Assembly: GCA_013697245.1 (NCBI GenBank)
Contig: JACCXH010000049.1
Span: forward strand, 1 to 64,000
Reading direction: 5' to 3'
Source: Bacteroidota bacterium
GTDB taxonomy: Bacteria; Bacteroidota; Bacteroidia; B-17B0; Aurantibacillaceae
Length of the DNA stretch: 64,000 nt
The notes under the pieces: generated by a model
Seen by the model: only the letters and a program-made list of their open reading frames with translations
Told to the model about the DNA's origin: nothing
The model's database searches: none
Shown: positions 1-64,000 of the stretch, in pieces
Layout of the letters: each line of letters starts with the position of its first letter
How positions within the stretch are numbered: position 1 is the first letter of the stretch
Made by a program: the position numbers and the translations under genes

Positions 1-1860
1 GGCTGTGAAGTTGGTTGCTGCCGCAACCGTATTTGTTGCAACAACACTCATAGATGAAGTATTTGACGTTGTACAACTAACAGAGCCTATTGAGAACATG
101 GCCGTTGCAGTATAAATGCCTGATGCAGCAGGTTGAATACTTGTAATGTTTGGATTAAAAATAGTTGATGTGAAAGCGTTTGGGCCTGTCCAATTAAAAC
201 CGGTTGCGCCGGGTGCAACAGCTGTCATATTTGCTGTTGCATTCTGGCAAATATTTGGTGGAACCGTAATAGCAACCGGAGAAGTAGCAACCACCGAAAC
301 ATTTGAAGCAGCACCAGTTGTACATGTTAGCGGTCCGTTTGTAAAATAAGCTGTTATCGAATAATTACCGGCTCCTGCAGGAAGTATGCCGGCTACTAAC
401 GGATTTTGCAAAGCAGAAGTAAAAGCGCCAGGCCCATTCCATGAATACGAAACTGCGCCTGTTGCACTGGATGTTAAATTTAAATTAGCAGCCTGGCACA
501 AAGTAAAATTGGGTGTTACTGTAACAGGATTAGTTGCAACCACGGCCACTTGCACTGTATTTGTTCTCGGGCAAGTGATTCCATTAAAATTAATATTTGA
601 ACTAACGGTATAAATTCCTGATGAAAGCGGTTGGATAGTATTTAGTGTTGGATTTTGTATAGCGGAAACATAAGCGCTAGGGCCGGCCCATGCATAAGCA
701 GTAGCTGTTGGCATAGATGAAGTTAGATTTACAGTTCCATTCATACACACATTTGTATTTGAACTAACGGTGATGCTATGATTGGGCGCAACATTAACCT
801 GCGTTGTTTGTGTTCCCGTGCAACCGTTTGTATAACTTGCGGCTACCGTAAATGTGCCAATGTTTGGCGTGGTAACATTTGGGTAAGCAATAGAAGTGGT
901 TGCAAAAGAAGTGGTAGGTGCACTTGGGCCTGTAACGTTAAATGTGCCAGTACCAGACGGACTCACCGTAAATGTGGCATTGCTTCCATAACAAAAATTT
1001 GTTGGTGTTGTAACAGAGATAGGAATAACCGGGTTAATGGTTAATGTAAATGTTGTTTGATCTGCAATTGGCGCCAATGAACTATTTAAACCTTGTGCCT
1101 GAACGGTGTAAACCTGATTCACTAATGAACTAACGGTGAATGATGGACTAGTTTGCACAACCGCACCCGGGTATAGCGTATACGTTCCGGCCGATGCATT
1201 AACCCATGTACCTGTAAAAACAGCTAACTGCCCCGGGCAGGCCGTTTGATTTTGATATTCTAAAGGGTTACAGGAAACTCCGGCTGTACCTGTATTTGAA
1301 AAAGATACAGGTGTATTTACGCCACTTGGGTTGGTGATCAAAATAATATATTGTTGTCCCTGAACCACAGGAATTGAAGGTTGAAAATTACACGGCGATC
1401 CACCGCTGGGAACTGCACCCATACCAGTTCCACCACCACCTGTACAATTCCAGTTGCAGGATACAGGAGGTAATGTATTATTAAAAATATCGTTACACGC
1501 CGTTGCTGAGTATGGCCACATGATCCAATCGTAATTTCCGGCTTGTGGAAATGATGAACCAAATGCACCGAAAGAAAAACCAAGATTACCAGTTGTAGTA
1601 ATATTTAACAGCAGCCATTGCGGGTTTGCAACATTTGTAAACATACAACCTATATTTACTGCTTGCGGATTTGAAAATGGATTACTAACACTTAAGCCAG
1701 GCGTTAAGCCTGTTCCGGAATTTGCACTAAAACTAAAAGCAGAATTTGTACAAAGATTAACAAGATTGTTGCACGCTGCAGGATTTTGAGAATAGAAATT
1801 TTTTCCTGAACTGATGATCAAAGAAAAAATAAAAAATATTTTATAAAAACGTCTATTCAT
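1..1860 (-). CDS. Secreted multi-Ig-like repeat protein, 3' end cut off by the window edge
   Basis: An uninterrupted frame of 620 codons starts at the ATG at 1858-1860 and runs off the left edge. It opens with a signal peptide (MNRRFYKIFFIFSLIISSG, then YSQ). Next is a Cys-rich domain of about 190 residues with the pattern NLVNLCTNS, FSNPQAVNIGCM, YDWIMWP, CNWNCTGGGGTG and ITNPSG, which often starts large Bacteroidota surface proteins. Tandem Ig-like/PKD-like repeats of about 70-80 residues follow, each with a Cys pair and the pattern CxxxxxNLTS..A..YxWxGPxxF.S..QNP. Proteins of this design are usually exported by T9SS and act as adhesins or gliding/biofilm filaments. The C-terminus, where a sorting domain would sit, is outside the window. 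The role is inferred from architecture only. Confidence 0.85.
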   Translation of the reverse strand, partial: MNRRFYKIFFIFSLIISSGKNFYSQNPAACNNLVNLCTNSAFSFSANSGTGLTPGLSVSNPFSNPQAVNIGCMFTNVANPQWLLLNITTTGNLGFSFGAFGSSFPQAGNYDWIMWPYSATACNDIFNNTLPPVSCNWNCTGGGGTGMGAVPSGGSPCNFQPSIPVVQGQQYIILITNPSGVNTPVSFSNTGTAGVSCNPLEYQNQTACPGQLAVFTGTWVNASAGTYTLYPGAVVQTSPSFTVSSLVNQVYTVQAQGLNSSLAPIADQTTFTLTINPVIPISVTTPTNFCYGSNATFTVSPSGTGTFNVTGPSAPTTSFATTSIAYPNVTTPNIGTFTVAASYTNGCTGTQTTQVNVAPNHSITVSSNTNVCMNGTVNLTSSMPTATAYAWAGPSAYVSAIQNPTLNTIQPLSSGIYTVSSNINFNGITCPRTNTVQVAVVATNPVTVTPNFTLCQAANLNLTSSATGAVSYSWNGPGAFTSALQNPLVAGILPAGAGNYSITAYFTNGPLTCTTGAASNVSVVATSPVAITVPPNICQNATANMTAVAPGATGFNWTGPNAFTSTIFNPNITSIQPAASGIYTATAMFSIGSVSCTTSNTSSMSVVATNTVAAATNFTA

Positions 1861-2055
1861 TCATTAAAAAAACACTCAACTTAGATATAGATTATTTAAA
1901 AGACTTTAATAAAAATCCATTAAAATAAGTCCGAATAAAAACAATTAACAAAGTTATTCATTATTCTAACGTAGCAGAATTTTTCCCTAAGTTAAACAGT
2001 CTTTTTACTCAATAAAATCGACTAAATTTAAAAATACCCCGTTGACGGTATAAAA

Positions 2056-2085
2056 AAAGATCCCTCAATTTATTGAGAGATCTTT
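2056..2085 (-). terminator. Rho-independent terminator of the M1 peptidase gene
   Basis: Read on the minus strand, a 13-bp stem with one mismatch (AAAGATCTCTCAA against TTGAGGGATCTTT) and a TAAA loop is followed by a run of T. It lies 15 bases after the stop codon of the M1 peptidase gene. Confidence 0.85.
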
Positions 2086-2099
2086 GAGATAATAATTCT

Positions 2100-5000
2100 T
2101 TAAAAGGCTCTATTAATTCCGATCATCCACCTGAACTGGAAATAATCTTTTTCCGCATATGGTAAACGGTTAATAAAGAACGGGCAATCAAAGCGAATTG
2201 TTAATGGTTTTACATTATACAATTGTCCCCATCTTACAATACTTAAGGTTGTGCCTATACCGGCATCTACCATTAAATCGCTCATAACATTAGCTGTATT
2301 GGCAGCATTGGTATTTATAATCCCCGCATCACCAAAAAGATAGGGTTGCAGTTTTACGCTATTATGTAAAAATTTAGGGTTGATGAATTTAAATAGCTCA
2401 CCAAATTCTATTTCTGTATTAAAGGCAGCGCCGGTTGCCCCTTTGTAATTATAATTAAAAGATCCGTCAGCATTTTTTTGCGCTAATAAATAACCCGAGT
2501 AACCCCTTAAATTTAAACCGCCACCCGCAGTAAAGTGATTGGTGACATTACCGTAATTGCCCCATTGTGGCGGAATAATGCCCATAGAACGGGTGTATTT
2601 ATTATCCATTAACTCTTCGTTATTGGCCCCGGAAACATATAACATTGATTCGGATGGTAGACTATTACCAAAACCAATTTGACCAAACACGCGCGTATTG
2701 ATATTTATTTTACCAAGATCAGTTTTATTTACACTGCTTATGGATGCAGCAGAAAAATCATAATCGTTTGTAAAGGCCGCTGTACGAATATCCATTAAAA
2801 TTGTACCGGTACCTTTTTTGTATTTGTAATTATGTTCTAAGCCAACATGCACAGCGCTGTTTAATTTTTGATAGCCCCATTCTTTGTTATTGATAAGATA
2901 GATCATGTCTTGAGGCACATCTCTTAACATGGCTTTTAAGTGAGTGTAGATCCTTGTTTTATTATTGTTACTTCTTTTTTCAAAACCAATTGTTCCGGCA
3001 TCTAAACCATCCAACGATTTTAATTGCAGATACACATTTGATTTTTTAATGTATTTGTTTAACGAAGTTTTGTAATCGAACAAGAACGAGATCTTATTAA
3101 ATTTATTTATCCTAACCGTACTGTCTAAATAGGCTTGTCCTAAACCGCTGCTCAGCCAAACGCCCAATTCAAAAACATGTTTGGTTAATAGATAATCGCC
3201 GGATAGAACCGCACCCAATTTAACACCATCGTAACCGTTATACCAAACCCCCGGTCTTATACGCATATCATATCTCTTCCAATTAACAGGATTGTAAACA
3301 TGCGAATCAAAACGCAAATTAATATAACCATGTTTTACATTGTTGGTCATATCTACATCGGCTAAACGGTAAGATGGATCGATGATAACATTTTTTATTT
3401 TTGTGCCAATATTTAATGTGGCCGTATAAGTTGGTTTTAATTTTGGTCCCCAGCCAATCCAGCGTGGCAGCGTAGTAGCGCCGGTTGGTTTTTCGAACCA
3501 GGTGTTTGGAATATAATAATGACGTGCCGAATCGTTCTTATCTATCACTACAAAATCAATTGGCATTTGCATGGTACCTTTACGTTTAAAGGTAATTTCA
3601 TATACATCATTTTTTTTGCGTTTAATTCTTCCAATTTTATAATCAATTGTTTTTGTTGTTTCTAACCATTGATCAAAGAACCAATTCAGATCAACACCGG
3701 TAAACCCGATAATTGAATTCCTGAAATCTTCAGGGTAGGGGTGACAGAATTTCCATTGTTTAAAATAATGTTGCATGGCCTTATCAAAAAAAGAACGGCC
3801 TAAAACATACTCTAAATTTTTAAGCATGGCGGCTGTTTTTGTGTACACCTGGCCGTAACCGCCGCCATGACGAATGCCGCCATTAAAGTCATCGCTGTGT
3901 GTGTTTAAAGGCAGCTCTTCATTACGAATTACGGCGTTGGTATAAAAAGAATTGTATATCTCGTCATCAATAACTTTTACAGGCTCTGTAAATTTTTCAA
4001 CATAATTACTTTTTGGTTTTGGCTCTATCATTAAAGGGCCGTCTATGTATTGATAGGTATCTGCTGTATAGAACTGTGTAAACCCTTCATCCATAAACGC
4101 ACGATAGTTCTCATTACTTCCTACCATTCCCTGAAACCAGTTGTGTGTCATTTCGTGAACGATTAAGCCCCTGTAATTAGGGTCAAAGCCCCCACAAAGC
4201 GTTAACATCGGGTATTCCATACCATCCTGTGCATCGGCAATGATCATTTTTGGATGATGATAAGGGCCAATGTTGTACGAATTTACTTCCATGATCTTGG
4301 CAGTATATTTTGAACAGTTGTACCAACCCGCCGCGTGTGGCTCTTGTACCAGGGCAATACAGCGCACACCATCCCAGTTTGTTTCGCCTATTCTATAAGT
4401 GGGATCAGCGGTAAAAGCGCAATCATGCACATTGATCGCAGAGAATTTCCATGTTTTTTTAGTGCCATCTTTTTTGATCACTACTGATGGCGGTGAATTG
4501 AAAGGTTTTTGAAGAAAATTACTAATGTCTAATTTTTTACGCAAGGTATCGGGTAACATTTCCTGCTCATTTAATAAAGTACCAGTACCATCAATTATAT
4601 AATTGTTTGGTAACGTCATTTCTACATTATACGAACCAAAATCGCCATAAAATTCATGATCCATGTGTTGATCGGTGTTCCAGCCAAATTTACTGTCAAT
4701 AACCGTTACGCGTGGGTACCAGTGCACAATGTCGTAATGTTTATAACCAAAGGCATTAAACATTTTCATGCGGTTGCGAATGGCCTCTACATCAAAATAA
4801 GTTTTAAAATCAAGGATCATCGTTAATGCTTCGCCCGATTTTAATGGCTTTTGAAAATAAACTTTAAGAATAGTGTTATCCAGTTCTGTTTTTAATTCCT
4901 GGCCGTTAACCGTAATTTTTTCTACAGAAGTGCCAAGGTTTTGTGAACGGTACTTACCAAACTTTAAATTGTAGTTATTATTCTTATATAGATTGGCGCA

Positions 5001-5306
5001 ATATGAATCTTTAGTTTGAGCGTTACTATATAAATGAAAATAAACGAAAGAGATGTCGTAGGGAGAATTATTCCAATAGGTTAATTCTTCGTTACCGGTA
5101 ACAATATCGCTACTATCGTTTAATTCTGCTTTAATAGTATAATGTACATCTTGTTGCCAATAACCTTCAAACGGTTTACGGTTCTTCCAATATAATGGGT
5201 TAGTGGTAGACCTATAATCAACATATTCGTTTTGTGAAAGCGAATTAAGGGACAATAAGAGGAGACTTATACTTAAAAGGAGAAATTTATTGAAGAAAAA
5301 TCGCAT
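2100..5306 (-). CDS. M1-family zinc metallopeptidase with C-terminal outer-membrane-barrel-like region
   Basis: The product has 1068 residues from the ATG at 5306; the frame also opens upstream with TTG at 5354, but the ATG gives a clean signal peptide (MRFFFNKFLLLSISLLLL..LSQ). Zinc site HEMTH is at about residues 384-388, with the third ligand Glu407 exactly 18 residues further on in FMDEGF. GMEYP at about 362-366 replaces the usual GAMEN exopeptidase motif. The fold matches gluzincin aminopeptidases, which trim N-terminal residues from peptides. After about residue 650 the sequence becomes a long beta-rich region with an LRGY motif at about 933 and a terminal Phe, as in Omp85/surface-antigen barrels. 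This suggests the peptidase is tethered to the outer membrane. It is transcribed alone, with a terminator behind it, and divergently from the gene at 5557. Confidence 0.9.
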   Translation of the reverse strand: MRFFFNKFLLLSISLLLLSLNSLSQNEYVDYRSTTNPLYWKNRKPFEGYWQQDVHYTIKAELNDSSDIVTGNEELTYWNNSPYDISFVYFHLYSNAQTKDSYCANLYKNNNYNLKFGKYRSQNLGTSVEKITVNGQELKTELDNTILKVYFQKPLKSGEALTMILDFKTYFDVEAIRNRMKMFNAFGYKHYDIVHWYPRVTVIDSKFGWNTDQHMDHEFYGDFGSYNVEMTLPNNYIIDGTGTLLNEQEMLPDTLRKKLDISNFLQKPFNSPPSVVIKKDGTKKTWKFSAINVHDCAFTADPTYRIGETNWDGVRCIALVQEPHAAGWYNCSKYTAKIMEVNSYNIGPYHHPKMIIADAQDGMEYPMLTLCGGFDPNYRGLIVHEMTHNWFQGMVGSNENYRAFMDEGFTQFYTADTYQYIDGPLMIEPKPKSNYVEKFTEPVKVIDDEIYNSFYTNAVIRNEELPLNTHSDDFNGGIRHGGGYGQVYTKTAAMLKNLEYVLGRSFFDKAMQHYFKQWKFCHPYPEDFRNSIIGFTGVDLNWFFDQWLETTKTIDYKIGRIKRKKNDVYEITFKRKGTMQMPIDFVVIDKNDSARHYYIPNTWFEKPTGATTLPRWIGWGPKLKPTYTATLNIGTKIKNVIIDPSYRLADVDMTNNVKHGYINLRFDSHVYNPVNWKRYDMRIRPGVWYNGYDGVKLGAVLSGDYLLTKHVFELGVWLSSGLGQAYLDSTVRINKFNKISFLFDYKTSLNKYIKKSNVYLQLKSLDGLDAGTIGFEKRSNNNKTRIYTHLKAMLRDVPQDMIYLINNKEWGYQKLNSAVHVGLEHNYKYKKGTGTILMDIRTAAFTNDYDFSAASISSVNKTDLGKININTRVFGQIGFGNSLPSESMLYVSGANNEELMDNKYTRSMGIIPPQWGNYGNVTNHFTAGGGLNLRGYSGYLLAQKNADGSFNYNYKGATGAAFNTEIEFGELFKFINPKFLHNSVKLQPYLFGDAGIINTNAANTANVMSDLMVDAGIGTTLSIVRWGQLYNVKPLTIRFDCPFFINRLPYAEKDYFQFRWMIGINRAF

Positions 5307-5556
5307 AAAGTTAGATGTAAAAGACAAGTATAAATGTAGGCATTTAAGCTGCAATATTAATAAACGTTAAAAAAAGCCTCCAAAAACGCCATTCTTAACT
5401 GTTTTTGTTAATTATTGCGCGCATATGTTAATTAATAATTTCGCTGGCATAGCATTTGCGTATTAGTATTTATTAACAGGAAGAAGTTAATTAATATCTC
5501 GACAAAAGATGTAACTTCGCCGACCAAATTACGGTATAAGCCGTTAAATTGAAGCA

Positions 5557-6465
5557 ATGAATAGATTAAAATTAATAGCATTTTTGTTCCTGAGCCTGCA
5601 CTACTGCTATAGTCAGCAAATAACCATTCACTTTAAAGGAAAGATCTTTACCGAGAAAAACTCTGCTATTGGCGGTGCTAATATACATGTTGTACAGGAT
5701 GAATTCCTTTCAAGCTCAACCCAGGCCGATGTAGATGGCAACTATAACCTATATTTACCCTTAAACCGCGAGTTTGATATAACTGTTTCAAAAGAAGGAT
5801 ATGTACAAAAAAAATACTTTGTAAGTACCAAAGGTATTAAAGAGAACCAGGTAATGCCTAAGTTTCCTGATTATGTAGCCGATGTAGTATTATTTACCCG
5901 TTACGAAGGCGTTGATTATTCGCTTTTTGACCAACCTATTAATAAATACTCTTACAACCCAAAAAATAATAACATCGATTACGACGAGGCCTACTTAAAA
6001 GATATGAAAGCGGCCATGAAAGAAGTACAAAAGGCCGAACAGGAAGTAATTAAAGCGGCTCGTGAGAAAGAATTGGCAGATAAAAAACTGGCTAAACAGT
6101 CAAAAGTGGGTTATATCCCTCAAAGAAAACCTGCAATAGCAAGTACTTCTGTTCAAAATAGTGATAAAACCATTGTAATTTCTAATACAGTAGTTAATAA
6201 AAAAGCTCTAACTCCTAATGTTTTAGCCCTTTTAGCAAAATATCAACCGGGTGTTACAGAAGAGATCATCCAAGGTAAAAATGTTTATATCATTCAACGT
6301 ATTTTAGTTAAAGAAGAAGAGGTTTGGATCTATCAAAAGAAGATCTTTAATTGGGGTGGAGTGGCCTGTTTTAGGGATAATGAATCTATCACCGAGGGTA
6401 TATTTGACCAGGAAACCTCTGCCAATCTTAACCCATCTTTTAACACGACAGTTTCTTCTAAATAA
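5557..6465 (+). CDS. Secreted protein with carboxypeptidase-regulatory-like domain and charged helix
   Basis: 302 residues. A signal peptide (MNRLKLIAFLFLSLHYCYSQ) precedes a small beta-sandwich domain at about residues 25-95 of the carboxypeptidase-regulatory/CarboxypepD_reg type (AIGGANIHV, DVDGNYNLYLP, KEGYVQKKYF). Around residues 140-185 lies an Ala/Lys/Glu-rich stretch likely to form a coiled coil. The C-terminal third has a conserved-looking GKNVYIIQRILV region but no family I recognise. A TAACTTCG box at 5512-5519 is one mismatch from the Bacteroidota -7 element and could be the promoter. It probably works in the periplasm or at the surface; the function is unknown. Confidence 0.75.
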   Translation: MNRLKLIAFLFLSLHYCYSQQITIHFKGKIFTEKNSAIGGANIHVVQDEFLSSSTQADVDGNYNLYLPLNREFDITVSKEGYVQKKYFVSTKGIKENQVMPKFPDYVADVVLFTRYEGVDYSLFDQPINKYSYNPKNNNIDYDEAYLKDMKAAMKEVQKAEQEVIKAAREKELADKKLAKQSKVGYIPQRKPAIASTSVQNSDKTIVISNTVVNKKALTPNVLALLAKYQPGVTEEIIQGKNVYIIQRILVKEEEVWIYQKKIFNWGGVACFRDNESITEGIFDQETSANLNPSFNTTVSSK

Positions 6466-6533
6466 GCTATTTTCGCAGAGAGGATTCTCCTCTTTGTAAA
6501 TTATTGCCTTTTTCTTAAAAAAAATCCCGGATC

Positions 6534-6565
6534 TTGGTGATTTTTAGAATATTTTCCTATCTTTG
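6534..6565 (+). promoter_or_regulatory. Bacteroidota-type promoter of the rpsF operon
   Basis: TTG at 6534-6536 and TATCTTTG at 6558-6565 match the -33 and -7 elements used by the Bacteroidota primary sigma factor, with a 21-base gap. The rpsF start follows 31 bases later. Confidence 0.75.
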
Positions 6566-6596
6566 CAGCCCAATTAAAAACAAAAATAAATAAACA

Positions 6597-6968
6597 ATGG
6601 AAAAACGTTATGAGACGGTCTTCATTTTAACTCCCGTTTTGTCTGATGATCAGGCAAAGGAGGCCGCGAAGAAAATTAAAAAAACTATTACCGACCTAGG
6701 TGGAAAGGTAGTGAACGAAGAGAACTGGGGCCTAAAGAAATTGGCTTACCCGATCCAAAAGAAAACAACCGGTTTTTACCATTTACTTGAATTTTCAGGT
6801 GAAGGTGAGGCTATTGTAAATGATTTGGAAGTTACTTACAAACGTGATGAGCGTATCTTACGCTTTTTAACGGTAGCTTTAGATAAACACGCTGTTGCCT
6901 ATGCAGATAAACGCAAAGGTTTAAGAGCGGAAGCTAAAACTAAAAAGAAAGAAAGCGCTAGCGCGTAA
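6597..6968 (+). CDS. rpsF: 30S ribosomal protein S6
   Basis: 123 residues, the normal length with a Lys/Ala-rich tail. The start MEKRYETVFILTPVLSD and the central GGKVVNEENWGLKKLAYPI segment are the S6 signature. S6 binds the central domain of 16S rRNA together with S18, whose gene follows 28 bases downstream. First gene of the rpsF-rpsR-rplI operon, with a strong promoter immediately upstream. Confidence 0.98.
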   Translation: MEKRYETVFILTPVLSDDQAKEAAKKIKKTITDLGGKVVNEENWGLKKLAYPIQKKTTGFYHLLEFSGEGEAIVNDLEVTYKRDERILRFLTVALDKHAVAYADKRKGLRAEAKTKKKESASA

Positions 6969-6996
6969 TGTTTAACTAATTAACGTTTAAGAAAAA

Positions 6997-7263
6997 ATGG
7001 CAGCCCCAAAAGACATAAGATATCTTAACCCTCCAACAGCAGAGGCTAAGAAAAAAAAATATTGCCGCTTTAAGAAAAGTGGTATTAAATACATCGATTA
7101 CAAAGACCCTGATTTTTTATTGAAATTTGTTAACGAACAAGGTAAATTGTTACCTCGCCGTTTAACAGGAACTTCATTGAAATTCCAACGTAAGGTAGCG
7201 CAAGCCGTTAAACGTGCCCGCCATTTATCATTAATGCCATACGTGGCCGATTTATTAAAATAA
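6997..7263 (+). CDS. rpsR: 30S ribosomal protein S18
   Basis: 88 residues. [33 protein letters not shown] is split here as [16 protein letters not shown] and [10 protein letters not shown]; these are the S18 core motifs, including the rRNA-binding RRLTGTS segment. It pairs with S6 on the 30S platform. It sits between rpsF and rplI in the usual order. Confidence 0.98.
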
Positions 7264-7279
7264 GGAGGAGGAAAAGAAA

Positions 7280-7726
7280 ATGGAAGTTATTTTAAAACAA
7301 GATATAAAGGGATTAGGTTACAAAGATGACAAAGTAACTGTGCGTAACGGTTATGGTCGTAACTTTTTATTACCAAAAGGCATGGCAGTTCTAGCAACTG
7401 AAAGTGTGAAAAAAATGCACACTGAAATTCTAAAACAACGTGCTTTTAAAGAAGACAAATTGCGTAAAGAAGCTGCTGCAAATGCTGAGAAATTAGCAGG
7501 TGTAAGCATTAAAGTTGGTGCAAAAGCCGGCGAAAGCGGAAAAATATTTGGTTCTGTAACCAATATTCAAATTGCTGATGCATTACAAAAAGCAGGTTAC
7601 AATATAGAACGTAAGAATATCGAACTAGCTGAAGATAACATCAAGGCTTTAGGTACTTACACTGCAAAAGTACGTTTATATAAAGACGTTGCTGCTACTG
7701 TAAACTTCGAAGTTGTAGCTGAATAA
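7280..7726 (+). CDS. rplI: 50S ribosomal protein L9
   Basis: 148 residues. The N-terminal domain has the L9 signature GLGYKDDKVTVRNGYGRNFL and LPKGMAVLAT, followed by the long connecting helix and the C-terminal domain with GESGKIFGSVTN. L9 binds 23S rRNA near the L1 stalk and helps keep the reading frame. It is the last gene of the operon, with a strong terminator 25 bases downstream. Confidence 0.98.
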   Translation: MEVILKQDIKGLGYKDDKVTVRNGYGRNFLLPKGMAVLATESVKKMHTEILKQRAFKEDKLRKEAAANAEKLAGVSIKVGAKAGESGKIFGSVTNIQIADALQKAGYNIERKNIELAEDNIKALGTYTAKVRLYKDVAATVNFEVVAE

Positions 7727-7751
7727 GTTTAGCTTAATTTTTTATACTTTT

Positions 7752-7780
7752 AAAACCCGTAACCTTGTTACGGGTTTTTT
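7752..7780 (+). terminator. Rho-independent terminator of rpsF-rpsR-rplI
   Basis: A perfect 12-bp stem (AAAACCCGTAAC against GTTACGGGTTTT) with a CTT loop runs into a T tract, 25 bases after the rplI stop. Confidence 0.92.
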
Positions 7781-7795
7781 ATTTTAGAGCCAATA

Positions 7796-9145
7796 ATGTC
7801 TGACAGTAAAATTACATTATTTTTTATGGCTTTTGCCGCCATTGTATCGGCCACTATGTGGATCGACTATTTTAGGCGCATTGATGTTTTTGAACGTGAA
7901 AAGATCTGGCCATTAATTACCGCTTTAATAATAGGTTGTTGTACTCCTAGTATTTGTTTATTTTTTTACAGCTTGCTTCATAAGGCGGGTATAGGAGAAA
8001 ATGGTAAGTTCCTGAACGATTTCCTTTATGCCATATTTGGTGTAGGTTTAAACGAAGAGTTCTCTAAAATAATAGGCGTTGTTGTTGTAATAACCATTTT
8101 CAGAAAAAAGATAGACGAGCCAATTGATTATCTTATTTATGCAGGTGTGGTTGCTATTGGCTTTGCCATGATCGAAAATTTTAAATACTTCAGTTTATAC
8201 GGTATTAAAGTTATTACGCCCCGCACATTTTATTCGTCGTTAGAGCATATTATAAATACAACTTTAATAGTGTATGGTTTTTACCGTTATAAGTTGTTTA
8301 AAAAAGGTAAACCTGTAGTTAATGTACTTGTTGCATCCTTTGTGGCTATTGCCTCGCATGGCTTGTTCGATTTCTTTTTAATGGATACATCTTATGGTTA
8401 TCTCACCGCCTTTTTTTCAATTATGATCTATTTAATTGGTATTAATTTTTGGGTGCAAATGCTTAATAACGCCAATAATTTTTCAAGCTTTTTTGATTAC
8501 GATAAAATTCATTACACCTATAAAATATTTTTACGTTTATTATTTTGGTACTCTTTAACCATTGTAATAACCTTTGTAAATAATATTATCGTATCCGATC
8601 TAAGAACCTCGGTCTCAAAATTCTTTTTCGCTTTGTTCTCCGACGGGTTTTTGTTTTGGGTAGTCATGTTAAGGGTTAGCCGCTTTAAAATTTACAAACA
8701 AAAATACTTTAACCTTAAAATTCAATTCCCTTTTTATATTACAAAAAATAAAGACGAAGACCTTAAGATCCCCTTTTTAAATATTCGTATAAAAGTACGG
8801 GGCGAAAATTATATGGAGCACATTCCAACCAAATATATTGATAAAAGTATAATTGTATGTCCTGTAAATAGTACTACTAGTTTTTTAAACATACCGGTTA
8901 ATGCTACTATCACTAATAAATATTTGTTGTTTGATGATGTGGTAGTTTATTCGGTAGTGTTTAATCATATTGGTATTGGCGAAAATAATTTATTTCTTTT
9001 AAAACCAAAAACCCGTGGACGGACCGAAATTGATGGCATATACCCGGTGGAAGGTTTATACAAGGTAAATAACGAAGTGGTAGATCTTTCTAAGGTAGAT
9101 ATCAAAAGCCTTAAACTTTTAGAATGGGTATATTTAAAAGTATAA
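7796..9145 (+). CDS. PrsW-type intramembrane protease with extra C-terminal domain
   Basis: 449 residues. The first 230 form a bundle of hydrophobic segments carrying the PrsW motifs: a Glu pair with following Lys in LNEEFSKI (Glu87, Glu88, Lys91), IENFKYF (Glu127), a histidine at LEHIINT and SHGLFDF (His188, Asp192). PrsW in Bacillus cleaves an anti-sigma factor inside the membrane, and relatives belong to the CPBP/ABI glutamic-protease group. Two or three further membrane segments and a soluble domain of about 150 residues (300-449) follow; I do not recognise that domain. No anti-sigma factor lies next to it; the only ECF sigma gene in view is 50 kb away. The substrate is unknown. Confidence 0.8.
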   Translation: MSDSKITLFFMAFAAIVSATMWIDYFRRIDVFEREKIWPLITALIIGCCTPSICLFFYSLLHKAGIGENGKFLNDFLYAIFGVGLNEEFSKIIGVVVVITIFRKKIDEPIDYLIYAGVVAIGFAMIENFKYFSLYGIKVITPRTFYSSLEHIINTTLIVYGFYRYKLFKKGKPVVNVLVASFVAIASHGLFDFFLMDTSYGYLTAFFSIMIYLIGINFWVQMLNNANNFSSFFDYDKIHYTYKIFLRLLFWYSLTIVITFVNNIIVSDLRTSVSKFFFALFSDGFLFWVVMLRVSRFKIYKQKYFNLKIQFPFYITKNKDEDLKIPFLNIRIKVRGENYMEHIPTKYIDKSIIVCPVNSTTSFLNIPVNATITNKYLLFDDVVVYSVVFNHIGIGENNLFLLKPKTRGRTEIDGIYPVEGLYKVNNEVVDLSKVDIKSLKLLEWVYLKV

Positions 9146-9195
9146 CGCCGTTTCTATCTTAAAATGCCTGTATTTTTTTTCTTGCTTTATTCTGC

Positions 9196-9203
9196 TATAT
9201 TTG
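9196..9203 (+). promoter_or_regulatory. -7 promoter element of the lipid cassette
   Basis: TATATTTG is a perfect Bacteroidota -7 box. Transcription would start near 9208, leaving a leader of about 14 bases before the TTG at 9222, which supports that unusual start. A T-rich tract near 9173-9180 is the only -33 candidate. Confidence 0.6.
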
Positions 9204-9221
9204 TAAATAGCCTTACCTTTT

Positions 9222-10016
9222 TTGAGATATTTATTTTTTATCGTTGTTTATTTTATTTCTATTCTTAACCTTTCCGCGGGTAAAGAAAGAATATACATAA
9301 AAGACCCTTCAAAAGATCTTGGCCAAAAGGAGGCCATTCTTATTTTACCGGGTTTTGGTTCGCGCGTGCACGGCACAAAGCTTATTTCAGATTTTTTCTT
9401 TAATAATGAATACGATGTTTTTATTCCCGATTATATATCGCGCCATTCTATTGCAGATTGTGTAACCAACCTCGACGAGTTTATAATAAAACACAAACTG
9501 GCAGGATATAAAAAATTACATGTATTTTCTTACATAGTTGGCTCATGGACACTCAATAAATGGATCCTGCGACATCCAAAAAACAACATCACTTCTATTG
9601 TTTACGATAGAAGTCCCTTGCAGGAACGCGCGCCTTATGCCCTTGTAAAAGATGTGCCTTTCATTATTCGTTTAGTTGCCGGTAAAATAATGAAAGAGTT
9701 TTCGCAAACACCATATCCATCGCTTACAAAAAATAATATTAAAGTGGGCATCATTATAGAAAATAGAGCAACTAAACTAGTATTTAAACATAAACGCTCT
9801 GCTTTATTGCTGGGGCCTATAACTTGGGACGTTGATTCGCTAAAACAGGAAAACGATGATTTCTTTTATACCTTATCAAATCATGATAATATGTACAACT
9901 GTTTTGATGTTACCGGCAAGGAGATCATGAATTTTTTTAGTACAGGTAAATTTACAATAACTGCAAAACGCCAAGTTTATAAAGAAGATCCTTTCACGCT
10001 TTACAATAAAAAATAA
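9222..10016 (+). CDS. Secreted alpha/beta-hydrolase-like protein of a lipid cassette
   Basis: 264 residues from a TTG start; no ATG is available. A signal peptide (RYLFFIVVYFISILNLSAG) precedes an alpha/beta-hydrolase pattern: ILILPGFGSRVHGT as the oxyanion strand-loop, then LHVFSYIVGSWTLNKW where the nucleophile elbow should be. The elbow reads FSYIVG and not GxSxG, so catalysis is uncertain. A possible acid/His region is SNHDNMYNC. It is the first gene of a tight cassette: the next start codon follows its stop with no gap. The E. coli ynb cluster also pairs a hydrolase-like protein with CDP-alcohol transferase and CdsA-like proteins, so a role in modifying or releasing an unusual phospholipid is possible. 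This is inference. Confidence 0.7.
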   Translation: MRYLFFIVVYFISILNLSAGKERIYIKDPSKDLGQKEAILILPGFGSRVHGTKLISDFFFNNEYDVFIPDYISRHSIADCVTNLDEFIIKHKLAGYKKLHVFSYIVGSWTLNKWILRHPKNNITSIVYDRSPLQERAPYALVKDVPFIIRLVAGKIMKEFSQTPYPSLTKNNIKVGIIIENRATKLVFKHKRSALLLGPITWDVDSLKQENDDFFYTLSNHDNMYNCFDVTGKEIMNFFSTGKFTITAKRQVYKEDPFTLYNKK

Positions 10017-10619
10017 ATGATATCTTTTTACCAGATAAAACCCAAGTTTCAGCAGCTCTTAAAGCCCGTTCTAAGCGGTTTGTATAAATTGGGTATTAGC
10101 GCAAACATGATCACCTGGGCGGCAATTTTATTGTCTGTTGGTACTGGTATTCTTACATGGATGCATCCTTACGGTAAAGTTTTTTTAATTCTGCCATTAG
10201 CCCTTTTAGTACGTATGGCCTTAAATGCCTTGGATGGTATGATGGCACGTACGTATAATATGCAAAGTAAAGCCGGAGAAGTATTAAATGAGTTAGGCGA
10301 TGTTATTTCAGACCTGTTCATCTTTATTCCTTTAGGAAAGTTATTTTCGTTGAATATATATGTGTGTTTACTTTTTCTTTTTCTCTCTGTTATTAATGAG
10401 TATGCCGGCATTTTGGGAAAAGCTGTTTCAGGGGCTCGCCGTTATGAAGGACCAATGGGCAAAAGCGATAGGGCATTTGTAGTTGGCTTAATAAGTTTGA
10501 TCTTGTTATTTACAAAAGCTCTATTGCCATATCTGGATATAGTTTTTATGGCAATTAATTTATTATTGGTTATTAGTACTTCTGTAAGAATTTATAAAAC
10601 ATTAAAACAAGCGAAATGA
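10017..10619 (+). CDS. CDP-alcohol phosphatidyltransferase, YnbA-like
   Basis: 200 residues, about six membrane segments. The CDP-alcohol phosphotransferase motif is present as LNALDGMMARTYNMQSKAGE followed by VLNELGDVISD. Against the consensus DxxDGxxARx8GxxxDxxxD, the first and third Asp are Asn. From memory, E. coli YnbA has the same NALDG and NETGD forms, as well as similar flanks (YQIKP near the start, GPMGKSDRA near the end), so the change looks typical of this subfamily. Such enzymes move a phosphatidyl group from CDP-diacylglycerol to an alcohol; the acceptor is unknown here. It starts directly after the hydrolase stop, and its stop overlaps the cdsA-like start. Confidence 0.85.
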   Translation: MISFYQIKPKFQQLLKPVLSGLYKLGISANMITWAAILLSVGTGILTWMHPYGKVFLILPLALLVRMALNALDGMMARTYNMQSKAGEVLNELGDVISDLFIFIPLGKLFSLNIYVCLLFLFLSVINEYAGILGKAVSGARRYEGPMGKSDRAFVVGLISLILLFTKALLPYLDIVFMAINLLLVISTSVRIYKTLKQAK

Positions 10620-11575
10620 ATTTTTTTGACACCGCAAAATACTTAGATAATAAAGAAGTTATTTTTATAATCTTACTAATTCTTGGATTATTGGTTACGG
10701 CTACTTTATTGTTTTTTATATGGGGTAAAGTAAAACCGCAAGCTAATTTAACCGAGCTTAAAATGAGAACTAAATCATGGTGGGCAATGGCTGCCATATT
10801 TGTTTTGGCTACCACCATTCATCCCATAGTTTCTTATGTTGCTTTTGGCCTACTTTCATTTGCTGCCATGCGCGAGATAGCAAGTATCAGTAAAAATGTA
10901 AGGGCTGAAGACAGGCGCGTGATCATCTGGTGTTATCTTGCCATTCCAATACAATATTTTATTGCTTACAAAGGTTGGTTTAATCTCTTCATTATTTTTA
11001 TTCCTGTTATTATGTATATCTGGATTCCTTTTGTATTGGTCATCCGTGGTATAACAACAGAGATAGGACGATCAATGAGTGTATTGCCAACACAATTAAT
11101 GCTTACCGTATTTTCTATCAGTCACCTCGCCTATTTATTATCACTTCCCGAAATTGAAGGCTTTCATGCAGGCGGCCGCGGCTTATTATTGTTTGTGGTT
11201 TTTTTAACTGAAATGAATGATGTCTTTCAGTTTACTTGGGGCAAATTATTTGGCAAGCACAAGATCATACCAAAGATAAGTCCTAATAAAACCTGGGAAG
11301 GTTTTGTGGGTGGTATATTAACTACAACAGTGCTGGCTTACTTTATAAAATTTTTGACACCATTAAATGGTATAGAGTCATTGGTAGTTGGTTTTATGAT
11401 CGCTTTTGCAGGTTTTGTTGGCGATGTAGTTGTGTCGGCAGTTAAAAGAGATATTGGTTTAAAAGATACAGGAACGCTTATTCCGGGCCATGGTGGCTTG
11501 TTAGATAGGATAGATTCTCTTTCTATTTCAGCGCCGGTGTTTTTTTACATCGTTTATAATTTATATTACGCCTAA
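10616..11575 (+). CDS. CDP-diacylglycerol synthase (CdsA-like)
   Basis: 319 residues with about eight membrane segments. The C-terminal family signature SAVKRDIGLKDTGTLIPGHG followed by GLLDRIDS fits the PROSITE-type CDS pattern (SxxKRxxxxKDxGxxxPGHGGxxDRxD). Family members make CDP-diacylglycerol from phosphatidate and CTP at the inner membrane. The start overlaps the previous gene (ATGA) and the stop overlaps the next (TAATG), so the three are translationally coupled. It is likely an accessory copy dedicated to the cassette, as YnbB is in E. coli; a housekeeping cdsA would be elsewhere. Confidence 0.9.
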   Translation: MNFFDTAKYLDNKEVIFIILLILGLLVTATLLFFIWGKVKPQANLTELKMRTKSWWAMAAIFVLATTIHPIVSYVAFGLLSFAAMREIASISKNVRAEDRRVIIWCYLAIPIQYFIAYKGWFNLFIIFIPVIMYIWIPFVLVIRGITTEIGRSMSVLPTQLMLTVFSISHLAYLLSLPEIEGFHAGGRGLLLFVVFLTEMNDVFQFTWGKLFGKHKIIPKISPNKTWEGFVGGILTTTVLAYFIKFLTPLNGIESLVVGFMIAFAGFVGDVVVSAVKRDIGLKDTGTLIPGHGGLLDRIDSLSISAPVFFYIVYNLYYA

Positions 11576-12219
11576 TGCGCAGAATTGTTTTAGGCCTTAT
11601 ATATTCAATATTAATGCGTAATTTTTTACGAATCATTGTTGGTGTAAAATATCACAAACAAGATCTTCTTAAAAAAAACAAACAATTTGTAATTGTTTCT
11701 AATCACAATAGTCATTTAGATACGATGGCTCTTCTTTCGGCACTTAGTTCAACTCAATTGGTAAAAACACATCCTGTTGCAGCGGGAGATTATTTTGGGC
11801 AATCGCCTGTGCGCGCTTTTTTTACGCGCTATTTTGTGAATGCTATTTTAATTCCCCGCACAGTTAAAAAAGGCGAACAAAATCCTATTCGCGTAATGAG
11901 TGAAATATTAAAAAAGGGACATTCATTAATTTTATTTCCGGAAGGTTCGCGCGGTGAACCCGAAAAAATGCAGGAATTTAAAAAAGGCATAGGCCTATTA
12001 ATGAAAATGAATCCGCAAGTACATTACATACCGGTATTTATGAAAGGTATGGGTAAGGTTTTACCAAGGGGCGAAAGATTGTTAGTGCCCTTTGATGCTT
12101 ATGTTTGTTTTGGAGAGCCAATACTTTGCAGATCAACGGATGTAGAGGCAATTGTTTGTGAAATTGAAAAAAGTATCATGGATTTAGCTGAAATTACGAC
12201 CATAAAACCCGAAAAATAA
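11575..12219 (+). CDS. 1-acyl-glycerol-3-phosphate acyltransferase-like protein (PlsC family)
   Basis: 214 residues. The acyltransferase motif HX4D is seen in SNHNSHLDT (about residue 45), the glycerol-phosphate-binding motif in FPEGSRGEPEKM (about residue 123), and a late IPVFMKGMGKVLPRG block. The family transfers an acyl chain to lysophosphatidate or similar lysolipids. It is the last gene of the four-gene cassette, overlapping the cdsA-like stop by one base. With the upstream genes it could make a special phosphatidate, activate it with CTP and attach it to an alcohol. Confidence 0.88.
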   Translation: MRRIVLGLIYSILMRNFLRIIVGVKYHKQDLLKKNKQFVIVSNHNSHLDTMALLSALSSTQLVKTHPVAAGDYFGQSPVRAFFTRYFVNAILIPRTVKKGEQNPIRVMSEILKKGHSLILFPEGSRGEPEKMQEFKKGIGLLMKMNPQVHYIPVFMKGMGKVLPRGERLLVPFDAYVCFGEPILCRSTDVEAIVCEIEKSIMDLAEITTIKPEK

Positions 12220-12371
12220 ATATTTATTTAAAAGTTTTAGAGTACATTATTTGAGGTTATGAAGTAAACTTTGAAATAGATTAACATTAAATTTAACTTT
12301 TTTTTCATATTTTTGAATAGGGTAGTCTACTTTTTAGCACGACTTACATATATAAACCAAAATAAACTCAA

Positions 12372-13343
12372 ATGAAAAAAATAATTTACTCATTAAGTAT
12401 TATGGCATTAACTACAGGTTTAATGTTTACTAGCTGTAAAAAGAAAAAAGCATTTAAAGAAGAAGATGGTCAATCATCTTCCGATAACAGGTCGGTACAA
12501 AGCGAAAATGATGCTGCTACCAATGATGTTAATACAGAAGTAGGAAACAATGCTTTTTTACATGGTAGAACTGTAAATGGTTCAAGCGCGGTTGCCATTC
12601 AAAAAGCACTGGGCATTACCGCTACAGGTTATACTATTGATACCCTAGGTGCATATTTAGGAACAATTAAAATAAACTATAACGGCACTACAGTTAATAA
12701 CCGTACAAGAACAGGGTCTATTCGTTTAAGCATACAAAACTACCCAACAAAAAAATGGAAAGACGCCGGTTGTGTTTTAAAAGTAGATTATCTTGCTTAC
12801 AAAGTTACCCGTGCATCTGATGGAAAAAGCATTGAGTTAAACGGAACGCAAAATATTACTAACGAAACAGGCGGAAGCTGGTGGGAATTGTTGATCGTTA
12901 AAACACAAACAAGTTTGGGTACATCTGTTAAAGGAACTAACCTTAATGTAACTTTTGAAGATGGTAAGACCGCTGTTTACAATATCAATCGTAAATTTAC
13001 TTATACCTTGCCGGGTGGTATCTTAACTTGCACAGGCGAAGGTATTGGTTCAGAAGGTGATCTTTCAGGCCTTGAAAATTATGGTACAACTCGTGATGGC
13101 GATACATTTACAAGTCAGGTTACAACGCCAATTGTTTGGAACTGGACTTGCGGATGGTGGGCTCCTGTTGCCGGTGCTGTTGATATTAAAGTAGCTGATA
13201 AAGAATTTGATCTTAAAGTTACTTTCAGTGTTGATCAAAGTGGTAACTCGGTTAGCGCCGGTTCAAATACTTGTCCGTATGGATTTAAAGTAGAATGGTC
13301 ACACAAAAAGAAAACCAACAAGAAAATTTTCGGTTACGTTTAA
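12372..13343 (+). CDS. Lipoprotein of unknown function
   Basis: 323 residues. A lipoprotein signal (MKKIIYSLSIMALTTGLMFTSCKKKK) has its lipobox Cys at about residue 22. A low-complexity linker rich in Ser, Asp and Asn follows, then a beta-rich domain with repeated KxWKDAGCVLKVDYLAYKVTR-like strands and two late Trp-rich patches (WNWTCGWWAPVAG). The body looks like a secreted all-beta domain, but I recognise no family. The gene stands alone, ending 17 bases before a strong terminator. Confidence 0.8.
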   Translation: MKKIIYSLSIMALTTGLMFTSCKKKKAFKEEDGQSSSDNRSVQSENDAATNDVNTEVGNNAFLHGRTVNGSSAVAIQKALGITATGYTIDTLGAYLGTIKINYNGTTVNNRTRTGSIRLSIQNYPTKKWKDAGCVLKVDYLAYKVTRASDGKSIELNGTQNITNETGGSWWELLIVKTQTSLGTSVKGTNLNVTFEDGKTAVYNINRKFTYTLPGGILTCTGEGIGSEGDLSGLENYGTTRDGDTFTSQVTTPIVWNWTCGWWAPVAGAVDIKVADKEFDLKVTFSVDQSGNSVSAGSNTCPYGFKVEWSHKKKTNKKIFGYV

Positions 13344-13360
13344 TCTAAAAAAATAGTATA

Positions 13361-13395
13361 AAAAAAGCCCTGCGATATTTTCGCAGGGCTTTTTT
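13361..13395 (+). terminator. Strong rho-independent terminator, usable on both strands
   Basis: A perfect 15-bp stem (AAAAAAGCCCTGCGA against TCGCAGGGCTTTTTT) with a TATTT loop. It has A and T tracts on both sides, so it can stop the lipoprotein gene on the plus strand and would also have served the relic on the minus strand. Confidence 0.92.
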
Positions 13396-13408
13396 ATTTT
13401 AGTAAAAT

Positions 13409-13449
13409 TCTAACTAACTAAAAGCATTGAAGCCCGTCACATCCCGCTC
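13409..13449 (-). pseudogene. Relic of the 3' end of a second glutaryl-CoA dehydrogenase gene
   Basis: On the minus strand this reads GAT GTG ACG GGC TTC AAT GCT TTT AGT TAG, that is DVTGFNAFS and a stop, identical to the last nine residues of the intact gcdH that ends at 17394. The matching DNA differs from the intact copy mainly at third codon positions. No acyl-CoA dehydrogenase sequence continues upstream of the relic. Confidence 0.7.
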
Positions 13450-13507
13450 CGCAGGATTTGAACCAATTTTTAGCGCGTGTTAATCCTGTAGCTTTATTAA
13501 AAACAAA

Positions 13508-13524
13508 AAGGATCTGCGATCCTT
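13508..13524 (-). terminator. Small hairpin with T tract on the minus strand
   Basis: AAGGATC and GATCCTT form a perfect 7-bp stem around a 3-base loop, followed on the minus strand by TTTGTTTTT. No intact minus-strand gene feeds into it now. It may be left over from a lost gene, or be a leader structure before the gene at 13604. Confidence 0.4.
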
Positions 13525-13603
13525 CTCTTATTTAACAGCCAAAAATTTGTTTATTACCTTTTTTATATTACTTTTAATAAACTGATCTCTTAGCGCATTT
13601 AAA

Positions 13604-14566
13604 ATGAAAATAACTAAAAAAATATTTTTGTCTTTTGTCTTTTATGCGCAAATAAATTTAGTACCAAATCCATCGTTTGAGGATACTATTGGTGGTTGCC
13701 CTAATAACGTTTCACAATTATACAAAACAAAATTTTGGTTTAATACGAATGGAAGTACTGACTATTTTAATAAATGCTATAGCGGACCTTTTGATTATGC
13801 CAATATTCCGAAAAATTCATTTGGCTATCAAAACACAATTTTAAGTAATTGTAAGGCTTATTGTGGAATTCTCACTTATTGGCCATTTAACATTAATACT
13901 GAGACATTAGGAATAAAGCTAACAGATTCGTTGTTGACAGGAACAAAATACTATTTTTCAATAAAAATCTCCTTAGCAAATACAAAGTACGCAACCAATA
14001 ATATTGGCGCCTTGTTTTCAACAAAAATTCCTAGTGTCTCTGCGGTAGGTAGTCCACCAAATTTTTCTAACATAAAATTTAATCAAGTTATAACTGATAC
14101 CCTGAATTGGACATCATTATTTGGAAATTATCTTGCTGACTCAAATTATAAATATATATCGATTGGAAATTTTTATGATGCTTCATTAACCACAACAGTT
14201 ATGGTTAATTCGGGTGGAACACAGGGCGCATAATATTTTATTGATGATATCTGCTTAAGTACTGATTCAGCTTTTACATTTAATTATCAAGTCAATTGTT
14301 TAAATACTGGTGTTTTTGAAAATGGATTAATCAGTGAAAACAATGAATTTTACCCCAATCCAGCATCCAATAAAATAAATATTACTAACATCAACAAATC
14401 AATTTTCTCTCTCAAAATATATAACCTAGATGGTTGCATTGTTTTAGAAAAAAAAGACATAGTTACTGAAGAAGTTGATATAAGTTCTTTATCGAATGGC
14501 CTGTACTTTATAGAAATATCTACATATAACTTTAATAAAAAAGAAAAATTAATTATCCAAAAATAA
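13604..14566 (+). pseudogene. T9SS-secreted protein gene split by an in-frame TAA
   Basis: Two pieces lie in the same frame. The first (13604-14233, 209 codons) starts MKITKKIFLSFVFYAQ and has the Bacteroidota secreted-protein opening INLVPNPSFED. It ends at TAA 14231-14233 in the context GGTQGA-stop-YFIDDICLS. The second piece runs to TAA at 14564-14566 and carries the sorting-domain pattern FYPNPASNKINI, YNLDGCIVL, SSLSNGLYFIEI and a short basic end. Changing TAA to TAT or TAC would restore the usual Tyr before YFIDD. Without the second part the product lacks its T9SS sorting signal. The signal peptide core is also short (about 8 residues), perhaps through a small deletion. It could be a recent pseudogene, a sequencing error or, less likely, read through. 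Confidence 0.75.
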
Positions 14567-14574
14567 ACCCTATT

Positions 14575-17265
14575 ATGAAATCAGAAAACAAAAAAGTATC
14601 ATTTGCTGTTGCGTTTACATTAACAGTATTTGCAGCTCAATCCCAAAATAATTGAAAAGTAGATGGTAACAACGCAAGTAACGGTGAGTATATCGGGACG
14701 AATAACAGCAAAAATTTTGTCATTAAAACATCAGGCAACACAAGAGCTGTTTTTGATAAAAATGGTGGTTTTTTAAATAATGGCCTTATTACCACCGACA
14801 CTTTGAGCGTTTTAGGCGGGGCGAGAATTACCGGTAGATTGCATGTAGGGCAAAATTCTTTGTGGTTAGGATCGATTAACCCATTTTCAGGAAGTGACGA
14901 TATTACCTCAAGTAATGGTATTATTAATATTGGTGGTGAATTAAGTGTCCCACTTCCATTTTCTCAAATTAAAGTAGGTATTGGCACGCAGTTACCGCAA
15001 TTTAATGTGCATGTGGTTGATAACCGAAGCCCTTCAAATAGGGTAACACAAACATTTGCCAACTTTACTACGAGTCAAACATCAAGCGATGGCTTCCAGA
15101 TTGGCATCTTCGGTAGCGGTAATGCGAATCTAAATCAACAAGAAACTAATTTACCTATAACATTAACAACGGCTGGCGGATTTGTTGGCGTGAGTAACAC
15201 CAATTTATTGTTTAATCCCACAAGTTTATTTCATATCAGCGATGGCGCAAATGCCACCAATTACCAGGTAACAAATAACACAACAGGTGTTAATGCTGGA
15301 GATGGTTTAAAGCTTGGTATTTTAGCAAATGGTATTGGTGTATTAAACCAACAAGAAAATCTTGACCTTCGTTTTTTAACCAACAACACGCAACGAGCGG
15401 TTATAAAAGCAAACGGTTTTGTTGGTGTTAACACAAATGTACCCGGTAACCAATTTGAGATAAACACAGCCTTAGCAAGCGCAGAAACCGCAAACGGTGG
15501 GCCTGTTGCGCCAACCTTTGGCCCGCCAACAGGCGCCAGTGGTTTACGTTTTAGCGATCTTAATAGTACAAGCATACCGCAAAATAATACAAGCGGCAAA
15601 GTGCTAAGCGTTAATAACCTTGGCGATGTGGTTTTGGTACCCGATGGTGGTAGCAGCGGCCCGGCTGTTGTAACAGCACAAAACGGTTTAAATACAAGTG
15701 TTGCATTTCCAGCAGTGGAGTTGGGTGGTACATTATTGCATCATACGGATGTAGCCTTACAAAATTTTAATATGATGTGGAGCGGTTTGGGCACATTTAA
15801 TGTTTCAAGTACGGGGTTAGTGCCTGCCAATTCACTTAACCCTAAAATTGCTTTTTACAATACCGAACTTTCAACAGGGCAATATTTTTTAACCGATCTT
15901 ACAGTAAATCCCCCCGGTGTTACAGGTACATATGGTTCGGTAATTGAAAACAAAACAAAAAACACTTTTCAAAACATAGGCCTGGTATCAAATGCCGACG
16001 GTAATGGCAATGGTACCATAGGTATAGCAGGCAATAGTCAAAGTTCGTCTAACACAAATAACGGTAATAATTATGTTACAGGCGTTCAAGGCAGCGGTAT
16101 CGGTGGCTATTTAAGTAAAGGAGGCGATTTTTCAGCTACAGGCACTTTAGGTTTAACTGATAAATCTATTGGCACTACGGGCGCTGTAGTTGGCAATGCA
16201 ATTAGCGAATCGTTTGGTGTATTAGGTAAAAATTTGTGTACCTCGCCAATAAAATATGGTGTTTATGGAACAGTTGATAATACCAACTCGAATGAAAACT
16301 CGTATGGTGTGTTTGGTGTTTCTAGTACCGGTGTTAGCGCTTCCATTGTTCCGTTTACAAATTTGTTTGGGGTTTACGGTCGTACGGCTTTTGGCGAAAA
16401 TAATTATTCGGTTTATGGCACTATTAATTCGGGCATTGGCACAAATGCCTATGCCGTATATGGTGATATATCTGGCGCAGCAATTGGTGGCTATACAATT
16501 AAATATGCAGGATACTTTAATGGTGATGTTAATGTTAATGGAAATATTGTCGGTGCAACGAGCATTTCGTCCGATAATAAATTTAAAATTAATAAGCTTG
16601 CGATAACAAATTCAAAAAATTTAATTAACTCATTATTGCCAAAATCATATAATTTAGATTCAACAAATTGGAAAGAATTTAGATTTACAAATAAAAAACA
16701 ATATGGTTTTATAGCGCAAGATGTTGAAAATGTTTTACCTGAATTAGTAAACGTTATGCAAGCAGCGGCTATAAAAGATTCACTTGGAACGATTATAAAG
16801 CCGGCTCATAGCTACAAAACATTAAATTATAATGCTTTTATAGCAATTTTGGTTGCTAATGCTAAAGAGCAAAACAACCGTATTGATAGTTTAATTACCG
16901 CTTTAAATTCTAATTCAAAAGTAATTAACCCAAACCAAACACCCGCAAACACTGGGGTAAATGCCACTACTTTAAACAAACAAAACATTACTTTAAGTAA
17001 TGCCGATGCTTTGGTATTGGATCAAAACCAGCCTAACCCTTTTAGCGAAAGCACCGTTATAAAATATAATGTACCTGAGAAATATGGTTACGCACAATTA
17101 ATTTTTACAACAATAGAAGGCCGTATTTTAAAAACTGTAGATATTGCTAAAAAAGGCCTGGGCGAAATCACAGTTTATGCCAACGATCTTAGCAGTGGTA
17201 TTTATAATTATACTTTAGTGGTAGATGGTAAAACCGTTGATACTAAAAAAATGATCAAACAATAA
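14575..17265 (+). pseudogene. Tail-fibre-like T9SS surface protein with S74 chaperone domain, interrupted by in-frame TGA
   Basis: The natural start is the ATG at 14575, giving a signal peptide (SFAVAFTLTVFAAQSQ). Codon 27 is TGA (14653-14655) in the context QNN-stop-KVDGN, where relatives have Trp (NWKV.GN). The frame then stays open to 17265. The body resembles phage-tail-fibre-type surface proteins, with many GVYG.., YAVYGDI and GYFNGDVNVNGNI repeats. A peptidase-S74-type intramolecular chaperone region follows (SSDNKFKINK, LLPKSYNL, QYGFIAQDVENVLPELV). The C-terminus is a T9SS type A sorting domain (LDQNQPNPFSESTVIKYNV, LSSGIYNYTLVVDGK, MIKQ). Starting instead at the TTG 14803 would give no signal peptide. 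Neighbouring genes end in TGA, so TGA is a real stop in this genome. Confidence 0.78.
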
Positions 17266-17302
17266 TTAATTTACAATTGAAAGATTGACGATTGTAAAAA
17301 TA

Positions 17303-17338
17303 AAAAGATCGCGGCATTCTTGCACGGGATCTTTTTAT
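17303..17338. terminator. Bidirectional terminator between convergent genes
   Basis: AAAAAGATC and GATCTTTTT form the arms of a hairpin with some pairing inside the loop. It has A and T tracts on both sides and lies between the convergent surface-protein and gcdH genes. Confidence 0.7.
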
Positions 17339-17393
17339 TTAGCGTAAAAAAAATCTTAGTGCTTCTTTGTGAGCTTAGTGTATTGGTGGTTAA

Positions 17394-18578
17394 TTAACTA
17401 AAAGCATTAAAGCCCGTTACATCCATTCCGGTAATTAATAAATGTATATCGTGAGTTCCTTCGTAAGTAATAACGCTTTCTAAATTCATCATGTGGCGCA
17501 TAATAGGGTATTCGCCTGTAATGCCCATACCACCGTGTATTTGACGTGCCTCACGTGCAATTTGTAAAGCCATGTTCACATTATTACGTTTTGCCATACT
17601 AATTTGTGCAGGCGATGCTCTGTGTTCATTTTTTAGAACACCTAAACGCCAGGTAAGCAATTGTGCTTTGGTAATTTCGGTGATCATCTCTGCTAATTTT
17701 TTTTGTGTTAACTGAAAAGCACCAATTGGTTTACCAAATTGGATACGCTCTTTACTGTAACGCAAAGCACTGTCGTAACAATCCATGGCCGCACCAATTA
17801 CGCCCCAGGCAATACCATAACGCGCGCTGTTCAAACAACCCAAAGGACCTTTTAAGCCTTTAATGTTTGGGAAAATATTTTCTTTAGGCACTTTTACATT
17901 ATCAAAAACCAATTCGCCGGTAGCACTGGCGCGTAAGCTCCATTTACCATGCGTTTCAGGGGTTGTAAACCCTGCCATTCCTCTTTCAACAACTAAACCT
18001 CTTATTTCTCCCGCCTCATCTTTAGCCCAAACAACAGCAATGTCAGCAAAGGGTGAATTAGAGATCCACATTTTTGCACCATTTAAAATTACATTCTTAC
18101 CATCGCCTGCATCTTTAAAATTAGTGATCATACCATTTGGGTTAGATCCGTGATCGGGTTCTGTTAAACCAAAGCATCCCATTAGGTCGCCGGTGGCCAG
18201 TTTTGGCAAATATTTTTTCTTTTGTTCTTCGCTTCCATAAGTAAAGATAGGGAACATCACCAAAGAGCTTTGTACCGAAGCTGTAGAACGCAAGCCACTA
18301 TCGCCACGTTCTAATTCCTGCATAATTAACCCGTACGAGATCTGGTCTAAGCCCGGCCCGCCATATTCCGCCGGAATATAAGGGCCAAAGGCACCTATCT
18401 CGGCCAAACCTTTTATCCATTGTTTTGGGAACTTAGTGGTTTGACAAGCCTCTTCTACAATTGGTGTAACTTCTTTTTTTACCCATGCACGGGCAGTTTC
18501 TCTTATCAGTTTATGTTCATCGCTCAAAAGCTCATCCATTAAATAGTAATCGTGAGCCTGAAAATTATCGGTAGCCAT
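17394..18578 (-). CDS. gcdH: Glutaryl-CoA dehydrogenase
   Basis: 394 residues, the family length. The blocks match glutaryl-CoA dehydrogenase closely: ELERGDSGLRSTASVQSSLV (Arg for the glutaryl carboxylate), GCFGLTEPDHGSNP (flavin binding), FGKPIGAFQLTQ, QIHGGMGITGEYP, and the catalytic Glu in YEGTHDIH at about residue 373. The enzyme is an FAD protein that oxidises and decarboxylates glutaryl-CoA to crotonyl-CoA in lysine and tryptophan breakdown. It is transcribed alone on the minus strand, convergent with the surface-protein gene. A relic of the same 3' end lies at 13409-13449. Confidence 0.93.
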   Translation of the reverse strand: MATDNFQAHDYYLMDELLSDEHKLIRETARAWVKKEVTPIVEEACQTTKFPKQWIKGLAEIGAFGPYIPAEYGGPGLDQISYGLIMQELERGDSGLRSTASVQSSLVMFPIFTYGSEEQKKKYLPKLATGDLMGCFGLTEPDHGSNPNGMITNFKDAGDGKNVILNGAKMWISNSPFADIAVVWAKDEAGEIRGLVVERGMAGFTTPETHGKWSLRASATGELVFDNVKVPKENIFPNIKGLKGPLGCLNSARYGIAWGVIGAAMDCYDSALRYSKERIQFGKPIGAFQLTQKKLAEMITEITKAQLLTWRLGVLKNEHRASPAQISMAKRNNVNMALQIAREARQIHGGMGITGEYPIMRHMMNLESVITYEGTHDIHLLITGMDVTGFNAFS

Positions 18579-18699
18579 AGTTTTTAAAATTGAGCTACAA
18601 ATTTAAGAATTAAACATGGGAAACAAAGCTTTGTTTGTTATTTGAAAAAATCGTATTTTTAAGGGTAAGAAAAATTCTATAAAAACACGCATACTATAT

Positions 18700-19695
18700 T
18701 TGTTTTTGGCCATTTTATTGGTTGACCTCTCTGCATTTAGCCAGGACATTCACTTTTCGCAGTTCAATGGCTCTTTATTAAATTTAACGCCCGCTTTTAC
18801 AGGCTTTTTTAATGGCGATTTTAGGGTGGGTGCTATCTATCGCAGCCAATGGCAGGCTGTTCCCGTGCCATATTCAACCTTTAGTATGGCCGGCGAAGCG
18901 CGCTTTAAACCTAAACAATTGGTAAAGGATATGGTTGGTATTGGTTTGGTTTTTAATAGCGATAGAGCAGGCGATGCCCGTTATGGTACAACACAGTTGT
19001 ATGCCAACGGCAGTTATATTTTTTTAGGTAAACCCGATAGTAGTTTGTTATTTACAATTGGCATGAACCTTGGCTGGTGCCAGGTTGGTTTTGATTACGA
19101 TAAAATGACCTTTGATAGTCAATATGACGGTGTAAACTATAATAAGACCACAGCTACAGGCGAAAATTTTGACTGGACAAAATATAATTATGCCGATATA
19201 AATATGGGCACAGGCATACAATATATTTTAAATAACAAACATCGTTTTACGGTTGGTTTAGGTTTTCACCATTTAACCAACCCCGTTATTACATACCAGG
19301 GCAATGCCTTAAGCAGGTTGGATTTTAGATTGACGAATTATTTAAGTTATTCAACACCCATTAATCAAAATGTTGATATTATTGCCGAAGCATTGATCTC
19401 GAAACAGGCAAAAAACTACGAGTTAATACCTCACAGTTCTATCAAATATTATTTTAGCCGTGATGAAAATAAAGCGGTGTTGGCCGGTGTATGTTTAAGG
19501 GCCCGCGATGCAGTTATTTTTAGATTTGGTTATACTCACAAAACTTTGCAAAGCGGTATTGCCTACGATATTAATACCAGCAAATTTACCGCTGCCACCA
19601 ACAGGCGCGGTGCATTTGAAATTTTTATTAATTACGTCATATCGCGTAAGGTGAGCAATTTTGTAAAAAAAAGGGTATGTCCCGTATTTATGTAA
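18700..19695 (+). CDS. PorP/SprF-family outer-membrane protein (T9SS)
   Basis: About 331 residues. The mature part starts QDIHFSQFNGSLLNLTPAFTG, the PorP/SprF signature, and continues as repeated beta-strands (YRSQWQAVPVPYSTFS, FGLGFHHLTNP-like, FRFGYTHKTLQSGIAYDI). PorP-type proteins bind T9SS substrates or surface polymers at the outer membrane, and each is usually coupled to a specific secreted partner. No ATG exists in frame: a stop lies at 18643, and the first candidates are ATA 18679 or TTG 18700. A basic signal-peptide n-region (KKNSIKTR) is encoded upstream of 18700, so the real start may be ATA at 18679 or earlier. The PorE-like gene follows after 1 base. Confidence 0.88.
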   Translation: MFLAILLVDLSAFSQDIHFSQFNGSLLNLTPAFTGFFNGDFRVGAIYRSQWQAVPVPYSTFSMAGEARFKPKQLVKDMVGIGLVFNSDRAGDARYGTTQLYANGSYIFLGKPDSSLLFTIGMNLGWCQVGFDYDKMTFDSQYDGVNYNKTTATGENFDWTKYNYADINMGTGIQYILNNKHRFTVGLGFHHLTNPVITYQGNALSRLDFRLTNYLSYSTPINQNVDIIAEALISKQAKNYELIPHSSIKYYFSRDENKAVLAGVCLRARDAVIFRFGYTHKTLQSGIAYDINTSKFTAATNRRGAFEIFINYVISRKVSNFVKKRVCPVFM

Positions 19696-19696
19696 G

Positions 19697-21646
19697 GTGA
19701 AAAAAACGCTTTGGTTTAAAATACTTTTTTTATGTTGCAGCTTTAATTTTGCAATTGGGCAATCGAGCCGTTTAGTGCAAGCGCAGGCAGATGCCGCCAT
19801 GGCAAATAAAGACTGGTATGGCGCCGCGCAATGTTACAACCGTTTGTTTTATAGGGATAGCAGCGATATTGGTTTACAATACAATTATGCCGATGCCAGC
19901 CGTTTAAATTTTGATATGGATCTGGCGTTGCGTTTATATAATAAGGTTGCAACGCTTGATAACGGTAAAAAATATCCGCTTACTTTTTATTGGATAGGAC
20001 AGATCTTAAAAAGCAAAAGCCAATATAAGGATGCAAAAAAATGGTTCACGAAATTTTCGAAGGTTAAAAAGAAAAGTCAGAAAATTAATTTCGATTATTA
20101 TTTAAAAAAATCACTTATCGAAATAGAGGCCTGCGATCTTGCGCAGATGCTTATTAAAAACCCGGTAAGCCCAAAGCTCGAACATCTTGATACGACAATA
20201 AACAGCAAGGTAAGCGAATATGCCGCTTTTGAAAAAGACAGCACACTTTATTTTTCGTCTTTAAAAAACCCTGCAAAAAAAGATGCCAACGATGTAAGCT
20301 TTAATAAAATTTACAAGTCGGAAATGAGAAAAATGAAGTGGCAAAAAGTAAAAGCCCTTGATACAAATATCAATGCTACTTATTTACATAACGCCAACAC
20401 CTGTTTTAGTGCTAATTACAAACAGATGATCGTGTCGCGCTGTAAAACAAAAAATGCCAGCGAGTATACCTGCGAATTATATTTAAGTAATTATGTAAAT
20501 AATAAATGGCAGTTACCCGAGCGCATGCCCGAACCTATAAACCAAAAAGGTATAAATACATCGCAACCAAGTTTTGGCGAAATAAACGGGAAACAAGTAT
20601 TATTCTTTGCCAGCAACAGGCCAGGGGGCGAAGGTGGACTGGATATTTGGTACAGTTATAAAAATGACGATGGCAGTTATGAAGCGCCTAAAAATGCCGG
20701 AAAAAAAATTAATACGCCTGACGATGAAATAACGCCCTGGTACGTGAACGAAAGAAATACATTGTTCTTTAGCAGTACTTATCACAAAGGACTTGGCGGT
20801 TTTGATATCTTTAAAAGCGAATTTAAAGATTCTGTTTTTTTAGAACCGCAAAATGCCGGTTACCCTATAAACAGCAGTTATAATGATATTTATTATTCGG
20901 TAAATAAAACCCGCGATCGCGCTTATCTTTCAAGCAACAGGGTAGGTTCTTATTTTGAAAATAAATTAAACTGTTGCAATGATATTTACAGGTTCACGAT
21001 TAAGCCTTTAAACCTGCCGCCAACGCCAATAGATACAATGGCTTTACTAACTGGTCAAATGAAATTATTATGCCCGCTTACGTTGTATTTTCATAATGAT
21101 GAGCCGGATCCAAAAACAAAGAACATTGTTACACCAAAAAACTACGAAACAACTTATAATGAATACAAGGCTCTAGTGCCACAGTATATGGAAGAATATC
21201 CAAAAGGGACGGAGGGCGATATAAAAGAAAAAGCAACTAACCGTATTGAGAATTTTTTCGCAGATAGCGTGGATGCCGGCATGGAAGACCTTCGGAAATT
21301 TTCTGACCTATTAGAAAAAGTATTAATAAAAGGCGAGACCGTAAAAATTACCATGAAAGGTTATTGCAGTCCATTAGCCAGCACCGATTACAACGTAAAC
21401 CTGGCAAAACGCAGGATAAGCAGTTTGCGTAACTACTTTGCAGAAACAAAAAAAGGTTGGTTTGTAAAGTATTTTAATAATCAAACACCCGGCGAAGGAA
21501 AAATTATTTTTGAAGATGTGGATATTGGTGAATTACCGGCCAGTAAAGTAAGTGATGATCTAAAAGATAAACGTAATTCGGTTTACAATCCTGCTGCTGC
21601 TTCAGAGCGTAAGATCCAGATCATTGCTGTAAGTTTTGGAGGCTGA
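19697..21646 (+). CDS. PorE-like protein: TPR, PD40 propeller and OmpA-like domain
   Basis: 649 residues from a GTG start, 1 base after the PorP-like stop. A signal peptide (KKTLWFKILFLCCSFNFAIG) precedes TPR-like helices at about 25-160, then PD40/WD40-like beta-propeller repeats (SQPSFGEINGKQVLFFASNR, GGLDIWYSYKND, TLFFSSTYHKGLGGFDIF). An OmpA-like domain lies in the last 190 residues (LTLYFHNDEPDP, MKGYCSPLASTDYNVNLAKR). PorE anchors the T9SS assembly to peptidoglycan; unlike classic PorE there is no clear carboxypeptidase-regulatory domain between propeller and OmpA part. Tandem PorP-PorE-like pairs usually accompany large secreted adhesins. Its TGA stop abuts the stop of the convergent gene. 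Confidence 0.85.
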   Translation: MKKTLWFKILFLCCSFNFAIGQSSRLVQAQADAAMANKDWYGAAQCYNRLFYRDSSDIGLQYNYADASRLNFDMDLALRLYNKVATLDNGKKYPLTFYWIGQILKSKSQYKDAKKWFTKFSKVKKKSQKINFDYYLKKSLIEIEACDLAQMLIKNPVSPKLEHLDTTINSKVSEYAAFEKDSTLYFSSLKNPAKKDANDVSFNKIYKSEMRKMKWQKVKALDTNINATYLHNANTCFSANYKQMIVSRCKTKNASEYTCELYLSNYVNNKWQLPERMPEPINQKGINTSQPSFGEINGKQVLFFASNRPGGEGGLDIWYSYKNDDGSYEAPKNAGKKINTPDDEITPWYVNERNTLFFSSTYHKGLGGFDIFKSEFKDSVFLEPQNAGYPINSSYNDIYYSVNKTRDRAYLSSNRVGSYFENKLNCCNDIYRFTIKPLNLPPTPIDTMALLTGQMKLLCPLTLYFHNDEPDPKTKNIVTPKNYETTYNEYKALVPQYMEEYPKGTEGDIKEKATNRIENFFADSVDAGMEDLRKFSDLLEKVLIKGETVKITMKGYCSPLASTDYNVNLAKRRISSLRNYFAETKKGWFVKYFNNQTPGEGKIIFEDVDIGELPASKVSDDLKDKRNSVYNPAAASERKIQIIAVSFGG

Positions 21647-22975
21647 TCAATCTTTCTTCTTTAAACGCTCCATGTTCCTTTGAATATAATTTTCTGTTGG
21701 TAAGGAAGCTGTTTGTATTCGTTTGGCGTAAGTAATAGAATCTGTTATTTCTTTATTCTTTTCATCCACAATATTCTTTTGATTTTGAATGATGTGATTG
21801 TCTTTCCTTTTTCTGGTAAAATTTTTATATAACACAACTGATAGAAGAAGCAACAATATTATTCCTACTGCCATGCCATATTGCCTTAGCCTTTGTTTAT
21901 CTATCTCGGCATCTTTTAAACGGGCTTCTTTATTTAGATTACTTATACTTAATTCATTTTTATCAGATTCGTATTTTTCTTTCATTTCGTTCATTTGTCC
22001 GGCAAAATCTTTATTAAATAAAGTATCGCGAATGCTTAACGCATTAGAAGCATTTTCATACGCCAATTCAAAATCCCTGGCTGTGGCATAAGTGCCGGCC
22101 AAATGCTTCATAAGCGTAAAATTATTTTCACTGTAAAATAGTCCAAGGTCTTTAAACCCTTTTTTACTTTCTTCATATAATTTTATGCTTTCTTTTGTTT
22201 TGCCAAGATCTCTATAAAGATTAGCAAGTGCGTATTTCCAAAAATAAAAATTAGAAGAAGAATCACCTGATATAATAAAATCTTTACAGCAGGTCTCAAT
22301 ATATTTTCGAGCCTTTACAGGATCGTTTTTCATCATGTAACAATTTCCAATATTTCCAAGGATGCTTGGATCACTTATATTATTGGCTTTTAGAACTGCC
22401 GCCGACTTAAAAAAAAACACCAGTGCGCTATCATAATTTTTTAGGTTAAAATAGGCAATGCCCATATTTTGATTGGAAAGATTAATACCCATTACAAAAT
22501 TTGCTTTTTCAAAAACAGGCGTACACTTTCTGAAAAAGCGTATTGCTTCGCGGTTTTGATCCATTTTTCGATACAACATACCTATATTACATTCAACGCG
22601 AGAAATGCTTATGGTATCATGCAGTTTTTGATAATATGAAATAGCATTTAGATAGTAATTAATACTTTCTTTAAAGTGAAAAGTTTCGTCGTTAATAACA
22701 CCTAGTATTTTTAAGCCAGTTGCAAGATCTGCAATGCGATTGGTTTTTCGGGCAAACTCAATACCTTCTTTTACTACCTTTTCTGCTTCAACTACATTGT
22801 CGTATTTTATTTCATTGGCAAGGGCAATAAGCGTTTTTGCTTTAACGGTATCTACTAATTTTTCTTTTTTTAAGATCAGTTTAAGAGAATCTAAAATTTG
22901 CGATTGACAAAATAGTTTTGAATGAAAAAAGAAAATAGAAAGTATGAAATAAAACAGGAAGTATTTATTTTTCAT
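21647..22975 (-). CDS. TPR membrane protein, apparently a SpoIIE-phosphatase regulator lacking its phosphatase domain
   Basis: 442 residues. A signal peptide (MKNKYFLFYFILSIFFFHSKLFCQ) precedes about seven TPR repeats (residues 50-310), a coiled coil, a membrane helix (about 370-388, YGMAVGIILLLLLSVVLY) and a cytoplasmic linker, NIVDEKNKEITDSITYAKRI. In the two phosphatases of this window the same linker leads into the catalytic domain (KNKEIVDSINYAQKIQ and KKEITDSINYARSIQ). Here the protein stops 20 residues later. The final codons abut the convergent PorE-like stop at 21646, with no room for a phosphatase domain. The gene follows the phosphatase gene at 22988 after 12 bases and may form a two-protein sensor with it. 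Confidence 0.8.
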   Translation of the reverse strand: MKNKYFLFYFILSIFFFHSKLFCQSQILDSLKLILKKEKLVDTVKAKTLIALANEIKYDNVVEAEKVVKEGIEFARKTNRIADLATGLKILGVINDETFHFKESINYYLNAISYYQKLHDTISISRVECNIGMLYRKMDQNREAIRFFRKCTPVFEKANFVMGINLSNQNMGIAYFNLKNYDSALVFFFKSAAVLKANNISDPSILGNIGNCYMMKNDPVKARKYIETCCKDFIISGDSSSNFYFWKYALANLYRDLGKTKESIKLYEESKKGFKDLGLFYSENNFTLMKHLAGTYATARDFELAYENASNALSIRDTLFNKDFAGQMNEMKEKYESDKNELSISNLNKEARLKDAEIDKQRLRQYGMAVGIILLLLLSVVLYKNFTRKRKDNHIIQNQKNIVDEKNKEITDSITYAKRIQTASLPTENYIQRNMERLKKKD

Positions 22976-22987
22976 ATTTCATTTTAT

Positions 22988-24340
22988 TTATAAACGAATT
23001 CCGATAACGCAAACGTCATCTACCTGTTCAAGCTTTCCTCTCCAGTTCTCAAAGGTTGAGTTAAAGATCTCTTTTTGTTCCATCATGGGTTTACTATGAT
23101 TAACTAATAAAAGGTCGTTCAGCGCTTTATATTTGAATTTTTTTCCTTTTGGTCCGCCAAACTGATCTGCAAAGCCGTCAGTATATAAATATAACATATC
23201 GCCGCTTTGCGCGTCAATGGTATAAAGTTTAAAGTGTTCATCCTTTTCGCCTTTACCAACGGGCATTTTATCTGTAGGCAAAGTAATTAACTCCTTATTC
23301 CTAATAAGCACAGGCGCATTATTAGCACCGGCATATTCAATTTTAAATTTATCACCTTTAAGTTCGATCTTAAGCAAGATACCATCCATACCATCTTGTT
23401 GGCCTTCTTTTGAAATATCATTTATCAATCTTGTTCTTACATGATCAAAGACCTGGCTTGGCGGCGAAATATTTTTTTCTTTAATACCCTCATTTAAAAA
23501 ACCAATGTTTAAAAGGCACATAAAAGCGCCGGGCACACCATGGCCGGTGCTATCGCAAACTGCTAAATAGAATTTATTATTGTGCTCTGTAGCCCAATAA
23601 AAATCGCCACTCACAATATCTTTTGGTTTAAAGAACACAAAATGATCCGGTAAATATTTCTTTAAAAAATCGTTATGTGCCAATAATGTGTTTTGTATCT
23701 TTTGTGCGTAATTAATGCTATCTACTATCTCTTTATTCTTGGTAGAGATCTCTTCGTTCTTTAGTTCTATTGCTTTTTCATAATCTTCTGATCCTTTTTT
23801 AAAATATTGTATCACATAAAATAGTACTGCAAAAACAGAACTAATAGTAATACACCAATATTTGATCTCAAGATCGTGCGGTATAGTTGTAATAGGAGCG
23901 TGTGTACTTTGATACCATGTTACTAAAAAGAAAGCGCCCATATTTAAATAGAACAATAAATAAATGGTTGCTTTTTTTCTGAAAAGAATACCAGGAATAG
24001 TTGCAGTTGTAAACAAGAAGAATCTATCGCCAAGGTTAATGCTGTTATACCAACAGATAAGGCATACACATAAAAGAGGAGTAAAAGTAAAATAGTATTT
24101 ATTAAATGTAATCCAGCCCTTATGATTAAAATATGGTGTTAAACAAAATATCACTGTAAAGGGTATTGCAAAATAAAGCATATCATAAAGCTTTATAGTG
24201 AGACCGGTTAAACAAAACACGAACATCATTATTGCAAGAATGATGCTCATCCTGTTCATGAGGGTAATGGTTTTCACATCATACGGACTATTCGTGTATT
24301 CGATTCCGGCAGTTGTAACTTTTTGTATAAAATTCTTCAT
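22988..24340 (-). CDS. Membrane-bound SpoIIE/PP2C-type serine phosphatase
   Basis: 450 residues. Six hydrophobic segments occupy residues 28-185, followed by a coiled-coil linker (KNKEIVDSINYAQKIQNTLL). The catalytic domain has PP2C/SpoIIE metal-binding motifs: FKPKDIVSGDFYWA, VCDSTGHGVPGAFM, EYAGANNAPVLI, DMLYLYTDGFADQFGG and VDDVCVIGIRL. Such proteins remove phosphate from anti-sigma-factor antagonists or similar partners in response to a signal sensed by the N-terminal part. It is probably co-transcribed with the TPR protein 12 bases downstream. The signal and target are unknown. Confidence 0.9.
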   Translation of the reverse strand: MKNFIQKVTTAGIEYTNSPYDVKTITLMNRMSIILAIMMFVFCLTGLTIKLYDMLYFAIPFTVIFCLTPYFNHKGWITFNKYYFTFTPLLCVCLICWYNSINLGDRFFLFTTATIPGILFRKKATIYLLFYLNMGAFFLVTWYQSTHAPITTIPHDLEIKYWCITISSVFAVLFYVIQYFKKGSEDYEKAIELKNEEISTKNKEIVDSINYAQKIQNTLLAHNDFLKKYLPDHFVFFKPKDIVSGDFYWATEHNNKFYLAVCDSTGHGVPGAFMCLLNIGFLNEGIKEKNISPPSQVFDHVRTRLINDISKEGQQDGMDGILLKIELKGDKFKIEYAGANNAPVLIRNKELITLPTDKMPVGKGEKDEHFKLYTIDAQSGDMLYLYTDGFADQFGGPKGKKFKYKALNDLLLVNHSKPMMEQKEIFNSTFENWRGKLEQVDDVCVIGIRL

Positions 24341-24521
24341 TAAAACTTTAGCGTTTTATGTTTTTTTTAAATGTAACATTTATATTAAACGAATTCCTTT
24401 TATCTAAAACTAAATATAGTAATAATTCAATAAAATTAGCAGTATAAGTGATTGTAAACAGAATTTTTCCAGATGTAGTTTAGCGCCTTTTGTCTTTGGC
24501 GGTTAATTTTTTTTAAGGATT

Positions 24522-25760
24522 CTATTCAAATCTTAAACTATCAATCGGGTCTAATTTGGAAGCCCGTTTAGCCGGTAAATAGCCACTTAATAAACCTACA
24601 ACGATACAAATGATCACTCCTGTAATTATCCAGAACCAGGGAATAAAAAAGCCTGTACTTAATGCAAAACTTATAAGGTTGCCAATAACAATGCCAAGTA
24701 AGATCCCTATTAATCCTCCCATAACGCAAATAACAACACTTTCAATTAAGAATTGATATTTTATTGCTTTTTGAGTTGCACCTAATGCTTTTCTAATACC
24801 AATTTCCCTTGTGCGTTCTGTAACACTTACCAGCATAATATTCATAAGGCCAATAGCTGCGCCAAGTAAGGTTATCAATCCAATAATTGTAGCGCCAAGT
24901 GTTACCGTTTTAAGATCTTTAATTAAAATAGAGGCAAGATTATCAGATTTTACAATATCAAAATTATCTACACTGGTGGTTGGGATTTTACGCACCTTTC
25001 TAAAAACAGCACGCGCTTCGTATAAAATATTATCCAGCATAGTACTGCTTTTGGTTAATACGTTTATGGTAAAACTCATATTATCACTTCCAAAATATTG
25101 CCGTGCGTTTGTAAGCGGAATAATGCACAATTTATCGCCGCCAAAGCCTGCGCTATTGCCTTTACTCTTTAGAACGCCAACAATTTTATAACGCGAAGCG
25201 CCTATCTTAATTGTTTTATCAATTGCACTTTCGTTCTCTGTGAATAAGGCTTTTTCAATATCTTTTCCAATAATAACAATGGGTGCGCCACTGTTTACTT
25301 CATAAGCATTAAAATTTCTTCCGCGCTCAAGATCGTAACCTGCTGTTAGAATATAATTTTCATCGCTGCCAAATACCTGTATGTTTGGATTTGTTTTTTT
25401 ACTCCCATATTTTATGCGTGTGGCCATACTTGCCATAGTAGATACAGAAGTAATTACAGGATAATTAAATTCGTTTTTAAATCTTACAGCTTCTTTAAAT
25501 TTAATATTATTAAAGGTCTTTGCTTTTTTACCGTGACGACCAACACGAATGTTAATATCTGCATTACGAATGGTAAATGTATTGGCGCCCATACTGGTAA
25601 AATTATTATTGATGCCATTCTTTATAGCGTCAATAGCCGAAAGAATGCCCACTAAAGCAGTTATACCAATTGCAATAATAAGCATGGTAATAATAGCGCG
25701 TAAACGATTTGCCTTAATAGAATCGAGTGCGATAGAAATATTTTCTTTAACGTAGATCAA
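24522..25760 (-). CDS. MacB-type ABC transporter permease
   Basis: 412 residues from a TTG start; no in-frame ATG fits. The order is one N-terminal membrane helix (RLRAIITMLIIAIGITALVG), a MacB_PCD-type periplasmic domain (residues about 45-260), and an FtsX domain with three membrane helices and the ERTREIGIRKALGATQ coupling signature. The end is SGYLPAKRASKLDPIDSLR, typical of MacB permeases. Mechanotransmission ABC transporters of this type move lipoproteins, peptides or drugs. No ATP-binding partner is adjacent, so it must use an ATPase encoded elsewhere. Confidence 0.9.
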   Translation of the reverse strand: MIYVKENISIALDSIKANRLRAIITMLIIAIGITALVGILSAIDAIKNGINNNFTSMGANTFTIRNADINIRVGRHGKKAKTFNNIKFKEAVRFKNEFNYPVITSVSTMASMATRIKYGSKKTNPNIQVFGSDENYILTAGYDLERGRNFNAYEVNSGAPIVIIGKDIEKALFTENESAIDKTIKIGASRYKIVGVLKSKGNSAGFGGDKLCIIPLTNARQYFGSDNMSFTINVLTKSSTMLDNILYEARAVFRKVRKIPTTSVDNFDIVKSDNLASILIKDLKTVTLGATIIGLITLLGAAIGLMNIMLVSVTERTREIGIRKALGATQKAIKYQFLIESVVICVMGGLIGILLGIVIGNLISFALSTGFFIPWFWIITGVIICIVVGLLSGYLPAKRASKLDPIDSLRFE

Positions 25761-25837
25761 TATACATTAAAGTTAAGCAATAAGTAAATGGAATAATGAA
25801 TTAAATTATGAGCGGCTGTTAAGTGGGATTTATGATG

Positions 25838-25891
25838 AAAGATAAATGACTTAAGACCGTTCTATATTGAGTCTTCTGTCATGCATCTTTT
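25838..25891. repeat. Palindromic element downstream of folD
   Basis: AAAGATAAATGACTTAAGAC at 25838-25857 is mirrored by GTCTTCTGTCATGCATCTTTT at 25871-25891 as an imperfect inverted repeat. The core AAGATAAATGA recurs at 39610. It lies just behind the folD stop and probably folds as a terminator-like hairpin. Confidence 0.55.
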
Positions 25892-25893
25892 GT

Positions 25894-26775
25894 CTATTTA
25901 TAGATCTCTTTCTTCGCCGCCAGCAACGTATTTTGAATTAACGAAGCAATGGTCATTGGGCCAACGCCGCCGGGTACTGGCGTAATATAACTGCATTTAG
26001 GAGCAACTACATCAAATTTTACATCACCTTTTAATTTAAATCCGGTTTTGCTTTCAGCACTTACAACACGTGTTGTACCAACATCAATAACAACCGCACC
26101 TTCTTTTACCATATCGGCTTTTAAAAATTCAGGAATGCCTAATGCACAAATAATAATATCGGCCTTTAAAGTGTGGGAACTAAGGTCTTTTGTTTTACTA
26201 TGACAAAGTGTTACGGTGCAATTTCCTAAAGCCGTATTTTTAGCAAGAAGTATACTCATTGGCGAACCCACAATATGGCTGCGGCCAATAACCACACAGT
26301 GTTTACCACTTGTCTCAATCTTGTAGGCCGATAATAAATGCACAATGCCATAAGGCGTTGCACTCACGTAACAAGGTAAATTTAATACCATTCTGCCAAC
26401 ATTTATTGGATGAAAACCATCCACATCTTTACTGGGTTTAACGGCTTCAATAATATTGTGTTCGTTAATGTGGCGAGGTAGGGGTAGTTGAACAATAAAT
26501 CCATCTACATCATGATTGTTGTTAAGATCATGAACGGCTTTTAATAAGTTTTCTTCTGTTACATTATCCGGCAAACGAATTAAAGTAGAATTAAACCCAA
26601 CCCGCTCGCAGGCTTTTATCTTACTGGCCACGTAGGTTTCGCTGCCACCATCGTTGCCCACTAAAATAGCTGCCAGGTGTGGTTTTTTTGCTCCTGAAGC
26701 TACCATTTGCTCTACTTCTTTAGCAATGGTTTCTTGTAACTGAAGCGATATTTTTTTTCCGTCTATTAATTGCAT
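25894..26775 (-). CDS. folD: Bifunctional methylenetetrahydrofolate dehydrogenase/cyclohydrolase
   Basis: 293 residues. Family motifs are present in order: Tyr48 and Lys52 in [15 protein letters not shown] (Lys is the key catalytic residue), [38 protein letters not shown] for the dinucleotide, CHSKT, and [14 protein letters not shown] near the end. It converts methylene-THF to formyl-THF in the cytosol for one-carbon metabolism. The start overlaps the stop of the upstream lipoprotein gene by one base (TAATG). Confidence 0.97.
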
Positions 26776-27200
26776 TAGTAATTTATTATTTTATAATATT
26801 TAATTGTTTCGCCGGATTGGAGAAAAGAATTCTTTAATGTCATTGTAGCTAATATTTTATATTTACCAGGGGGAGCAACAAAATTTCCAATATAAATCTG
26901 GCCGGTTGAATCCTTGCCATCATACCATGCAGGTTGATCAACAAAAAAGAAATGAGTTATACCCATTTGAAATCTTCTATGAGTATATGAAACTTTACCC
27001 GTAACCGTTTTATCGCATCCGGTGCTTGGTGTTCGACTGGCATATTTACCTTTATTGTTTTTATCAATTGTGATGTACATATTACAATTTGAATATGAAA
27101 TCCATACTCCCGGAAGTATGTTGTTTTTATTGGCTTTTTTACAAGTTGAATTTGTAAAGCAAAAAACAAATAAAATAAATATGGAAACTATTTTCTTCAA
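26775..27200 (-). CDS. Small lipoprotein of unknown function
   Basis: 141 residues from a TTG start. A lipoprotein signal ([21 protein letters not shown]) has its lipobox Cys at about residue 20. The body is a small beta-rich domain beginning [19 protein letters not shown], which resembles lipocalin-like Bacteroidota lipoproteins, with a second Cys pair (NCNM and TGCDK). It is upstream of folD with a one-base overlap, so the two are co-transcribed, but a shared role is not evident. Confidence 0.7.
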
Positions 27201-27206
27201 TTTTTC

Positions 27207-27233
27207 GCCACTAATTTCACTAATTACACAAAA
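27207..27233. repeat. Left copy of an inverted repeat around the GxxExxY gene
   Basis: GCCACTAATTTCACTAATTACACAAAA matches the reverse complement of 27753-27779 at 22 of 27 positions. The pair encloses the GxxExxY gene. Internally it is built from a period of about 9 bases (CACTAATTT, CACTAATTA). Confidence 0.6.
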
Positions 27234-27304
27234 TTATTTTACTAATATACCTATTTCACAGAAGTTTATGTCTGCGACATTATTAAGAATTTTCACTAAT
27301 CTTG

Positions 27305-27736
27305 TTATAAAATTACGCGTTTAAATTTTAAACTATCCTCTCCAAAATTAACTAACAAACCAAGTTTCAGTTTTGAAACGGCAAGATAATTTATTAGTTG
27401 TTTATAATGATTATCGGCAATGCTTTCCTGCGCTTTGATCTCAACAATTATTTTATCAAAAGCTATAAAATCCGAGATGTAATAATGGAGAAGCGTTACA
27501 TTTTTATATTTAATGGCAAATTTTTTTTCTTTTTCAAAAGAAATATTACGTTGTTGCAATTCGTAACTTAAAGCATCTTTGTAAACCGTTTCTAAAAACC
27601 CCCTTCCTAAGTTTTTATGAACTTCAAAACAACATGCGATAAAATTAAATACTTCTTCTTTATAAACTAAATTGCTTAAACCATAGATCCCTTCAGGTTC
27701 CTGTACTGTATATATTTCCTCTTGGTCTATAATAAT
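27305..27736 (-). CDS. GxxExxY protein (PD-(D/E)XK-like fold), no ATG start
   Basis: The open frame covers about 143 codons after a stop at 27737-27739. It includes the family motif KNLGRGFLETVYKDALSYEL and the later VEIKAQESI core, which fits a PD-(D/E)XK nuclease-like fold, then YLAVSKLKLGLLVNFG. There is no ATG anywhere in the frame. A TTG lies at 27559, but it comes after the GFLETVY motif, so a start there would lose the family signature. The true start must be non-AUG (ATT or ATA near 27728-27736), or the start has been lost. The family is common and often repeated in Bacteroidota; its role is unknown. It sits between inverted repeats and has no partner gene. Confidence 0.7.
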   Translation of the reverse strand: MIIDQEEIYTVQEPEGIYGLSNLVYKEEVFNFIACCFEVHKNLGRGFLETVYKDALSYELQQRNISFEKEKKFAIKYKNVTLLHYYISDFIAFDKIIVEIKAQESIADNHYKQLINYLAVSKLKLGLLVNFGEDSLKFKRVIL

Positions 27737-27752
27737 TTAGTGGAATAAATTT

Positions 27753-27779
27753 TTTAGTGCAATTTGTGAAATTCGTGGG
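27753..27779. repeat. Right copy of the inverted repeat around the GxxExxY gene
   Basis: TTTAGTGCAATTTGTGAAATTCGTGGG, in inverted orientation to 27207-27233, with 22 of 27 matching bases. It lies between the GxxExxY frame and the ffh stop. Confidence 0.6.
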
Positions 27780-27795
27780 TTAAAAAGAGTCACAA

Positions 27796-29133
27796 TTATT
27801 TCGGCATACCCTTTGGCATGTTACGCATCAACTTACTCATGGCGTTCTTATCGTTCATCATGCGCATCATTTTACGTGTATCTTCAAACTGTTTTAATAA
27901 TTTGTTCACCTCTTGTATGCCTTGTCCGCTGCCTTTTGCAACGCGTTGCCTGCGCGAGCCATTCAATAATTCGGGCTTTGTTCTTTCTTCCGGCGTCATG
28001 CTAAAAATAATAGCTTCAATACCTTTAAAGGCATTGTCATCAATGTCCATATCTTTCACCGCCTTACCCACACCGGGTATCATGCCAACCAGATCTTTAA
28101 TGTTTCCCATTTTTTTGATCTGGTGTAGCTGACCTAAAAAATCATTAAAGTCAAATTTATTGGTCGCAATTTTCTTGCTTAATTTTCTTGCTTCTTCTTC
28201 GTCAAATTGCTCCTGCGCGCGCTCCACTAAAGTTACAACGTCGCCCATACCTAATATTCTATCGGCCATACGTTCAGGATAGAACACATCCAGTGCATCC
28301 ATCTTTTCGCCGGTACCAATAAATTTAATTGGTTTGTTTACAATACTTTTAATAGATAAAGCCGCACCACCACGGGTATCGCCATCTAATTTGGTTAAAA
28401 TAACCCCATCAAAATCCAAACGGTCGTTAAATGCTTTTGCAGTATTAACGGCATCCTGGCCGGTCATACTATCTACTACAAATAAAATTTCGTTAGGCTT
28501 AATTGCTTTTTTAAGATCAGCAATTTCATTCATCATCAACTCATCAACCGCTAAACGGCCCGCAGTATCTATTAATACAACCGAGTTGCCATTTTCTTTA
28601 GCTTGTTTAATAGCAGCTTCGGCAATTTTAGTTGGATTTTTTTCTTCGCGGTTACTAAATACTTCCACATCCAATTGCTCTCCTAACACATGCAATTGAT
28701 CAATAGCTGCAGGACGGTAAACGTCGCAAGCCACCATTAAAGGTTTTTTACCTTTTTTTGTTTTTAAATAATTGGCAAGCTTACCGGTAAAAGTTGTTTT
28801 ACCGGAACCTTGTAAACCACTCATTAAAATAATAGTTGGGTTACCGCCAAGGTAAATATCTTCTTTGGTACCGCCCATTAAAGCAGCTAATTCATCATGT
28901 GTTATTTTTACCAGTAATTGCCCAGGAGATACAGATGTAAGAACGTTTTGACCTAAAGCTTTTTCTTTAACCGTATCGGTAAATGTTTTAGCAACTTTAT
29001 AGTTAACGTCGGCATCTAAGAGTGCTTTACGCACTTCTTTCATGGTTTCGGCAACGTTTATTTCTGTAATTTTACCCTGGCCCTTTAAATTTTTTAAAGC
29101 GCGATCGAGTTTATCCTGTAAATTATCAAACAT
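27796..29133 (-). CDS. ffh: Signal recognition particle protein Ffh (SRP54)
   Basis: 445 residues. The N-domain precedes a GTPase domain with GLQGSGKTTFTGKLA, CDVYRPAAIDQL, DTAGRLAVDE and TKLDGDTRGGAAL. The C-terminal M domain is Met-rich (about residues 330-445, with TPEERTKPELLNGSRRQRVAKGSG, the RNA-binding helix). With the SRP RNA encoded at 59563-59657 it forms the particle that brings nascent membrane proteins to FtsY, whose gene is at 31102. Transcribed alone. Confidence 0.98.
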   Translation of the reverse strand: MFDNLQDKLDRALKNLKGQGKITEINVAETMKEVRKALLDADVNYKVAKTFTDTVKEKALGQNVLTSVSPGQLLVKITHDELAALMGGTKEDIYLGGNPTIILMSGLQGSGKTTFTGKLANYLKTKKGKKPLMVACDVYRPAAIDQLHVLGEQLDVEVFSNREEKNPTKIAEAAIKQAKENGNSVVLIDTAGRLAVDELMMNEIADLKKAIKPNEILFVVDSMTGQDAVNTAKAFNDRLDFDGVILTKLDGDTRGGAALSIKSIVNKPIKFIGTGEKMDALDVFYPERMADRILGMGDVVTLVERAQEQFDEEEARKLSKKIATNKFDFNDFLGQLHQIKKMGNIKDLVGMIPGVGKAVKDMDIDDNAFKGIEAIIFSMTPEERTKPELLNGSRRQRVAKGSGQGIQEVNKLLKQFEDTRKMMRMMNDKNAMSKLMRNMPKGMPK

Positions 29134-29195
29134 GGTACTTTTTTTAAATAGAATACAAATTTAGGAAATTGAATGTAATTTTACATGATTAAAAA

Positions 29196-30230
29196 ATGAA
29201 CCACGAACATTATATGCAATTAGCACTGGACCTTGCTCAACAAGGCTGGCCCAAAGTAGCGCCTAACCCAATGGTAGGCTGCGTTATTGTTCATAATAAT
29301 ACCGTAGTTGCACAAGGATATCATGAACAGTATGGTTTACACCATGCAGAAGTAAATGCCATTAATAGTTTGGATACAGAAATAGATCCTAAAGAATGTG
29401 TTTTATATGTTAGTCTTGAGCCCTGCTCACACCATGGCAAAACCCCGCCCTGCGCCGATCTTATCATAAGTAAAGGGTTTAAAAAAGTGGTAATTGCCTG
29501 TAAAGACCCAAATCCATTGGTTTCCGGTAATGGCATTAGTAAATTAAAACAAGCCGGCATTAACGTTATAGAAGGGGTTTTGGAGCTGGAGGCAAAAACC
29601 TTGAACAAACGTTTTATTACTTTTTTTGAAAAAAAACGGCCATACTATATTTTAAAATGGGCACAAACGGCCGATGGTTTTATGAGCCGCACGCCTTTGC
29701 CTGCCAATAAAACCGATAATAAAATAAGCGGACCCGAAGCGCAAAAAATGGTGCATGCTTTAAGGGCCAGTGAAATGGCGATAATGGTGGGGAAAAATAC
29801 CGTTTTACTTGACGATCCAAGTTTAACCACCCGTTTAGTAGAAGGAAAGAACCCGGTAAGGATCTTTATTGATAGGAACCTGGAAGTGCAGGATGCTTTT
29901 AATATATATGAAAAAGATGCCGAAACCATTGTGTTTAATGGGATAAAGGATGAAGTGAGGGAGCATGTTCAATTCATAAAACTAAATTTTGATGTTAATA
30001 TCCTTTCGCAGATCTCCGATAAACTGGTTGAGTTAAATATTCAGAGTGTTTTAGTAGAGGGTGGAACCACTTTATTGAACGATTTTATCCAGCAAAATAT
30101 ATTTGACGAGATCCTCGTCTTTGAGAATCCAAATTTAAAATTCGGTACCGGCAAAAAGGCCCCGCAGATGAATTTAGTAGGGCATTTTGATCAGGTGGGA
30201 GAGGATAAATTATATAAGTTTTTAGGTTAA
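29196..30230 (+). CDS. ribD: Bifunctional riboflavin biosynthesis deaminase/reductase
   Basis: 344 residues. The N-terminal deaminase has the zinc site HAEVNAI (His50, Glu52) and PCSHHGKTPPC (Cys77 and Cys86 region). The C-terminal reductase begins near residue 150 (YYILKWAQTADGFMS) and includes VLVEGGTTLLNDFI. It performs the second and third steps of riboflavin synthesis. It is divergent from ffh with 62 bases between. No FMN riboswitch fits in that gap, and no other rib gene is adjacent. Confidence 0.95.
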   Translation: MNHEHYMQLALDLAQQGWPKVAPNPMVGCVIVHNNTVVAQGYHEQYGLHHAEVNAINSLDTEIDPKECVLYVSLEPCSHHGKTPPCADLIISKGFKKVVIACKDPNPLVSGNGISKLKQAGINVIEGVLELEAKTLNKRFITFFEKKRPYYILKWAQTADGFMSRTPLPANKTDNKISGPEAQKMVHALRASEMAIMVGKNTVLLDDPSLTTRLVEGKNPVRIFIDRNLEVQDAFNIYEKDAETIVFNGIKDEVREHVQFIKLNFDVNILSQISDKLVELNIQSVLVEGGTTLLNDFIQQNIFDEILVFENPNLKFGTGKKAPQMNLVGHFDQVGEDKLYKFLG

Positions 30231-30295
30231 AACACCTTAAATGACCGGTTTCCAATAAATTAACCAACAAAATGCAGAAATAATTGCCTTTTAAT

Positions 30296-30326
30296 TTTGC
30301 TAATTAATATTCTTCTCGTATATTTG
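30296..30326 (+). promoter_or_regulatory. Promoter of the rpmB-rpmG-DUF4295-ftsY cluster
   Basis: TTTG at 30296-30299 and TATATTTG at 30319-30326, spaced by 19 bases, match the Bacteroidota consensus perfectly. Transcription would begin near 30331, about 43 bases before rpmB. Confidence 0.82.
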
Positions 30327-30373
30327 CGTCCCTTTAGAAAGGGAATTAAAATTAGAATTAAAAAGATAAAATC

Positions 30374-30613
30374 ATGTCACGTATTTGTCAGTTAACCGGA
30401 AAAAAAGCAATGGGTGGAAACAAAGTATCGTTTTCAAACGCTAAATCTAAACGTCAGTTTAAAGTAAACTTAAAACGTAAACGTTTTTTTATCCCTGAAA
30501 CAGGAGAGTGGGTAACTTTACGTGTATCTACTTCAGCATTAAAGAATATTAATAAAAAAGGTATTAGTGCCTGTATAAAAGAAGCCAAAGCAAGTGGCAT
30601 TTTAGCAGCATAA
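30374..30613 (+). CDS. rpmB: 50S ribosomal protein L28
   Basis: 79 residues starting MSRICQLTGKKAMGGNKVSF, the L28 opening, with the KRKRFF and WVTLRVSTSALKNINKKG blocks. First gene of the usual Bacteroidota group L28, L33, DUF4295. Confidence 0.97.
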   Translation: MSRICQLTGKKAMGGNKVSFSNAKSKRQFKVNLKRKRFFIPETGEWVTLRVSTSALKNINKKGISACIKEAKASGILAA

Positions 30614-30631
30614 TTTTAAAAAAGCATAGTA

Positions 30632-30814
30632 ATGGCAAAAAAAGGTAATAGAATACAGGTAATATTAGAGTGTACAGAGCACAAAGAAAGCGGTAAGCCG
30701 GGAACGTCTCGTTACATTACTACTAAGAACAAAAAGAACACTACAGAGCGTATTGAATTAAAAAAATACAACTCGGTGTTAAAGAAAATGACAGTTCATA
30801 AAGAAATTAAATAA
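30632..30814 (+). CDS. rpmG: 50S ribosomal protein L33
   Basis: 60 residues with the L33 patterns [23 protein letters not shown] and [18 protein letters not shown]. The zinc Cys pairs of the C+ form are absent (one Cys only), so this is the C-minus type. It follows rpmB by 18 bases. Confidence 0.96.
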
Positions 30815-30833
30815 TCGTATAGTTTAAGAAAAC

Positions 30834-30989
30834 ATGGCAAAGAAAGTAGTTGCAACGCTAAAGAGCGGAAAAGGTAAAGATTTTACGAAAGTTATTAAAA
30901 TGGTTAAATCACCAAAAACCGGTGCTTATAGCTTTAAAGAAGAAATTGTTCACAACGACCACGTTGCAGATTTCTTAAAAGACAAATAA
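30834..30989 (+). CDS. DUF4295 small basic protein
   Basis: A 51-residue frame, ATG at 30834 and TAA at 30987-30989, begins MAKKVVATLKSGKGKDFTKV and ends HVADFLKDK. This is the short DUF4295 family that follows rpmG in most Bacteroidota and is probably a ribosome-associated protein. It lies 19 bases after rpmG and before the terminator. Confidence 0.92.
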   Translation: MAKKVVATLKSGKGKDFTKVIKMVKSPKTGAYSFKEEIVHNDHVADFLKDK

Positions 30990-31020
30990 GTTAACATTCA
31001 TTGTATTTAGTTATTAAAAG

Positions 31021-31055
31021 AAATTCTTTCCTTTAAACCGGAAAGAATTTTTTGT
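31021..31055 (+). terminator. Rho-independent terminator after DUF4295
   Basis: An 11-bp perfect stem (AAATTCTTTCC against GGAAAGAATTT) with an 8-base loop runs into TTTTGTTTT. It separates the ribosomal genes from ftsY, although some read-through into ftsY is likely. Confidence 0.88.
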
Positions 31056-31101
31056 TTTAACCACTTTATTCTAATCAAAAATAACTAAGCACTAAATTAA
31101 A

Positions 31102-32061
31102 ATGAGTTTTTTCTCAAAATTATTTACAAAAGAAAATAAAGAAAGCTTAGATCAGGGACTTACAAAGACCAAAGAAAGTTTTTTTGGTAAGATCGCTAAA
31201 GCCCTTGCCGGTAAAAGCTCGGTAGATGCTGATGTGTTGGATAACCTGGAAGAAGTATTAATTACAGGCGACGTAGGTGTAAGCACTACTTTAAAAATCA
31301 TTAAACGTATTGAAGAACGAGTAAAAAAAGATAAGTACGTGGGTGCAGATGCTTTAAATACTTTATTAAAAGAAGAGATATCGGGTTTATTGTTGGAGAA
31401 TAATAAAAATAATGATTCATCTCATTTTTCAGAACCATTAAAGAACAAACCACATGTAATAATGGTAGTGGGTGTTAATGGTGTTGGCAAAACAACTTCA
31501 ATAGGCAAGATAGCTTACCAATACAAACAAGCGGGCAAATCAGTTATTTTGGGCGCTGCAGATACCTTTAGAGCAGCGGCGGTAGAGCAGTTAACCATTT
31601 GGAGTGAAAGAGTGGGTGTGCCAATCGTCAGTCAGGGTATGGGTGCCGATCCTGCAAGTGTTGCCTTTGATACGTTAAGCAGTGCCAAATCAAAAGATGT
31701 AGATGTTGTTATTATTGATACAGCAGGACGTTTACATAACAAGGTTAATTTAATGAACGAGTTAACCAAAATTAAAAACGTTATGAAAAAAGTATTGCCC
31801 GATGCACCGCACGAAGTATTGTTGGTATTAGATGGCAGCACCGGACAAAATGCTATTGAACAATGCAAGCAATTTACAGCAGCAACAGATGTAACAGCAC
31901 TGGCTGTAACTAAATTAGATGGTACCGCTAAAGGTGGCGTGGTTATTGGTATATCCGACGAGTTTAAAATTCCTATCCGTTATATTGGTGTTGGCGAGAA
32001 GATGACCGACCTGCAAGTGTTTGATGCCAAAGAGTTTGTTGATTCTTTGTTTAGCAAGTAG
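31102..32061 (+). CDS. ftsY: Signal recognition particle receptor FtsY
   Basis: 319 residues. An NG domain without the long acidic A domain has GVNGVGKTTSIGKIA, AADTFRAAAVEQL, DTAGRLHNKVNL, TKLDGTAKGG and the FtsY-type GVGEKMTDLQVFD end. FtsY is the membrane-associated GTPase receptor for Ffh-bound ribosomes. Its position after rpmB-rpmG-DUF4295 is the standard Bacteroidota arrangement. Confidence 0.97.
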   Translation: MSFFSKLFTKENKESLDQGLTKTKESFFGKIAKALAGKSSVDADVLDNLEEVLITGDVGVSTTLKIIKRIEERVKKDKYVGADALNTLLKEEISGLLLENNKNNDSSHFSEPLKNKPHVIMVVGVNGVGKTTSIGKIAYQYKQAGKSVILGAADTFRAAAVEQLTIWSERVGVPIVSQGMGADPASVAFDTLSSAKSKDVDVVIIDTAGRLHNKVNLMNELTKIKNVMKKVLPDAPHEVLLVLDGSTGQNAIEQCKQFTAATDVTALAVTKLDGTAKGGVVIGISDEFKIPIRYIGVGEKMTDLQVFDAKEFVDSLFSK

Positions 32062-32114
32062 TTTATTTGACCTCTAATTTTTTTTTTATTAGATTTACGT
32101 ATAAAATCACGTAT

Positions 32115-33146
32115 ATGAAAAAAATCTACTTTTCTTTTATATTACTTTTAACCATTACGGTATCAAATGCGCAATTAACACTAACTAAAGCGTTAAATAG
32201 CCCGGTAGTTGGCGATGTTTTTATTCAGAACTATTACGATTCTACAACTGCTATTAATAAAATAACAGGCACCAATAAAGTATGGAATTACAGTTCGGTG
32301 GTAACGGGAACAGCTTCACCAAATAATACCACATACACCACCGTAGCTTCAATTCCAGGGGCATCCGCAGCCTTTCCAATGGCAACTTTGGCAAGTTTTA
32401 ATCCACCGGCAAATTCCTCTACCTCATATTATATATTTAAAAATAACCTAACTGCTGATGAAATTTTAGGAACCTTCGCCGGAACAACTGCAACTACTTA
32501 TTCGAACACTGAAATTGATATGACCTATCCTTTCACGTATGGCTCTTCTTTTTCGGATGTATCTGGTTATTCAACAGGCACAGGTACCAATACCACATCG
32601 CAAAGCGGTACAGTTACGCTGACTGGTATGGGCACGGGTACAGTAATTTTACCAGGCAATATTACTTTAACTAATTGTTTGCAGGTAAAGTTAACAGGCG
32701 TAGCAACAGTAATTGATCCATTTCTTGGTTCGCCTTTAACAATCACGGTAACAGGTTTTTCATATTATCATGCTTCTCAAAAATTTCCTTTAGCATCTTT
32801 TAGTTATGGTAGAATTAGTTATATGAGCACAATAACTAATGATTTTAGTTTTTCGATAAACAATAATGTAATCCCTGCGGTAGGTATTAAAGAGAATAGC
32901 AATACTGCTTTCTTTAATTTATTTCCAAACCCGGTTAGCGACAAGATCACTATCTCAACCGATACTAAGCTCTCAAAAGATCTAACGGTAAGTATTACGG
33001 ACATAAGCGGTAAATTGGTTAAAACCGAAATGATCGATACAGATCTGAAAAATTATATGGATGTTGCCGGGCTTGAAAAAGGAATTTATTTTCTTACCAT
33101 AAATGCCAACGGCATTAATTCAAGAAAGAAATTTATTAAGGAATAA
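32115..33146 (+). CDS. T9SS-secreted protein, type A sorting domain
   Basis: 343 residues from the ATG at 32115; the frame opens at 32067, but the later ATG gives a proper signal peptide (MKKIYFSFILLLTITVSNAQ). The middle (about residues 25-250) is a Thr/Ser/Gly-rich beta domain I do not recognise. The end is a T9SS type A sorting domain: FFNLFPNPVSDKITIS, ITDISGKLVKTE, GLEKGIYFLTIN, KKFIKE. It is exported to the surface or medium. Its TAA stop touches the stop of the convergent gene with no base between. Confidence 0.88.
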   Translation: MKKIYFSFILLLTITVSNAQLTLTKALNSPVVGDVFIQNYYDSTTAINKITGTNKVWNYSSVVTGTASPNNTTYTTVASIPGASAAFPMATLASFNPPANSSTSYYIFKNNLTADEILGTFAGTTATTYSNTEIDMTYPFTYGSSFSDVSGYSTGTGTNTTSQSGTVTLTGMGTGTVILPGNITLTNCLQVKLTGVATVIDPFLGSPLTITVTGFSYYHASQKFPLASFSYGRISYMSTITNDFSFSINNNVIPAVGIKENSNTAFFNLFPNPVSDKITISTDTKLSKDLTVSITDISGKLVKTEMIDTDLKNYMDVAGLEKGIYFLTINANGINSRKKFIKE

Positions 33147-33854
33147 TCAAAAGCTTAACGTATAAGTTTTTGCTTCGTCAACATTTATATAAGTACTATC
33201 GTTACTTGTTGTTGTGATTCCGTTTTTTACTTTTAAAATATTTACACGCCATAAACCAGCTGCTAAACCGCCCGGAAGACTTGTTGCAGCGCCATTACGC
33301 AGAGCAGATGAGCTAAGAGCTCTTTTAAACCAAAAATCACTTGGAGGATTAGGAATGTTATAAAGCTCATGTTTAAATTCTACATAGATAGAATCTGGAA
33401 ATATTATTGGAGCGCTTGGATTCAATTTTACAGTTAACATATCTGCTAAAGGCAATGATCTTAATTCATAAAAAGTATTACTAATATTACTTTTGTCAAT
33501 TGATTTTCTTGATATATCCGGTTGTGACCGAAAATCGCTGTTAATAAAAGAGTTTTTTACAATAAGTTCATAAGAATAATCAGAGCTTTGATTTATAGCT
33601 ACATTATCAAATGTAAAATTGCCATTATTATCAGTCTTTGTTGTCAAGTTCGAAGGGAATTCCTTACCAGTATTACTCTTTTTTGTATTATGATATGTAC
33701 TTAAATGAACCGTATAATCTTTTATTGGTAGGCCACTGACCGTATTGAGCAAAGTTCCATGAAAAGTTTCGGTAAAGATTTTCTCTTTTTTATGACATGA
33801 AAAAAGGAAGACAATAAAAAATGCGAAATATATTTTTGAAATATAATTTTTCAA
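33147..33854 (-). CDS. Lipoprotein with carboxypeptidase-regulatory-like domain
   Basis: 235 residues from a TTG start. A lipoprotein signal (KNYISKIYFAFFIVFLFSC) has its lipobox Cys at about residue 20. A beta-sandwich domain follows with LLNTVSGLPIKDYTVHL, TDNNGNFTFDNV and YELIVKNS, the regulatory-like fold found in many Bacteroidota surface lipoproteins. The second half is a further beta-rich region with no recognised family. Convergent and abutting with the T9SS protein gene; the function is unknown. Confidence 0.78.
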   Translation of the reverse strand: MKNYISKIYFAFFIVFLFSCHKKEKIFTETFHGTLLNTVSGLPIKDYTVHLSTYHNTKKSNTGKEFPSNLTTKTDNNGNFTFDNVAINQSSDYSYELIVKNSFINSDFRSQPDISRKSIDKSNISNTFYELRSLPLADMLTVKLNPSAPIIFPDSIYVEFKHELYNIPNPPSDFWFKRALSSSALRNGAATSLPGGLAAGLWRVNILKVKNGITTTSNDSTYINVDEAKTYTLSF

Positions 33855-33873
33855 TTTATTATAATTAATACAG

Positions 33874-34194
33874 CTAAGATAGTGAATTATCTTTAAAAAA
33901 TTTCGCTAATTTTTCTTCTGCTTTATCTTTTTCTTTTTGCGTGGTAAATACTTCTGCAGCCCAATGCTCAGGCTTTTTTGTTTGTTTTTCTTTATCGTTT
34001 TGTATACGGTCTAATTTTACTTCGGCTTCTATTACATTATTCACAAATTTATAAGCAGTTTCATCTTTAGAATTTATCAGATCTAATAACAGACTTCTTT
34101 TTTTAAAAGAAACTAATTCGGCGTTTGGAATTTGATAATGAGTTGCAAGTTTGTAAACGCTTTGCATTAATTGTTTTTTAGTTTCTTCGGTCAT
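33874..34194 (-). CDS. Small helical protein of unknown function
   Basis: 106 residues with an ATG at 34194 and no signal peptide. It is charged and helical throughout (EETKKQLMQSVYKLATHYQI, KLDRIQNDKEKQTKKP, EKDKAEEKLAKFF). It lies 19 bases upstream of the lipoprotein gene on the same strand. I do not recognise the family. The coding pattern looks real: ATG start, no rare bias and well-formed codon use. Confidence 0.6.
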   Translation of the reverse strand: MTEETKKQLMQSVYKLATHYQIPNAELVSFKKRSLLLDLINSKDETAYKFVNNVIEAEVKLDRIQNDKEKQTKKPEHWAAEVFTTQKEKDKAEEKLAKFFKDNSLS

Positions 34195-34599
34195 GTTATT
34201 TTTATTTGAGGCGTAAAAGTAAGCAATTAATCAGGTAAAGACCTTTCAGGTTTATTCTGAAGAAATAATAAAACCAAACAAGGTTATTTAGTATGTATTT
34301 GTTAATTGTTAAAATTTGACCTATTCTTAAAATTTAAGGCAATTTACACAGTATTAAATCTTTACATTTTAAGGGTGCTTATTGTTAACCCAATATTAAC
34401 AAAATTGTAAACAATTAGCTTTCTGTTAAATAATTTATATGTTTGATTATCAATAGATTAAAATATATCAATTATACTTAAAATCCTTTAAAATCTCAGT
34501 ATATTTGTTTCCGTTTTAGTAAGACAAAAGCGTTTAATTAATCAATTATGTTTAACCCCTCAAACTAAGTCTTAGTAGTTTGATACAAGTAAATTAAAA
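34195..34599 (+). promoter_or_regulatory. AT-rich intergenic region upstream of rpsA with a -7 box
   Basis: No gene is visible in these 405 bases. TATATTTG at 34500-34507 is a perfect Bacteroidota -7 element, giving an rpsA leader of about 90 bases. Upstream are clustered GTTAAC/ATTAAC-type sequences and a small hairpin, TTGTTAA against TTAACAA (about 34382-34400). The long leader may allow autoregulation by S1, as known for other rpsA genes. Confidence 0.55.
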
Positions 34600-36390
34600 A
34601 TGTCAGAAAAAGTTCTAACAGGTAATGCGGATTTCGATTGGAGTTCGATTGGTAAAAAACAAGACAATTATACAACAGATGAAAAAGAGAAGTTGGATGA
34701 ATTGTATGGTAAAGCGTTAAGTACAATTACAGATGCTCAAATTATTGAGGGTACTGTTGTAGCTAAAAACAACCGCGAAGTAGTTGTAAATATTGGTTAT
34801 AAATCAGATGGTGTTGTTGCTCTTTCAGAGTTTCGTTACAATCCGGATCTAAAACTAGGCGATAAAATAGAAGTATTTATTGAATCAACTGAAGATACTA
34901 ATGGTCAATTAGTATTATCTCATAAAAAAGCACGTGCCAACAAAAGCTGGGATCGTGTTAATGAAGCACTTAATTCAGATGAAATTATTAAAGGTTTTGT
35001 TAAATGCCGTACTAAAGGTGGTTTAATTGTTGATGTATTTGGTATTGAAGCATTTTTACCGGGTTCACAAATTGACGTTAAGCCAATTCGTGATTACGAT
35101 GTTTACGTTGGTAAAACAATGGAATTTAAAGTTGTAAAAATTAACAACGAATTTAAAAACGTAGTAGTGTCTCACAAAGCTTTAATTGAAGCAGAAATTG
35201 AAACACAAAAACGCGATATCATCTCTAAATTAGAAAAAGGACAAGTATTAGAAGGAACTGTGAAGAACATTACTTCTTATGGTGTATTTATTGATCTTGG
35301 TGGTGTTGATGGTTTAATTCACATTACAGATCTATCTTGGGGCCGTATTAACCACCCGGAAGAGATCGTTAAATTAGACGAAAAAATTCAGGTTGTAATT
35401 CTTGAATTTGATGATGATAAAAAACGTATTGCTTTAGGTTTAAAACAATTAACGCCTCATCCTTGGGAAGCTTTAAATTCTGAATTAAAAATTGGTGATA
35501 AAGTAAAAGGTAAAGTAGTTGTTATTAACGATTACGGCGCATTTATCGAGATCGCACAAGGTGTTGAAGGTTTAGTTCACGTAAGTGAAATGAGCTGGAG
35601 CCAACATTTACGTAGCGCACAGGAGTTTGTTAAGATCGGACAAGAAATTGATGCGATTGTATTAACTCTTGATCGTGAAGAGCGTAAAATGAGCTTAGGT
35701 ATGAAACAATTAACGCCTGATCCTTGGAATATTATCTTAGATAAATACGCTAAAGGCTCTAAACACACAGGAACAGTTCGCAACTTCACCAACTTTGGTG
35801 TATTTGTTGAATTAGAAGAAGGTGTTGACGGTTTAGTTCATATCTCTGATCTTTCTTGGAGCAAAAAAATTAAACACCCTAGCGAATTCTGTAAAGTAGG
35901 AGATAAAATGGATGTTGCTGTTTTAGAAATTGATGGCGAGAACCGTCGTTTATCTTTAGGACACAAACAATTGGAAGAAAATCCATGGGATGTTTTTGAA
36001 ACTGTATTTACAATAGATTCAGTACATAGTGGTACTGTATTAAATGTAAACGATAAAGGCGCTACTATTGGCTTAACTTATGGTGTTGAAGGATTCTGTC
36101 CTGCTCGTCATTTGAACAAAGTAGATGGTACATCTTTAAAATCTGAAGAAGTTGCAGATTTCAAAGTAATTGAATTCAGCAAAGATGCTAAACGTATTGT
36201 TGTTTCTCACGCTCGTTTACACGAGGAAGTGAAAGACGAAGCAAGAAAAGTAGAAAAAGCTACTAAGAAAGCTGACTTTGACGAAAGCAAAAAAGCTGTG
36301 AAAAAAGTAAAAGATAGTCAAGAGAAAACCACTTTAGGTGATATCTCTGCATTATCGGATCTAAAAGACAAATTGGACGCTAAAAAATAA
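34600..36390 (+). CDS. rpsA: 30S ribosomal protein S1
   Basis: 596 residues with six S1 RNA-binding domains, for example GTVVAKNNREVVVNIGYKSD, GTVKNITSYGVFIDLGGVDG, GKVVVINDYGAFIEI, GTVRNFTNFGVFVELEEGVD and a divergent sixth. The tail (about 560-596) is Lys-rich. S1 recruits mRNA to the 30S subunit, which matters in a phylum without Shine-Dalgarno sites. Transcribed alone with a long leader and a terminator downstream. Confidence 0.97.
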   Translation: MSEKVLTGNADFDWSSIGKKQDNYTTDEKEKLDELYGKALSTITDAQIIEGTVVAKNNREVVVNIGYKSDGVVALSEFRYNPDLKLGDKIEVFIESTEDTNGQLVLSHKKARANKSWDRVNEALNSDEIIKGFVKCRTKGGLIVDVFGIEAFLPGSQIDVKPIRDYDVYVGKTMEFKVVKINNEFKNVVVSHKALIEAEIETQKRDIISKLEKGQVLEGTVKNITSYGVFIDLGGVDGLIHITDLSWGRINHPEEIVKLDEKIQVVILEFDDDKKRIALGLKQLTPHPWEALNSELKIGDKVKGKVVVINDYGAFIEIAQGVEGLVHVSEMSWSQHLRSAQEFVKIGQEIDAIVLTLDREERKMSLGMKQLTPDPWNIILDKYAKGSKHTGTVRNFTNFGVFVELEEGVDGLVHISDLSWSKKIKHPSEFCKVGDKMDVAVLEIDGENRRLSLGHKQLEENPWDVFETVFTIDSVHSGTVLNVNDKGATIGLTYGVEGFCPARHLNKVDGTSLKSEEVADFKVIEFSKDAKRIVVSHARLHEEVKDEARKVEKATKKADFDESKKAVKKVKDSQEKTTLGDISALSDLKDKLDAKK

Positions 36391-36471
36391 GCTGTTTAAT
36401 AAAACTCCCCAAACGACGAGTTCGTTTTAGGGTAACTAAGAATCACGCCATGGTTTTTAGTTTTTTGAGAG

Positions 36472-36498
36472 CCAAAACCCACACTAGTTGTGGGTTTT
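36472..36498 (+). terminator. Rho-independent terminator of rpsA
   Basis: CCAAAACCCACA pairs with TGTGGGTTTTTGG (one bulge) around a CTAGT loop, followed by TTTTT, about 80 bases past the rpsA stop. The rest of 36391-36679 shows no gene. Confidence 0.8.
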
Positions 36499-36685
36499 TG
36501 GTTTTTATACCCTCCCGTTATATTAATAACAAGGCTTTTGCCTAAATGAGATCTTGTGAGCTTTGTTCTTATTAGCTTTTCGGTTTTTACGTTACAAACA
36601 CAATAAACCAAATAATGTGGCGTTATTATACATAACACAGCATTCTTAATTATAAACTTTAAACACAACACAGCAATTATTGCCT

Positions 36686-36886
36686 ATGACAAGAACATTT
36701 ACTTCCAACCTTAATGAAACTGCCATTAAATCCGCGAAAGATCATTGCGATCTTTTGCCTTATCCCGATAGCTATCAGGATGCAGAACCTTCAAAAAATG
36801 TTATCGATAACATTTTAAACTTTAGCAAAAATCTTGAAATTAAAAGATCAAGGTTTGTTGATACTATTGAAGTGATAAAAAGTTAG
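36686..36886 (+). CDS. Small conserved Bacteroidota protein
   Basis: 66 residues from the ATG at 36686 (another ATG lies 6 bases upstream). The C-terminal half, PSKNVIDNILNFSKNLEIKR followed by IEVIKS, follows a pattern I recall in many short Bacteroidota proteins, with PSK..ID.ILN.SK near the end. No signal peptide or membrane segment is present. It stands alone between rpsA and a minus-strand gene; the function is unknown. Confidence 0.6.
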   Translation: MTRTFTSNLNETAIKSAKDHCDLLPYPDSYQDAEPSKNVIDNILNFSKNLEIKRSRFVDTIEVIKS

Positions 36887-36970
36887 TTTTTTACTCTTTC
36901 GCACAAAAAGGTATTCTGATCGTGATTCTAAATCTTAGTAGAAAAAGATTTTAAATTTGTATGCAGATAG

Positions 36971-37693
36971 CTACATGTAAGTATCGAGACGCTGCTTACT
37001 ATTTATTTTGTGAAAATAAAAACAAATTCCACTTCCTAAACATAAACTAGGAGCAATTTTTTGGTGATTCAATATTTCATTGTAGTTGAAATGATAATAC
37101 ACCGATGCGCCAAAATAATTTTTCCAGCTGAGTTGATTGGTAATATTTACATGAAATTCAAATCCAACAACTATTTCTGCTGTAGTCAATCTTATGTTAT
37201 CAAGCCCGGGCTTTTTATCTCCCCAAATTAATTTTTCTTCCCGCAACGCCCCTCTCGAAAGCGGCAATTTAGTTGTATACTGTATTGATGAGAAAAAATT
37301 TAGTTGAAAAAGATCTTTCATTCCACAATTCGATTGATAATTGCTATCAAGTGTAAGTACCCTGCTATAACTCACAATAACACCTCGGGCCTTCCCGGAA
37401 CATTGTTGAATAACCGGCCCGGCACTAAAAGCATTTCTACCTTTATAAAAACCGGTATTAATAGAATAAAACCCACCATGCCCATTACCGGTAGAACAAA
37501 TACCCGTACTAAATAACGGCTTAATTTTATCAGTTGAATTTTGAGCCAATAAACCACTTGAATTTAATGCAATTAAAAAAAGGATAACACTTGTTTTAAA
37601 GATCAGGATAATTTTAACTTCCTTTAATCCATGTAATGTAAGCACTGTTTCTTTTTTAAGGGTATTCATATTATTCATTTCTGTTTTACTCAT
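36971..37693 (-). CDS. Secreted or outer-membrane protein of unknown function
   Basis: About 240 residues. The ATG at 37693 gives an unusually long n-region before the hydrophobic stretch (VKIILIFKTSVILFLIALNSSGLLAQ); internal ATGs at 37678 and 37666 are equally possible. The mature part has amphipathic strands (FYKGRNAFSAGPVIQQ, TTAEIVVGFEFHVNITNQLS, YFGASVYYHFNY), as in small outer-membrane barrels. No family recognised. The long n-region may point to a mistaken start or a decayed 5' end. Confidence 0.55.
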   Translation of the reverse strand: MSKTEMNNMNTLKKETVLTLHGLKEVKIILIFKTSVILFLIALNSSGLLAQNSTDKIKPLFSTGICSTGNGHGGFYSINTGFYKGRNAFSAGPVIQQCSGKARGVIVSYSRVLTLDSNYQSNCGMKDLFQLNFFSSIQYTTKLPLSRGALREEKLIWGDKKPGLDNIRLTTAEIVVGFEFHVNITNQLSWKNYFGASVYYHFNYNEILNHQKIAPSLCLGSGICFYFHKINSKQRLDTYM

Positions 37694-37882
37694 ACAAATT
37701 AACAAGTATTACAGATGTTGATTTATACGATAAAAACCGGTGGGTTTCATATGTAAGATTTTTCGATAATTTGAAAAACAGATTTTTTTACTGATCCCTT
37801 CACATTTTTTGTGGAATACAATGCTGCTCCGCATCTACATACTAAACTATTTGTATTAATTTAGATGTATAAACTATCCCAC

Positions 37883-39598
37883 ATGAAAAAAAACATTTTT
37901 TACTTTCTTGTCATTCCTTTTTTAGGCTTTTCCCAGATACAAAACCCGGAACAAAGAATTGAAACCCCCATTAAAGCCGTTACGCTTTATTTAGATGGGG
38001 CAGAGGTTAACCAGCAAAAACAAATTAATTTAAATGCCGGAATTACCTCGGTGGTGTTTACCAACCTCTCTTCAAAATTAATTCCAAAAAGCATACAGGT
38101 TAATGTTGGCGAAAATATTAGCGTATTAAGCGTTTCAGAAAAATTAAATTTTTTAAGTCTTAATGCAGAAAGCGCTAAAGTAAAACAATTAAAAGATTCG
38201 CTTAAAACCAACCAATATAAAACACAGCAACTTGTTTATGATAAAGAAGCTTATGATAAAGAAAAAGAATTGTTAGCCAAAAACAATAGCATTGGTGGGC
38301 AAGAGAAAGGAGTTTCTATTGCTGAACTAAAACTGGCAGCCGATTTTTACCGCTCACGCATTAAAGAAATAAATGGCGAGATATTAAAGCTGGACACTAA
38401 AATAAACGACATGTATGTTGTTGCCAATCATTTGCAAAGCGAGTTGGATGAATTGAACATCAACGAAAATAAGCCAACCGGCGAAATTATTATTTTATTA
38501 CAGTCAGATACAAAAGTAGCAGCCAACATTGATCTTAAATATGTTGTTTCAGATGCAGGCTGGGCCCCTTATTACGAGCTAAAAGCAGAGGATATTGGAA
38601 AACCAATTACCTTGGTTTACAGGGCCAGGGCATTTAATAATACAGGCGTTAACTGGTCTGACGTGAAATTAAAATTATCTACTTCCGATCCCACACGTAA
38701 TGCATCTAAACCATTAATTGCACCCTGGTTCTTAAACTTTAACGGAGATGTTTTTGGTGGTAACTCAAACGGATATTTAAGCAACAGCAATAAGCCGGCG
38801 CAGTACCAACAATCGCAAATAAGTAGTGGCAATCTTGAGAATCAATTTGGTACCAAACAACAATTAAACGAAGTGGAATTAAAATCATACAATGATTATA
38901 AGAAAAAAGGTAAACGCGAAGACGCTAATAAAGTAGTGTATGAAGAAGTTCAGGTTTCTGAATTAAGCGCAGAGTTCGAAATTAAAAAAGCATATACTAT
39001 TCCGGCTGATGCTAAACCATACATTGTAGAGGTAACTACTTACAGTCTTAACGCAACGTTCAAACATTTTTCAATTCCTAAAGTAGAGAAGGATGCATTT
39101 TTATTGGCTCGTATTACCGGCTGGGAAGATCTTGACCTGATAGAAGGTCCTGCCAACGTATATTTTGCAGGAACGTTTGTTGGCCAGTCGTATGTTAACC
39201 CAAGAAGTGTAAATGATACCTTGGATCTTTCTTTTGGCCGCGATAGCAAAGTAATTGTTACACGTACAAAAATAAAAGATTTTAATAATGAAAAAGTATT
39301 GGGTAATAACCGTAAGATCGTTTACTCTTATGAAATGATCATTAAAAATAACCGTAAAAATGCTATTAACATTGATCTTGAAGATCAGTTGCCAATTTCG
39401 CAGAACAGCGAGATAGTAGTAGATGCCGTTGAATTATCGAAGGGCCTGGTATATAAAGACGATGGAAAAGTAAGTTGGAAATTTTTAATTCCGCCGGGCG
39501 AATCGCAAAAAGTAATTTATACTTATACTATAAAATATCCTAAGAACAGGATTGTGGAAACGGAGAAAAAATTAAGGAAAGTAAGGGCCATGTATTAG
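37883..39598 (+). CDS. Mucoidy inhibitor MuiA-family protein (DUF4139)
   Basis: 571 residues from the ATG at 37883, which gives a signal peptide (MKKNIFYFLVIPFLGFSQ); the frame also has an ATG at 37865. The N-terminal DUF4140 segment (IKAVTLYLDGAEVNQQKQIN) precedes a coiled coil (about residues 90-200) and a beta-rich DUF4139 domain (DLKYVVSDAGWAPYYELKA, VSWKFLIPPGESQKVIYTY, IKYPKNRIV). The family is named for a mucoid-phenotype effect; the biochemical role is unknown. Residues 280-340 hold a low-complexity insertion rich in Asn, Ser and Gly. Convergent with the MNIO gene. Confidence 0.9.
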   Translation: MKKNIFYFLVIPFLGFSQIQNPEQRIETPIKAVTLYLDGAEVNQQKQINLNAGITSVVFTNLSSKLIPKSIQVNVGENISVLSVSEKLNFLSLNAESAKVKQLKDSLKTNQYKTQQLVYDKEAYDKEKELLAKNNSIGGQEKGVSIAELKLAADFYRSRIKEINGEILKLDTKINDMYVVANHLQSELDELNINENKPTGEIIILLQSDTKVAANIDLKYVVSDAGWAPYYELKAEDIGKPITLVYRARAFNNTGVNWSDVKLKLSTSDPTRNASKPLIAPWFLNFNGDVFGGNSNGYLSNSNKPAQYQQSQISSGNLENQFGTKQQLNEVELKSYNDYKKKGKREDANKVVYEEVQVSELSAEFEIKKAYTIPADAKPYIVEVTTYSLNATFKHFSIPKVEKDAFLLARITGWEDLDLIEGPANVYFAGTFVGQSYVNPRSVNDTLDLSFGRDSKVIVTRTKIKDFNNEKVLGNNRKIVYSYEMIIKNNRKNAINIDLEDQLPISQNSEIVVDAVELSKGLVYKDDGKVSWKFLIPPGESQKVIYTYTIKYPKNRIVETEKKLRKVRAMY

Positions 39599-39609
39599 AA
39601 ATTTGATTT

Positions 39610-39670
39610 AAGATAAATGATATAAGGTACAAGAAGCGTAATTGCTTTAAGGTTTTATATCATTTGTCTT
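39610..39670. repeat. Palindromic element between convergent MuiA and MNIO genes
   Basis: AAGATAAATGATATAA at 39610-39625 and TTATATCATTTGTCTT at 39655-39670 are inverted repeats matching at 15 of 16 positions around a 29-base loop. The T tract after the right arm and the position between two stops suggest a bidirectional terminator. The core is shared with the element at 25838. Confidence 0.65.
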
Positions 39671-39687
39671 TTATTTTTTATCCGGTC

Positions 39688-40800
39688 TTAGGCCCACTTC
39701 TTTATCAATACCATGGCGGTTTCTACCATATAATCTGTCCACAATGCAGGTTGCCATCCGGTTATTTGTTTAGTTTGCAATAGTTGAATTGTTTTATCCA
39801 CATCTTTATTTGCAAAAAGTGTATCAATAATAAATTGCTGCTCTTTTCTAAGAATATTATCCTGTAAAGGTTTTAAGGGTACTTTATGATCGATCTTTTT
39901 CCTTTTAATTTTTTCGGTTGGACTTTCTGCTTTTTTTCTTTGTGAAGAAACGATCTTTTTTATTTGTTTAAAGTCTTTTACGAATTGTAATTTATCTTTT
40001 TCAGTTTTTATAGTGTTGCCTAATCGTTCAAAGATCACATATTCTACATTTTCACAAAATGGTAATGCTTCTTTTAATAATTCAAAAACTTCTTTAGGCA
40101 CGGCTTCATCGTGTGTATCTCTTCTTACTTTATTTTTACTTGTCTTAACAGTAGCCCAACTGCCACCGGAGATATGAATTTCTTTTACTTTGTGAAGGGG
40201 ATACGATTTGATCAGCTTTAAAGCATCTACCTTAAAATTATGTGATTGGCACCAGATATTGTGAAGGTCTAAAATTAAAAAGCCGTTAACGGGCTCTAAT
40301 AATTTTTCTAAAAATTCGCCTTGTTCTTTTATTTGTTTGTTGCTAAATGCAAAGGCCAGGTTCTCGATGCCAATAGGTAATTGCGAAATATTTTGTAAAC
40401 GCTTTAAACGATCTTGTCCAATAGCTAAAGTTGTTTTGTTGAATGGAACGGGCAGGGGAGTGCCTTTATGAAAATCGTCGGATGACATAAAACCAAAATG
40501 CTCGGTAACATGCCTATAATTATATTTTTTTACTTCGATGGCAAGTTGTTTTAGCCATTTTCCCTGGTTACCATCCCAAAGGCCTTTTAAAAGCGAATAA
40601 CGAACGCCGTGTCCAATTAATCTGCCGCGTTTTGAATACTCGCTTAAAAGCAAACTAAGCCATTGTGGTTCTTTGCTTCCTGATCGGATGGTATCGAATG
40701 ACCATTCTATAACATCAATTTCTCCGGACTGAAACAATGGAAGCGCCGCCTCAATAAAATCGGCTTCGGGCATTAAAGATATTCCAACCCATGGGTTCAT
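39688..40800 (-). CDS. DUF692 family multinuclear iron oxidase (MNIO), likely RiPP-modifying enzyme
   Basis: 370 residues from the ATG at 40800; the frame opens with TTG at 40806. The TIM-barrel metal-site motifs of MbnB/TglH-type enzymes are all seen: GHGVRYS (His64), HVTEHFGFMS (Glu100, His101), IENLAF (Glu146), LDLHNIWCQ (Asp178, Asn181), EIHISGG (His209) and DTHDEAV (Asp228, His230). Known members use two or three iron ions to oxidise Cys or neighbouring residues in precursor peptides. Residues about 287-370 form an added basic and helical region (ending GWQPALWTDYMVETAMVLIK) that could take the place of the separate recognition partner usual in these systems. It lies 90 bases downstream of four Cys-ended small secreted proteins on the same strand, which are its probable substrates. 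Confidence 0.88.
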   Translation of the reverse strand: MNPWVGISLMPEADFIEAALPLFQSGEIDVIEWSFDTIRSGSKEPQWLSLLLSEYSKRGRLIGHGVRYSLLKGLWDGNQGKWLKQLAIEVKKYNYRHVTEHFGFMSSDDFHKGTPLPVPFNKTTLAIGQDRLKRLQNISQLPIGIENLAFAFSNKQIKEQGEFLEKLLEPVNGFLILDLHNIWCQSHNFKVDALKLIKSYPLHKVKEIHISGGSWATVKTSKNKVRRDTHDEAVPKEVFELLKEALPFCENVEYVIFERLGNTIKTEKDKLQFVKDFKQIKKIVSSQRKKAESPTEKIKRKKIDHKVPLKPLQDNILRKEQQFIIDTLFANKDVDKTIQLLQTKQITGWQPALWTDYMVETAMVLIKKWA

Positions 40801-40820
40801 GATCAAATTTACAAAATAGT

Positions 40821-40884
40821 CGTTAGATTCTTGTCGTTAGTCAATAGCACAACACTGACTAAATTCTAACGGCTTTTGACTAAC
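40821..40884 (-). promoter_or_regulatory. Possible attenuator between precursor genes and MNIO gene
   Basis: Two alternative pairings exist. In one, CGTTAGA (40821-40827) pairs with TCTAACG (40865-40871) while TTAGTCA (40837-40843) pairs with TGACTAA (40856-40862). In the other, GTTAGTCAA (40836-40844) pairs with TTGACTAAC (40876-40884). They share one arm, so both cannot form at once. No T tract follows, so this is not a simple terminator. Confidence 0.45.
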
Positions 40885-40890
40885 CACTAA

Positions 40891-41103
40891 TTAGCCCATT
40901 CCACAAGGCGGGCAGTAATCGGCAGTGATAGGTCTGCTTTTATTTTTAGAAACTTTTACAGAATCTTTTTTTGCATTTTCAGTTTTGGTATCCTTAACGG
41001 TTGTGGTCTTCGTTTTTGATTTGTCGTCCACTTTTGGTTTTGGGGTTTGTGCTACAGCGCTAAAGCTGATCAGGGCACTTAAAACAATAGCTGATATTTT
41101 CAT
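40891..41103 (-). CDS. Putative MNIO precursor peptide 4 (CPPCGMG end)
   Basis: 70 residues. A signal peptide (MKISAIVLSALISFSAVAQ) precedes a Lys/Thr/Asp-rich, probably unstructured spacer and the C-terminal YCPPCGMG. The two Cys are the only ones in the protein. It shares the MKISxIxLxALISFS start and the CxxCGxG end with three upstream genes while the spacers differ, as expected for precursor peptides under selection at their ends. Last precursor before the MNIO gene. An alternative is a small periplasmic metal-binding protein that is not modified. Confidence 0.78.
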   Translation of the reverse strand: MKISAIVLSALISFSAVAQTPKPKVDDKSKTKTTTVKDTKTENAKKDSVKVSKNKSRPITADYCPPCGMG

Positions 41104-41144
41104 AATATAATTTTTAAATTGTAAATCAAAAAATTGTCAATTTT

Positions 41145-41372
41145 TTATCCCATTCCGCAACCAGGACAATACCTGTGCGAGTGGTTAGGTGTATTATTTG
41201 AAACAGAGTCAACCGAATTGTGCTTTCGTTTTGCTTTTTTTGTCGAATTGCATTTAGTAGTTTTTACTTTAGCAGTTGTATCTTTTTCTTTAAAACTAAC
41301 CGGCTTATCCTGCGCAAAAGCGTTTGCGCTAAAACTTATAAGGGCACCCATTGCTATAGTTGATATTTTCAT
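41145..41372 (-). CDS. Putative MNIO precursor peptide 3 (CPGCGMG end)
   Basis: 75 residues. Signal peptide MKISTIAMGALISFSANAFAQ, a very basic spacer with an extra Cys (TTKCNSTKKAKRKHN), a His pair near the end (NHSHRYC), and the C-terminus YCPGCGMG. The His residues beside the CxxC end would help bind a metal such as copper or zinc. It lies 41 bases upstream of precursor 4. Confidence 0.78.
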   Translation of the reverse strand: MKISTIAMGALISFSANAFAQDKPVSFKEKDTTAKVKTTKCNSTKKAKRKHNSVDSVSNNTPNHSHRYCPGCGMG

Positions 41373-41412
41373 AATATTTTTTTAATCTTGAACCTTTAAC
41401 TTTAAACCAAAC

Positions 41413-41628
41413 TTATCCTCTGCCGCAAGCTTCGCAAACCTTTGGCGAGTATTTAGGCTCAACTAATAAAGTTGAATCCCTTACAGCTAATTGGTTCTTT
41501 GAATTTACACATTTTGTTTTTATAGTTTTAGTGTGCTTTACTTTTGTAACCGTTTTAGGTTTTTCCTGCGCTAAAGCAGTTACACTTAAACTTACCAGGG
41601 CTCCGAGAGCTAATGTGGATAATTTCAT
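41413..41628 (-). CDS. Putative MNIO precursor peptide 2 (CEACGRG end)
   Basis: 71 residues. Signal peptide MKLSTLALGALVSLSVTALAQ, a Lys/Thr-rich spacer with one internal Cys (IKTKCVNSKN, at the same relative place as in precursor 3), and the C-terminus VCEACGRG. It lies 40 bases upstream of precursor 3. Confidence 0.78.
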   Translation of the reverse strand: MKLSTLALGALVSLSVTALAQEKPKTVTKVKHTKTIKTKCVNSKNQLAVRDSTLLVEPKYSPKVCEACGRG

Positions 41629-41680
41629 TTTTGTTGTTTTTATTAAGATGCTTGTTTTGGAATAATTCCATAAAATTCAA

Positions 41681-41920
41681 TTAACCCTTTCCACATTTGC
41701 CACAAGAGCTTAAATTATTAGGCAGTAACTCGCTTTTAGGGGCAACACCGTTCGGTTTAAGTTTGTTTTGCTTAACAGTTTTGCTGTTTTTATAATTAAA
41801 CGACGTAGCTTTTCTTACAACCTTTAAAGAATCGCCAAAAGCAGGGTTTTGACTTGCATTGGCACTTAGGCCAAGGCTAAAGCTTATCCATGTTTTAAGG
41901 GCTATTGCAGATAATTCCAT
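41681..41920 (-). CDS. Putative MNIO precursor peptide 1 (CGKCGKG end)
   Basis: 79 residues, the most divergent of the four. The start MELSAIALKTWISFSLGLSANA keeps the family pattern, but the n-region has Glu where the others have Lys and a Lys sits inside the hydrophobic core, so export may be weak. The end SSCGKCGKG keeps CxxCGxG. It is the first gene of the operon; no clear promoter box could be found in the 74 bases upstream. Confidence 0.72.
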   Translation of the reverse strand: MELSAIALKTWISFSLGLSANASQNPAFGDSLKVVRKATSFNYKNSKTVKQNKLKPNGVAPKSELLPNNLSSCGKCGKG

Positions 41921-41994
41921 GTTTCTTTCGTATTAGGATGCGGGATCTTTTTCTTTTCCATAAAACAGAACCATTTTTTTAATAAATTTATTCA

Positions 41995-43253
41995 ATGAAA
42001 AGAACCATATGGATAGCATTGTTTTTGCCATGTTTATCATGGCACAGCCTGTACATAAAAAAGTATGTGCATTATTTTTGGGTAATAGCTATACTTATGT
42101 TAATAACCTGCCTTTACTTATTTCTAATTTGGCCCTTGCAAATAAAGATACCTTGGTTTACGACGATAATACACCGGGTGGATACACACTTAATAACCAT
42201 TTTACGGATATTGTTACTAATAGTAAAATAAATGCTAAAGCATGGGATTATGTTATTGTGCAGGCCCAAAGTCAGGAACCTTCTCTTTCGCCAGCACAGG
42301 TGTATAGCCAAACACTACCCTATGCACGCAAGCTGGATAGTTTAATTAAACATAATAATAGTTGCAGCAATACCGTATTTTACGAAACCTGGGGCCGTAA
42401 GAACGGCGATGCCAGTAATTGTGGGACTTACCCGCCAGTATGCACCTATTTAGGAATGCAGAATAGGTTGAAGCAGTCTTACAAAAAATTTGCAGATACC
42501 TGCAATGCAATTGTATCGCCTGTTGGCGAGGCATTTAAAAGATCAATTGCTTTAAGCCCTAATATTGAGTTATACCAGGCCGATGAAAGCCATCCTTCGT
42601 TAGAAGGCTCATACCTCGCGGCCTGTGTTTTTTATGAAGTATTATTTCAAAAAAGCGTATTATCAAACACATTTATAGCATCTGTAAATTCGGCTACAGC
42701 AACATTTTTGCAACAGGTAGCGCATACAGTTGTTACGGACAGTCTTGCAGTTTGGAACCTAGGCATACACCAACCCTGGGCTGATTTTTCGTACAACTGG
42801 GTGGCAGGTTTAAATTATCATTTCATTACTAATTCGCAATTTTTTACTAACATGTGGTATTTTGGTGATGGCGGAACCTCTTTAGTGCCTACGACCTTTC
42901 ATTTTTATCCCGCCAACGGAACCTATACTGTTACTCATATTGTAAGCGATAATTGTAAAACAGATTCTATTTTAAAAGAGGTTATTATAAATTCTACAGG
43001 CCTTCAAACTAATACTACTACACCTGTTTTTATTTACCCAAATCCGGTACACAACAATTTATTTATTACCGGCGCAGATAATTTTGAAAATAACAATTCA
43101 CTCATCGAAATAATTGATCAACTAGGACGAAGGATCTACAAAGCTCCTTTTAGTAAAATAATAAATACCAGGAATTTTATAAATGGTTTATATTACCTGA
43201 AAATATATAACCCTATTAGCACTTTAAATTTTCAATTTATTAAAAGCGATTAA
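41995..43253 (+). pseudogene. SGNH-hydrolase-like secreted protein with PKD and T9SS domains, signal peptide out of frame
   Basis: The ATG at 41995 begins a good signal peptide (MKRTIWIALFLPCLSW), but that frame leaves the gene. The main frame, open from the ATG at 42009 to 43253, joins right after it with AQPVHKKVCALFLGNSYTYV. One missing base near 42042 (TCATGGCACAG where TCATGGGCACAG would read S-W-A-Q) explains the shift. The enzyme part has the SGNH pattern: LFLGNSYT with the nucleophile Ser, a central ETWGRKNG, and DESHPSLEGSYLAA as the Asp/His block. A PKD-type domain (WYFGDGGTSLVPTTFHFYP) and a T9SS type A end (VFIYPNPVHNNLFIT, FINGLYYLKI) follow. Starting at 42009 the product would have only a poor signal. 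It could be a recent mutation or an error in the sequence. Confidence 0.78.
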
Positions 43254-43265
43254 TTACCTTTGTTT

Positions 43266-44540
43266 ATGATCAAAAAAATAACCTTTCTTGTTTGTTTTAT
43301 TATAGGTGCTATACAACCCTCTTTTTCTCAAACAATTAATCGTACTTTAATAAAAGCCGATAAATTATTCATTAAGCAGGAGTTTACAGAAGCCGCTAAA
43401 GGTTATGAGCGTTATTTAAAATCTTTTCCAAAAGATTATTACGCCTCTCGCCAGGCAGCTATTTGTTATAAAAAAACAAATAACCAAAATCAGGCCATAG
43501 ATCATTGGCCAAATGTTATTGAAAGCAGTAAAGTTACCGATGCCGATAGATTAGATTATGCCAAATGTTTATTAGCGAACTATCGCACGCAGGATGCTAG
43601 AATGATGATCAATTTTTTAAAGACGAGCCCTGATAAAGCTATTGCAGCATGGGGACTTGCTTATTTAAATACGTCGCAGTTTTATATGGATTCTGCCATC
43701 ACAAAAGTAAAAGAGCTTACAGGTATTAATACTATTGCTTCAGAAGATTGCCCGCTTATTTCAAATAATAAATTAATATTTATTTCAGAAAAAAATAAGA
43801 CCAGCAAAGTTTTTACTGCAAGTGTTAACGCTAACAAAAGCACACTACTTACAGCAACAAAAAAAGATGATAGCAGTTTTTCTGATGAACAATCTTTTGC
43901 CAAACACATTCAAAATAAAGGCATCTCGGGTCAGGTAAGCTTATCAGCTGATGAAAGCCTTATGTATTATAGTCGTTCGGCCTCTTTAAAAGAAATGAAC
44001 AAAGTGGGCGAGTCGGGTATTTATAAATTTCAGATCTATAGCGCCAATCCACACGCCGAAAAAGCGGAGGTAAGTACACCCTTTATTCACAACTCATCTG
44101 AGTATGATTACTTGCATCCAAGCATGAGTAAAGACGGCTTAAAATTATATTTTGCCAGCAATATGAAAGGCACACTAGGTGGTATGGATATTTTTGTTTG
44201 TGAATTTATTAATGGCGCCTGGAGTTCACCAAAAAATTTAGGTGTACTTATCAATACACCGGGTGATGAAGTTTTTCCGCATATTACAGAAGAGGGCGTT
44301 CTATATTATGCCAGCGATTCGCGCCCGGGTTTAGGCGGCTTGGATATTTTTTATGCAGAACCAAATAAAGATGATGGTAGTTTTTTTACTGCAAAGAATG
44401 CAGGTGCTCCAATAAACTCGCAGTTTGACGATTATGGTATCTATATTTTAAAAGGAGGTAACAACGGTTACTTTAGCAGCAACCGAAAAAATAATTTACA
44501 GGATAATGATATTTATTATTTTGTAAAAGAAAAGCCTTAA
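43266..44540 (+). CDS. Secreted TPR and PD40-propeller protein, PorE-like without OmpA domain
   Basis: 424 residues from the ATG at 43266. A signal peptide (MIKKITFLVCFIIGAIQPSFSQ) precedes TPR-like helices (about 25-130) and PD40 beta-propeller repeats (SMSKDGLKLYFASNMKGTLG, GGMDIFVCEF, GGLDIFYAEPNKDDG). The OmpA-like peptidoglycan-binding domain of PorE is absent, and the protein ends after the last propeller repeat (NDIYYFVKEKP). It probably acts in the periplasm. It follows the SGNH gene by 12 bases and may be co-transcribed with it. Confidence 0.82.
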   Translation: MIKKITFLVCFIIGAIQPSFSQTINRTLIKADKLFIKQEFTEAAKGYERYLKSFPKDYYASRQAAICYKKTNNQNQAIDHWPNVIESSKVTDADRLDYAKCLLANYRTQDARMMINFLKTSPDKAIAAWGLAYLNTSQFYMDSAITKVKELTGINTIASEDCPLISNNKLIFISEKNKTSKVFTASVNANKSTLLTATKKDDSSFSDEQSFAKHIQNKGISGQVSLSADESLMYYSRSASLKEMNKVGESGIYKFQIYSANPHAEKAEVSTPFIHNSSEYDYLHPSMSKDGLKLYFASNMKGTLGGMDIFVCEFINGAWSSPKNLGVLINTPGDEVFPHITEEGVLYYASDSRPGLGGLDIFYAEPNKDDGSFFTAKNAGAPINSQFDDYGIYILKGGNNGYFSSNRKNNLQDNDIYYFVKEKP

Positions 44541-44544
44541 GAAG

Positions 44545-45306
44545 CTAGATAATAGTTGATAAAAGGAAAATAATTAATATAAACAGGAGCACCTTTAATA
44601 TAATACCAACAATTCCTAAGATCTTCCCAATTTTTGCAGTTTCTTCCCCTTCATATACATCGGGGTTTGTTTTTATTTGCTTTAAGGCTTTATCTCCCAA
44701 GACAATGGCGGCTATGCTTCCAAAACCTATAACAAAACCAAGAATTCCAAATACAAGTGCCAGAACTGCAAGGTCATTTGATCTTTCACTCCTATGATTA
44801 TTTGATTTTGTGGAATTGTTATCGGTTGCAGCATTTTCATTTTTAAATACCTCTTTAGTGCCGTTAGCATAAGTTATCATAAACACACTCGATTTTTTTA
44901 TGACATACATTGGCCCATCCGGCGAATCACATTTTTTATACTTTACATCCAAGGGTGCAATTTCTAATACTTTTACGCTGAGTTCATCCCCATTTTTTAA
45001 AACGATCTTATCGCAAGGCTCATTTTTATTTAAAATTAACGGATCAAGTGCTATATGTTTTAAAGGCTTTAATTCATTATTTACGGAAGCTACGGTCTCT
45101 GCATTAGTATAAGAAAAAGGAATTGTAATTTGCTTAGAAAGCAGGTTTTCGGATACTTCTTCTTTTTTTGTTTTTATAAAATTGTCTTTTTTAGTTTGAG
45201 TTTTCGCTCTTCCATTACTTACATAAAAACCTTTTTGATATTTACGTTTTTGCACAGAGCAGGATAACAAAATAATAACGGGTAGAATAAAAAGTAATTT
45301 TTTCAT
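44545..45306 (-). CDS. DUF4190-type lipoprotein, copy 2
   Basis: 253 residues from the ATG at 45306, chosen because it gives a lipoprotein signal (MKKLLFILPVIILLSC) aligned with its paralogue; the frame extends to 45342. After the lipobox comes VQKRKYQKGFYVSN, a common Bacteroidota motif. A beta domain follows (DKIVLKNGDELSVKVLEI, YVIKKSSVFMITYANGTKEV), then two C-terminal membrane helices with the DUF4190 pattern (AVLALVFGILGFVIGFGSIA, KIGKILGIVGIILK). The function is unknown. It follows a close paralogue on the same strand. Confidence 0.78.
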   Translation of the reverse strand: MKKLLFILPVIILLSCSVQKRKYQKGFYVSNGRAKTQTKKDNFIKTKKEEVSENLLSKQITIPFSYTNAETVASVNNELKPLKHIALDPLILNKNEPCDKIVLKNGDELSVKVLEIAPLDVKYKKCDSPDGPMYVIKKSSVFMITYANGTKEVFKNENAATDNNSTKSNNHRSERSNDLAVLALVFGILGFVIGFGSIAAIVLGDKALKQIKTNPDVYEGEETAKIGKILGIVGIILKVLLFILIIFLLSTII

Positions 45307-45338
45307 CAAAAAATTAGTATTAGGTAAAAAGATCGAGA

Positions 45339-46118
45339 TCATAAACCGAGCAACGCAGCTAAGATGACTATAAAAAGAATAAACGCCAAAATAGATAACA
45401 TAACAATCCCAAGTATTTTTCCAACCTTTGCCAGTAATTCTCCTTTATACATTTTTGGATTTTCTCTGATCCTTTTTTGTGCCTTGTTACCGAGCAATAC
45501 AGCCAAAACACTTCCAATACCATATGTAAAAAACCCTAACAAGCCTAAAACAAAAGCCCATATTGCTAATGGGTGAGTTTTTTGCGGCCCATGGTAATTA
45601 TCCTTGTAGTTATTTGGGTTTTGATTATTGTTATTAGCAGGCTCAGATTCTGATTTAAATACTTCTTTAGTACCGTTAACGTATTTGATCATAAATACAT
45701 CTGTCTTCTTCACAACATAAAGTGGTCCGTCTGTAACGCCACATTTTTGATATTTTATTTCTGTTGGGGTAATTTCAAGAACTTTGGCTTTAACCTCGTC
45801 ACCATTTTTTAATGTGATAAGATCGCAAAGAGAATCTGGATTAATAAGTTTTTTAACAAGGGGTTGTAATAATAAAAGATCAGGCTTTGTAACTGCAGAA
45901 GTAGAAAAGATCATTTCCTCTTTTTCTGTTACCGGTAATGTGGTTTGTTTTAAAATAAGTGGTTTTGCTAAGGGGTCTTTTTTAACACAGTCATTTTTTT
46001 GCGCCTGCGTTATATGCTTGTTGGTATTACTTACATAAAAACCCTTTTGGTACTTACGCTTTTGAACCGAACAGGAAAACAGGATTAAAAAAGGAAGTAT
46101 AAGAAGAAGTTTTTGCAT
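45339..46118 (-). CDS. DUF4190-type lipoprotein, copy 1
   Basis: 259 residues. It has the same layout as the next gene: lipoprotein signal MQKLLLILPFLILFSC, the identical VQKRKYQKGFYVSN, a beta domain with CDLITLKNGDEVKAKVLEIT and FMIKYVNGTKEVFK, a Gln/Asn-rich linker and a C-terminal pair of membrane helices. The linker and lipobox are well conserved while the middle differs, so the duplication is old. The pair is probably one transcript. Confidence 0.78.
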   Translation of the reverse strand: MQKLLLILPFLILFSCSVQKRKYQKGFYVSNTNKHITQAQKNDCVKKDPLAKPLILKQTTLPVTEKEEMIFSTSAVTKPDLLLLQPLVKKLINPDSLCDLITLKNGDEVKAKVLEITPTEIKYQKCGVTDGPLYVVKKTDVFMIKYVNGTKEVFKSESEPANNNNQNPNNYKDNYHGPQKTHPLAIWAFVLGLLGFFTYGIGSVLAVLLGNKAQKRIRENPKMYKGELLAKVGKILGIVMLSILAFILFIVILAALLGL

Positions 46119-46214
46119 TTTTATTTGTATTATCTTATAATAACAACGGTATCCTTATACAAATATTGCAATTAGTAATACCGTTTTACTAAGAGCAATA
46201 AAACATCAAAAGGT

Positions 46215-46712
46215 TTAAGCAAACGCGCTAACAATACCTCCCATTAAGCTAAAGCAAACTATCCAGTAGCCGCAGTTAATAGCAATGTATTTAAAGCCTT
46301 TACCTTCAAACATAGCATTTGTGCCTAAAACAGGCGTTGCTACCATAAAGCCTGCAATGGTACCATGTAATGCGCCATGTTTAAATGTTCGGTAACTGCT
46401 TCCTAAATGATCCATAATGGTTTTATAAAGTGCCCCCATTTCAGAATTTGGATCTTCGATCGTTTGTTTGTAAAATAATGAATTCACATGGAACTGATGA
46501 ATAGCCACAAATTGCATCGCAAATGCTAATAAGAAAGCCAATATAAAACTTACCCCAAAAACCACAGCCATGTTAGTATTCTTTGCTTTTTCAGGCGTCA
46601 TGCCACTAGCAGCCATCCAGGCTTTACCAAATACTTTTGGATTGTACCATACAAAGCCTAATACCATTGGTATTAAAGTAGCTATAATTATTCCTAAAAA
46701 ATTTATATGCAT
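46215..46712 (-). CDS. DUF1761 membrane protein
   Basis: 165 residues with about four membrane segments. The family opening INFLGIIIATLIPMVLGFVW followed by YNPKVFGKAWM, and the GALHGTIAGFMVATPV block, identify DUF1761. Its function is not known. It stands alone, divergent from the DUF502 gene. Confidence 0.88.
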   Translation of the reverse strand: MHINFLGIIIATLIPMVLGFVWYNPKVFGKAWMAASGMTPEKAKNTNMAVVFGVSFILAFLLAFAMQFVAIHQFHVNSLFYKQTIEDPNSEMGALYKTIMDHLGSSYRTFKHGALHGTIAGFMVATPVLGTNAMFEGKGFKYIAINCGYWIVCFSLMGGIVSAFA

Positions 46713-46860
46713 AAGATTGATTTTTAGTCAAATATATTAAAATAAACAGATTTAAACTTGTTAAAAAAGCTATTTTATCAGAGTTACGCTGTTAAATGTT
46801 TGTTATATATATTAATTTACAAGGTGCTTTTTCCTCTACATTTGTGTATTAATTTCAAAA

Positions 46861-47433
46861 ATGAAACAATTTTTTAGATACTTTATACAGGGACTAATTT
46901 TATTCATCCCTTTGATCATTACCATGGCCATTCTATCAAAATTATTTAATTTTTTTGCCGGCCTTTTTTCTTTTATTGGTTTAACCGAAAGTACCATCTT
47001 AAATACTATTTTAGGTTTAGTAGTTACCTTAGGCGTTATTGCACTTATAGGTGTGTTGGCATCTTCTTTTGTGTTTAAACAATTCTTTAATTTTTTAGAA
47101 GATAAATTAGAACATGCGCCTTTTATTCGTCACATTTATTCACCCATAAAAGATTTTACAAATGCCTTTGTTGGCAATAAAAAACGTTTTAATAAACCGG
47201 TGCTTGTTTTAACTAACCCAGCCGCCGAAATTGAAGAAATAGGTTTTATTACTCATGAGGACATGAAAGATTTTCATATTGTAGATAAGGTCTCTGTTTA
47301 TTTGCCAATGTCTTATTCTTTATCGGGCAGGTTGGTTATTGTACCAATTAAAAACGTAAAACCTTTGGCTGCTGATGCTGCCGATACAATGAAATTTGTT
47401 GTAAGTGGTGGTGTTACGGATATTGATGAATAA
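46861..47433 (+). CDS. DUF502 membrane protein
   Basis: 190 residues. Two membrane helices lie near the start (about 10-30 and 50-72), and the DUF502 core is HIYSPIKDFTNAFVGNKKRF, VLVLTNPAAEIEEIGFIT, VYLPMSYSLSGRLVIVP. The family is widespread and of unknown function. It is 29 bases upstream of the ABC transporter genes on the same strand and may share their transcript. Confidence 0.9.
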   Translation: MKQFFRYFIQGLILFIPLIITMAILSKLFNFFAGLFSFIGLTESTILNTILGLVVTLGVIALIGVLASSFVFKQFFNFLEDKLEHAPFIRHIYSPIKDFTNAFVGNKKRFNKPVLVLTNPAAEIEEIGFITHEDMKDFHIVDKVSVYLPMSYSLSGRLVIVPIKNVKPLAADAADTMKFVVSGGVTDIDE

Positions 47434-47462
47434 TTATCTTTAATTTAGAAACTCAAAATAAG

Positions 47463-48416
47463 ATGCCGGATATTCTTCAAATAAAAAATGTTTCAAAAAA
47501 GTACAGTAATCATATTGCTTTAAACGACGTTTCTATTAACGTTGCCGAAAAAGCAGTATTTGGTTTACTTGGCCCAAATGGCGCCGGTAAAACGTCGTTG
47601 ATACGCATTATCAATCAAATTACCGGTCCGGATAGCGGCGAGATATTTTTTAAAGGCGAAAAATTAAACCCAAAACATGTAGAGCGTATAGGTTATTTAC
47701 CGGAAGAGCGTGGACTTTACAAAAAAATGTCTGTTGGCGATCAAGTACTTTATCTCGCTCAACTGAAGGGGTTGCCTAAATACGAAGCAAAAAAACGTTT
47801 AACGTATTGGTTCGAAAAATTTGAAATGCAAAGCTGGTGGAAAAAGAAAATTGAAGAATTAAGTAAAGGCATGCAGCAAAAGGTTCAGTTTATTGTTACT
47901 GTTATTCATGAACCCGAACTTTTAATTTTAGATGAACCTTTTAGCGGCTTCGATCCAATTAACGCGCAGTTAATTAAGAACGAGATCTTAGAGCTTCGCA
48001 AAAAAGGTGCTACCGTTATTTTTTCTACACATAATATGGGCAGTGTAGAAGAGCTTTGTGATAACATTGCTCTTATTAATAAATCAGAAAAAATTCTCGA
48101 TGGTTCGGTAAAAGAGATCAGAAAGATCCATCGCACAAATACGTATAATATAACTTTTAAAGGTAACCTGCTTGGCTTTACCAATGCCTTATGGACAGGC
48201 GCTGAGATACTCGATAAAAATACTGAGGATGACATTCATTCTGTTACTTTAAAATTGTTGGGTGGTGTTACATCGAGTCAATTATTACAAGCTATTTTAC
48301 CAATTTGCGAAATTCATTCTTTTAATGAGTTAATACCAAGTATGAACGATATTTTTATAATGAAAGTTAACCAGGGTAACGAAGTTGCCGGTACAAAAAG
48401 TAATTATACCGAGTAA
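47463..48416 (+). CDS. ABC transporter ATP-binding protein, NatA-like
   Basis: 317 residues. Walker A GPNGAGKT (about 37-44), Q-loop region YLPEERGLYKKM, signature LSKGMQQKVQ, Walker B LLILDEPFSGFDP and H-loop STHN are all intact. The last 80 residues form the DUF4162-type C-terminal domain. The permease gene follows after 11 bases. NatAB-type exporters move sodium or other small cargo out of the cell; the cargo here cannot be read from sequence. Confidence 0.93.
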   Translation: MPDILQIKNVSKKYSNHIALNDVSINVAEKAVFGLLGPNGAGKTSLIRIINQITGPDSGEIFFKGEKLNPKHVERIGYLPEERGLYKKMSVGDQVLYLAQLKGLPKYEAKKRLTYWFEKFEMQSWWKKKIEELSKGMQQKVQFIVTVIHEPELLILDEPFSGFDPINAQLIKNEILELRKKGATVIFSTHNMGSVEELCDNIALINKSEKILDGSVKEIRKIHRTNTYNITFKGNLLGFTNALWTGAEILDKNTEDDIHSVTLKLLGGVTSSQLLQAILPICEIHSFNELIPSMNDIFIMKVNQGNEVAGTKSNYTE

Positions 48417-48427
48417 ATAAAATTGAA

Positions 48428-49762
48428 ATGAAAAAAATAAGATTAATAATTGCACGTGAGGTAAAATCAAAGCTTGCCAATAAAACATTTATTATCATGT
48501 CGATACTTGCGCCGATCTTAATAAACGGTTTTCTGGGTATTATGATAAAAATGTCGCAATCAGAAAAAACAGAGCAAAATGTTTTGGTAATTGACGACTC
48601 TAAATTATTTAGAGATAAATTGGTAGGTAATGATTTTGTTTCTCTTTCTTATTCAAATGCAAAGTTGGAAGATGCCGTAGCTAGCTTTACCAAAAAAAAT
48701 TATACCTGCGTTCTATGGATCTCGCCAAACCTTATAGAAGGTGGGGCAGGGGCCACAAAATTATTTTATAAAAAATCACCGGGCCTGGCCTTTCAAACTT
48801 TTATTAAGGACCAAATGGAACGGATCGTTTATGAAAATAAATTAAAGGCCAACAACATTGATCCTGCTATAATTTCCAACTCAAAACAAAATATAAAAGT
48901 GATTATGGAGCGGGTTGATGAAAAAGGGAACACGGAGGAGCAATCCGACATAAGGCTTTTTGGTTTTGTGATGGGAGCCTTGATGTTTATTTTTATTTTG
49001 CTGTATGGCATGATGGTGTTTAGATCTGTAATGGAAGAAAAAACCAGTCGTATTGTAGAAGTCATCGTATCATCGGTTAGACCCTTTGAACTTATGCTTG
49101 GTAAAATAGTTGGTGTGGCCATTGTTGGTACCATACAATTCTTAATAATGGGTTTGCTGACCTTTCTTTTAAGCGCTTTATTATCTACTATATTTTTAAA
49201 AGATGCAAAAACACAATTAGATAGTTTTAATGCGCAACAGGAACTGGTGAAAAAGAATGGCACAAACATTAATTTGGATCAGCTCGAAAAATTTGATGAT
49301 AAATTAAAACTGTTCGATATGCTGACAAAGATCCAGCAAATTAATTTTGTAGAGGTATTTGTTTGTTTTATCCTTTATTTTATTTTTGGTTATTTATTCT
49401 ACAGCTCAATAATGGCGGCTATTGGAAGCGCTGTTGATTCGGAGGCCGACTCCCAGCAATTTATTACACCCGTCATGATCCCATTGATGGTAGGTTATTT
49501 TATAGCTATTAAAACTATTATGGATCCCGATTCCTCAGCGGTATTCTGGGGCTCTTTAATTCCGTTCACCTCTCCCATTGTTATGATGTCGCGCATAACC
49601 AATGGTGTGCCTTTTTGGGAACTTTTATTGTCGTTAAGTATTTTATTTGTATCGTTTATTTTTATGACCTGGATGGCCGGGAAAATATACCGCACCGGTA
49701 TTTTAATGTACGGTAAAAAAACAAGTTGGAGAGAAATAGGAAAATGGTTGTTTTATAAGTAG
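48428..49762 (+). CDS. ABC-2 type permease, NatB-like
   Basis: 444 residues. An N-terminal membrane helix (NKTFIIMSILAPILINGFLG) precedes a periplasmic domain of about 140 residues, then five membrane helices starting at LFGFVMGALMFIFILLYGMM and including the typical EEKTSRIVEVIVSSVRPFEL coupling segment. It forms the exporter with the ATPase just upstream. The gene is followed by a palindromic repeat. Confidence 0.93.
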   Translation: MKKIRLIIAREVKSKLANKTFIIMSILAPILINGFLGIMIKMSQSEKTEQNVLVIDDSKLFRDKLVGNDFVSLSYSNAKLEDAVASFTKKNYTCVLWISPNLIEGGAGATKLFYKKSPGLAFQTFIKDQMERIVYENKLKANNIDPAIISNSKQNIKVIMERVDEKGNTEEQSDIRLFGFVMGALMFIFILLYGMMVFRSVMEEKTSRIVEVIVSSVRPFELMLGKIVGVAIVGTIQFLIMGLLTFLLSALLSTIFLKDAKTQLDSFNAQQELVKKNGTNINLDQLEKFDDKLKLFDMLTKIQQINFVEVFVCFILYFIFGYLFYSSIMAAIGSAVDSEADSQQFITPVMIPLMVGYFIAIKTIMDPDSSAVFWGSLIPFTSPIVMMSRITNGVPFWELLLSLSILFVSFIFMTWMAGKIYRTGILMYGKKTSWREIGKWLFYK

Positions 49763-49774
49763 CACTGCAGGATG

Positions 49775-49863
49775 GAACACAGATGAAACGGATTAAACAG
49801 ACCCACACTGTTTTTTAATTAAATTATCTGCGAAGATCGGCTATATCCGTAAGATCGGTGTTC
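49775..49863. repeat. Palindromic intergenic repeat, 89 bp
   Basis: GAACACAGAT at 49775-49784 and ATCGGTGTTC at 49854-49863 are terminal inverted repeats with one mismatch. The interior is a series of GGATTAAACAG and ATCTGCGAAGATC-like units of about 9-12 bases, with a T-rich centre. The arrangement resembles the CAGATtAAACGGATT-type repeats scattered between genes in many Bacteroidota genomes. It lies between convergent genes. Confidence 0.65.
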
Positions 49864-49873
49864 GATCAAAGTG

Positions 49874-51271
49874 TTACACCTTAACCCCAATCACCAACAC
49901 GTCATCCACCTGGTCTTGTTTGCCACGCCAAGTTTCGAAAGAAGAATTTAAAAGATTTTTTTGTTCGGTAAAATTCAAATGACAGTTTTGTAATAATACC
50001 TCTTTAAATTGACGGTGCATATATTTTTTAAAGTTAGGCCCGCCAAATTGGTCAGGAAAACCATCAGAAAATGTGTAAATACAATCGCCTTCTTCTAATT
50101 TAATTACATTATTTGTAAATGGTTTGTATACATGGTAAAAACCACATGGTTGTTTATCGGCTTTATAAATTTGCAATTCCTGGCCATGGCCTTCTTGCTG
50201 TGCTTTAACAATATAAAGTGCATTATTTGCAGAAGCATATTGTAATTCTTTTTTATTTTTATCAAAACAGCAAATGGTAATATCCATACCATCTTTACTC
50301 TCACCAAAATTACCGTGTTGTTTTAAGGTACTAACGATCTTATCACGCATCATGTTTAATATCTCTGATGGTGTTTTAATACCTTTTACTTCAACTATCT
50401 CATCTAAAAAAGATAGGCCCAGCATGGTCATGAATCCTCCGGGAACCCCATGGCCTGTGCAATCACCGGTTGCATAAAAAACAACATTGTTCTTTTCATA
50501 GATCCAATAAAAGTCGCCACTCACAATATCTTTAGGTTTAAACAATACAAAACTATCTTTAAAGTGACTGTTAAAGTGACCTTCCAGAGGAATTAAAGAT
50601 TGCTGAATGCTGCGCGCATAATTGATACTATCGGTAATTTCTTTTTTCTGGTTAACAACTTCTTCGTGCTTTTCCTCAATGATCTCTTTTGATTTTGCTA
50701 ATTCTAATCGGCTTTTAATCTCACGGTAAGTAAGCCTATAGCGTGTCCGGATAAGAAACACACAAAATATAGCCACAGTAAGGATTAGTAAGCCACCGTT
50801 TATAACAAACTCTTGTACAGATAAGTTGCTGTTAACACCATAAAATATAATATTACTGATGATGGTAGCCGCTAAAACAATCACAGAAAAGATCACTTCC
50901 CAAAGTACCAACATACCAACACCAATAAATAAAACCATGTAAGCAAAAGCATGTTGTTGAAAATGTTCAATATCCATAACGCTCCACATATAGGCGTTTT
51001 GAATGCTTATGCCCAACACCAGAACAAACATGGTGGCATAAATATTAATACCGGTAATTTTTCGGCTAATTAAAATTAAAGTGGCAATGAGTGAAACGCT
51101 GGCGCGGAAAATAAAAAATGCCAGCCAATATTCAGGAAGAACAAAAATATCGCTAATAAACCAAACTAAATTTAAAGCAATACCAACCCAGCAGGTAATG
51201 ACGTGAAATTTTTCAGTCGACCTGTAAAATTCTTCTTTAACTTTAAGTTCGGGAACCGTGGTTTCTTCCAT
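49874..51271 (-). CDS. Membrane-bound SpoIIE/PP2C-type serine phosphatase
   Basis: 465 residues. Six hydrophobic segments occupy about 22-195, followed by a coiled coil (ELAKSKEIIEEKHEEVVNQK), the linker EITDSINYARSIQQSLI, and the catalytic domain (FKPKDIVSGDFYWIYE, GDCTGHGVPGGFMTM, SKDGMDITICCF, GDCIYTFSDGFPDQFGG, VDDVLVIGVKV). Asp and Gly metal-site residues are present. It is a paralogue of the phosphatase at 22988, with a different sensor part. Transcribed alone; target unknown. Confidence 0.9.
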   Translation of the reverse strand: MEETTVPELKVKEEFYRSTEKFHVITCWVGIALNLVWFISDIFVLPEYWLAFFIFRASVSLIATLILISRKITGINIYATMFVLVLGISIQNAYMWSVMDIEHFQQHAFAYMVLFIGVGMLVLWEVIFSVIVLAATIISNIIFYGVNSNLSVQEFVINGGLLILTVAIFCVFLIRTRYRLTYREIKSRLELAKSKEIIEEKHEEVVNQKKEITDSINYARSIQQSLIPLEGHFNSHFKDSFVLFKPKDIVSGDFYWIYEKNNVVFYATGDCTGHGVPGGFMTMLGLSFLDEIVEVKGIKTPSEILNMMRDKIVSTLKQHGNFGESKDGMDITICCFDKNKKELQYASANNALYIVKAQQEGHGQELQIYKADKQPCGFYHVYKPFTNNVIKLEEGDCIYTFSDGFPDQFGGPNFKKYMHRQFKEVLLQNCHLNFTEQKNLLNSSFETWRGKQDQVDDVLVIGVKV

Positions 51272-51344
51272 AAGGAGTTCCTAAAATACGAAAGTTTCAC
51301 AATAAAAGATGTTACTTTTCGACAAAAACAGAATTTAAACACTT

Positions 51345-52985
51345 TTAGGTCTGTATAGTACCTACGTTGTATTGTTTTGTAATTGGCGAGTGGTCGGCCA
51401 TTTCAATGCCCATACTAATTACTTTTCTTGTATCTAAAGGATCAATGATGGCATCTAACCAAATACGTGCTGCCGCATAATAAGGTGTGGTTTGCGCATC
51501 ATAACGGTCTTTTATTTTGTTATATAACTCTGCTTCTTTTTCAGGTGTAATTTCTTCGCCTTTTGCTTTTAAACTGGCCACTTCAATTTGTACTAATACC
51601 TTTGCCGCTTGCGCGCCACCCATTACAGCTACCTGTGCTGTAGGCCATCCAACGATCAAACGCGGGTCGTAAGCTTTACCACACATGGCATAATTGGCCG
51701 CTCCATAACTGTTGCCTAATATGATAGTGAATTTTGGAACAACAGAATTAGCCATGGCATTCACCAATTTAGCACCATCTTTAATTATACCGCCTTGCTC
51801 GCTACGGGAGCCAACCATAAAACCGGTTGCATCTTGTAAAAACACTAAAGGGATTTTTTTCTGATTACAATTCATAATAAAACGCGCGGCTTTATCGGCG
51901 CTATCGCTATAAATTACGCCACCAAATTGCATCTCATTGCTTCCTCCCGGTTTTTTTGCTTTTACCACTTTACGTTGGTTGGCAACAATACCAACTGCCC
52001 AGCCATCAATGCGGGCATAGGTTGTAATAATGCTTTGTCCATATAAAGCCTTGTATTCATCGTGCTCGCTGCCGTCTACCAAGCGTTCAATAATATCATA
52101 CATATCGTATTGCTTATCGCGTGCAACCGGAAAAATACCGTAAAGTTCTTTTTCATCTTTTTTTGGTTTAACACTAGCAGTTCGGTTAAAGCCTGCTTTT
52201 TCATATGCACCAACTTTACCCATAATGTTACGGATGCGGGTTAAACAATCGGCATCATCTTTACATTTATAATCGGTTACACCGCTAATTTCGCAATGCG
52301 TTGTTGCGCCACCTAATGTTTCGTTATCAATGCTTTCGCCAATGGCGGCTTTTACTAAATAACTTCCGGCTAAAAATATCGAACCGGTTTTATCAACGAT
52401 CATGGCTTCATCGCTCATGATGGGGAGATAGGCTCCGCCTGCAACACAGCTACCCATAACCGCGGCAATTTGTAAAATGCCCATACTGCTCATAACGGCA
52501 TTATTTCTAAAGATCCTTCCAAAATGTTCTTTATCCGGAAAAATTTCATCTTGTAATGGTAAATAAACACCGGCACTATCTACCAAATAAATAATTGGTA
52601 AACGGTTTTCCATGGCAATTTCCTGAGCACGTAAATTCTTTTTTCCTGTAATAGGAAACCATGCTCCCGCTTTTACCGTTGCATCATTCGCAACAACTAT
52701 ACATTGCTTGCCGCTAACATAACCAATAATAATAACCACGCCACCACCAGGACAGCCACCATGCTCGGCATACATTTCGTAGCCTGCAAATGCACCCATC
52801 TCCACACGAGGCGTATCTTTATCCAATAAAAAATCAATACGTTCGCGCGCACTCATTTTGCCTTGTTCGTGTAATTTATCAATGCGGGCTTTACCACCGC
52901 CTAAATACACTTTTTGCAAACGCTGCTCCATTTGGCTAATGAGCAAACGCATTTTATCGTCGTTCTTATTAAATTCTAAATCCAT
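51345..52985 (-). CDS. Acyl-CoA carboxylase carboxyltransferase beta subunit, methylcrotonyl-CoA type
   Basis: 546 residues, the family length. The two crotonase-like halves have GGGVVIIIGYVSGKQCIVVA, DATVKAGAWFPITGKK, GGAYLPIMSDEAMIV, LGGATTHCEISGVTD, LQDATGFMVGSRSEQGGI, GNSYGAANYAMCGKAYDPR. The GATTHCEISGVTD and GNSYGAANYAMCG blocks fit the 3-methylcrotonyl- or geranyl-CoA carboxylase group better than propionyl-CoA carboxylase. It moves CO2 from biotin to the acyl-CoA in leucine breakdown. The biotin-bearing alpha subunit is not adjacent. With gcdH in the same window it suggests amino-acid use as carbon source. Confidence 0.88.
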   Translation of the reverse strand: MDLEFNKNDDKMRLLISQMEQRLQKVYLGGGKARIDKLHEQGKMSARERIDFLLDKDTPRVEMGAFAGYEMYAEHGGCPGGGVVIIIGYVSGKQCIVVANDATVKAGAWFPITGKKNLRAQEIAMENRLPIIYLVDSAGVYLPLQDEIFPDKEHFGRIFRNNAVMSSMGILQIAAVMGSCVAGGAYLPIMSDEAMIVDKTGSIFLAGSYLVKAAIGESIDNETLGGATTHCEISGVTDYKCKDDADCLTRIRNIMGKVGAYEKAGFNRTASVKPKKDEKELYGIFPVARDKQYDMYDIIERLVDGSEHDEYKALYGQSIITTYARIDGWAVGIVANQRKVVKAKKPGGSNEMQFGGVIYSDSADKAARFIMNCNQKKIPLVFLQDATGFMVGSRSEQGGIIKDGAKLVNAMANSVVPKFTIILGNSYGAANYAMCGKAYDPRLIVGWPTAQVAVMGGAQAAKVLVQIEVASLKAKGEEITPEKEAELYNKIKDRYDAQTTPYYAAARIWLDAIIDPLDTRKVISMGIEMADHSPITKQYNVGTIQT

Positions 52986-53028
52986 AATGTTTTTGTTAAT
53001 GCTTTAAATTTATATATTTTTTTGTTTT

Positions 53029-53113
53029 AGCCTCATCCTAAATCCTTCTCCAACGAAGAAGGACTTTGCTGTTAGTTTCCTTCTCCTATGGAGAGTTAAG
53101 GAAGGGCGAGGCT
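53029..53113. repeat. Palindromic intergenic repeat, 85 bp
   Basis: The ends AGCCTC and GAGGCT are inverted, and the interior holds CCTTCTCC units on one side and GGAGA/GGAAGG on the other (CCTAAATCCTTCTCC, TTTCCTTCTCC, GGAGAGTTAAGGAAGGGCGAGG). It resembles the CCTCACCCTAAATCCCTCTCC-type repeats found between Bacteroidota genes. It lies between the stop of the 53114 gene and the acyl-CoA carboxylase start, on the same transcript direction. Confidence 0.65.
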
Positions 53114-53620
53114 TTAAGTCTTTATCATTTTTAAATATTTCACCACATCGTTTAAATAATTTATCAAATTAAAGGGTGTAGTTTTTTGAATTATTAATTG
53201 TACTTCGTTAAAATCATATGTTTGCCCGCACTTAACAGGGGCTTTTAGCATAGAGGTAACTGACGAGGCAAATAAATGAAAGTTGTTTGATGCGTTTATT
53301 ACCAGATCAAATTTTTTTTGTGTTAAACCATTAGCTATCATTTTTTTTGGCAAGTTTAAAAAAGAGCTTTCTTTTTTTGTAAAACAGTTCCAGTCGCCAA
53401 AACTAGGCTCTTTTGAAGCCAGTTCTATAAAAAAAACTTCTACATATTTTTGTGAGTCGGTAATAAATTTATCTAAAGCGCTTTTATTTAGTGTTTCGTC
53501 TTTGCTTATTACGAGGGCAATTTTCTGAATTTTATCCCAGGATAAAAAATATTTTGGGAGGGCTACATTATCTTTTGCAACCTGTGACCTTAAAGTTATT
53601 TCAGCTAACTTGTTTATCAT
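53114..53620 (-). CDS. Conserved hypothetical protein next to nrnA
   Basis: 168 residues with no signal or membrane segment. Patterns include KIQKIALVISKDE, GDWNCFTKKESSFLNLPKKM and FDLVINASNNFHLFASSVTS, with a likely Rossmann-type alternation of strands and helices. A protein of this sort commonly accompanies nrnA in Flavobacteriales (possibly DUF6913, from memory). Its start follows the nrnA stop by 2 bases, so the two are co-transcribed. The function is unknown. Confidence 0.75.
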   Translation of the reverse strand: MINKLAEITLRSQVAKDNVALPKYFLSWDKIQKIALVISKDETLNKSALDKFITDSQKYVEVFFIELASKEPSFGDWNCFTKKESSFLNLPKKMIANGLTQKKFDLVINASNNFHLFASSVTSMLKAPVKCGQTYDFNEVQLIIQKTTPFNLINYLNDVVKYLKMIKT

Positions 53621-53622
53621 TA

Positions 53623-54621
53623 TTAAAATAATGTTTTCGCTAACGCTATAAATTTGTTTACGGTTTGTTCTAGTGTTTGCGTGCTTTTGCCACCGGCAGC
53701 ATTAATATGGCCACCGCCACTAAAATGTTCGCGGGCAAATTTGTTCACATCAATTTTTCCTTTACTTCTAAAAGAAATTTTTATATAACCTTCCGATTCC
53801 ATAAATAATGCGCAAACCTTTATTCCCTTTATTGAGAATGGATAATTCACAATGCCTTCTGTATCCCCTTTTTGGTAACTGAATCTTTTTAATTCACTTT
53901 CGGTAATAGCAAAATAGGCAGCAGGAAAATCGTTTACCCTTTCCATTTTTTCGCTTAATAAATAACCTAATAGTTTTAAACGCTCGTAACTATAAGTGTC
54001 ATAAACAGCACTATGAATATCTGCAGGAACAATACCTGTTTTTAAAAGTTCAGAAATTACCATATGTGTTTTTGCCGTTACGCTTGGATAACGGAAAGAG
54101 CCTGTATCGGTCATTAAACCTGTATAAATGCAAGCGGCAATTTTTTTATCGATCAGTTTTTTATCGCCAAGGCCTGCAATTAATTCATAAATAAGTTCGC
54201 AGGTGCTGCAAGCGGCCACATCGTAAAAATAATAAGTAGCATAGTTATCAGCTTGTTGATGATGATCTATTAAAACAATAGGAGCAGAGGCTTTTTCAAG
54301 TAACTCGCCCAGTTTTTCGATGCGCTTAAATGAGTTAAAATCAAGGGTAAAAATAAGGTCGGCGTTATTAACCAGTTTCTCAACCTTTGCTTGGTTCTTT
54401 TGGTGAATAATAACACTTTTATTACCCGGTAACCAGTCTAAGAATTCAGGATAGGCGTTAGGTACCACCACTTTAACCTTTTTACCTAATTGTAAAAGGT
54501 AGTTGTATAGGGCAAGACTGCTTCCCATGGCATCGCCATCAGGGCTCCAATGCGTTGTTATGACAATGTTATTGGCCTTTTTGATTACATTTTTAAACTT
54601 TAAAAAGCTGTCTTTTTGCAT
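53623..54621 (-). CDS. nrnA: DHH-family bifunctional oligoribonuclease / PAP phosphatase
   Basis: 332 residues. DHH motifs are in order: TTHWSPDGDAMGSSLAL (Asp28, Asp30), FTLDFNSFKR, LIDHHQQAD (Asp119, His120, His121), TGLMTDTGSFRYPSVTAKTH and the DHHA1 end FSGGGHINAAGG. NrnA degrades short RNAs and converts 3'-phosphoadenosine 5'-phosphate to AMP. Transcribed divergently from rpsU and with the hypothetical gene downstream. Confidence 0.94.
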   Translation of the reverse strand: MQKDSFLKFKNVIKKANNIVITTHWSPDGDAMGSSLALYNYLLQLGKKVKVVVPNAYPEFLDWLPGNKSVIIHQKNQAKVEKLVNNADLIFTLDFNSFKRIEKLGELLEKASAPIVLIDHHQQADNYATYYFYDVAACSTCELIYELIAGLGDKKLIDKKIAACIYTGLMTDTGSFRYPSVTAKTHMVISELLKTGIVPADIHSAVYDTYSYERLKLLGYLLSEKMERVNDFPAAYFAITESELKRFSYQKGDTEGIVNYPFSIKGIKVCALFMESEGYIKISFRSKGKIDVNKFAREHFSGGGHINAAGGKSTQTLEQTVNKFIALAKTLF

Positions 54622-54711
54622 AAATAGTGAAAAACAGTAAATTTAGGGTATTTGACCCTGAAATACATTAAAAACCTCTAAAAAATATTTTAGTGTATTT
54701 GAAATTTTCAT

Positions 54712-54719
54712 TATATTTG
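54712..54719 (+). promoter_or_regulatory. -7 promoter element of rpsU
   Basis: TATATTTG is a perfect Bacteroidota -7 box, 28 bases before the rpsU start. At the expected -33 spacing only a T-rich stretch (TTTTAG, 54688-54693) is found. Confidence 0.65.
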
Positions 54720-54747
54720 CAGCTCTTAAATTAAAAAAGATTAAAAA

Positions 54748-54945
54748 ATGCTGATAGTTCAAATTAAAGAAGGCGATAACATTGAAAAAGCCTTAAAAAA
54801 GTATAAGAAGAAATTCGAAAAAACTGGTGTTGTTAAACAATTACGCGAGCGTACTAAATTTACGAAGCCATCTGTTCGTCGTCGCGAAGAGATGATTAAA
54901 GCTGCTTACAAGCAAAAATTACAAATCGGAGCTATCGAGAAGTAA
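54748..54945 (+). CDS. rpsU: 30S ribosomal protein S21
   Basis: 65 residues, starting MLIVQIKEGDNIEKALKKYK and with VVKQLRERTKFTKPSVRRRE, the S21 signature. In Bacteroidota, S21 takes part in holding the anti-Shine-Dalgarno end of 16S rRNA out of use. It has its own promoter and terminator. Confidence 0.96.
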   Translation: MLIVQIKEGDNIEKALKKYKKKFEKTGVVKQLRERTKFTKPSVRRREEMIKAAYKQKLQIGAIEK

Positions 54946-54977
54946 TCTTTTCATAAAATTCACATTATTTATATTGG

Positions 54978-55017
54978 AATCCTAAACTGAATTGTATAAA
55001 TTCGTTTAGGATTTTTT
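54978..55017 (+). terminator. Rho-independent terminator after rpsU
   Basis: AATCCTAAAC pairs with GTTTAGGATT, extended inside by GAATT and AATTC, then TTTTT. It ends just before the Xer recombinase start at 55023. Confidence 0.88.
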
Positions 55018-55022
55018 AGTTT

Positions 55023-55916
55023 ATGAAGGAAGCGGCGATAAAAGACTTTATTTCTTATTTGAGCTTGCAGAAGCGCGCCAGCCCTTTAACAGTTAAAAAC
55101 TACAGTTATGATCTTAAGGAATTCTTTACCTTTTTAGACACAGAAATACCAATCTTTGATTTAACAGATATTACCCATCAGCATGCCCGTGGCTTTATGG
55201 CTCACTTAATGGATAAAAAGCAAGCGGCAAGAAGTGTTAACCGCAAGTTAAGTACCTTAAAGTCTTTTTTTAAATACCTGGTAAGAAGCCATATTTTAAA
55301 TGCCAACCCAATGCAAAAAGTGCAGGGACCAAAAAATGCCAAAAAACTTCCGGTTTTTATTGATGAGGGGCAAATCCAAAAACTATTTGATAATTACAAT
55401 TTTAAATCTGGTTTTGAAGGACTTAGAGATAAATTGGTAATTGATATCCTTTATCAAACCGGTTTAAGAAGGGCCGAATTAATGGGTTTAAAAGAAAGTG
55501 ATATTGATTTTTTTAATAGTCAGTTAAAGGTTTTAGGTAAAAGAAATAAAGAAAGGATCATTCCTTTTGGAATTGGATTAAAACGCAACCTTGAAGAGTA
55601 TTTAAACGTAAAAAAAGATCAGCATTTATTAAACCCTTATCTGTTGGTTACATTAAAAAATACGCCACTTTCTGCATTAAATGTAACAAAAATTGTAACA
55701 GAGGTTTTATCTGCGGTTACAACTGGCTCCAAAAAAAGTCCACACGTTTTAAGGCATAGTTTTGCCACACATTTATTAAACAATGGGGCAGATATTAATG
55801 CCGTAAAAGAATTATTGGGTCATGCCAGTTTATCGGCCACTCAAATTTACACACATAATACAATAGAAAAATTAAAGAGATCATATAATCAAGCACACCC
55901 GCATTCGGGTATTTAA
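55023..55916 (+). CDS. xerC: Tyrosine recombinase, XerC/XerD type
   Basis: 297 residues, standard length. An N-terminal SAM-like core-binding domain (SYLSLQKRASPLTVKNYSYD) precedes the catalytic residues Arg149 (TGLRRAEL), Lys173 (LGKRNKER), His241 and Arg244 (HVLRHSFATH), His267 (LLGHASLSAT) and Tyr276 (IYTH), all intact. It resolves chromosome dimers at dif with a partner recombinase. Its place next to rpsU and hpf is usual for the chromosomal XerC-like gene of Bacteroidota, so it does not indicate an integrated element. Confidence 0.93.
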   Translation: MKEAAIKDFISYLSLQKRASPLTVKNYSYDLKEFFTFLDTEIPIFDLTDITHQHARGFMAHLMDKKQAARSVNRKLSTLKSFFKYLVRSHILNANPMQKVQGPKNAKKLPVFIDEGQIQKLFDNYNFKSGFEGLRDKLVIDILYQTGLRRAELMGLKESDIDFFNSQLKVLGKRNKERIIPFGIGLKRNLEEYLNVKKDQHLLNPYLLVTLKNTPLSALNVTKIVTEVLSAVTTGSKKSPHVLRHSFATHLLNNGADINAVKELLGHASLSATQIYTHNTIEKLKRSYNQAHPHSGI

Positions 55917-55945
55917 TAACAACAAAAAATAGGAGGAAACAAGTT

Positions 55946-56245
55946 ATGACAATCAACATCCAATCAGTGCATTTTGATGCAGACAAAAAATTACTAGACT
56001 TTGTTAATGAGAAAGTAGAAAAATTAAACAAGTATTATGATGGTATTATAAATAGCGAGATAACGCTTAAAATAGATAAGAACAGCAATAGTGCAAATAA
56101 AATAGCCGAAATAAAAATGTTAGGTAAGGGGCACGAGTTTTTTGCTAAAAAACAATCTGCGAGTTTTGAAGAATCTACCGATCTTACTTGTGAAGCATTG
56201 AGAAATCAAATTATGAAACATAAAGAAAAAATGAAAACGCAATAA
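55946..56245 (+). CDS. hpf: Ribosome hibernation promoting factor (short form)
   Basis: 99 residues with the HPF/RaiA fold pattern: MTINIQSVHFDADKKLLDFV, VEKLNKYYDGIINSEITLKI, HEFFAKKQSASFEESTD. The long-form C-terminal dimerisation domain is missing, as in other short HPFs. It binds the decoding region of idle ribosomes. It follows xerC by 29 bases and ends before a terminator. Confidence 0.92.
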   Translation: MTINIQSVHFDADKKLLDFVNEKVEKLNKYYDGIINSEITLKIDKNSNSANKIAEIKMLGKGHEFFAKKQSASFEESTDLTCEALRNQIMKHKEKMKTQ

Positions 56246-56265
56246 TTTCAGAATATATTTTAAAC

Positions 56266-56300
56266 AAAAAAAAGCCTCCTGTTAATGGGAGGCTTTTTTT
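56266..56300. terminator. Bidirectional terminator between hpf and the convergent propeller gene
   Basis: AAAAAAAAGCCTCC and GGAGGCTTTTTTT form a stem of about 13 bp with T tracts on both strands. Confidence 0.9.
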
Positions 56301-56321
56301 ATTTTATTTCTTTTTGAATGA

Positions 56322-58067
56322 TTATTGTTTGATGATTTTTTGAGAAGAAAGGATAGTGTTATTGTTGTATATCTTCACAATATACAAGCCGCTACTAAGT
56401 TCTTTGGTATTTAACTCTAAATGTTTACCGCTCATGGTTTCTGTTAAAACTAACTGGCCGAATGTATTTAAAATTTCAAGCTTTAAGGTGTCATCAGCAA
56501 CAGCTGATCCTAAAAAAACATTTAAAACATCAGTAGTTGGATTTGGAAAAAGAGAAAGAATATTATTCTCACTATACGATTCGGATATGCCTGAAGATAA
56601 GCTTCCTAATTTATGTATATAAGTATCCCAGCTGCCAACAGCTGTTAAAGTTGTTGTTGCTGCACCCGGATCAAAATCAACTGTACCCAAAAAACGACCA
56701 GCAGTAAATATTTCACCTGCCGAATTTAATGCAATACAAGTTCCATAATCGTCGCCACTGCCACCGAGTTGAGTTGCCCAAACATAATTCCCGGTTCCAT
56801 CTAATTTTAAAATGTAAGCATCATTTGCAGACCCTAATGTAGTTGTTAAAGTATTAACACCGGGGCCTGGATTAAAATCAACAGTCCCTCCAAAGTATCC
56901 AATATTATATACGTTTCCAGATACGTCAGCGCTTATTGCAAAAGGTTTTTCGTCATTAATACCTCCAAATCCCTTTGTCCATAAATAATTTCCTGCAACA
57001 TCCAGTTTTGAAATATAAGTGTCGGAACTTGAAGAATTAAATGAAATTAAAGTGGTTGTTCCTGCAGTAAAAGGAAAAGATGGGGTTGCCTTAAATTCTC
57101 CTGTTGTGAATACATTACCTGTTGCATCAAGTGCAATCGCAGCGGCAAACTGACTTCCATAAGTTCCGCCAATACTCTTAGCCCAAACAAAATTACCCGA
57201 GGCATCTAACTTCGAAACAAAAATATCTAAAGAGGCCAAAGAAGTTAAATTACTCACACCGGCATTTGGATCAAAGTCAACCGTGCCACCATATTCACCT
57301 GTTGTGTAAATGTTACCCGATGCATCTAATACTATTGCCTTGGATTCATCATAGTTAGAGCCTCCTGTTTTTTTAGCCCAAACAAAATTGCCGGAAGCAT
57401 CTAACTTCGAAATAAAATTATCAGTACCACCAGATGATGGTAAATTACTTACTGGTGCATTTGGGTCAAAATCAACAGTTCCGCTATATGCTCCGGTTGT
57501 AAATATATTTCCGCTGGCATCTACTGCAATTCCATTTCCTTTATCTACACCGTTGCCACCAATTTGTTTTACCCAAACAAAATTTCCAGAAGCATCTAAT
57601 TTTGAAATAAAAACATCGGTTAACCCAAAGCTTGGTCCTCCCGCAGGAGTTAATGTGGCCGCGCCTGCCCCCGGATCAAAGTCTGCTGGTCCATCAAACC
57701 AACCTGTTGTATAAACATTTCCGGATGCATCAACGGCAATTGAATTTCCATAATCGTAAGCTGTGCCTCCAAATTGTTTTGCCCAAACAAAATTTCCACT
57801 AACAGTTAATTTTGAAACAAAAATATCATCACCTCCAAATGCGGTTAACGTAAATACGCTTGCGCTTGGGTCAAAATCTGTTGTGCCATTAAAACGCCCT
57901 ACAGTATATATATTTCCGGTGGCATCTAATACCATGGCTGTTGGGCTTTCATAACTAGGCCCGCCTATCTGTTTTACCCAGCTAAATGAGGGTACTTGAG
58001 CAAAAGTATTAATGTTAGTTAAAGTAGCAAAAGCTAGTGTTGCTATTGAGAGTAGTTTTTTCATCAT
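56322..58067 (-). CDS. Beta-propeller repeat (SBBP-like) T9SS-secreted protein
   Basis: 581 residues. A signal peptide (MMKKLLSIATLAFATLTNINTFAQ) precedes about nine near-identical repeats of 50-55 residues with the pattern FISKLDASGNFVWAKxIGG, then A(I/V)xDASGN(I/V)YTTGxFxGTVDFDPxAG, the SBBP beta-propeller type. The end is a T9SS type A sorting domain (NNILSLFPNPTTDVLNVFLG, KELSSGLYIVKIYNN, QKIIKQ). Secreted to the surface; the ligand is unknown. The similar repeats make the locus prone to recombination. It is convergent with hpf. Confidence 0.9.
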   Translation of the reverse strand: MMKKLLSIATLAFATLTNINTFAQVPSFSWVKQIGGPSYESPTAMVLDATGNIYTVGRFNGTTDFDPSASVFTLTAFGGDDIFVSKLTVSGNFVWAKQFGGTAYDYGNSIAVDASGNVYTTGWFDGPADFDPGAGAATLTPAGGPSFGLTDVFISKLDASGNFVWVKQIGGNGVDKGNGIAVDASGNIFTTGAYSGTVDFDPNAPVSNLPSSGGTDNFISKLDASGNFVWAKKTGGSNYDESKAIVLDASGNIYTTGEYGGTVDFDPNAGVSNLTSLASLDIFVSKLDASGNFVWAKSIGGTYGSQFAAAIALDATGNVFTTGEFKATPSFPFTAGTTTLISFNSSSSDTYISKLDVAGNYLWTKGFGGINDEKPFAISADVSGNVYNIGYFGGTVDFNPGPGVNTLTTTLGSANDAYILKLDGTGNYVWATQLGGSGDDYGTCIALNSAGEIFTAGRFLGTVDFDPGAATTTLTAVGSWDTYIHKLGSLSSGISESYSENNILSLFPNPTTDVLNVFLGSAVADDTLKLEILNTFGQLVLTETMSGKHLELNTKELSSGLYIVKIYNNNTILSSQKIIKQ

Positions 58068-58190
58068 ATTGATTTTTCTTGATCAAAATTAGGCTGATGA
58101 AATTTGAAAGACCATACCCAAACCAGGGTTTTTAATAAACAACAAATTTCTAAAACAAAAAAGCCAAAGCAATAGAAGGTTTTTTTGCAA

Positions 58191-58463
58191 TTATTTCTTC
58201 TTCTTTTTTTTCTTTTTGTCTTTCTTCTTTTCAGTTTTTACTTTAAAATCCAATACGTCACTTATTGAAACATCCAAGGCCTTGGCAATATTATAAAGGT
58301 AGAAGAGGTTAGGGCTTACCTGGCCGCTTTCGGCACGCTGCAGGCTTTGCTGATCTTTTTTCATCAGTTTGGCCAATTGTGTTTGGGTTAAATTTTTGCC
58401 AACACGTATTTTTTTTAAATGTTGACCAAATAATTGTTGTAAACCTGTTTTACTTAGTGACAT
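58191..58463 (-). CDS. XRE-family helix-turn-helix regulator with polylysine tail
   Basis: 90 residues. The HTH_3 domain (about 12-70) includes LKKIRVGKNLTQTQLAKLMK, QQSLQRAESGQVSPNLFYLY and IAKALDVSISDVL. The last 16 residues are almost only Lys (KTEKKKDKKKKKKKK). It is likely a DNA-binding regulator; the tail could strengthen nonspecific DNA binding. It has no restriction or toxin partner beside it. Confidence 0.85.
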   Translation of the reverse strand: MSLSKTGLQQLFGQHLKKIRVGKNLTQTQLAKLMKKDQQSLQRAESGQVSPNLFYLYNIAKALDVSISDVLDFKVKTEKKKDKKKKKKKK

Positions 58464-58762
58464 AATTATAAAAATTTAAGTAGTATAATATTAAAATGAT
58501 CAAATGATAACAACTCGTAGTTTTTTTTAATAATTATATATGAAAACCCGGAGATAACTATTTTTTTATGATGAGTTTATGATTTATATCTCCGATCGAA
58601 AGCATGCAACTTACATCCGAAAGGGTATACAGGTTAATTTTATTATTTTTAGGAAACTCCATTAATAAATTTGATATCAAATATAATGGAATTTACAAAA
58701 ATAAAAGAGTTGTTTAATAGCCCAAAAGGGTATTTTACTCAATACAGATTTTTGATTTGTTG
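58464..58762. other. Intergenic region without a recognised gene
   Basis: An inverted repeat CGGAGATA (58549-58556) and TATCTCCG (58587-58594) encloses 30 bases. Two short plus-strand frames start with ATG (38 codons from about 58604 and 26 codons from 58686, the second reading MEFTKIKELFNSPKGYFTQY), but neither has further support. Confidence 0.4.
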
Positions 58763-59362
58763 TTAACGGAAAGAAACTTCTAAGTTCTTTTCTTCGATCA
58801 GTTTTTTAAGGTTCAAAAGACCATAACGCATTCTACCTAAAGCGGTATTAATGGAAACGTTTGTAAAATCTGCAATTTCTTTAAAACTCATATCGTAATA
58901 CGTTCTCATGATCACCACTTCGCGCTGATCTGCAGGCAATTCATTTATAATGGCACGAATGCTTTTTTTAAACTTTGTTGTCTCGTTATAATCATCTGCG
59001 GGCTGATCGCTGGCAAGTGTATTAAAAACACTTACTTCTTCACCTTCCTCATTTATATAAACAGGCACCGGCGGCATTTTTTTGATCCTTCTAAAATGAT
59101 CGATGATCAAATTACGGGCAATACGTATAACCCAGGGCAAAAACTTGCCTTCTTCGCTATACTGACCGCGTTTTAGAGTTTGAATAACCTTAAAAAAGGT
59201 ATCCTGAAAAATATCTTCGGCTAAAGCTTTGTTTTTTACAACAACCATTATAGAAGAAAATATCTTTCTTTTATGACGATTAAGCAAAATTGATAAGGAA
59301 TCTTCGTTTCCGCCAATGTAGAGTTGTACCAACTCGTTATCATTTAATAATTGAATAGACAT
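58763..59362 (-). CDS. ECF-type RNA polymerase sigma factor
   Basis: 199 residues. Region 2 has LAEDIFQDTFFKVIQTL and GKFLPWVIRIARNLIIDHFR; region 4 has LPADQREVVIMRTYYDMSFK followed by EIADFTNVSINTALGRMRYG. An acidic linker (EEGEEVSVFNTLASDQ) separates them. It directs RNA polymerase to a stress or envelope regulon. No anti-sigma factor gene is adjacent, which is unusual for the class. Confidence 0.93.
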   Translation of the reverse strand: MSIQLLNDNELVQLYIGGNEDSLSILLNRHKRKIFSSIMVVVKNKALAEDIFQDTFFKVIQTLKRGQYSEEGKFLPWVIRIARNLIIDHFRRIKKMPPVPVYINEEGEEVSVFNTLASDQPADDYNETTKFKKSIRAIINELPADQREVVIMRTYYDMSFKEIADFTNVSINTALGRMRYGLLNLKKLIEEKNLEVSFR

Positions 59363-59562
59363 GCTTTTTACTAATTTTAATTAAGGAGATCTAGTAAATG
59401 TCTATTCTATTGGCGTTTAGTTTTAAATGATTAATATGAGCAAATATAGATTAATTTGGCGAAAGGCTAAAATTCAACTGTTAAAAACGTTAAAATTTTG
59501 AGTGAAACATGCTTTTTACTGAGTGAATGAATTTGACTCCCTCAAAAAAAGGCATAAAAAAA

Positions 59563-59657
59563 GGGTAAGCTACTCTCATCGCACCGCTCAACCGCATACC
59601 CTTGCTTTGTTCCCAACCTGGGGGATTCTGTAGGAGCTGGTCGTGAAAGACTTACCC
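59563..59657 (-). ncRNA. ffs: Bacterial small signal recognition particle RNA (4.5S-type)
   Basis: On the minus strand the transcript begins GGGTAAGTC and ends GCTTACCC, which pair to close a long hairpin. Near the apex is the SRP domain IV: CCCAGGTTGGGAACAAAGCA, with a GGAA tetraloop closed by UG/CA, the CAGG 5' side and the AAGCA 3' side of the Ffh-binding internal loops. The 3' end runs into seven T (minus strand). The length of about 95 nt fits the small bacterial type. It binds Ffh (27796-29133) and FtsY (31102-32061). Confidence 0.9.
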
Positions 59658-59661
59658 GTGG

Positions 59662-59669
59662 CAAAATTA
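59662..59669 (-). promoter_or_regulatory. -7 promoter element of the SRP RNA
   Basis: On the minus strand TAATTTTG matches the Bacteroidota -7 consensus and ends five bases before the GGGTAAG 5' end of the RNA. The rest of 59670-59914 is AT-rich and shows nothing else. Confidence 0.6.
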
Positions 59670-59914
59670 GTAATTATTTTAGGTTTAACTACTAATTTAT
59701 TTCAATATTTTTTCTTTTGCCCCTCTTATAGTAAAAATGCAGGGTATAATCTACAAAGATGATCTTTAAACTTTTTTATTTAAAGCATTTTATTGCTTAA
59801 GCCCTTTAAATAATGACTTTCATGATAATTGAATTAACAAAGCTACTTTAGTAAGTTTAATTTTTTTTAGCCTTTGTCTCTAAAACTTTCAGGTAGTTTT
59901 ATTAAAAATTAAGT

Positions 59915-60679
59915 ATGGCAGAAAAGCCTTTGATATTGATAACCAACGACGATGGCATTTTTGCACCCGGCATAAAAGCATTGGCAAAAATTGCTTCAAA
60001 GTTTGGAGACATAGTTGTGGTTGCCCCCGATAAACCTCAAAGTGGAATGGGTCATGCCATTACAATAAACGCTACTTTACGTATTCAAAAAACAACTTTT
60101 CATGATGCATTGCAGGAGTTTGCCTGTAGTGGCACGCCGGTAGATTGCGTGAAGATGGCCGTTAACCATATTTTAAAAAAACGGCCCGATCTTGTTATCA
60201 GTGGCATTAACCATGGCAGCAACAGTTCTATAAATGTTATTTATAGTGGCACTATGAGTGCCGCTATTGAAGGGGCATTGGAAGGTGCACCAAGTATTGG
60301 TTTTAGTTTATGCGATTATGCCATGGAAGCAGATTTTATGCAGGCAGAAAAATTTATTGAAAAAATAATTGCAGAAGCTTTAAAAAATAAAATGCCAAAA
60401 GGTGTTTGTTTAAATGTAAATATTCCAAAATTAAATGCCGCCCAAATAAAAGGAATAAAAGTAGTGCGTCAGGCAAAAGCAAATTGGGTAGAGCGTTTTG
60501 ACGAAAGAAAAGATCCTTACGGAAGAGAGTATTATTGGTTAACTGGTGAGTTTGTAAACTTTGAACCAGAATCTTTAGATACTGATGAGTGGGCTTTGAG
60601 TAACGGCTACATATCTGTGGTGCCAACGCAAGCCGATCTAACAGCGCATAGCGCATTAAAAGAATTTAATTTTAGTTAA
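59915..60679 (+). CDS. surE: 5'/3'-nucleotidase SurE
   Basis: 254 residues. The metal site ITNDDGIFAPGIKAL (Asn11, Asp12, Asp13) and the APDKPQSGMGHAIT, GTPVDCVKMAV, ISGINHGSN and YSGTMSAAIEGA blocks are the SurE signature. It removes phosphate from nucleoside monophosphates and other substrates during stress. First of a run of plus-strand genes that ends with lpxB; the next start follows by 1 base. Confidence 0.96.
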   Translation: MAEKPLILITNDDGIFAPGIKALAKIASKFGDIVVVAPDKPQSGMGHAITINATLRIQKTTFHDALQEFACSGTPVDCVKMAVNHILKKRPDLVISGINHGSNSSINVIYSGTMSAAIEGALEGAPSIGFSLCDYAMEADFMQAEKFIEKIIAEALKNKMPKGVCLNVNIPKLNAAQIKGIKVVRQAKANWVERFDERKDPYGREYYWLTGEFVNFEPESLDTDEWALSNGYISVVPTQADLTAHSALKEFNFS

Positions 60680-60680
60680 T

Positions 60681-60995
60681 ATGAATTGGGTACAACGTTT
60701 AGATAATTTTTGGATTGGGCTTGTTATGGGACTAACCTTTCCATTGATCATGTTTTTTTTCTACTGGTTATTTTTTCATAATTATTTAAGTTTTCCAAAA
60801 GGGTTTTACAGGTACTTAGTAAATGGTGTGTTATTAAGCAGTGTTATTAAAATTTGCGGCATTGGCAATTTATTGCTTTTTTATTTTGGATTGAACCGGA
60901 AGATCGACAAGTTTAGTAAAGGAATTATTGTTAGTCTTTTTGCTTATGTAGCTTTAGTGGCCTATGTAACCTATTATATGGAACCAGAGTTATAA
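60681..60995 (+). CDS. Small membrane protein between surE and lpxB
   Basis: 104 residues with three hydrophobic segments (WIGLVMGLTFPLIMFFFYWLF, LVNGVLLSSVIKICGIGNLL, IVSLFAYVALVAYVTYYM). It lies 1 base after surE and 4 bases before lpxB, so it is translated with both. Its family is not recognised; the position suggests an envelope role. Confidence 0.7.
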   Translation: MNWVQRLDNFWIGLVMGLTFPLIMFFFYWLFFHNYLSFPKGFYRYLVNGVLLSSVIKICGIGNLLLFYFGLNRKIDKFSKGIIVSLFAYVALVAYVTYYMEPEL

Positions 60996-60999
60996 TAAA

Positions 61000-62130
61000 A
61001 TGAAGTATTATTTTTTAACCGGCGAGCCAAGTGGAGATCTTCATGCAAGTAATTGCATAAAAGAGATCATGCGTTTGGATAACAACGCAGACTTTGCCTT
61101 TACCGGTGGAGACCTGATGGAAGAGCTTACCGGAAAAAAAGCAGCCATTCATATTAAGCAAATGGCCTTTATGGGGTTTATACGCGTGCTACAAAATATT
61201 TTTACCATTAAACAAAATTTTAAAATTGTAAAAAAGGATATTTTAAATTATAAGCCCGATCTTTTGGTTTTGGTTGATTACCCGGGATTTAATTTACGCA
61301 TGGCCAAATGGGCACACGAAAATAATATTAAAGTTGATTTTTATGTTTCGCCAACCGTTTGGGCTTGGAAAGAGGGAAGGGTAGAGATCATTAAAAAATA
61401 CGTGAACAAACTTTTTGTTATTTTACCTTTTGAAGAAGCCTTTTACAAAGAAAAACATGATCATCAAGTTTATTTTGTTGGCCACCCTTTAATTGATGCC
61501 ATTGAACAAAAAAAACCAACTTTAAAAACTAAGGTTGATTTTATAAAAGAAAACGGGTTGAATGAAAAGCCTATCATTGCTATACTGCCCGGCAGTAGGG
61601 CCCAGGAAATAGAATATATGCTGGGTATAATGATGGAAGTAACAAAGAATTTCAGTGATCATCAATTCGTGGTGGGAGGCTCTACCAATTTACCGGCAAG
61701 TTTTTATGATAGCTTAAAAAAATACAACATAAAAGTTGTTTTTAACCAAACCTATGAGTTAATGAGTTATGCCGAGGCCGGAATCATTAAATCAGGTACT
61801 TCTACTTTAGAAAGTGCTTTATTTAAATTGCCGGAAGTAGTATGTTATAAAAGCGGGGCCCTATCAATAAAGATAGCTAAGATGCTGGTAGATGTTAAAT
61901 ATATCAGCCTGCCTAATCTTATAATGGATAAACCTGTAGTAAAAGAATTAATACAAAATGATCTGAGTGTAAAAGGTATTTCAGATGAGTTAAAAAAACT
62001 ATTGCATGATATACCTTATCGCGAAAAAATGATAAACGATTATATTGAATTAGAAAAACAATTAGGCGGACCCGGAGCCTCTAAAAGATTAGCAGTTGAA
62101 TTAGTGAAAGACGCAACGACAAATAATTAA
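61000..62130 (+). CDS. lpxB: Lipid-A-disaccharide synthase
   Basis: 376 residues. The GT19 pattern is present: FLTGEPSGDLHASN at the start, LVDYPGFNLRMAKWA, VSPTVWAWKEGRVE, VGHPLIDAI, LPGSRAQEIEYM, KSGTSTLESALFKLPEVVCY. It joins UDP-diacylglucosamine and lipid X in lipid A synthesis on the inner membrane. It confirms an LPS-bearing outer membrane. Coupled to the small membrane protein gene upstream. Confidence 0.96.
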   Translation: MKYYFLTGEPSGDLHASNCIKEIMRLDNNADFAFTGGDLMEELTGKKAAIHIKQMAFMGFIRVLQNIFTIKQNFKIVKKDILNYKPDLLVLVDYPGFNLRMAKWAHENNIKVDFYVSPTVWAWKEGRVEIIKKYVNKLFVILPFEEAFYKEKHDHQVYFVGHPLIDAIEQKKPTLKTKVDFIKENGLNEKPIIAILPGSRAQEIEYMLGIMMEVTKNFSDHQFVVGGSTNLPASFYDSLKKYNIKVVFNQTYELMSYAEAGIIKSGTSTLESALFKLPEVVCYKSGALSIKIAKMLVDVKYISLPNLIMDKPVVKELIQNDLSVKGISDELKKLLHDIPYREKMINDYIELEKQLGGPGASKRLAVELVKDATTNN

Positions 62131-62132
62131 AA

Positions 62133-63317
62133 TTGAAAAGAAAACTAAAAATAGTAATTGGTGTTTTAATTGGCATAAGTTTATTTGGTGCTATTACCTC
62201 ATTTTACGTACCTGCAGAAAGCTTGCAGGTAAGATTATACACGCATTTAAAAGTGAATACCTTGCAGTTAAATGTCATTGCAGGAAATTATAAAGTGCTG
62301 GCAGACGGCAACCTTATCGCAGAAGGTGGCACAGAATCACAGTTTAAACTGATATTAAAAGGCGATAGCATCCAGTTAAATCACAACGATAAAGTGATCG
62401 GGAATTTTAAATATTTAAAATTTGCAGGTAGCGAAGCAGATGAGATAAAAATTAAATTAATAAACCCTGATAGAAAACAAAGGATCTACCAGAACAATGT
62501 AAGTTTTAGTGTAAGTGAAGAATACATCCGTATTATAAACGATGTTATTCTTGATAATTATATTGCCGGTGTTACCGAAGCCGAGGCCGGCTCACGTTCT
62601 AATTTAGAATTTTATAAAGTACAGGCCATTTTAGCGCGTACTTTTGCCTTAGCGCATATTAATAAACATGTTGCCGAAGGTTTTAGTCTGTGCGATCAGG
62701 TGCATTGCCAGGCCTATTATGGAAAACCAAAGGACCCCACCATTTTTAAAGCAATTGAAGAAACAAAAGGTAAAGTAGTTGTAGATGAGAATTTAAATTT
62801 AATTGTTGCCGCTTTTCATAGTAACAGTGGCGGGCAGACTGCCAATAGCGAGGATGTTTGGGGGTCGCACACAACCTATTTAAGAAGTATTAACGATTCT
62901 TTTAGTATAAAGATGCCCAATTCAAAATGGGAACGCAGGATGCTAACAGATGATTGGTTAATGTATTTAAAACTAAAACATGGTTTCCCAAGCGATCAAC
63001 CTGAAGGGAAATCGGTGGCCTTAAATTTTAAGCAAGACCAGCGCAAGGTGTTTTTAGAATGTAGTAATTCGCGTGTACCATTAAAAAATATCAGACAAGA
63101 TCTTCAGCTTAAATCTACTTTTTTTAGCATTAGCGAAATAAATAAAGACAGCATTCTGTTTAAAGGTCGCGGTTACGGCCATGGCTTGGGTATGTGTCAG
63201 GAAGGTGCGATGCGCATGAGTAAAATGGGCTATAAGTACACCGAGATCTTGGATTTTTACTACAAGAACATTCAGTTGATCGATCTGCACAAGCTTAGTT
63301 TCTTTAAGGACGAATAG
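62133..63317 (+). CDS. SpoIID/LytB-domain protein
   Basis: 394 residues from a TTG start 2 bases after lpxB. A single N-terminal membrane helix (LKIVIGVLIGISLFGAITSF) precedes the SpoIID domain (IAGVTEAEAGSRSNLEFYKV, ARTFALAHINKH, DQVHCQAYYG, AAFHSNSGGQT) and ends with GRGYGHGLGMCQEGAMRMSK. The Bacillus homologue is a lytic transglycosylase acting on glycan strands without stem peptides; here it is likely an envelope peptidoglycan enzyme. It belongs to the surE-lpxB transcript by spacing. Confidence 0.88.
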   Translation: MKRKLKIVIGVLIGISLFGAITSFYVPAESLQVRLYTHLKVNTLQLNVIAGNYKVLADGNLIAEGGTESQFKLILKGDSIQLNHNDKVIGNFKYLKFAGSEADEIKIKLINPDRKQRIYQNNVSFSVSEEYIRIINDVILDNYIAGVTEAEAGSRSNLEFYKVQAILARTFALAHINKHVAEGFSLCDQVHCQAYYGKPKDPTIFKAIEETKGKVVVDENLNLIVAAFHSNSGGQTANSEDVWGSHTTYLRSINDSFSIKMPNSKWERRMLTDDWLMYLKLKHGFPSDQPEGKSVALNFKQDQRKVFLECSNSRVPLKNIRQDLQLKSTFFSISEINKDSILFKGRGYGHGLGMCQEGAMRMSKMGYKYTEILDFYYKNIQLIDLHKLSFFKDE

Positions 63318-63351
63318 TTTCTCGTAAATATTTATTAATTTCATTGTTTAA

Positions 63352-64000
63352 ATGAAACAGTTCATAAAAATAAAAACCTTTGCATTTGTTTTATTACTGG
63401 CTTTAAGCCTTTCCAGCTTCGCTCAAAACGACGATCAGGATGATGAGCCCACAAAGCCTCTGCGCAAAAGAAAGTTTTTAGTGGGTATGTATTTGGGTTC
63501 TTATTTTGCTAATAAATATAGTGCCAGTACTTATAACGGTTATGGCTTTGATTATTACGGACAAAAAAATTCGTTCCTCAATAGTTTCATGAACCAAAAA
63601 ATAAATGAGCAGTATGGCGGCAAATATGGTCAGCCTGACCAGATAGCAGCTGCGCTTGGTGTAGATCCGGGGCAATGGACGTTTAATGAAAGTGATATGC
63701 CGCAGAATATGCATTACACACCATCTATTGTAGTGGGGTTTAATTTCAGACATGCCCTTGATAAAAAAACAGCTATCCTTTTAAATTTTAATGGTTGCAA
63801 ATTAAATCTGCAGGGAAATTTTACCATGACTCTTTTAAGACCTTCAGGAACAAACCCCGCTATCAATAGCAATATTCAAACCTTTGGTATAAAAGGTGGT
63901 GAACAGCGTTTATTGTTTCAATTAGGCTTTCAGAGATTATTAGGGGATGACGATAAACTTAATTTTTTTGTGGAGACAGGTTTTAACGGCACTTTGGCAA
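63352..64000 (+). CDS. Outer-membrane beta-barrel-like protein, 3' end cut off by the window edge
   Basis: 216 codons are visible from the ATG at 63352, with no stop before the edge. A signal peptide (FIKIKTFAFVLLLALSLSSFAQ) precedes an acidic stretch (NDDQDDEPTK) and beta-strands such as FLVGMYLGSYFANKY, TPSIVVGFNFRHALDKKT and QRLLFQLGFQRLLG, the pattern of Bacteroidota outer-membrane barrel proteins. It resembles T9SS-associated or generic Omp barrels, but the family cannot be settled from the part seen. Confidence 0.75.
   Translation, partial: MKQFIKIKTFAFVLLLALSLSSFAQNDDQDDEPTKPLRKRKFLVGMYLGSYFANKYSASTYNGYGFDYYGQKNSFLNSFMNQKINEQYGGKYGQPDQIAAALGVDPGQWTFNESDMPQNMHYTPSIVVGFNFRHALDKKTAILLNFNGCKLNLQGNFTMTLLRPSGTNPAINSNIQTFGIKGGEQRLLFQLGFQRLLGDDDKLNFFVETGFNGTLA

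Follow-up and report, generated by a model that had tools for sequence, protein, structure and literature searches.

The closest described relatives of this locus are the ChrH/DybH subfamily of MNIO (DUF692) enzymes, which carry an extra C-terminal domain, have no partner gene and are paired with a precursor ending in CPxCGxG (PMC12636315), a tail said to be conserved throughout the subfamily; the literature documents both this tail and the missing partner protein for ChrH as well as DybH (PMC10214503, PMC12636315). The ChrH reaction rearranges the sulfur of the first Cys, all of the second Cys and two amide nitrogens, one from the Gly that follows and one from tail position 6, and the ring residues tolerate change. 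Thiols are consumed (both in ChrA, one in DybA), the DybA product has no absorbing ring, and the characterised reaction yields no thiooxazole or oxazolone-thioamide chelator. The tail alone is shown to be enough for modification (Chen et al., PMC12636315), and the literature reports no function for chryseobasin-type peptides.

Three groups of known systems frame the comparison. In Chryseobacterium (ChrA/ChrH, PMC10214503; locus L047), the paper lists further chr genes, ChrI, ChrE and ChrP, in the chryseobasin cluster, ChrI being later reported dispensable. DybA/DybH, ChsAH and HymAH (PMC12636315) are minimal, consisting of precursor(s) and an enzyme with a fused C-terminal helical domain and no partner, their precursors being described there as lipoproteins with a lipobox Cys. 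HvfABC (oxazolin) and BufABC (bufferin) combine an MNIO enzyme and a Sec-exported Cys peptide with a separate partner, and make a thiooxazole or oxazolone-thioamide product.

The operon described here shares with ChrA/ChrH a full-length enzyme homology that includes the C-terminal domain, together with a signal peptidase I type leader, a Lys-rich spacer, a C-terminal CPxCGxG and a precursor directly upstream of the enzyme. Unlike the Chryseobacterium loci, which hold one precursor in 27 of 29 scanned and none in two, it has four; it consists only of precursors and enzyme, and two of its cores lack Pro. With DybA/DybH, ChsAH and HymAH it shares the minimal layout but not the lipobox, and with HvfABC and BufABC the enzyme superfamily and the exported Cys peptide but neither partner nor predicted product. 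The layout had been thought unlike any well-described one. That is mostly mistaken, since a C-terminal domain fused to the enzyme, a missing partner and the CPxCGxG tail are all features of the ChrH/DybH subfamily as Chen et al. (PMC12636315) describe it.

Operon layout and enzyme

Five genes in the window (the whole stretch of 64,000 nucleotides that was analysed) form one functional-looking RiPP operon of the ChrH/DybH subfamily, preceded by a probable control region:

39688–40800, minus strand: MNIO (DUF692) enzyme of the ChrH subfamily, 370 aa (PF05114, NF050165, AlphaFold, Foldseek)
40891–41103, minus strand: precursor 1, 70 aa, Sec signal, tail CPPCGMG (ORF; NF050124 ChrA E=8e-9, below cut-off)
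41145–41372, minus strand: precursor 2, 75 aa, Sec signal, tail CPGCGMG (ORF; NF050124 E=2e-9, below cut-off)
41413–41628, minus strand: precursor 3, 71 aa, Sec signal, tail CEACGRG (ORF; NF050124 E=7e-5)
41681–41920, minus strand: precursor 4, 79 aa, Sec signal, tail CGKCGKG (ORF; without a family match alone)
41921–41994, minus strand: divergent upstream region, probable operon promoter and leader (conserved in five genomes)

All four small ORFs, proposed earlier as tandem genes with a signal-peptide N-terminus and a CxxCGxG end, are confirmed on the minus strand. Gaps of 40–90 bases separate the five same-strand genes and no gene intervenes. The enzyme ORF can start at a TTG (39688–40806) or an ATG (40800), the ATG being the likelier start. 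Partner, DUF1772, DUF2063 and RRE-like families are absent from the scanned genes neighbouring the operon. Scans for sigma-70 promoters and terminators gave results close to shuffle levels, and an Rfam scan of the operon returned no RNA element. Elsewhere in the window, a Bacteroidales-type small SRP RNA (RF04183, 98 bits) lies at 59559–59664 on the minus strand.

The enzyme matches PF05114 (E=3e-35) and aligns with NF050165 (MNIO_ChrH) over model positions 2–360 of 363 at 454 bits, below the curated cut-off of 600 bits; the HvfB and BufB models give only 92–100 bits against cut-offs of 310–360. Judged by these profiles, it is of the ChrH type and not HvfB or BufB, and the bufferin/oxazolin combination of an HvfB/BufB-type enzyme with a DUF2063-type partner is absent. 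Residues H64, H101, E146, D178, H180, H209, D228, H230 and E258 are invariant in an alignment of 31 relatives, bearing out the earlier claim that the next gene on the strand is a DUF692 enzyme with its metal-site motifs; which of them serve as metal ligands we take from general knowledge of the family. The AlphaFold model (pLDDT 93, pTM 0.92) predicts a TIM barrel (about 1–287) followed by a fused C-terminal helical domain (about 315–369) of three helices (315–330, 334–343 and 356–369), and Foldseek against the PDB places TglH and MbnB as its top solved structures. PF05114, the barrel and the His/Asp/Glu ligands assign the protein to the MNIO superfamily, and the fused extra domain to the ChrH/DybH subfamily.

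By score, the operon falls outside chryseobasins in the strict sense (enzyme 454 against 600 bits; precursors at most 38 bits against the ChrA cut-off of 50). It also lacks ChrI (DUF1772), the one PF08592 (DUF1772) domain of the genome being on contig C30, unlinked to the operon. The enzyme is 49% identical to ChrH of Chryseobacterium sp. JM1 (L047); for comparison, the JM1 enzyme scores 686 (NF050165) and its ChrA 107 bits (NF050124). JM1 appears to be the strain used in the published study, and its ChrA the peptide modified in the experiments, judging by the fit of this ChrA to the described peptide (Cys63, Cys66 and an 11-residue LysC fragment). In a tree of 72 enzyme sequences, made by a quick method, the operon's lineage (7 genomes, support 91) forms a group distinct from both Chryseobacterium ChrH (100) and a large clade (98) with mostly lipobox precursors, which we take to be DybH-like. 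At the positions that distinguish Chryseobacterium enzymes from DybH-type ones, the enzyme here splits 4:4:2, which favours neither a methylated nor an unmethylated product.

Precursor tails, leaders and inheritance

Precursors 1 and 2 carry the CPxCGxG tail adjacent to the enzyme; precursors 3 and 4 keep CxxCGxG with the Pro missing, and position 6 is Arg (3) or Lys (4). All four fall below the ChrA and ChrA-related cut-offs, and precursor 4, the most upstream and most diverged, alone matches neither; a precursor profile of the lineage, built with precursor 4 included, finds it at 1e-19. The leaders end in AFAQ, ALAQ or AVAQ and, assessed by eye and by composition, have a signal peptidase I look as in ChrA, and the DybA-type lipobox Cys is absent from all four. 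The Lys-rich spacer that the earlier note gave to each precursor is there in all four, with the description fitting least well in precursor 4 (41681–41920).

Only S4, A18 and the tail C, C, G and G are common to 19 precursors of the lineage; set against the atoms that the ChrH reaction moves, the retained residues include those the chemistry needs, and Pro is not among them. Across the whole 4.4 Mb genome, CxxCGxG followed by a stop occurs at 6 sites, 4 of them in this operon (the reversed control pattern gives 2). The other two, on contigs C29 and C30, were discarded as they end no plausible gene, and the tail motif is therefore not a matter of chance.

Orthologues were found in 4 further species for precursor 1, 2 for precursor 2 and 3 each for precursors 3 and 4. 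Over the seven tail codons, none of the four classes shows a single amino-acid change (pN=0), at a pS of 0.54–0.88 (0.57 for precursor 3, 0.88 for precursor 4); the spacers have pN/pS of 0.33–0.74 within classes. With pN=0 in all four, the non-Pro tails are as strictly kept as the Pro tails, and since each class keeps its own tail between species, this argues for four distinct products and not redundant copies.

A wider survey covered 87 subfamily loci with 112 precursors. One precursor per locus is the rule; two or three occur in 12 loci outside the operon's lineage, and four, the maximum among the 87, only within it. Arg or Lys at tail position 6 is found in 13 of 18 multi-precursor loci versus 3 of 65 with a single precursor (Fisher p=7e-9), and in 7 of 12 multi-precursor loci once the operon's lineage is left out (p=3e-5). 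Both p-values come out too small because of relatedness among the loci, though three groups show the pattern. Multi-precursor loci (L029, L030, L032, L033, L034, L167, L172, L201, L202, L206, L207 and L208) tend to combine a CGMG-type precursor beside the enzyme with a CGRG or CGKG type further upstream, L167 being an exception in this order. Non-Pro tails make up 18 of the 112 precursors, including CITCGRG, CLDCGRG, CGPCGMG and CRACGMG beside the same enzyme family in other lineages.

An in-frame start offers an N-terminus of the form M[KETDN..][ILVM][SP] in 104 of the 112 precursors; for signal-like control ORFs at these loci the figure is 5 of 111. Members from Planctomycetota, Myxococcota and Omnitrophota carry this form as well. 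Nearly every precursor opens with MK[IL][SP], under signal peptidase I and II type leaders alike and in several phyla. Since the tail alone suffices for modification, as Chen et al. show, this motif must serve something else and suggests a leader constraint beyond the published tail-only model of recognition; one guess is that it times export to let the cytoplasmic enzyme act beforehand.

A scan for enzyme and precursors in 37 genomes of the genus found the two together in 6, and no genome with the enzyme lacked precursors. Strong precursor-profile matches are confined to these 6 and G026, and intact precursors are found, within the genus, only where a ChrH-type enzyme occurs. The chance of 6 enzyme genomes falling inside 7 precursor genomes of 37 is ~3e-6 with relatedness ignored. 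Within the genus, the proposed counter-check, for small proteins widespread without a DUF692 gene, thus favours the link between the two. In G026, an orthologue of precursor 4 lies at the same syntenic place at a contig end (contig C160, L121:1-341), its CGKCGKG tail interrupted by a repeated sequence that resembles the end of a mobile element; a search of G026 for a ChrH-type enzyme found none.

Within the genus, the whole operon is either there or missing as one block. Orthologous small genes keep the same order and syntenic place in related species, three or four copies being present in each. A MuiA-family gene and a DUF4886 gene flank the operon in G000, G006, G007 and G019; in G012 and G061 these two genes lie next to each other, with about 75 and 115 bases between them, and the operon is cleanly missing. 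G021 (L126) and G022 (L119) have it at another site, where both share one set of four neighbouring genes; PorP/SprF and PKD/PD40 proteins of the type IX secretion kind are among those of G022. An internal TAA in the G021 enzyme was dismissed, as it lies directly ahead of the ATG of an intact gene. Such block presence and absence between sister species provides a comparison for studying function.

Predicted chemistry and alternative readings

On the operon, homology, predicted fold, co-inheritance and tail constraint observed above, we put at roughly 0.86 the probability that one enzyme modifies four different secreted CxxCGxG peptides by ChrH/DybH chemistry into macrocycle and hydantoin tails. 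This supports the earlier assignment to an MNIO-RiPP operon with Sec-exported precursors and a Cys tail as putative substrate. What is new is the conserved four-substrate set, two of them with unusual tails; the chemistry is of the published kind (chryseobasin/DybH). Four differently tailed substrates for one enzyme also make a natural panel for its tolerance.

Taking characterised relatives as the guide to the chemistry, the route of export and the sequence of steps, the enzyme's own C-terminal helical domain would stand in for a partner protein, and an iron cluster with O2 would perform, in the cytoplasm, a four-electron oxidation of each precursor's CxxCGxG. The sulfur of the first Cys would be joined to the β-carbon of the second, giving a macrocycle; the carbonyl of the second Cys would move between the amide nitrogens of Gly and position 6, giving a hydantoin, and its thiol would migrate to the α-carbon. 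The predicted mass change is −4 Da if this thiol is free and +10 Da with the S-methylation that ChrH performs, and the product would be a Cys–Cys macrocycle plus hydantoin, not a thioamide or thiooxazole metal site. Modified peptides would then exit by Sec and lose their leader to signal peptidase I, the expected outcome being four soluble, mostly basic peptides with ring residues PP, PG, EA and GK and, beside the hydantoin, the side chains of Met, Met, Arg and Lys (precursors 1–4).

Tentatively, and on balance we lean against it, the neutral and cationic members may form a joint secreted product, a fixed set of four macrocycle-hydantoin tails that includes uncharacterised cationic, Pro-free ones. 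If true, the recurrence of CGRG/CGKG in multi-precursor loci would reflect a division of labour.

For CEACGRG and CGKCGKG, modification is predicted: the ChrH/DybH literature consulted reports no non-proline core as modified. An unlikely alternative takes only precursors 1 and 2 as substrates, with 3 and 4 diverged into decoys, immunity or regulatory peptides or unmodified partners; the conserved CPxCGxG described for the subfamily and the divergence of precursor 4 would fit. Against it, tail conservation is no less strict in precursors 3 and 4 than in 1 and 2, the invariant C, C, G and G are kept, and among the non-Pro tails found elsewhere beside this enzyme family, those in L194, L196 and L064 belong to the sole precursor seen.

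Metal buffering, suggested in the earlier note, is quite unlikely, a weak guess; on this reading the secreted products would chelate copper or zinc as bufferins and oxazolins do. MNIO enzymes often make metallophores, metal binding is conceivable for CxxC tails on Lys-rich secreted peptides, and an HvfA-type oxazolin cluster in the same genome means that the organism uses such chemistry; but that separate cluster already has its own partner and DoxX, the enzyme here scores far higher as ChrH than as HvfB/BufB, no metal-transport or metal-regulator gene was recognised adjoining the operon, and the ChrH reaction is described as using up thiols. Neutral duplication into amplified, decaying copies without distinct roles, which the tandem head-to-tail paralogues, the variable copy number and the one broken copy might suggest, is highly improbable and largely refuted by paralogues that predate the species splits, each with orthologues in order, and by purifying selection on every tail.

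The second MNIO cluster of this genome (contig C57, L163:8367-10812) is canonical: an HvfA-like precursor with repeated DGKCGE/EGKCG is accompanied by an HvfB-type enzyme (383 bits, over the cut-off), a DUF2063 partner and DoxX.

Follow-up and report, generated by a model that had tools for sequence, protein, structure and literature searches.

A fused three-helix domain as the probable replacement of a separate partner protein in a ChrH-family MNIO beside four precursor genes

The window, a stretch of 64,000 nucleotides from a Bacteroidota bacterium (contig JACCXH010000049.1), carries an MNIO gene whose product continues well past the catalytic barrel, and this raises the question of what the added C-terminal residues do. 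A first-pass annotation had taken MNIOs to end usually near 280 residues and to depend on a separate partner, which is true of many families, ChrH and MovX being exceptions, and had proposed that the extension (39688-39940, about residues 288-370 and the stop codon) is a built-in recognition domain preceded by a basic linker.

The open reading frame spans 39688-40806 on the reverse strand, where a TTG start gives 372 aa; the start is likely the in-frame ATG at 40800 (MNPWVG), 6 bases further downstream, giving a protein of 370 aa, because the starts of ChrH relatives line up with this ATG. The Pfam MNIO model PF05114 (263 positions) matches at 122 bits and, in the 372-aa reading, covers residues 54-265 only, and the NCBIfam ChrH model NF050165 (363 positions) matches at E 3.7e-136 and 453.9 bits over model positions 2-360, covering residues 5-371 of the same reading, extension included. 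As NF050165 matches from end to end, the "extra" residues lie within the known length of the ChrH family. The score is below the equivalog cut-off of 600 bits, and therefore chemistry identical to that of ChrH is not assured; judged by its sequence, the enzyme is a member of the ChrH subfamily, and it is not claimed to be a chryseobasin maturase proper. Its ENLAF, LDLHN, HISGGSW and RDTHD blocks, in which the MNIO metal site is expected, line up with TglH, and the His, Asp and Glu residues of these blocks are invariant in 56 relatives. The features of the locus are collected in Table 1.

Table 1. Coordinates of the MNIO gene, its parts and the adjacent precursor genes in the window
Feature	Coordinates	Strand	Evidence
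ChrH-family MNIO, 370 aa from ATG	39688..40800	-	NF050165 and PF05114 matches
Catalytic TIM-barrel part, residues 1-286	39943..40800	-	AlphaFold2 model; MbnB/TglH alignment
Variable linker, residues 287-312 (26 residues)	39865..39942	-	Conservation, pLDDT, charge and length variation
C-terminal three-helix accessory domain, residues 313-370 (58 residues)	39691..39864	-	Helices, fold, conservation
Precursor peptide 1, 70 aa, ends CPPCGMG	40891..41103	-	NF050124 E 8e-09, 36.0 bits (cut-off 50)
Precursor peptide 2, 75 aa, ends CPGCGMG	41145..41372	-	NF050124 E 1.8e-09, 38.1 bits (cut-off 50)
Precursor peptide 3, 71 aa, ends CEACGRG	41413..41628	-	NF050124 E 7.3e-05, 23.3 bits (cut-off 50)
Precursor-like peptide 4, 79 aa, ends CGKCGKG	41681..41920	-	No family match; orthologs

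The presence of about 85 added residues, divided into a linker and a three-helix domain, is borne out by structure prediction. In the full-length AlphaFold2 model, built from five sequences (mean pLDDT 84.5, pTM 0.87), the MbnB and TglH chains align over residues 1-290 with Z of 24-25, and fold-search matches of the same model reach only residues 2-290. Beyond the barrel, pLDDT falls below 50 at residues 290-295 in the linker, and helices are predicted at 315-330, 334-343 and 356-369. Modelled alone with 26 relatives, the domain again forms three helices (mean pLDDT 90.8, pTM 0.74) and contains no beta strand. An RRE has a winged-helix fold that includes a beta sheet of three strands, and so the modelled domain, all-helical and lacking strands, has no RRE fold.

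To assess conservation, 86 ChrH proteins were collected and 83 were counted, L008, L089 and L101 being excluded as split or partial. Q321, W354, M358 and W369 are invariant in all 83 full-length proteins (window included, mostly from Chryseobacterium), and K368 is nearly so (79/83). Over 56 non-redundant rows the barrel has a mean conservation of 0.69, the linker 0.28 and the domain 0.53, and comparison of the window with the related locus L038 gives dN/dS of 0.090/0.984, 0.208/0.859 and 0.161/0.930 for the same three parts. With dN well below dS, the domain is under purifying selection, although less tightly than the barrel, and the invariant residues, the low dN relative to dS and the independent fold together argue that the extension is not chance sequence. 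The linker is basic in the window, but across the 83 proteins its net charge ranges from -5 to +7 with a median of +1, and its length and sequence vary too; a basic linker was consequently dropped as an important feature. The window clade differs from all other ChrH proteins at five positions, 72, 76, 78 and 114 in the barrel and 325 in the domain, which is suggestive only, given that the members of the clade share ancestry.

The domain and the enzyme occur together. A domain profile, built partly from genomes that it later matched (that of the window, G265, G017, G064 and G045, but not G210), matches seven of 395 Bacteroidota genomes, namely six with a ChrH barrel and G371, where the match is partial; the domain is thus present in 6/6 ChrH genomes of this sample. 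A search for relatives of the enzyme gave 26/395 matches, of which six are ChrH proper and the rest other MNIOs. The partial match in G371 (L137, G371:C52:267073-267174) covers 34 profile positions within a 45-codon frame containing a stop and is perhaps a remnant; a motif scan around it found no ChrH nearby. The two parts are separate in G045, where the barrel ORF (292 aa) and the domain ORF (85 aa) overlap by 8 bases (L008:123-1529, G045:C41), an arrangement resembling the published pair MelH and MelHc. G045 is placed in the same class as the window, although the contig with the split gene is possibly stray, and the ORF just upstream of the split gene ends TGACGMG, without the first Cys. On a tree of 41 rows, a branch with support of 100/100 parts a Chryseobacterium side from a side with Dyadobacter, Hymenobacter and Saprospiraceae, and the window clade (with L042, 100/97) lies on the Chryseobacterium side; the domain is also present in the Hymenobacter and Dyadobacter relatives. 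Within the sampled genus ChrH was found in only 6/25 genomes, that of the window included, indicating that the cluster is patchily distributed.

Searches for relatives of the domain returned matches that are all no stronger than common three-helix arrangements would give. Among Pfam families, kleA_kleC was matched by 2/26 domain members (6.8e-05) and other families by one member each, with no DUF2063 match among those listed. PDB sequences searched with the domain profile gave a best E of 0.35, and the domain model alone gave a best E of 4.8 with Foldseek and a best Z of 5.9 over 51 residues (rmsd 3.4) with VIA-align; MbnC, TglI and 3dee are absent among the Foldseek and VIA-align matches listed. 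Alignment of the domain profile by hhalign with the nine DUF2063 partners of ChrH genomes, for which the profiles are shallow, gave a probability of 0.1. As there is no detectable relation to the DUF2063 partners, the term "fused partner" describes an analogy of role.

The helical domain is already described for the ChrH family. A preprint of November 2025 (PMC12636315) reports a C-terminal helical bundle throughout this family and its absence from MbnB and TglH, and so the extension is not new as a kind. According to the same source, the bundle is a separate protein, MelHc, in Cyanobacteria; MelH brings about modification with MelHc and none without it, DybH and ChrH are active without a partner, and GFP carrying only a C-terminal CPACGMG tag is modified by DybH, from which it follows that DybH need not recognise a leader, the 7-residue tag being sufficient. 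ChrI was first reported to be required (PMC10214503) and was later found to be dispensable (PMC12636315). ChrH of Chryseobacterium, the chryseobasin enzyme of NF050165, resembles the window enzyme over its full length, C-terminal domain included (47% identity of the window enzyme to L003 and L004), in lying on the same side of the tree and in having precursors that begin like signal peptides and carry CxxCGxG at the C-terminus. The window enzyme, however, scores below the equivalog cut-off and has no ChrI, ChrE or ChrP neighbours, and the single precursor of Chryseobacterium stands against four in tandem in the window, which adds the endings CEACGRG and CGKCGKG. DybH of Dyadobacter crusticola shares with the window a partner-free operon of precursor and MNIO and the same helical domain (PMC12636315), whereas its precursor is of the lipoprotein type with a lipobox Cys, which was seen by eye in none of the window precursors. 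MelH and MelHc of Melainabacteria likewise comprise a barrel and a helical domain, but as two proteins, and the precursor of the MelH system is about 34 kDa (PMC12636315). MbnC, TglI and BufC (DUF2063, PME-type 1 and 2) are comparable with the ChrH domain in that a helical part docks on the MNIO, as seen for the N-terminal domain of TglI and for PesI, and a similar role is proposed here; they differ in being encoded by separate genes, in the RRE carried by TglI and BufC, and in showing no detected profile relation to the ChrH domain. In TglI the helical domain docks on TglH and the RRE binds the substrate (PMC10880893), and only the helical N-terminus of PesI touches the MNIO (PMC13060819). 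MovX of Vibrio is likewise a partner-free MNIO with an extra domain, but that domain is a winged helix-turn-helix (PMC12452194).

Taken with these precedents, the window MNIO is probably a ChrH-family enzyme in which a fused three-helix module replaces the separate partner, the module most likely packing on the barrel and selectivity coming mainly from the heptapeptide. The last 58 residues are the accessory domain of the ChrH family, fused and probably standing in for a partner protein, and by packing on the barrel they would make the enzyme competent, docking rather than gripping the peptide. Selectivity would be conferred chiefly as the CxxCGxG heptapeptide at the precursor C-terminus enters the active site, and under this proposal no leader-binding RRE would be needed. 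By analogy with its relatives, the enzyme may perform a four-electron oxidation of the ChrH/DybH type, forming a macrocycle and a hydantoin, on the secreted precursors, all four of which would be substrates. A fused docking or activating module is the simplest reading because the domain is only helical and the heptapeptide is sufficient in the published system. Family membership, the domain, its conservation, its co-occurrence with the enzyme and the lack of a conserved partner were observed in this analysis, and partner-free activity, the need for MelHc, the sufficiency of the motif and the product chemistry are carried over from work by others on relatives. The reading of the extension as a built-in partner is well supported, and the first-pass annotation was right in this respect, since DybH and ChrH need no partner and MelH requires the homologous MelHc (PMC12636315); its further suggestion that the domain recognises the precursor fits poorly with the lack of an RRE fold and the sufficiency of a heptapeptide.

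That a true partner lies elsewhere in the genome, the extension being a minor addition, is scarcely credible. The genome does encode one DUF2063 protein at C57 and one Anthrone_oxy (ChrI-like) match at C30 (33.5 bits). However, over 30 ChrH-bearing genomes, a hand-picked spread in which absences of DUF2063 are less sure because completeness values are lacking for 26, a DUF2063 match was found in nine and not in 21, and an Anthrone_oxy protein in 9/30 (eight above cut-off), such that neither shows the strict co-occurrence looked for. In 9/9 genomes, moreover, the DUF2063 gene adjoins a short MNIO of its own (278-317 residues), and ChrI itself, as noted above, proved dispensable. The statement of the first-pass annotation that no partner gene is present was confirmed for the neighbourhood: the genes flanking the window MNIO are convergent or divergent and unrelated, clustering of ORFs of at least 90 aa from 28 hand-chosen loci found no gene but ChrH conserved in all, and among small ORFs of 25 hand-chosen loci only the precursors are conserved (25/25). 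The window genome has two MNIOs in all. The second lies at C57 (G000:C57, L001:1059-3507) with a sigma factor-like gene, a 119-aa precursor in which the motif GKCGE(K/G) is repeated, the 281-aa MNIO, the DUF2063 partner and a DoxX-like protein, the last judged by eye, and this cluster appears bufferin-like in arrangement.

If the domain does stand in for a partner, it could still be a genuine recognition element that grips the precursor and brings the C-terminal end of the peptide to the iron site. Its constant association with the enzyme, the invariance of the polar Q321 and near-invariance of K368, and the need of MelH for MelHc (PMC12636315), which is compatible with peptide binding, would all fit, but the model has no RRE-like strands, DybH modifies GFP that bears just a 7-residue tag (PMC12636315), and the middles of the precursors diverge while the last eight codons are kept, making this reading unlikely. 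The evidence leans towards docking rather than recognition of the precursor, and direct contact between the domain and the heptapeptide is possible. Binding of S-adenosylmethionine (SAM) by the domain, in the service of the S-methylation seen with ChrH, is very improbable. The domain is modelled as a 58-residue three-helix bundle, which is small for the known SAM folds. The idea derives from a remark that the 80-100 extra residues of ChrH might form a SAM site when substrate is present (PMC10214503), but the domain is found equally in the Hymenobacter and Dyadobacter relatives, the studied members of which give an unmethylated product (PMC12636315).

The less expected part of the locus is that one enzyme sits beside four different small, putatively secreted target peptides. 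Four precursors lie upstream of the single MNIO (40891-41920), each with a distinct and conserved C-terminal heptapeptide; two of the four end CPxCGxG, and CEACGRG and CGKCGKG lack the Pro of the family. Orthologs of precursor 1 were found in L038, L039, L040 and L041, of precursor 2 in L039 and L041, and of precursor 3 and precursor-like peptide 4 in L038, L039 and L041, where the endings of the last two are the same as in the window. L040 ends at a contig edge and was left out of the comparison of precursor number, and L138-L142, which repeat the precursor sets of L041, L043, L038, L039 and L040, were counted once. The window and the best 80 of 306 loci (mostly Chryseobacterium) contain 95 precursor ORFs, with one precursor in 69 records, two in four, three in two, four in three and none in three; 58/95 end CPACGMG and 13/95 have no Pro after the first Cys. 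On the window's side of the tree precursors have a signal-peptide-like start and no lipobox Cys, and on the other side a Cys occupies the would-be lipobox position, both as judged by eye.

Nonsynonymous differences in the last eight codons number 0 to 1.5 per ortholog pair compared, against 2 to 6 synonymous ones. The middles of the precursors diverge freely, so that no conserved stretch suggestive of binding is apparent beyond the C-terminus and the signal-peptide region. At the sequence level, the set looks like four different substrates maintained by selection and not like decaying copies. It may be, although this is offered only tentatively, that one partner-free MNIO with a fused three-helix partner serves four secreted precursors with heptapeptides that selection has set apart, in which case four rings, related yet different, would result, two with charged side chains and no Pro, and a fused helical module instead of a leader-binding RRE would be what permits such a mixed set. 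The main text of PMC12636315, as distinct from its supplements, makes no mention of multiple precursors, CGRG or CGKG. Four C-terminal endings beside one enzyme, kept across several species, bear on the tolerance of the motif, and the locus makes both this tolerance and the role of the domain, docking and activation or peptide binding, easy to test.

As a C-terminal tag alone can serve as a substrate, CxxCGxG-stop sites were sought throughout the genome of the window, and of the six found, four belong to this cluster. The remaining two are not convincing as genes, having no ATG and only 7 and 21 codons counted from the last stop, and since a reversed control of the pattern also gave two matches in this genome, no orphan substrate is claimed. 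Elsewhere in the window, the protein encoded at 43260-44540 matches the PorE and CHU_0125 OmpA-like models over their first two thirds and leaves their C-terminal part unmatched; homologues of this protein are found at the corresponding position in L038, L039 and L041.
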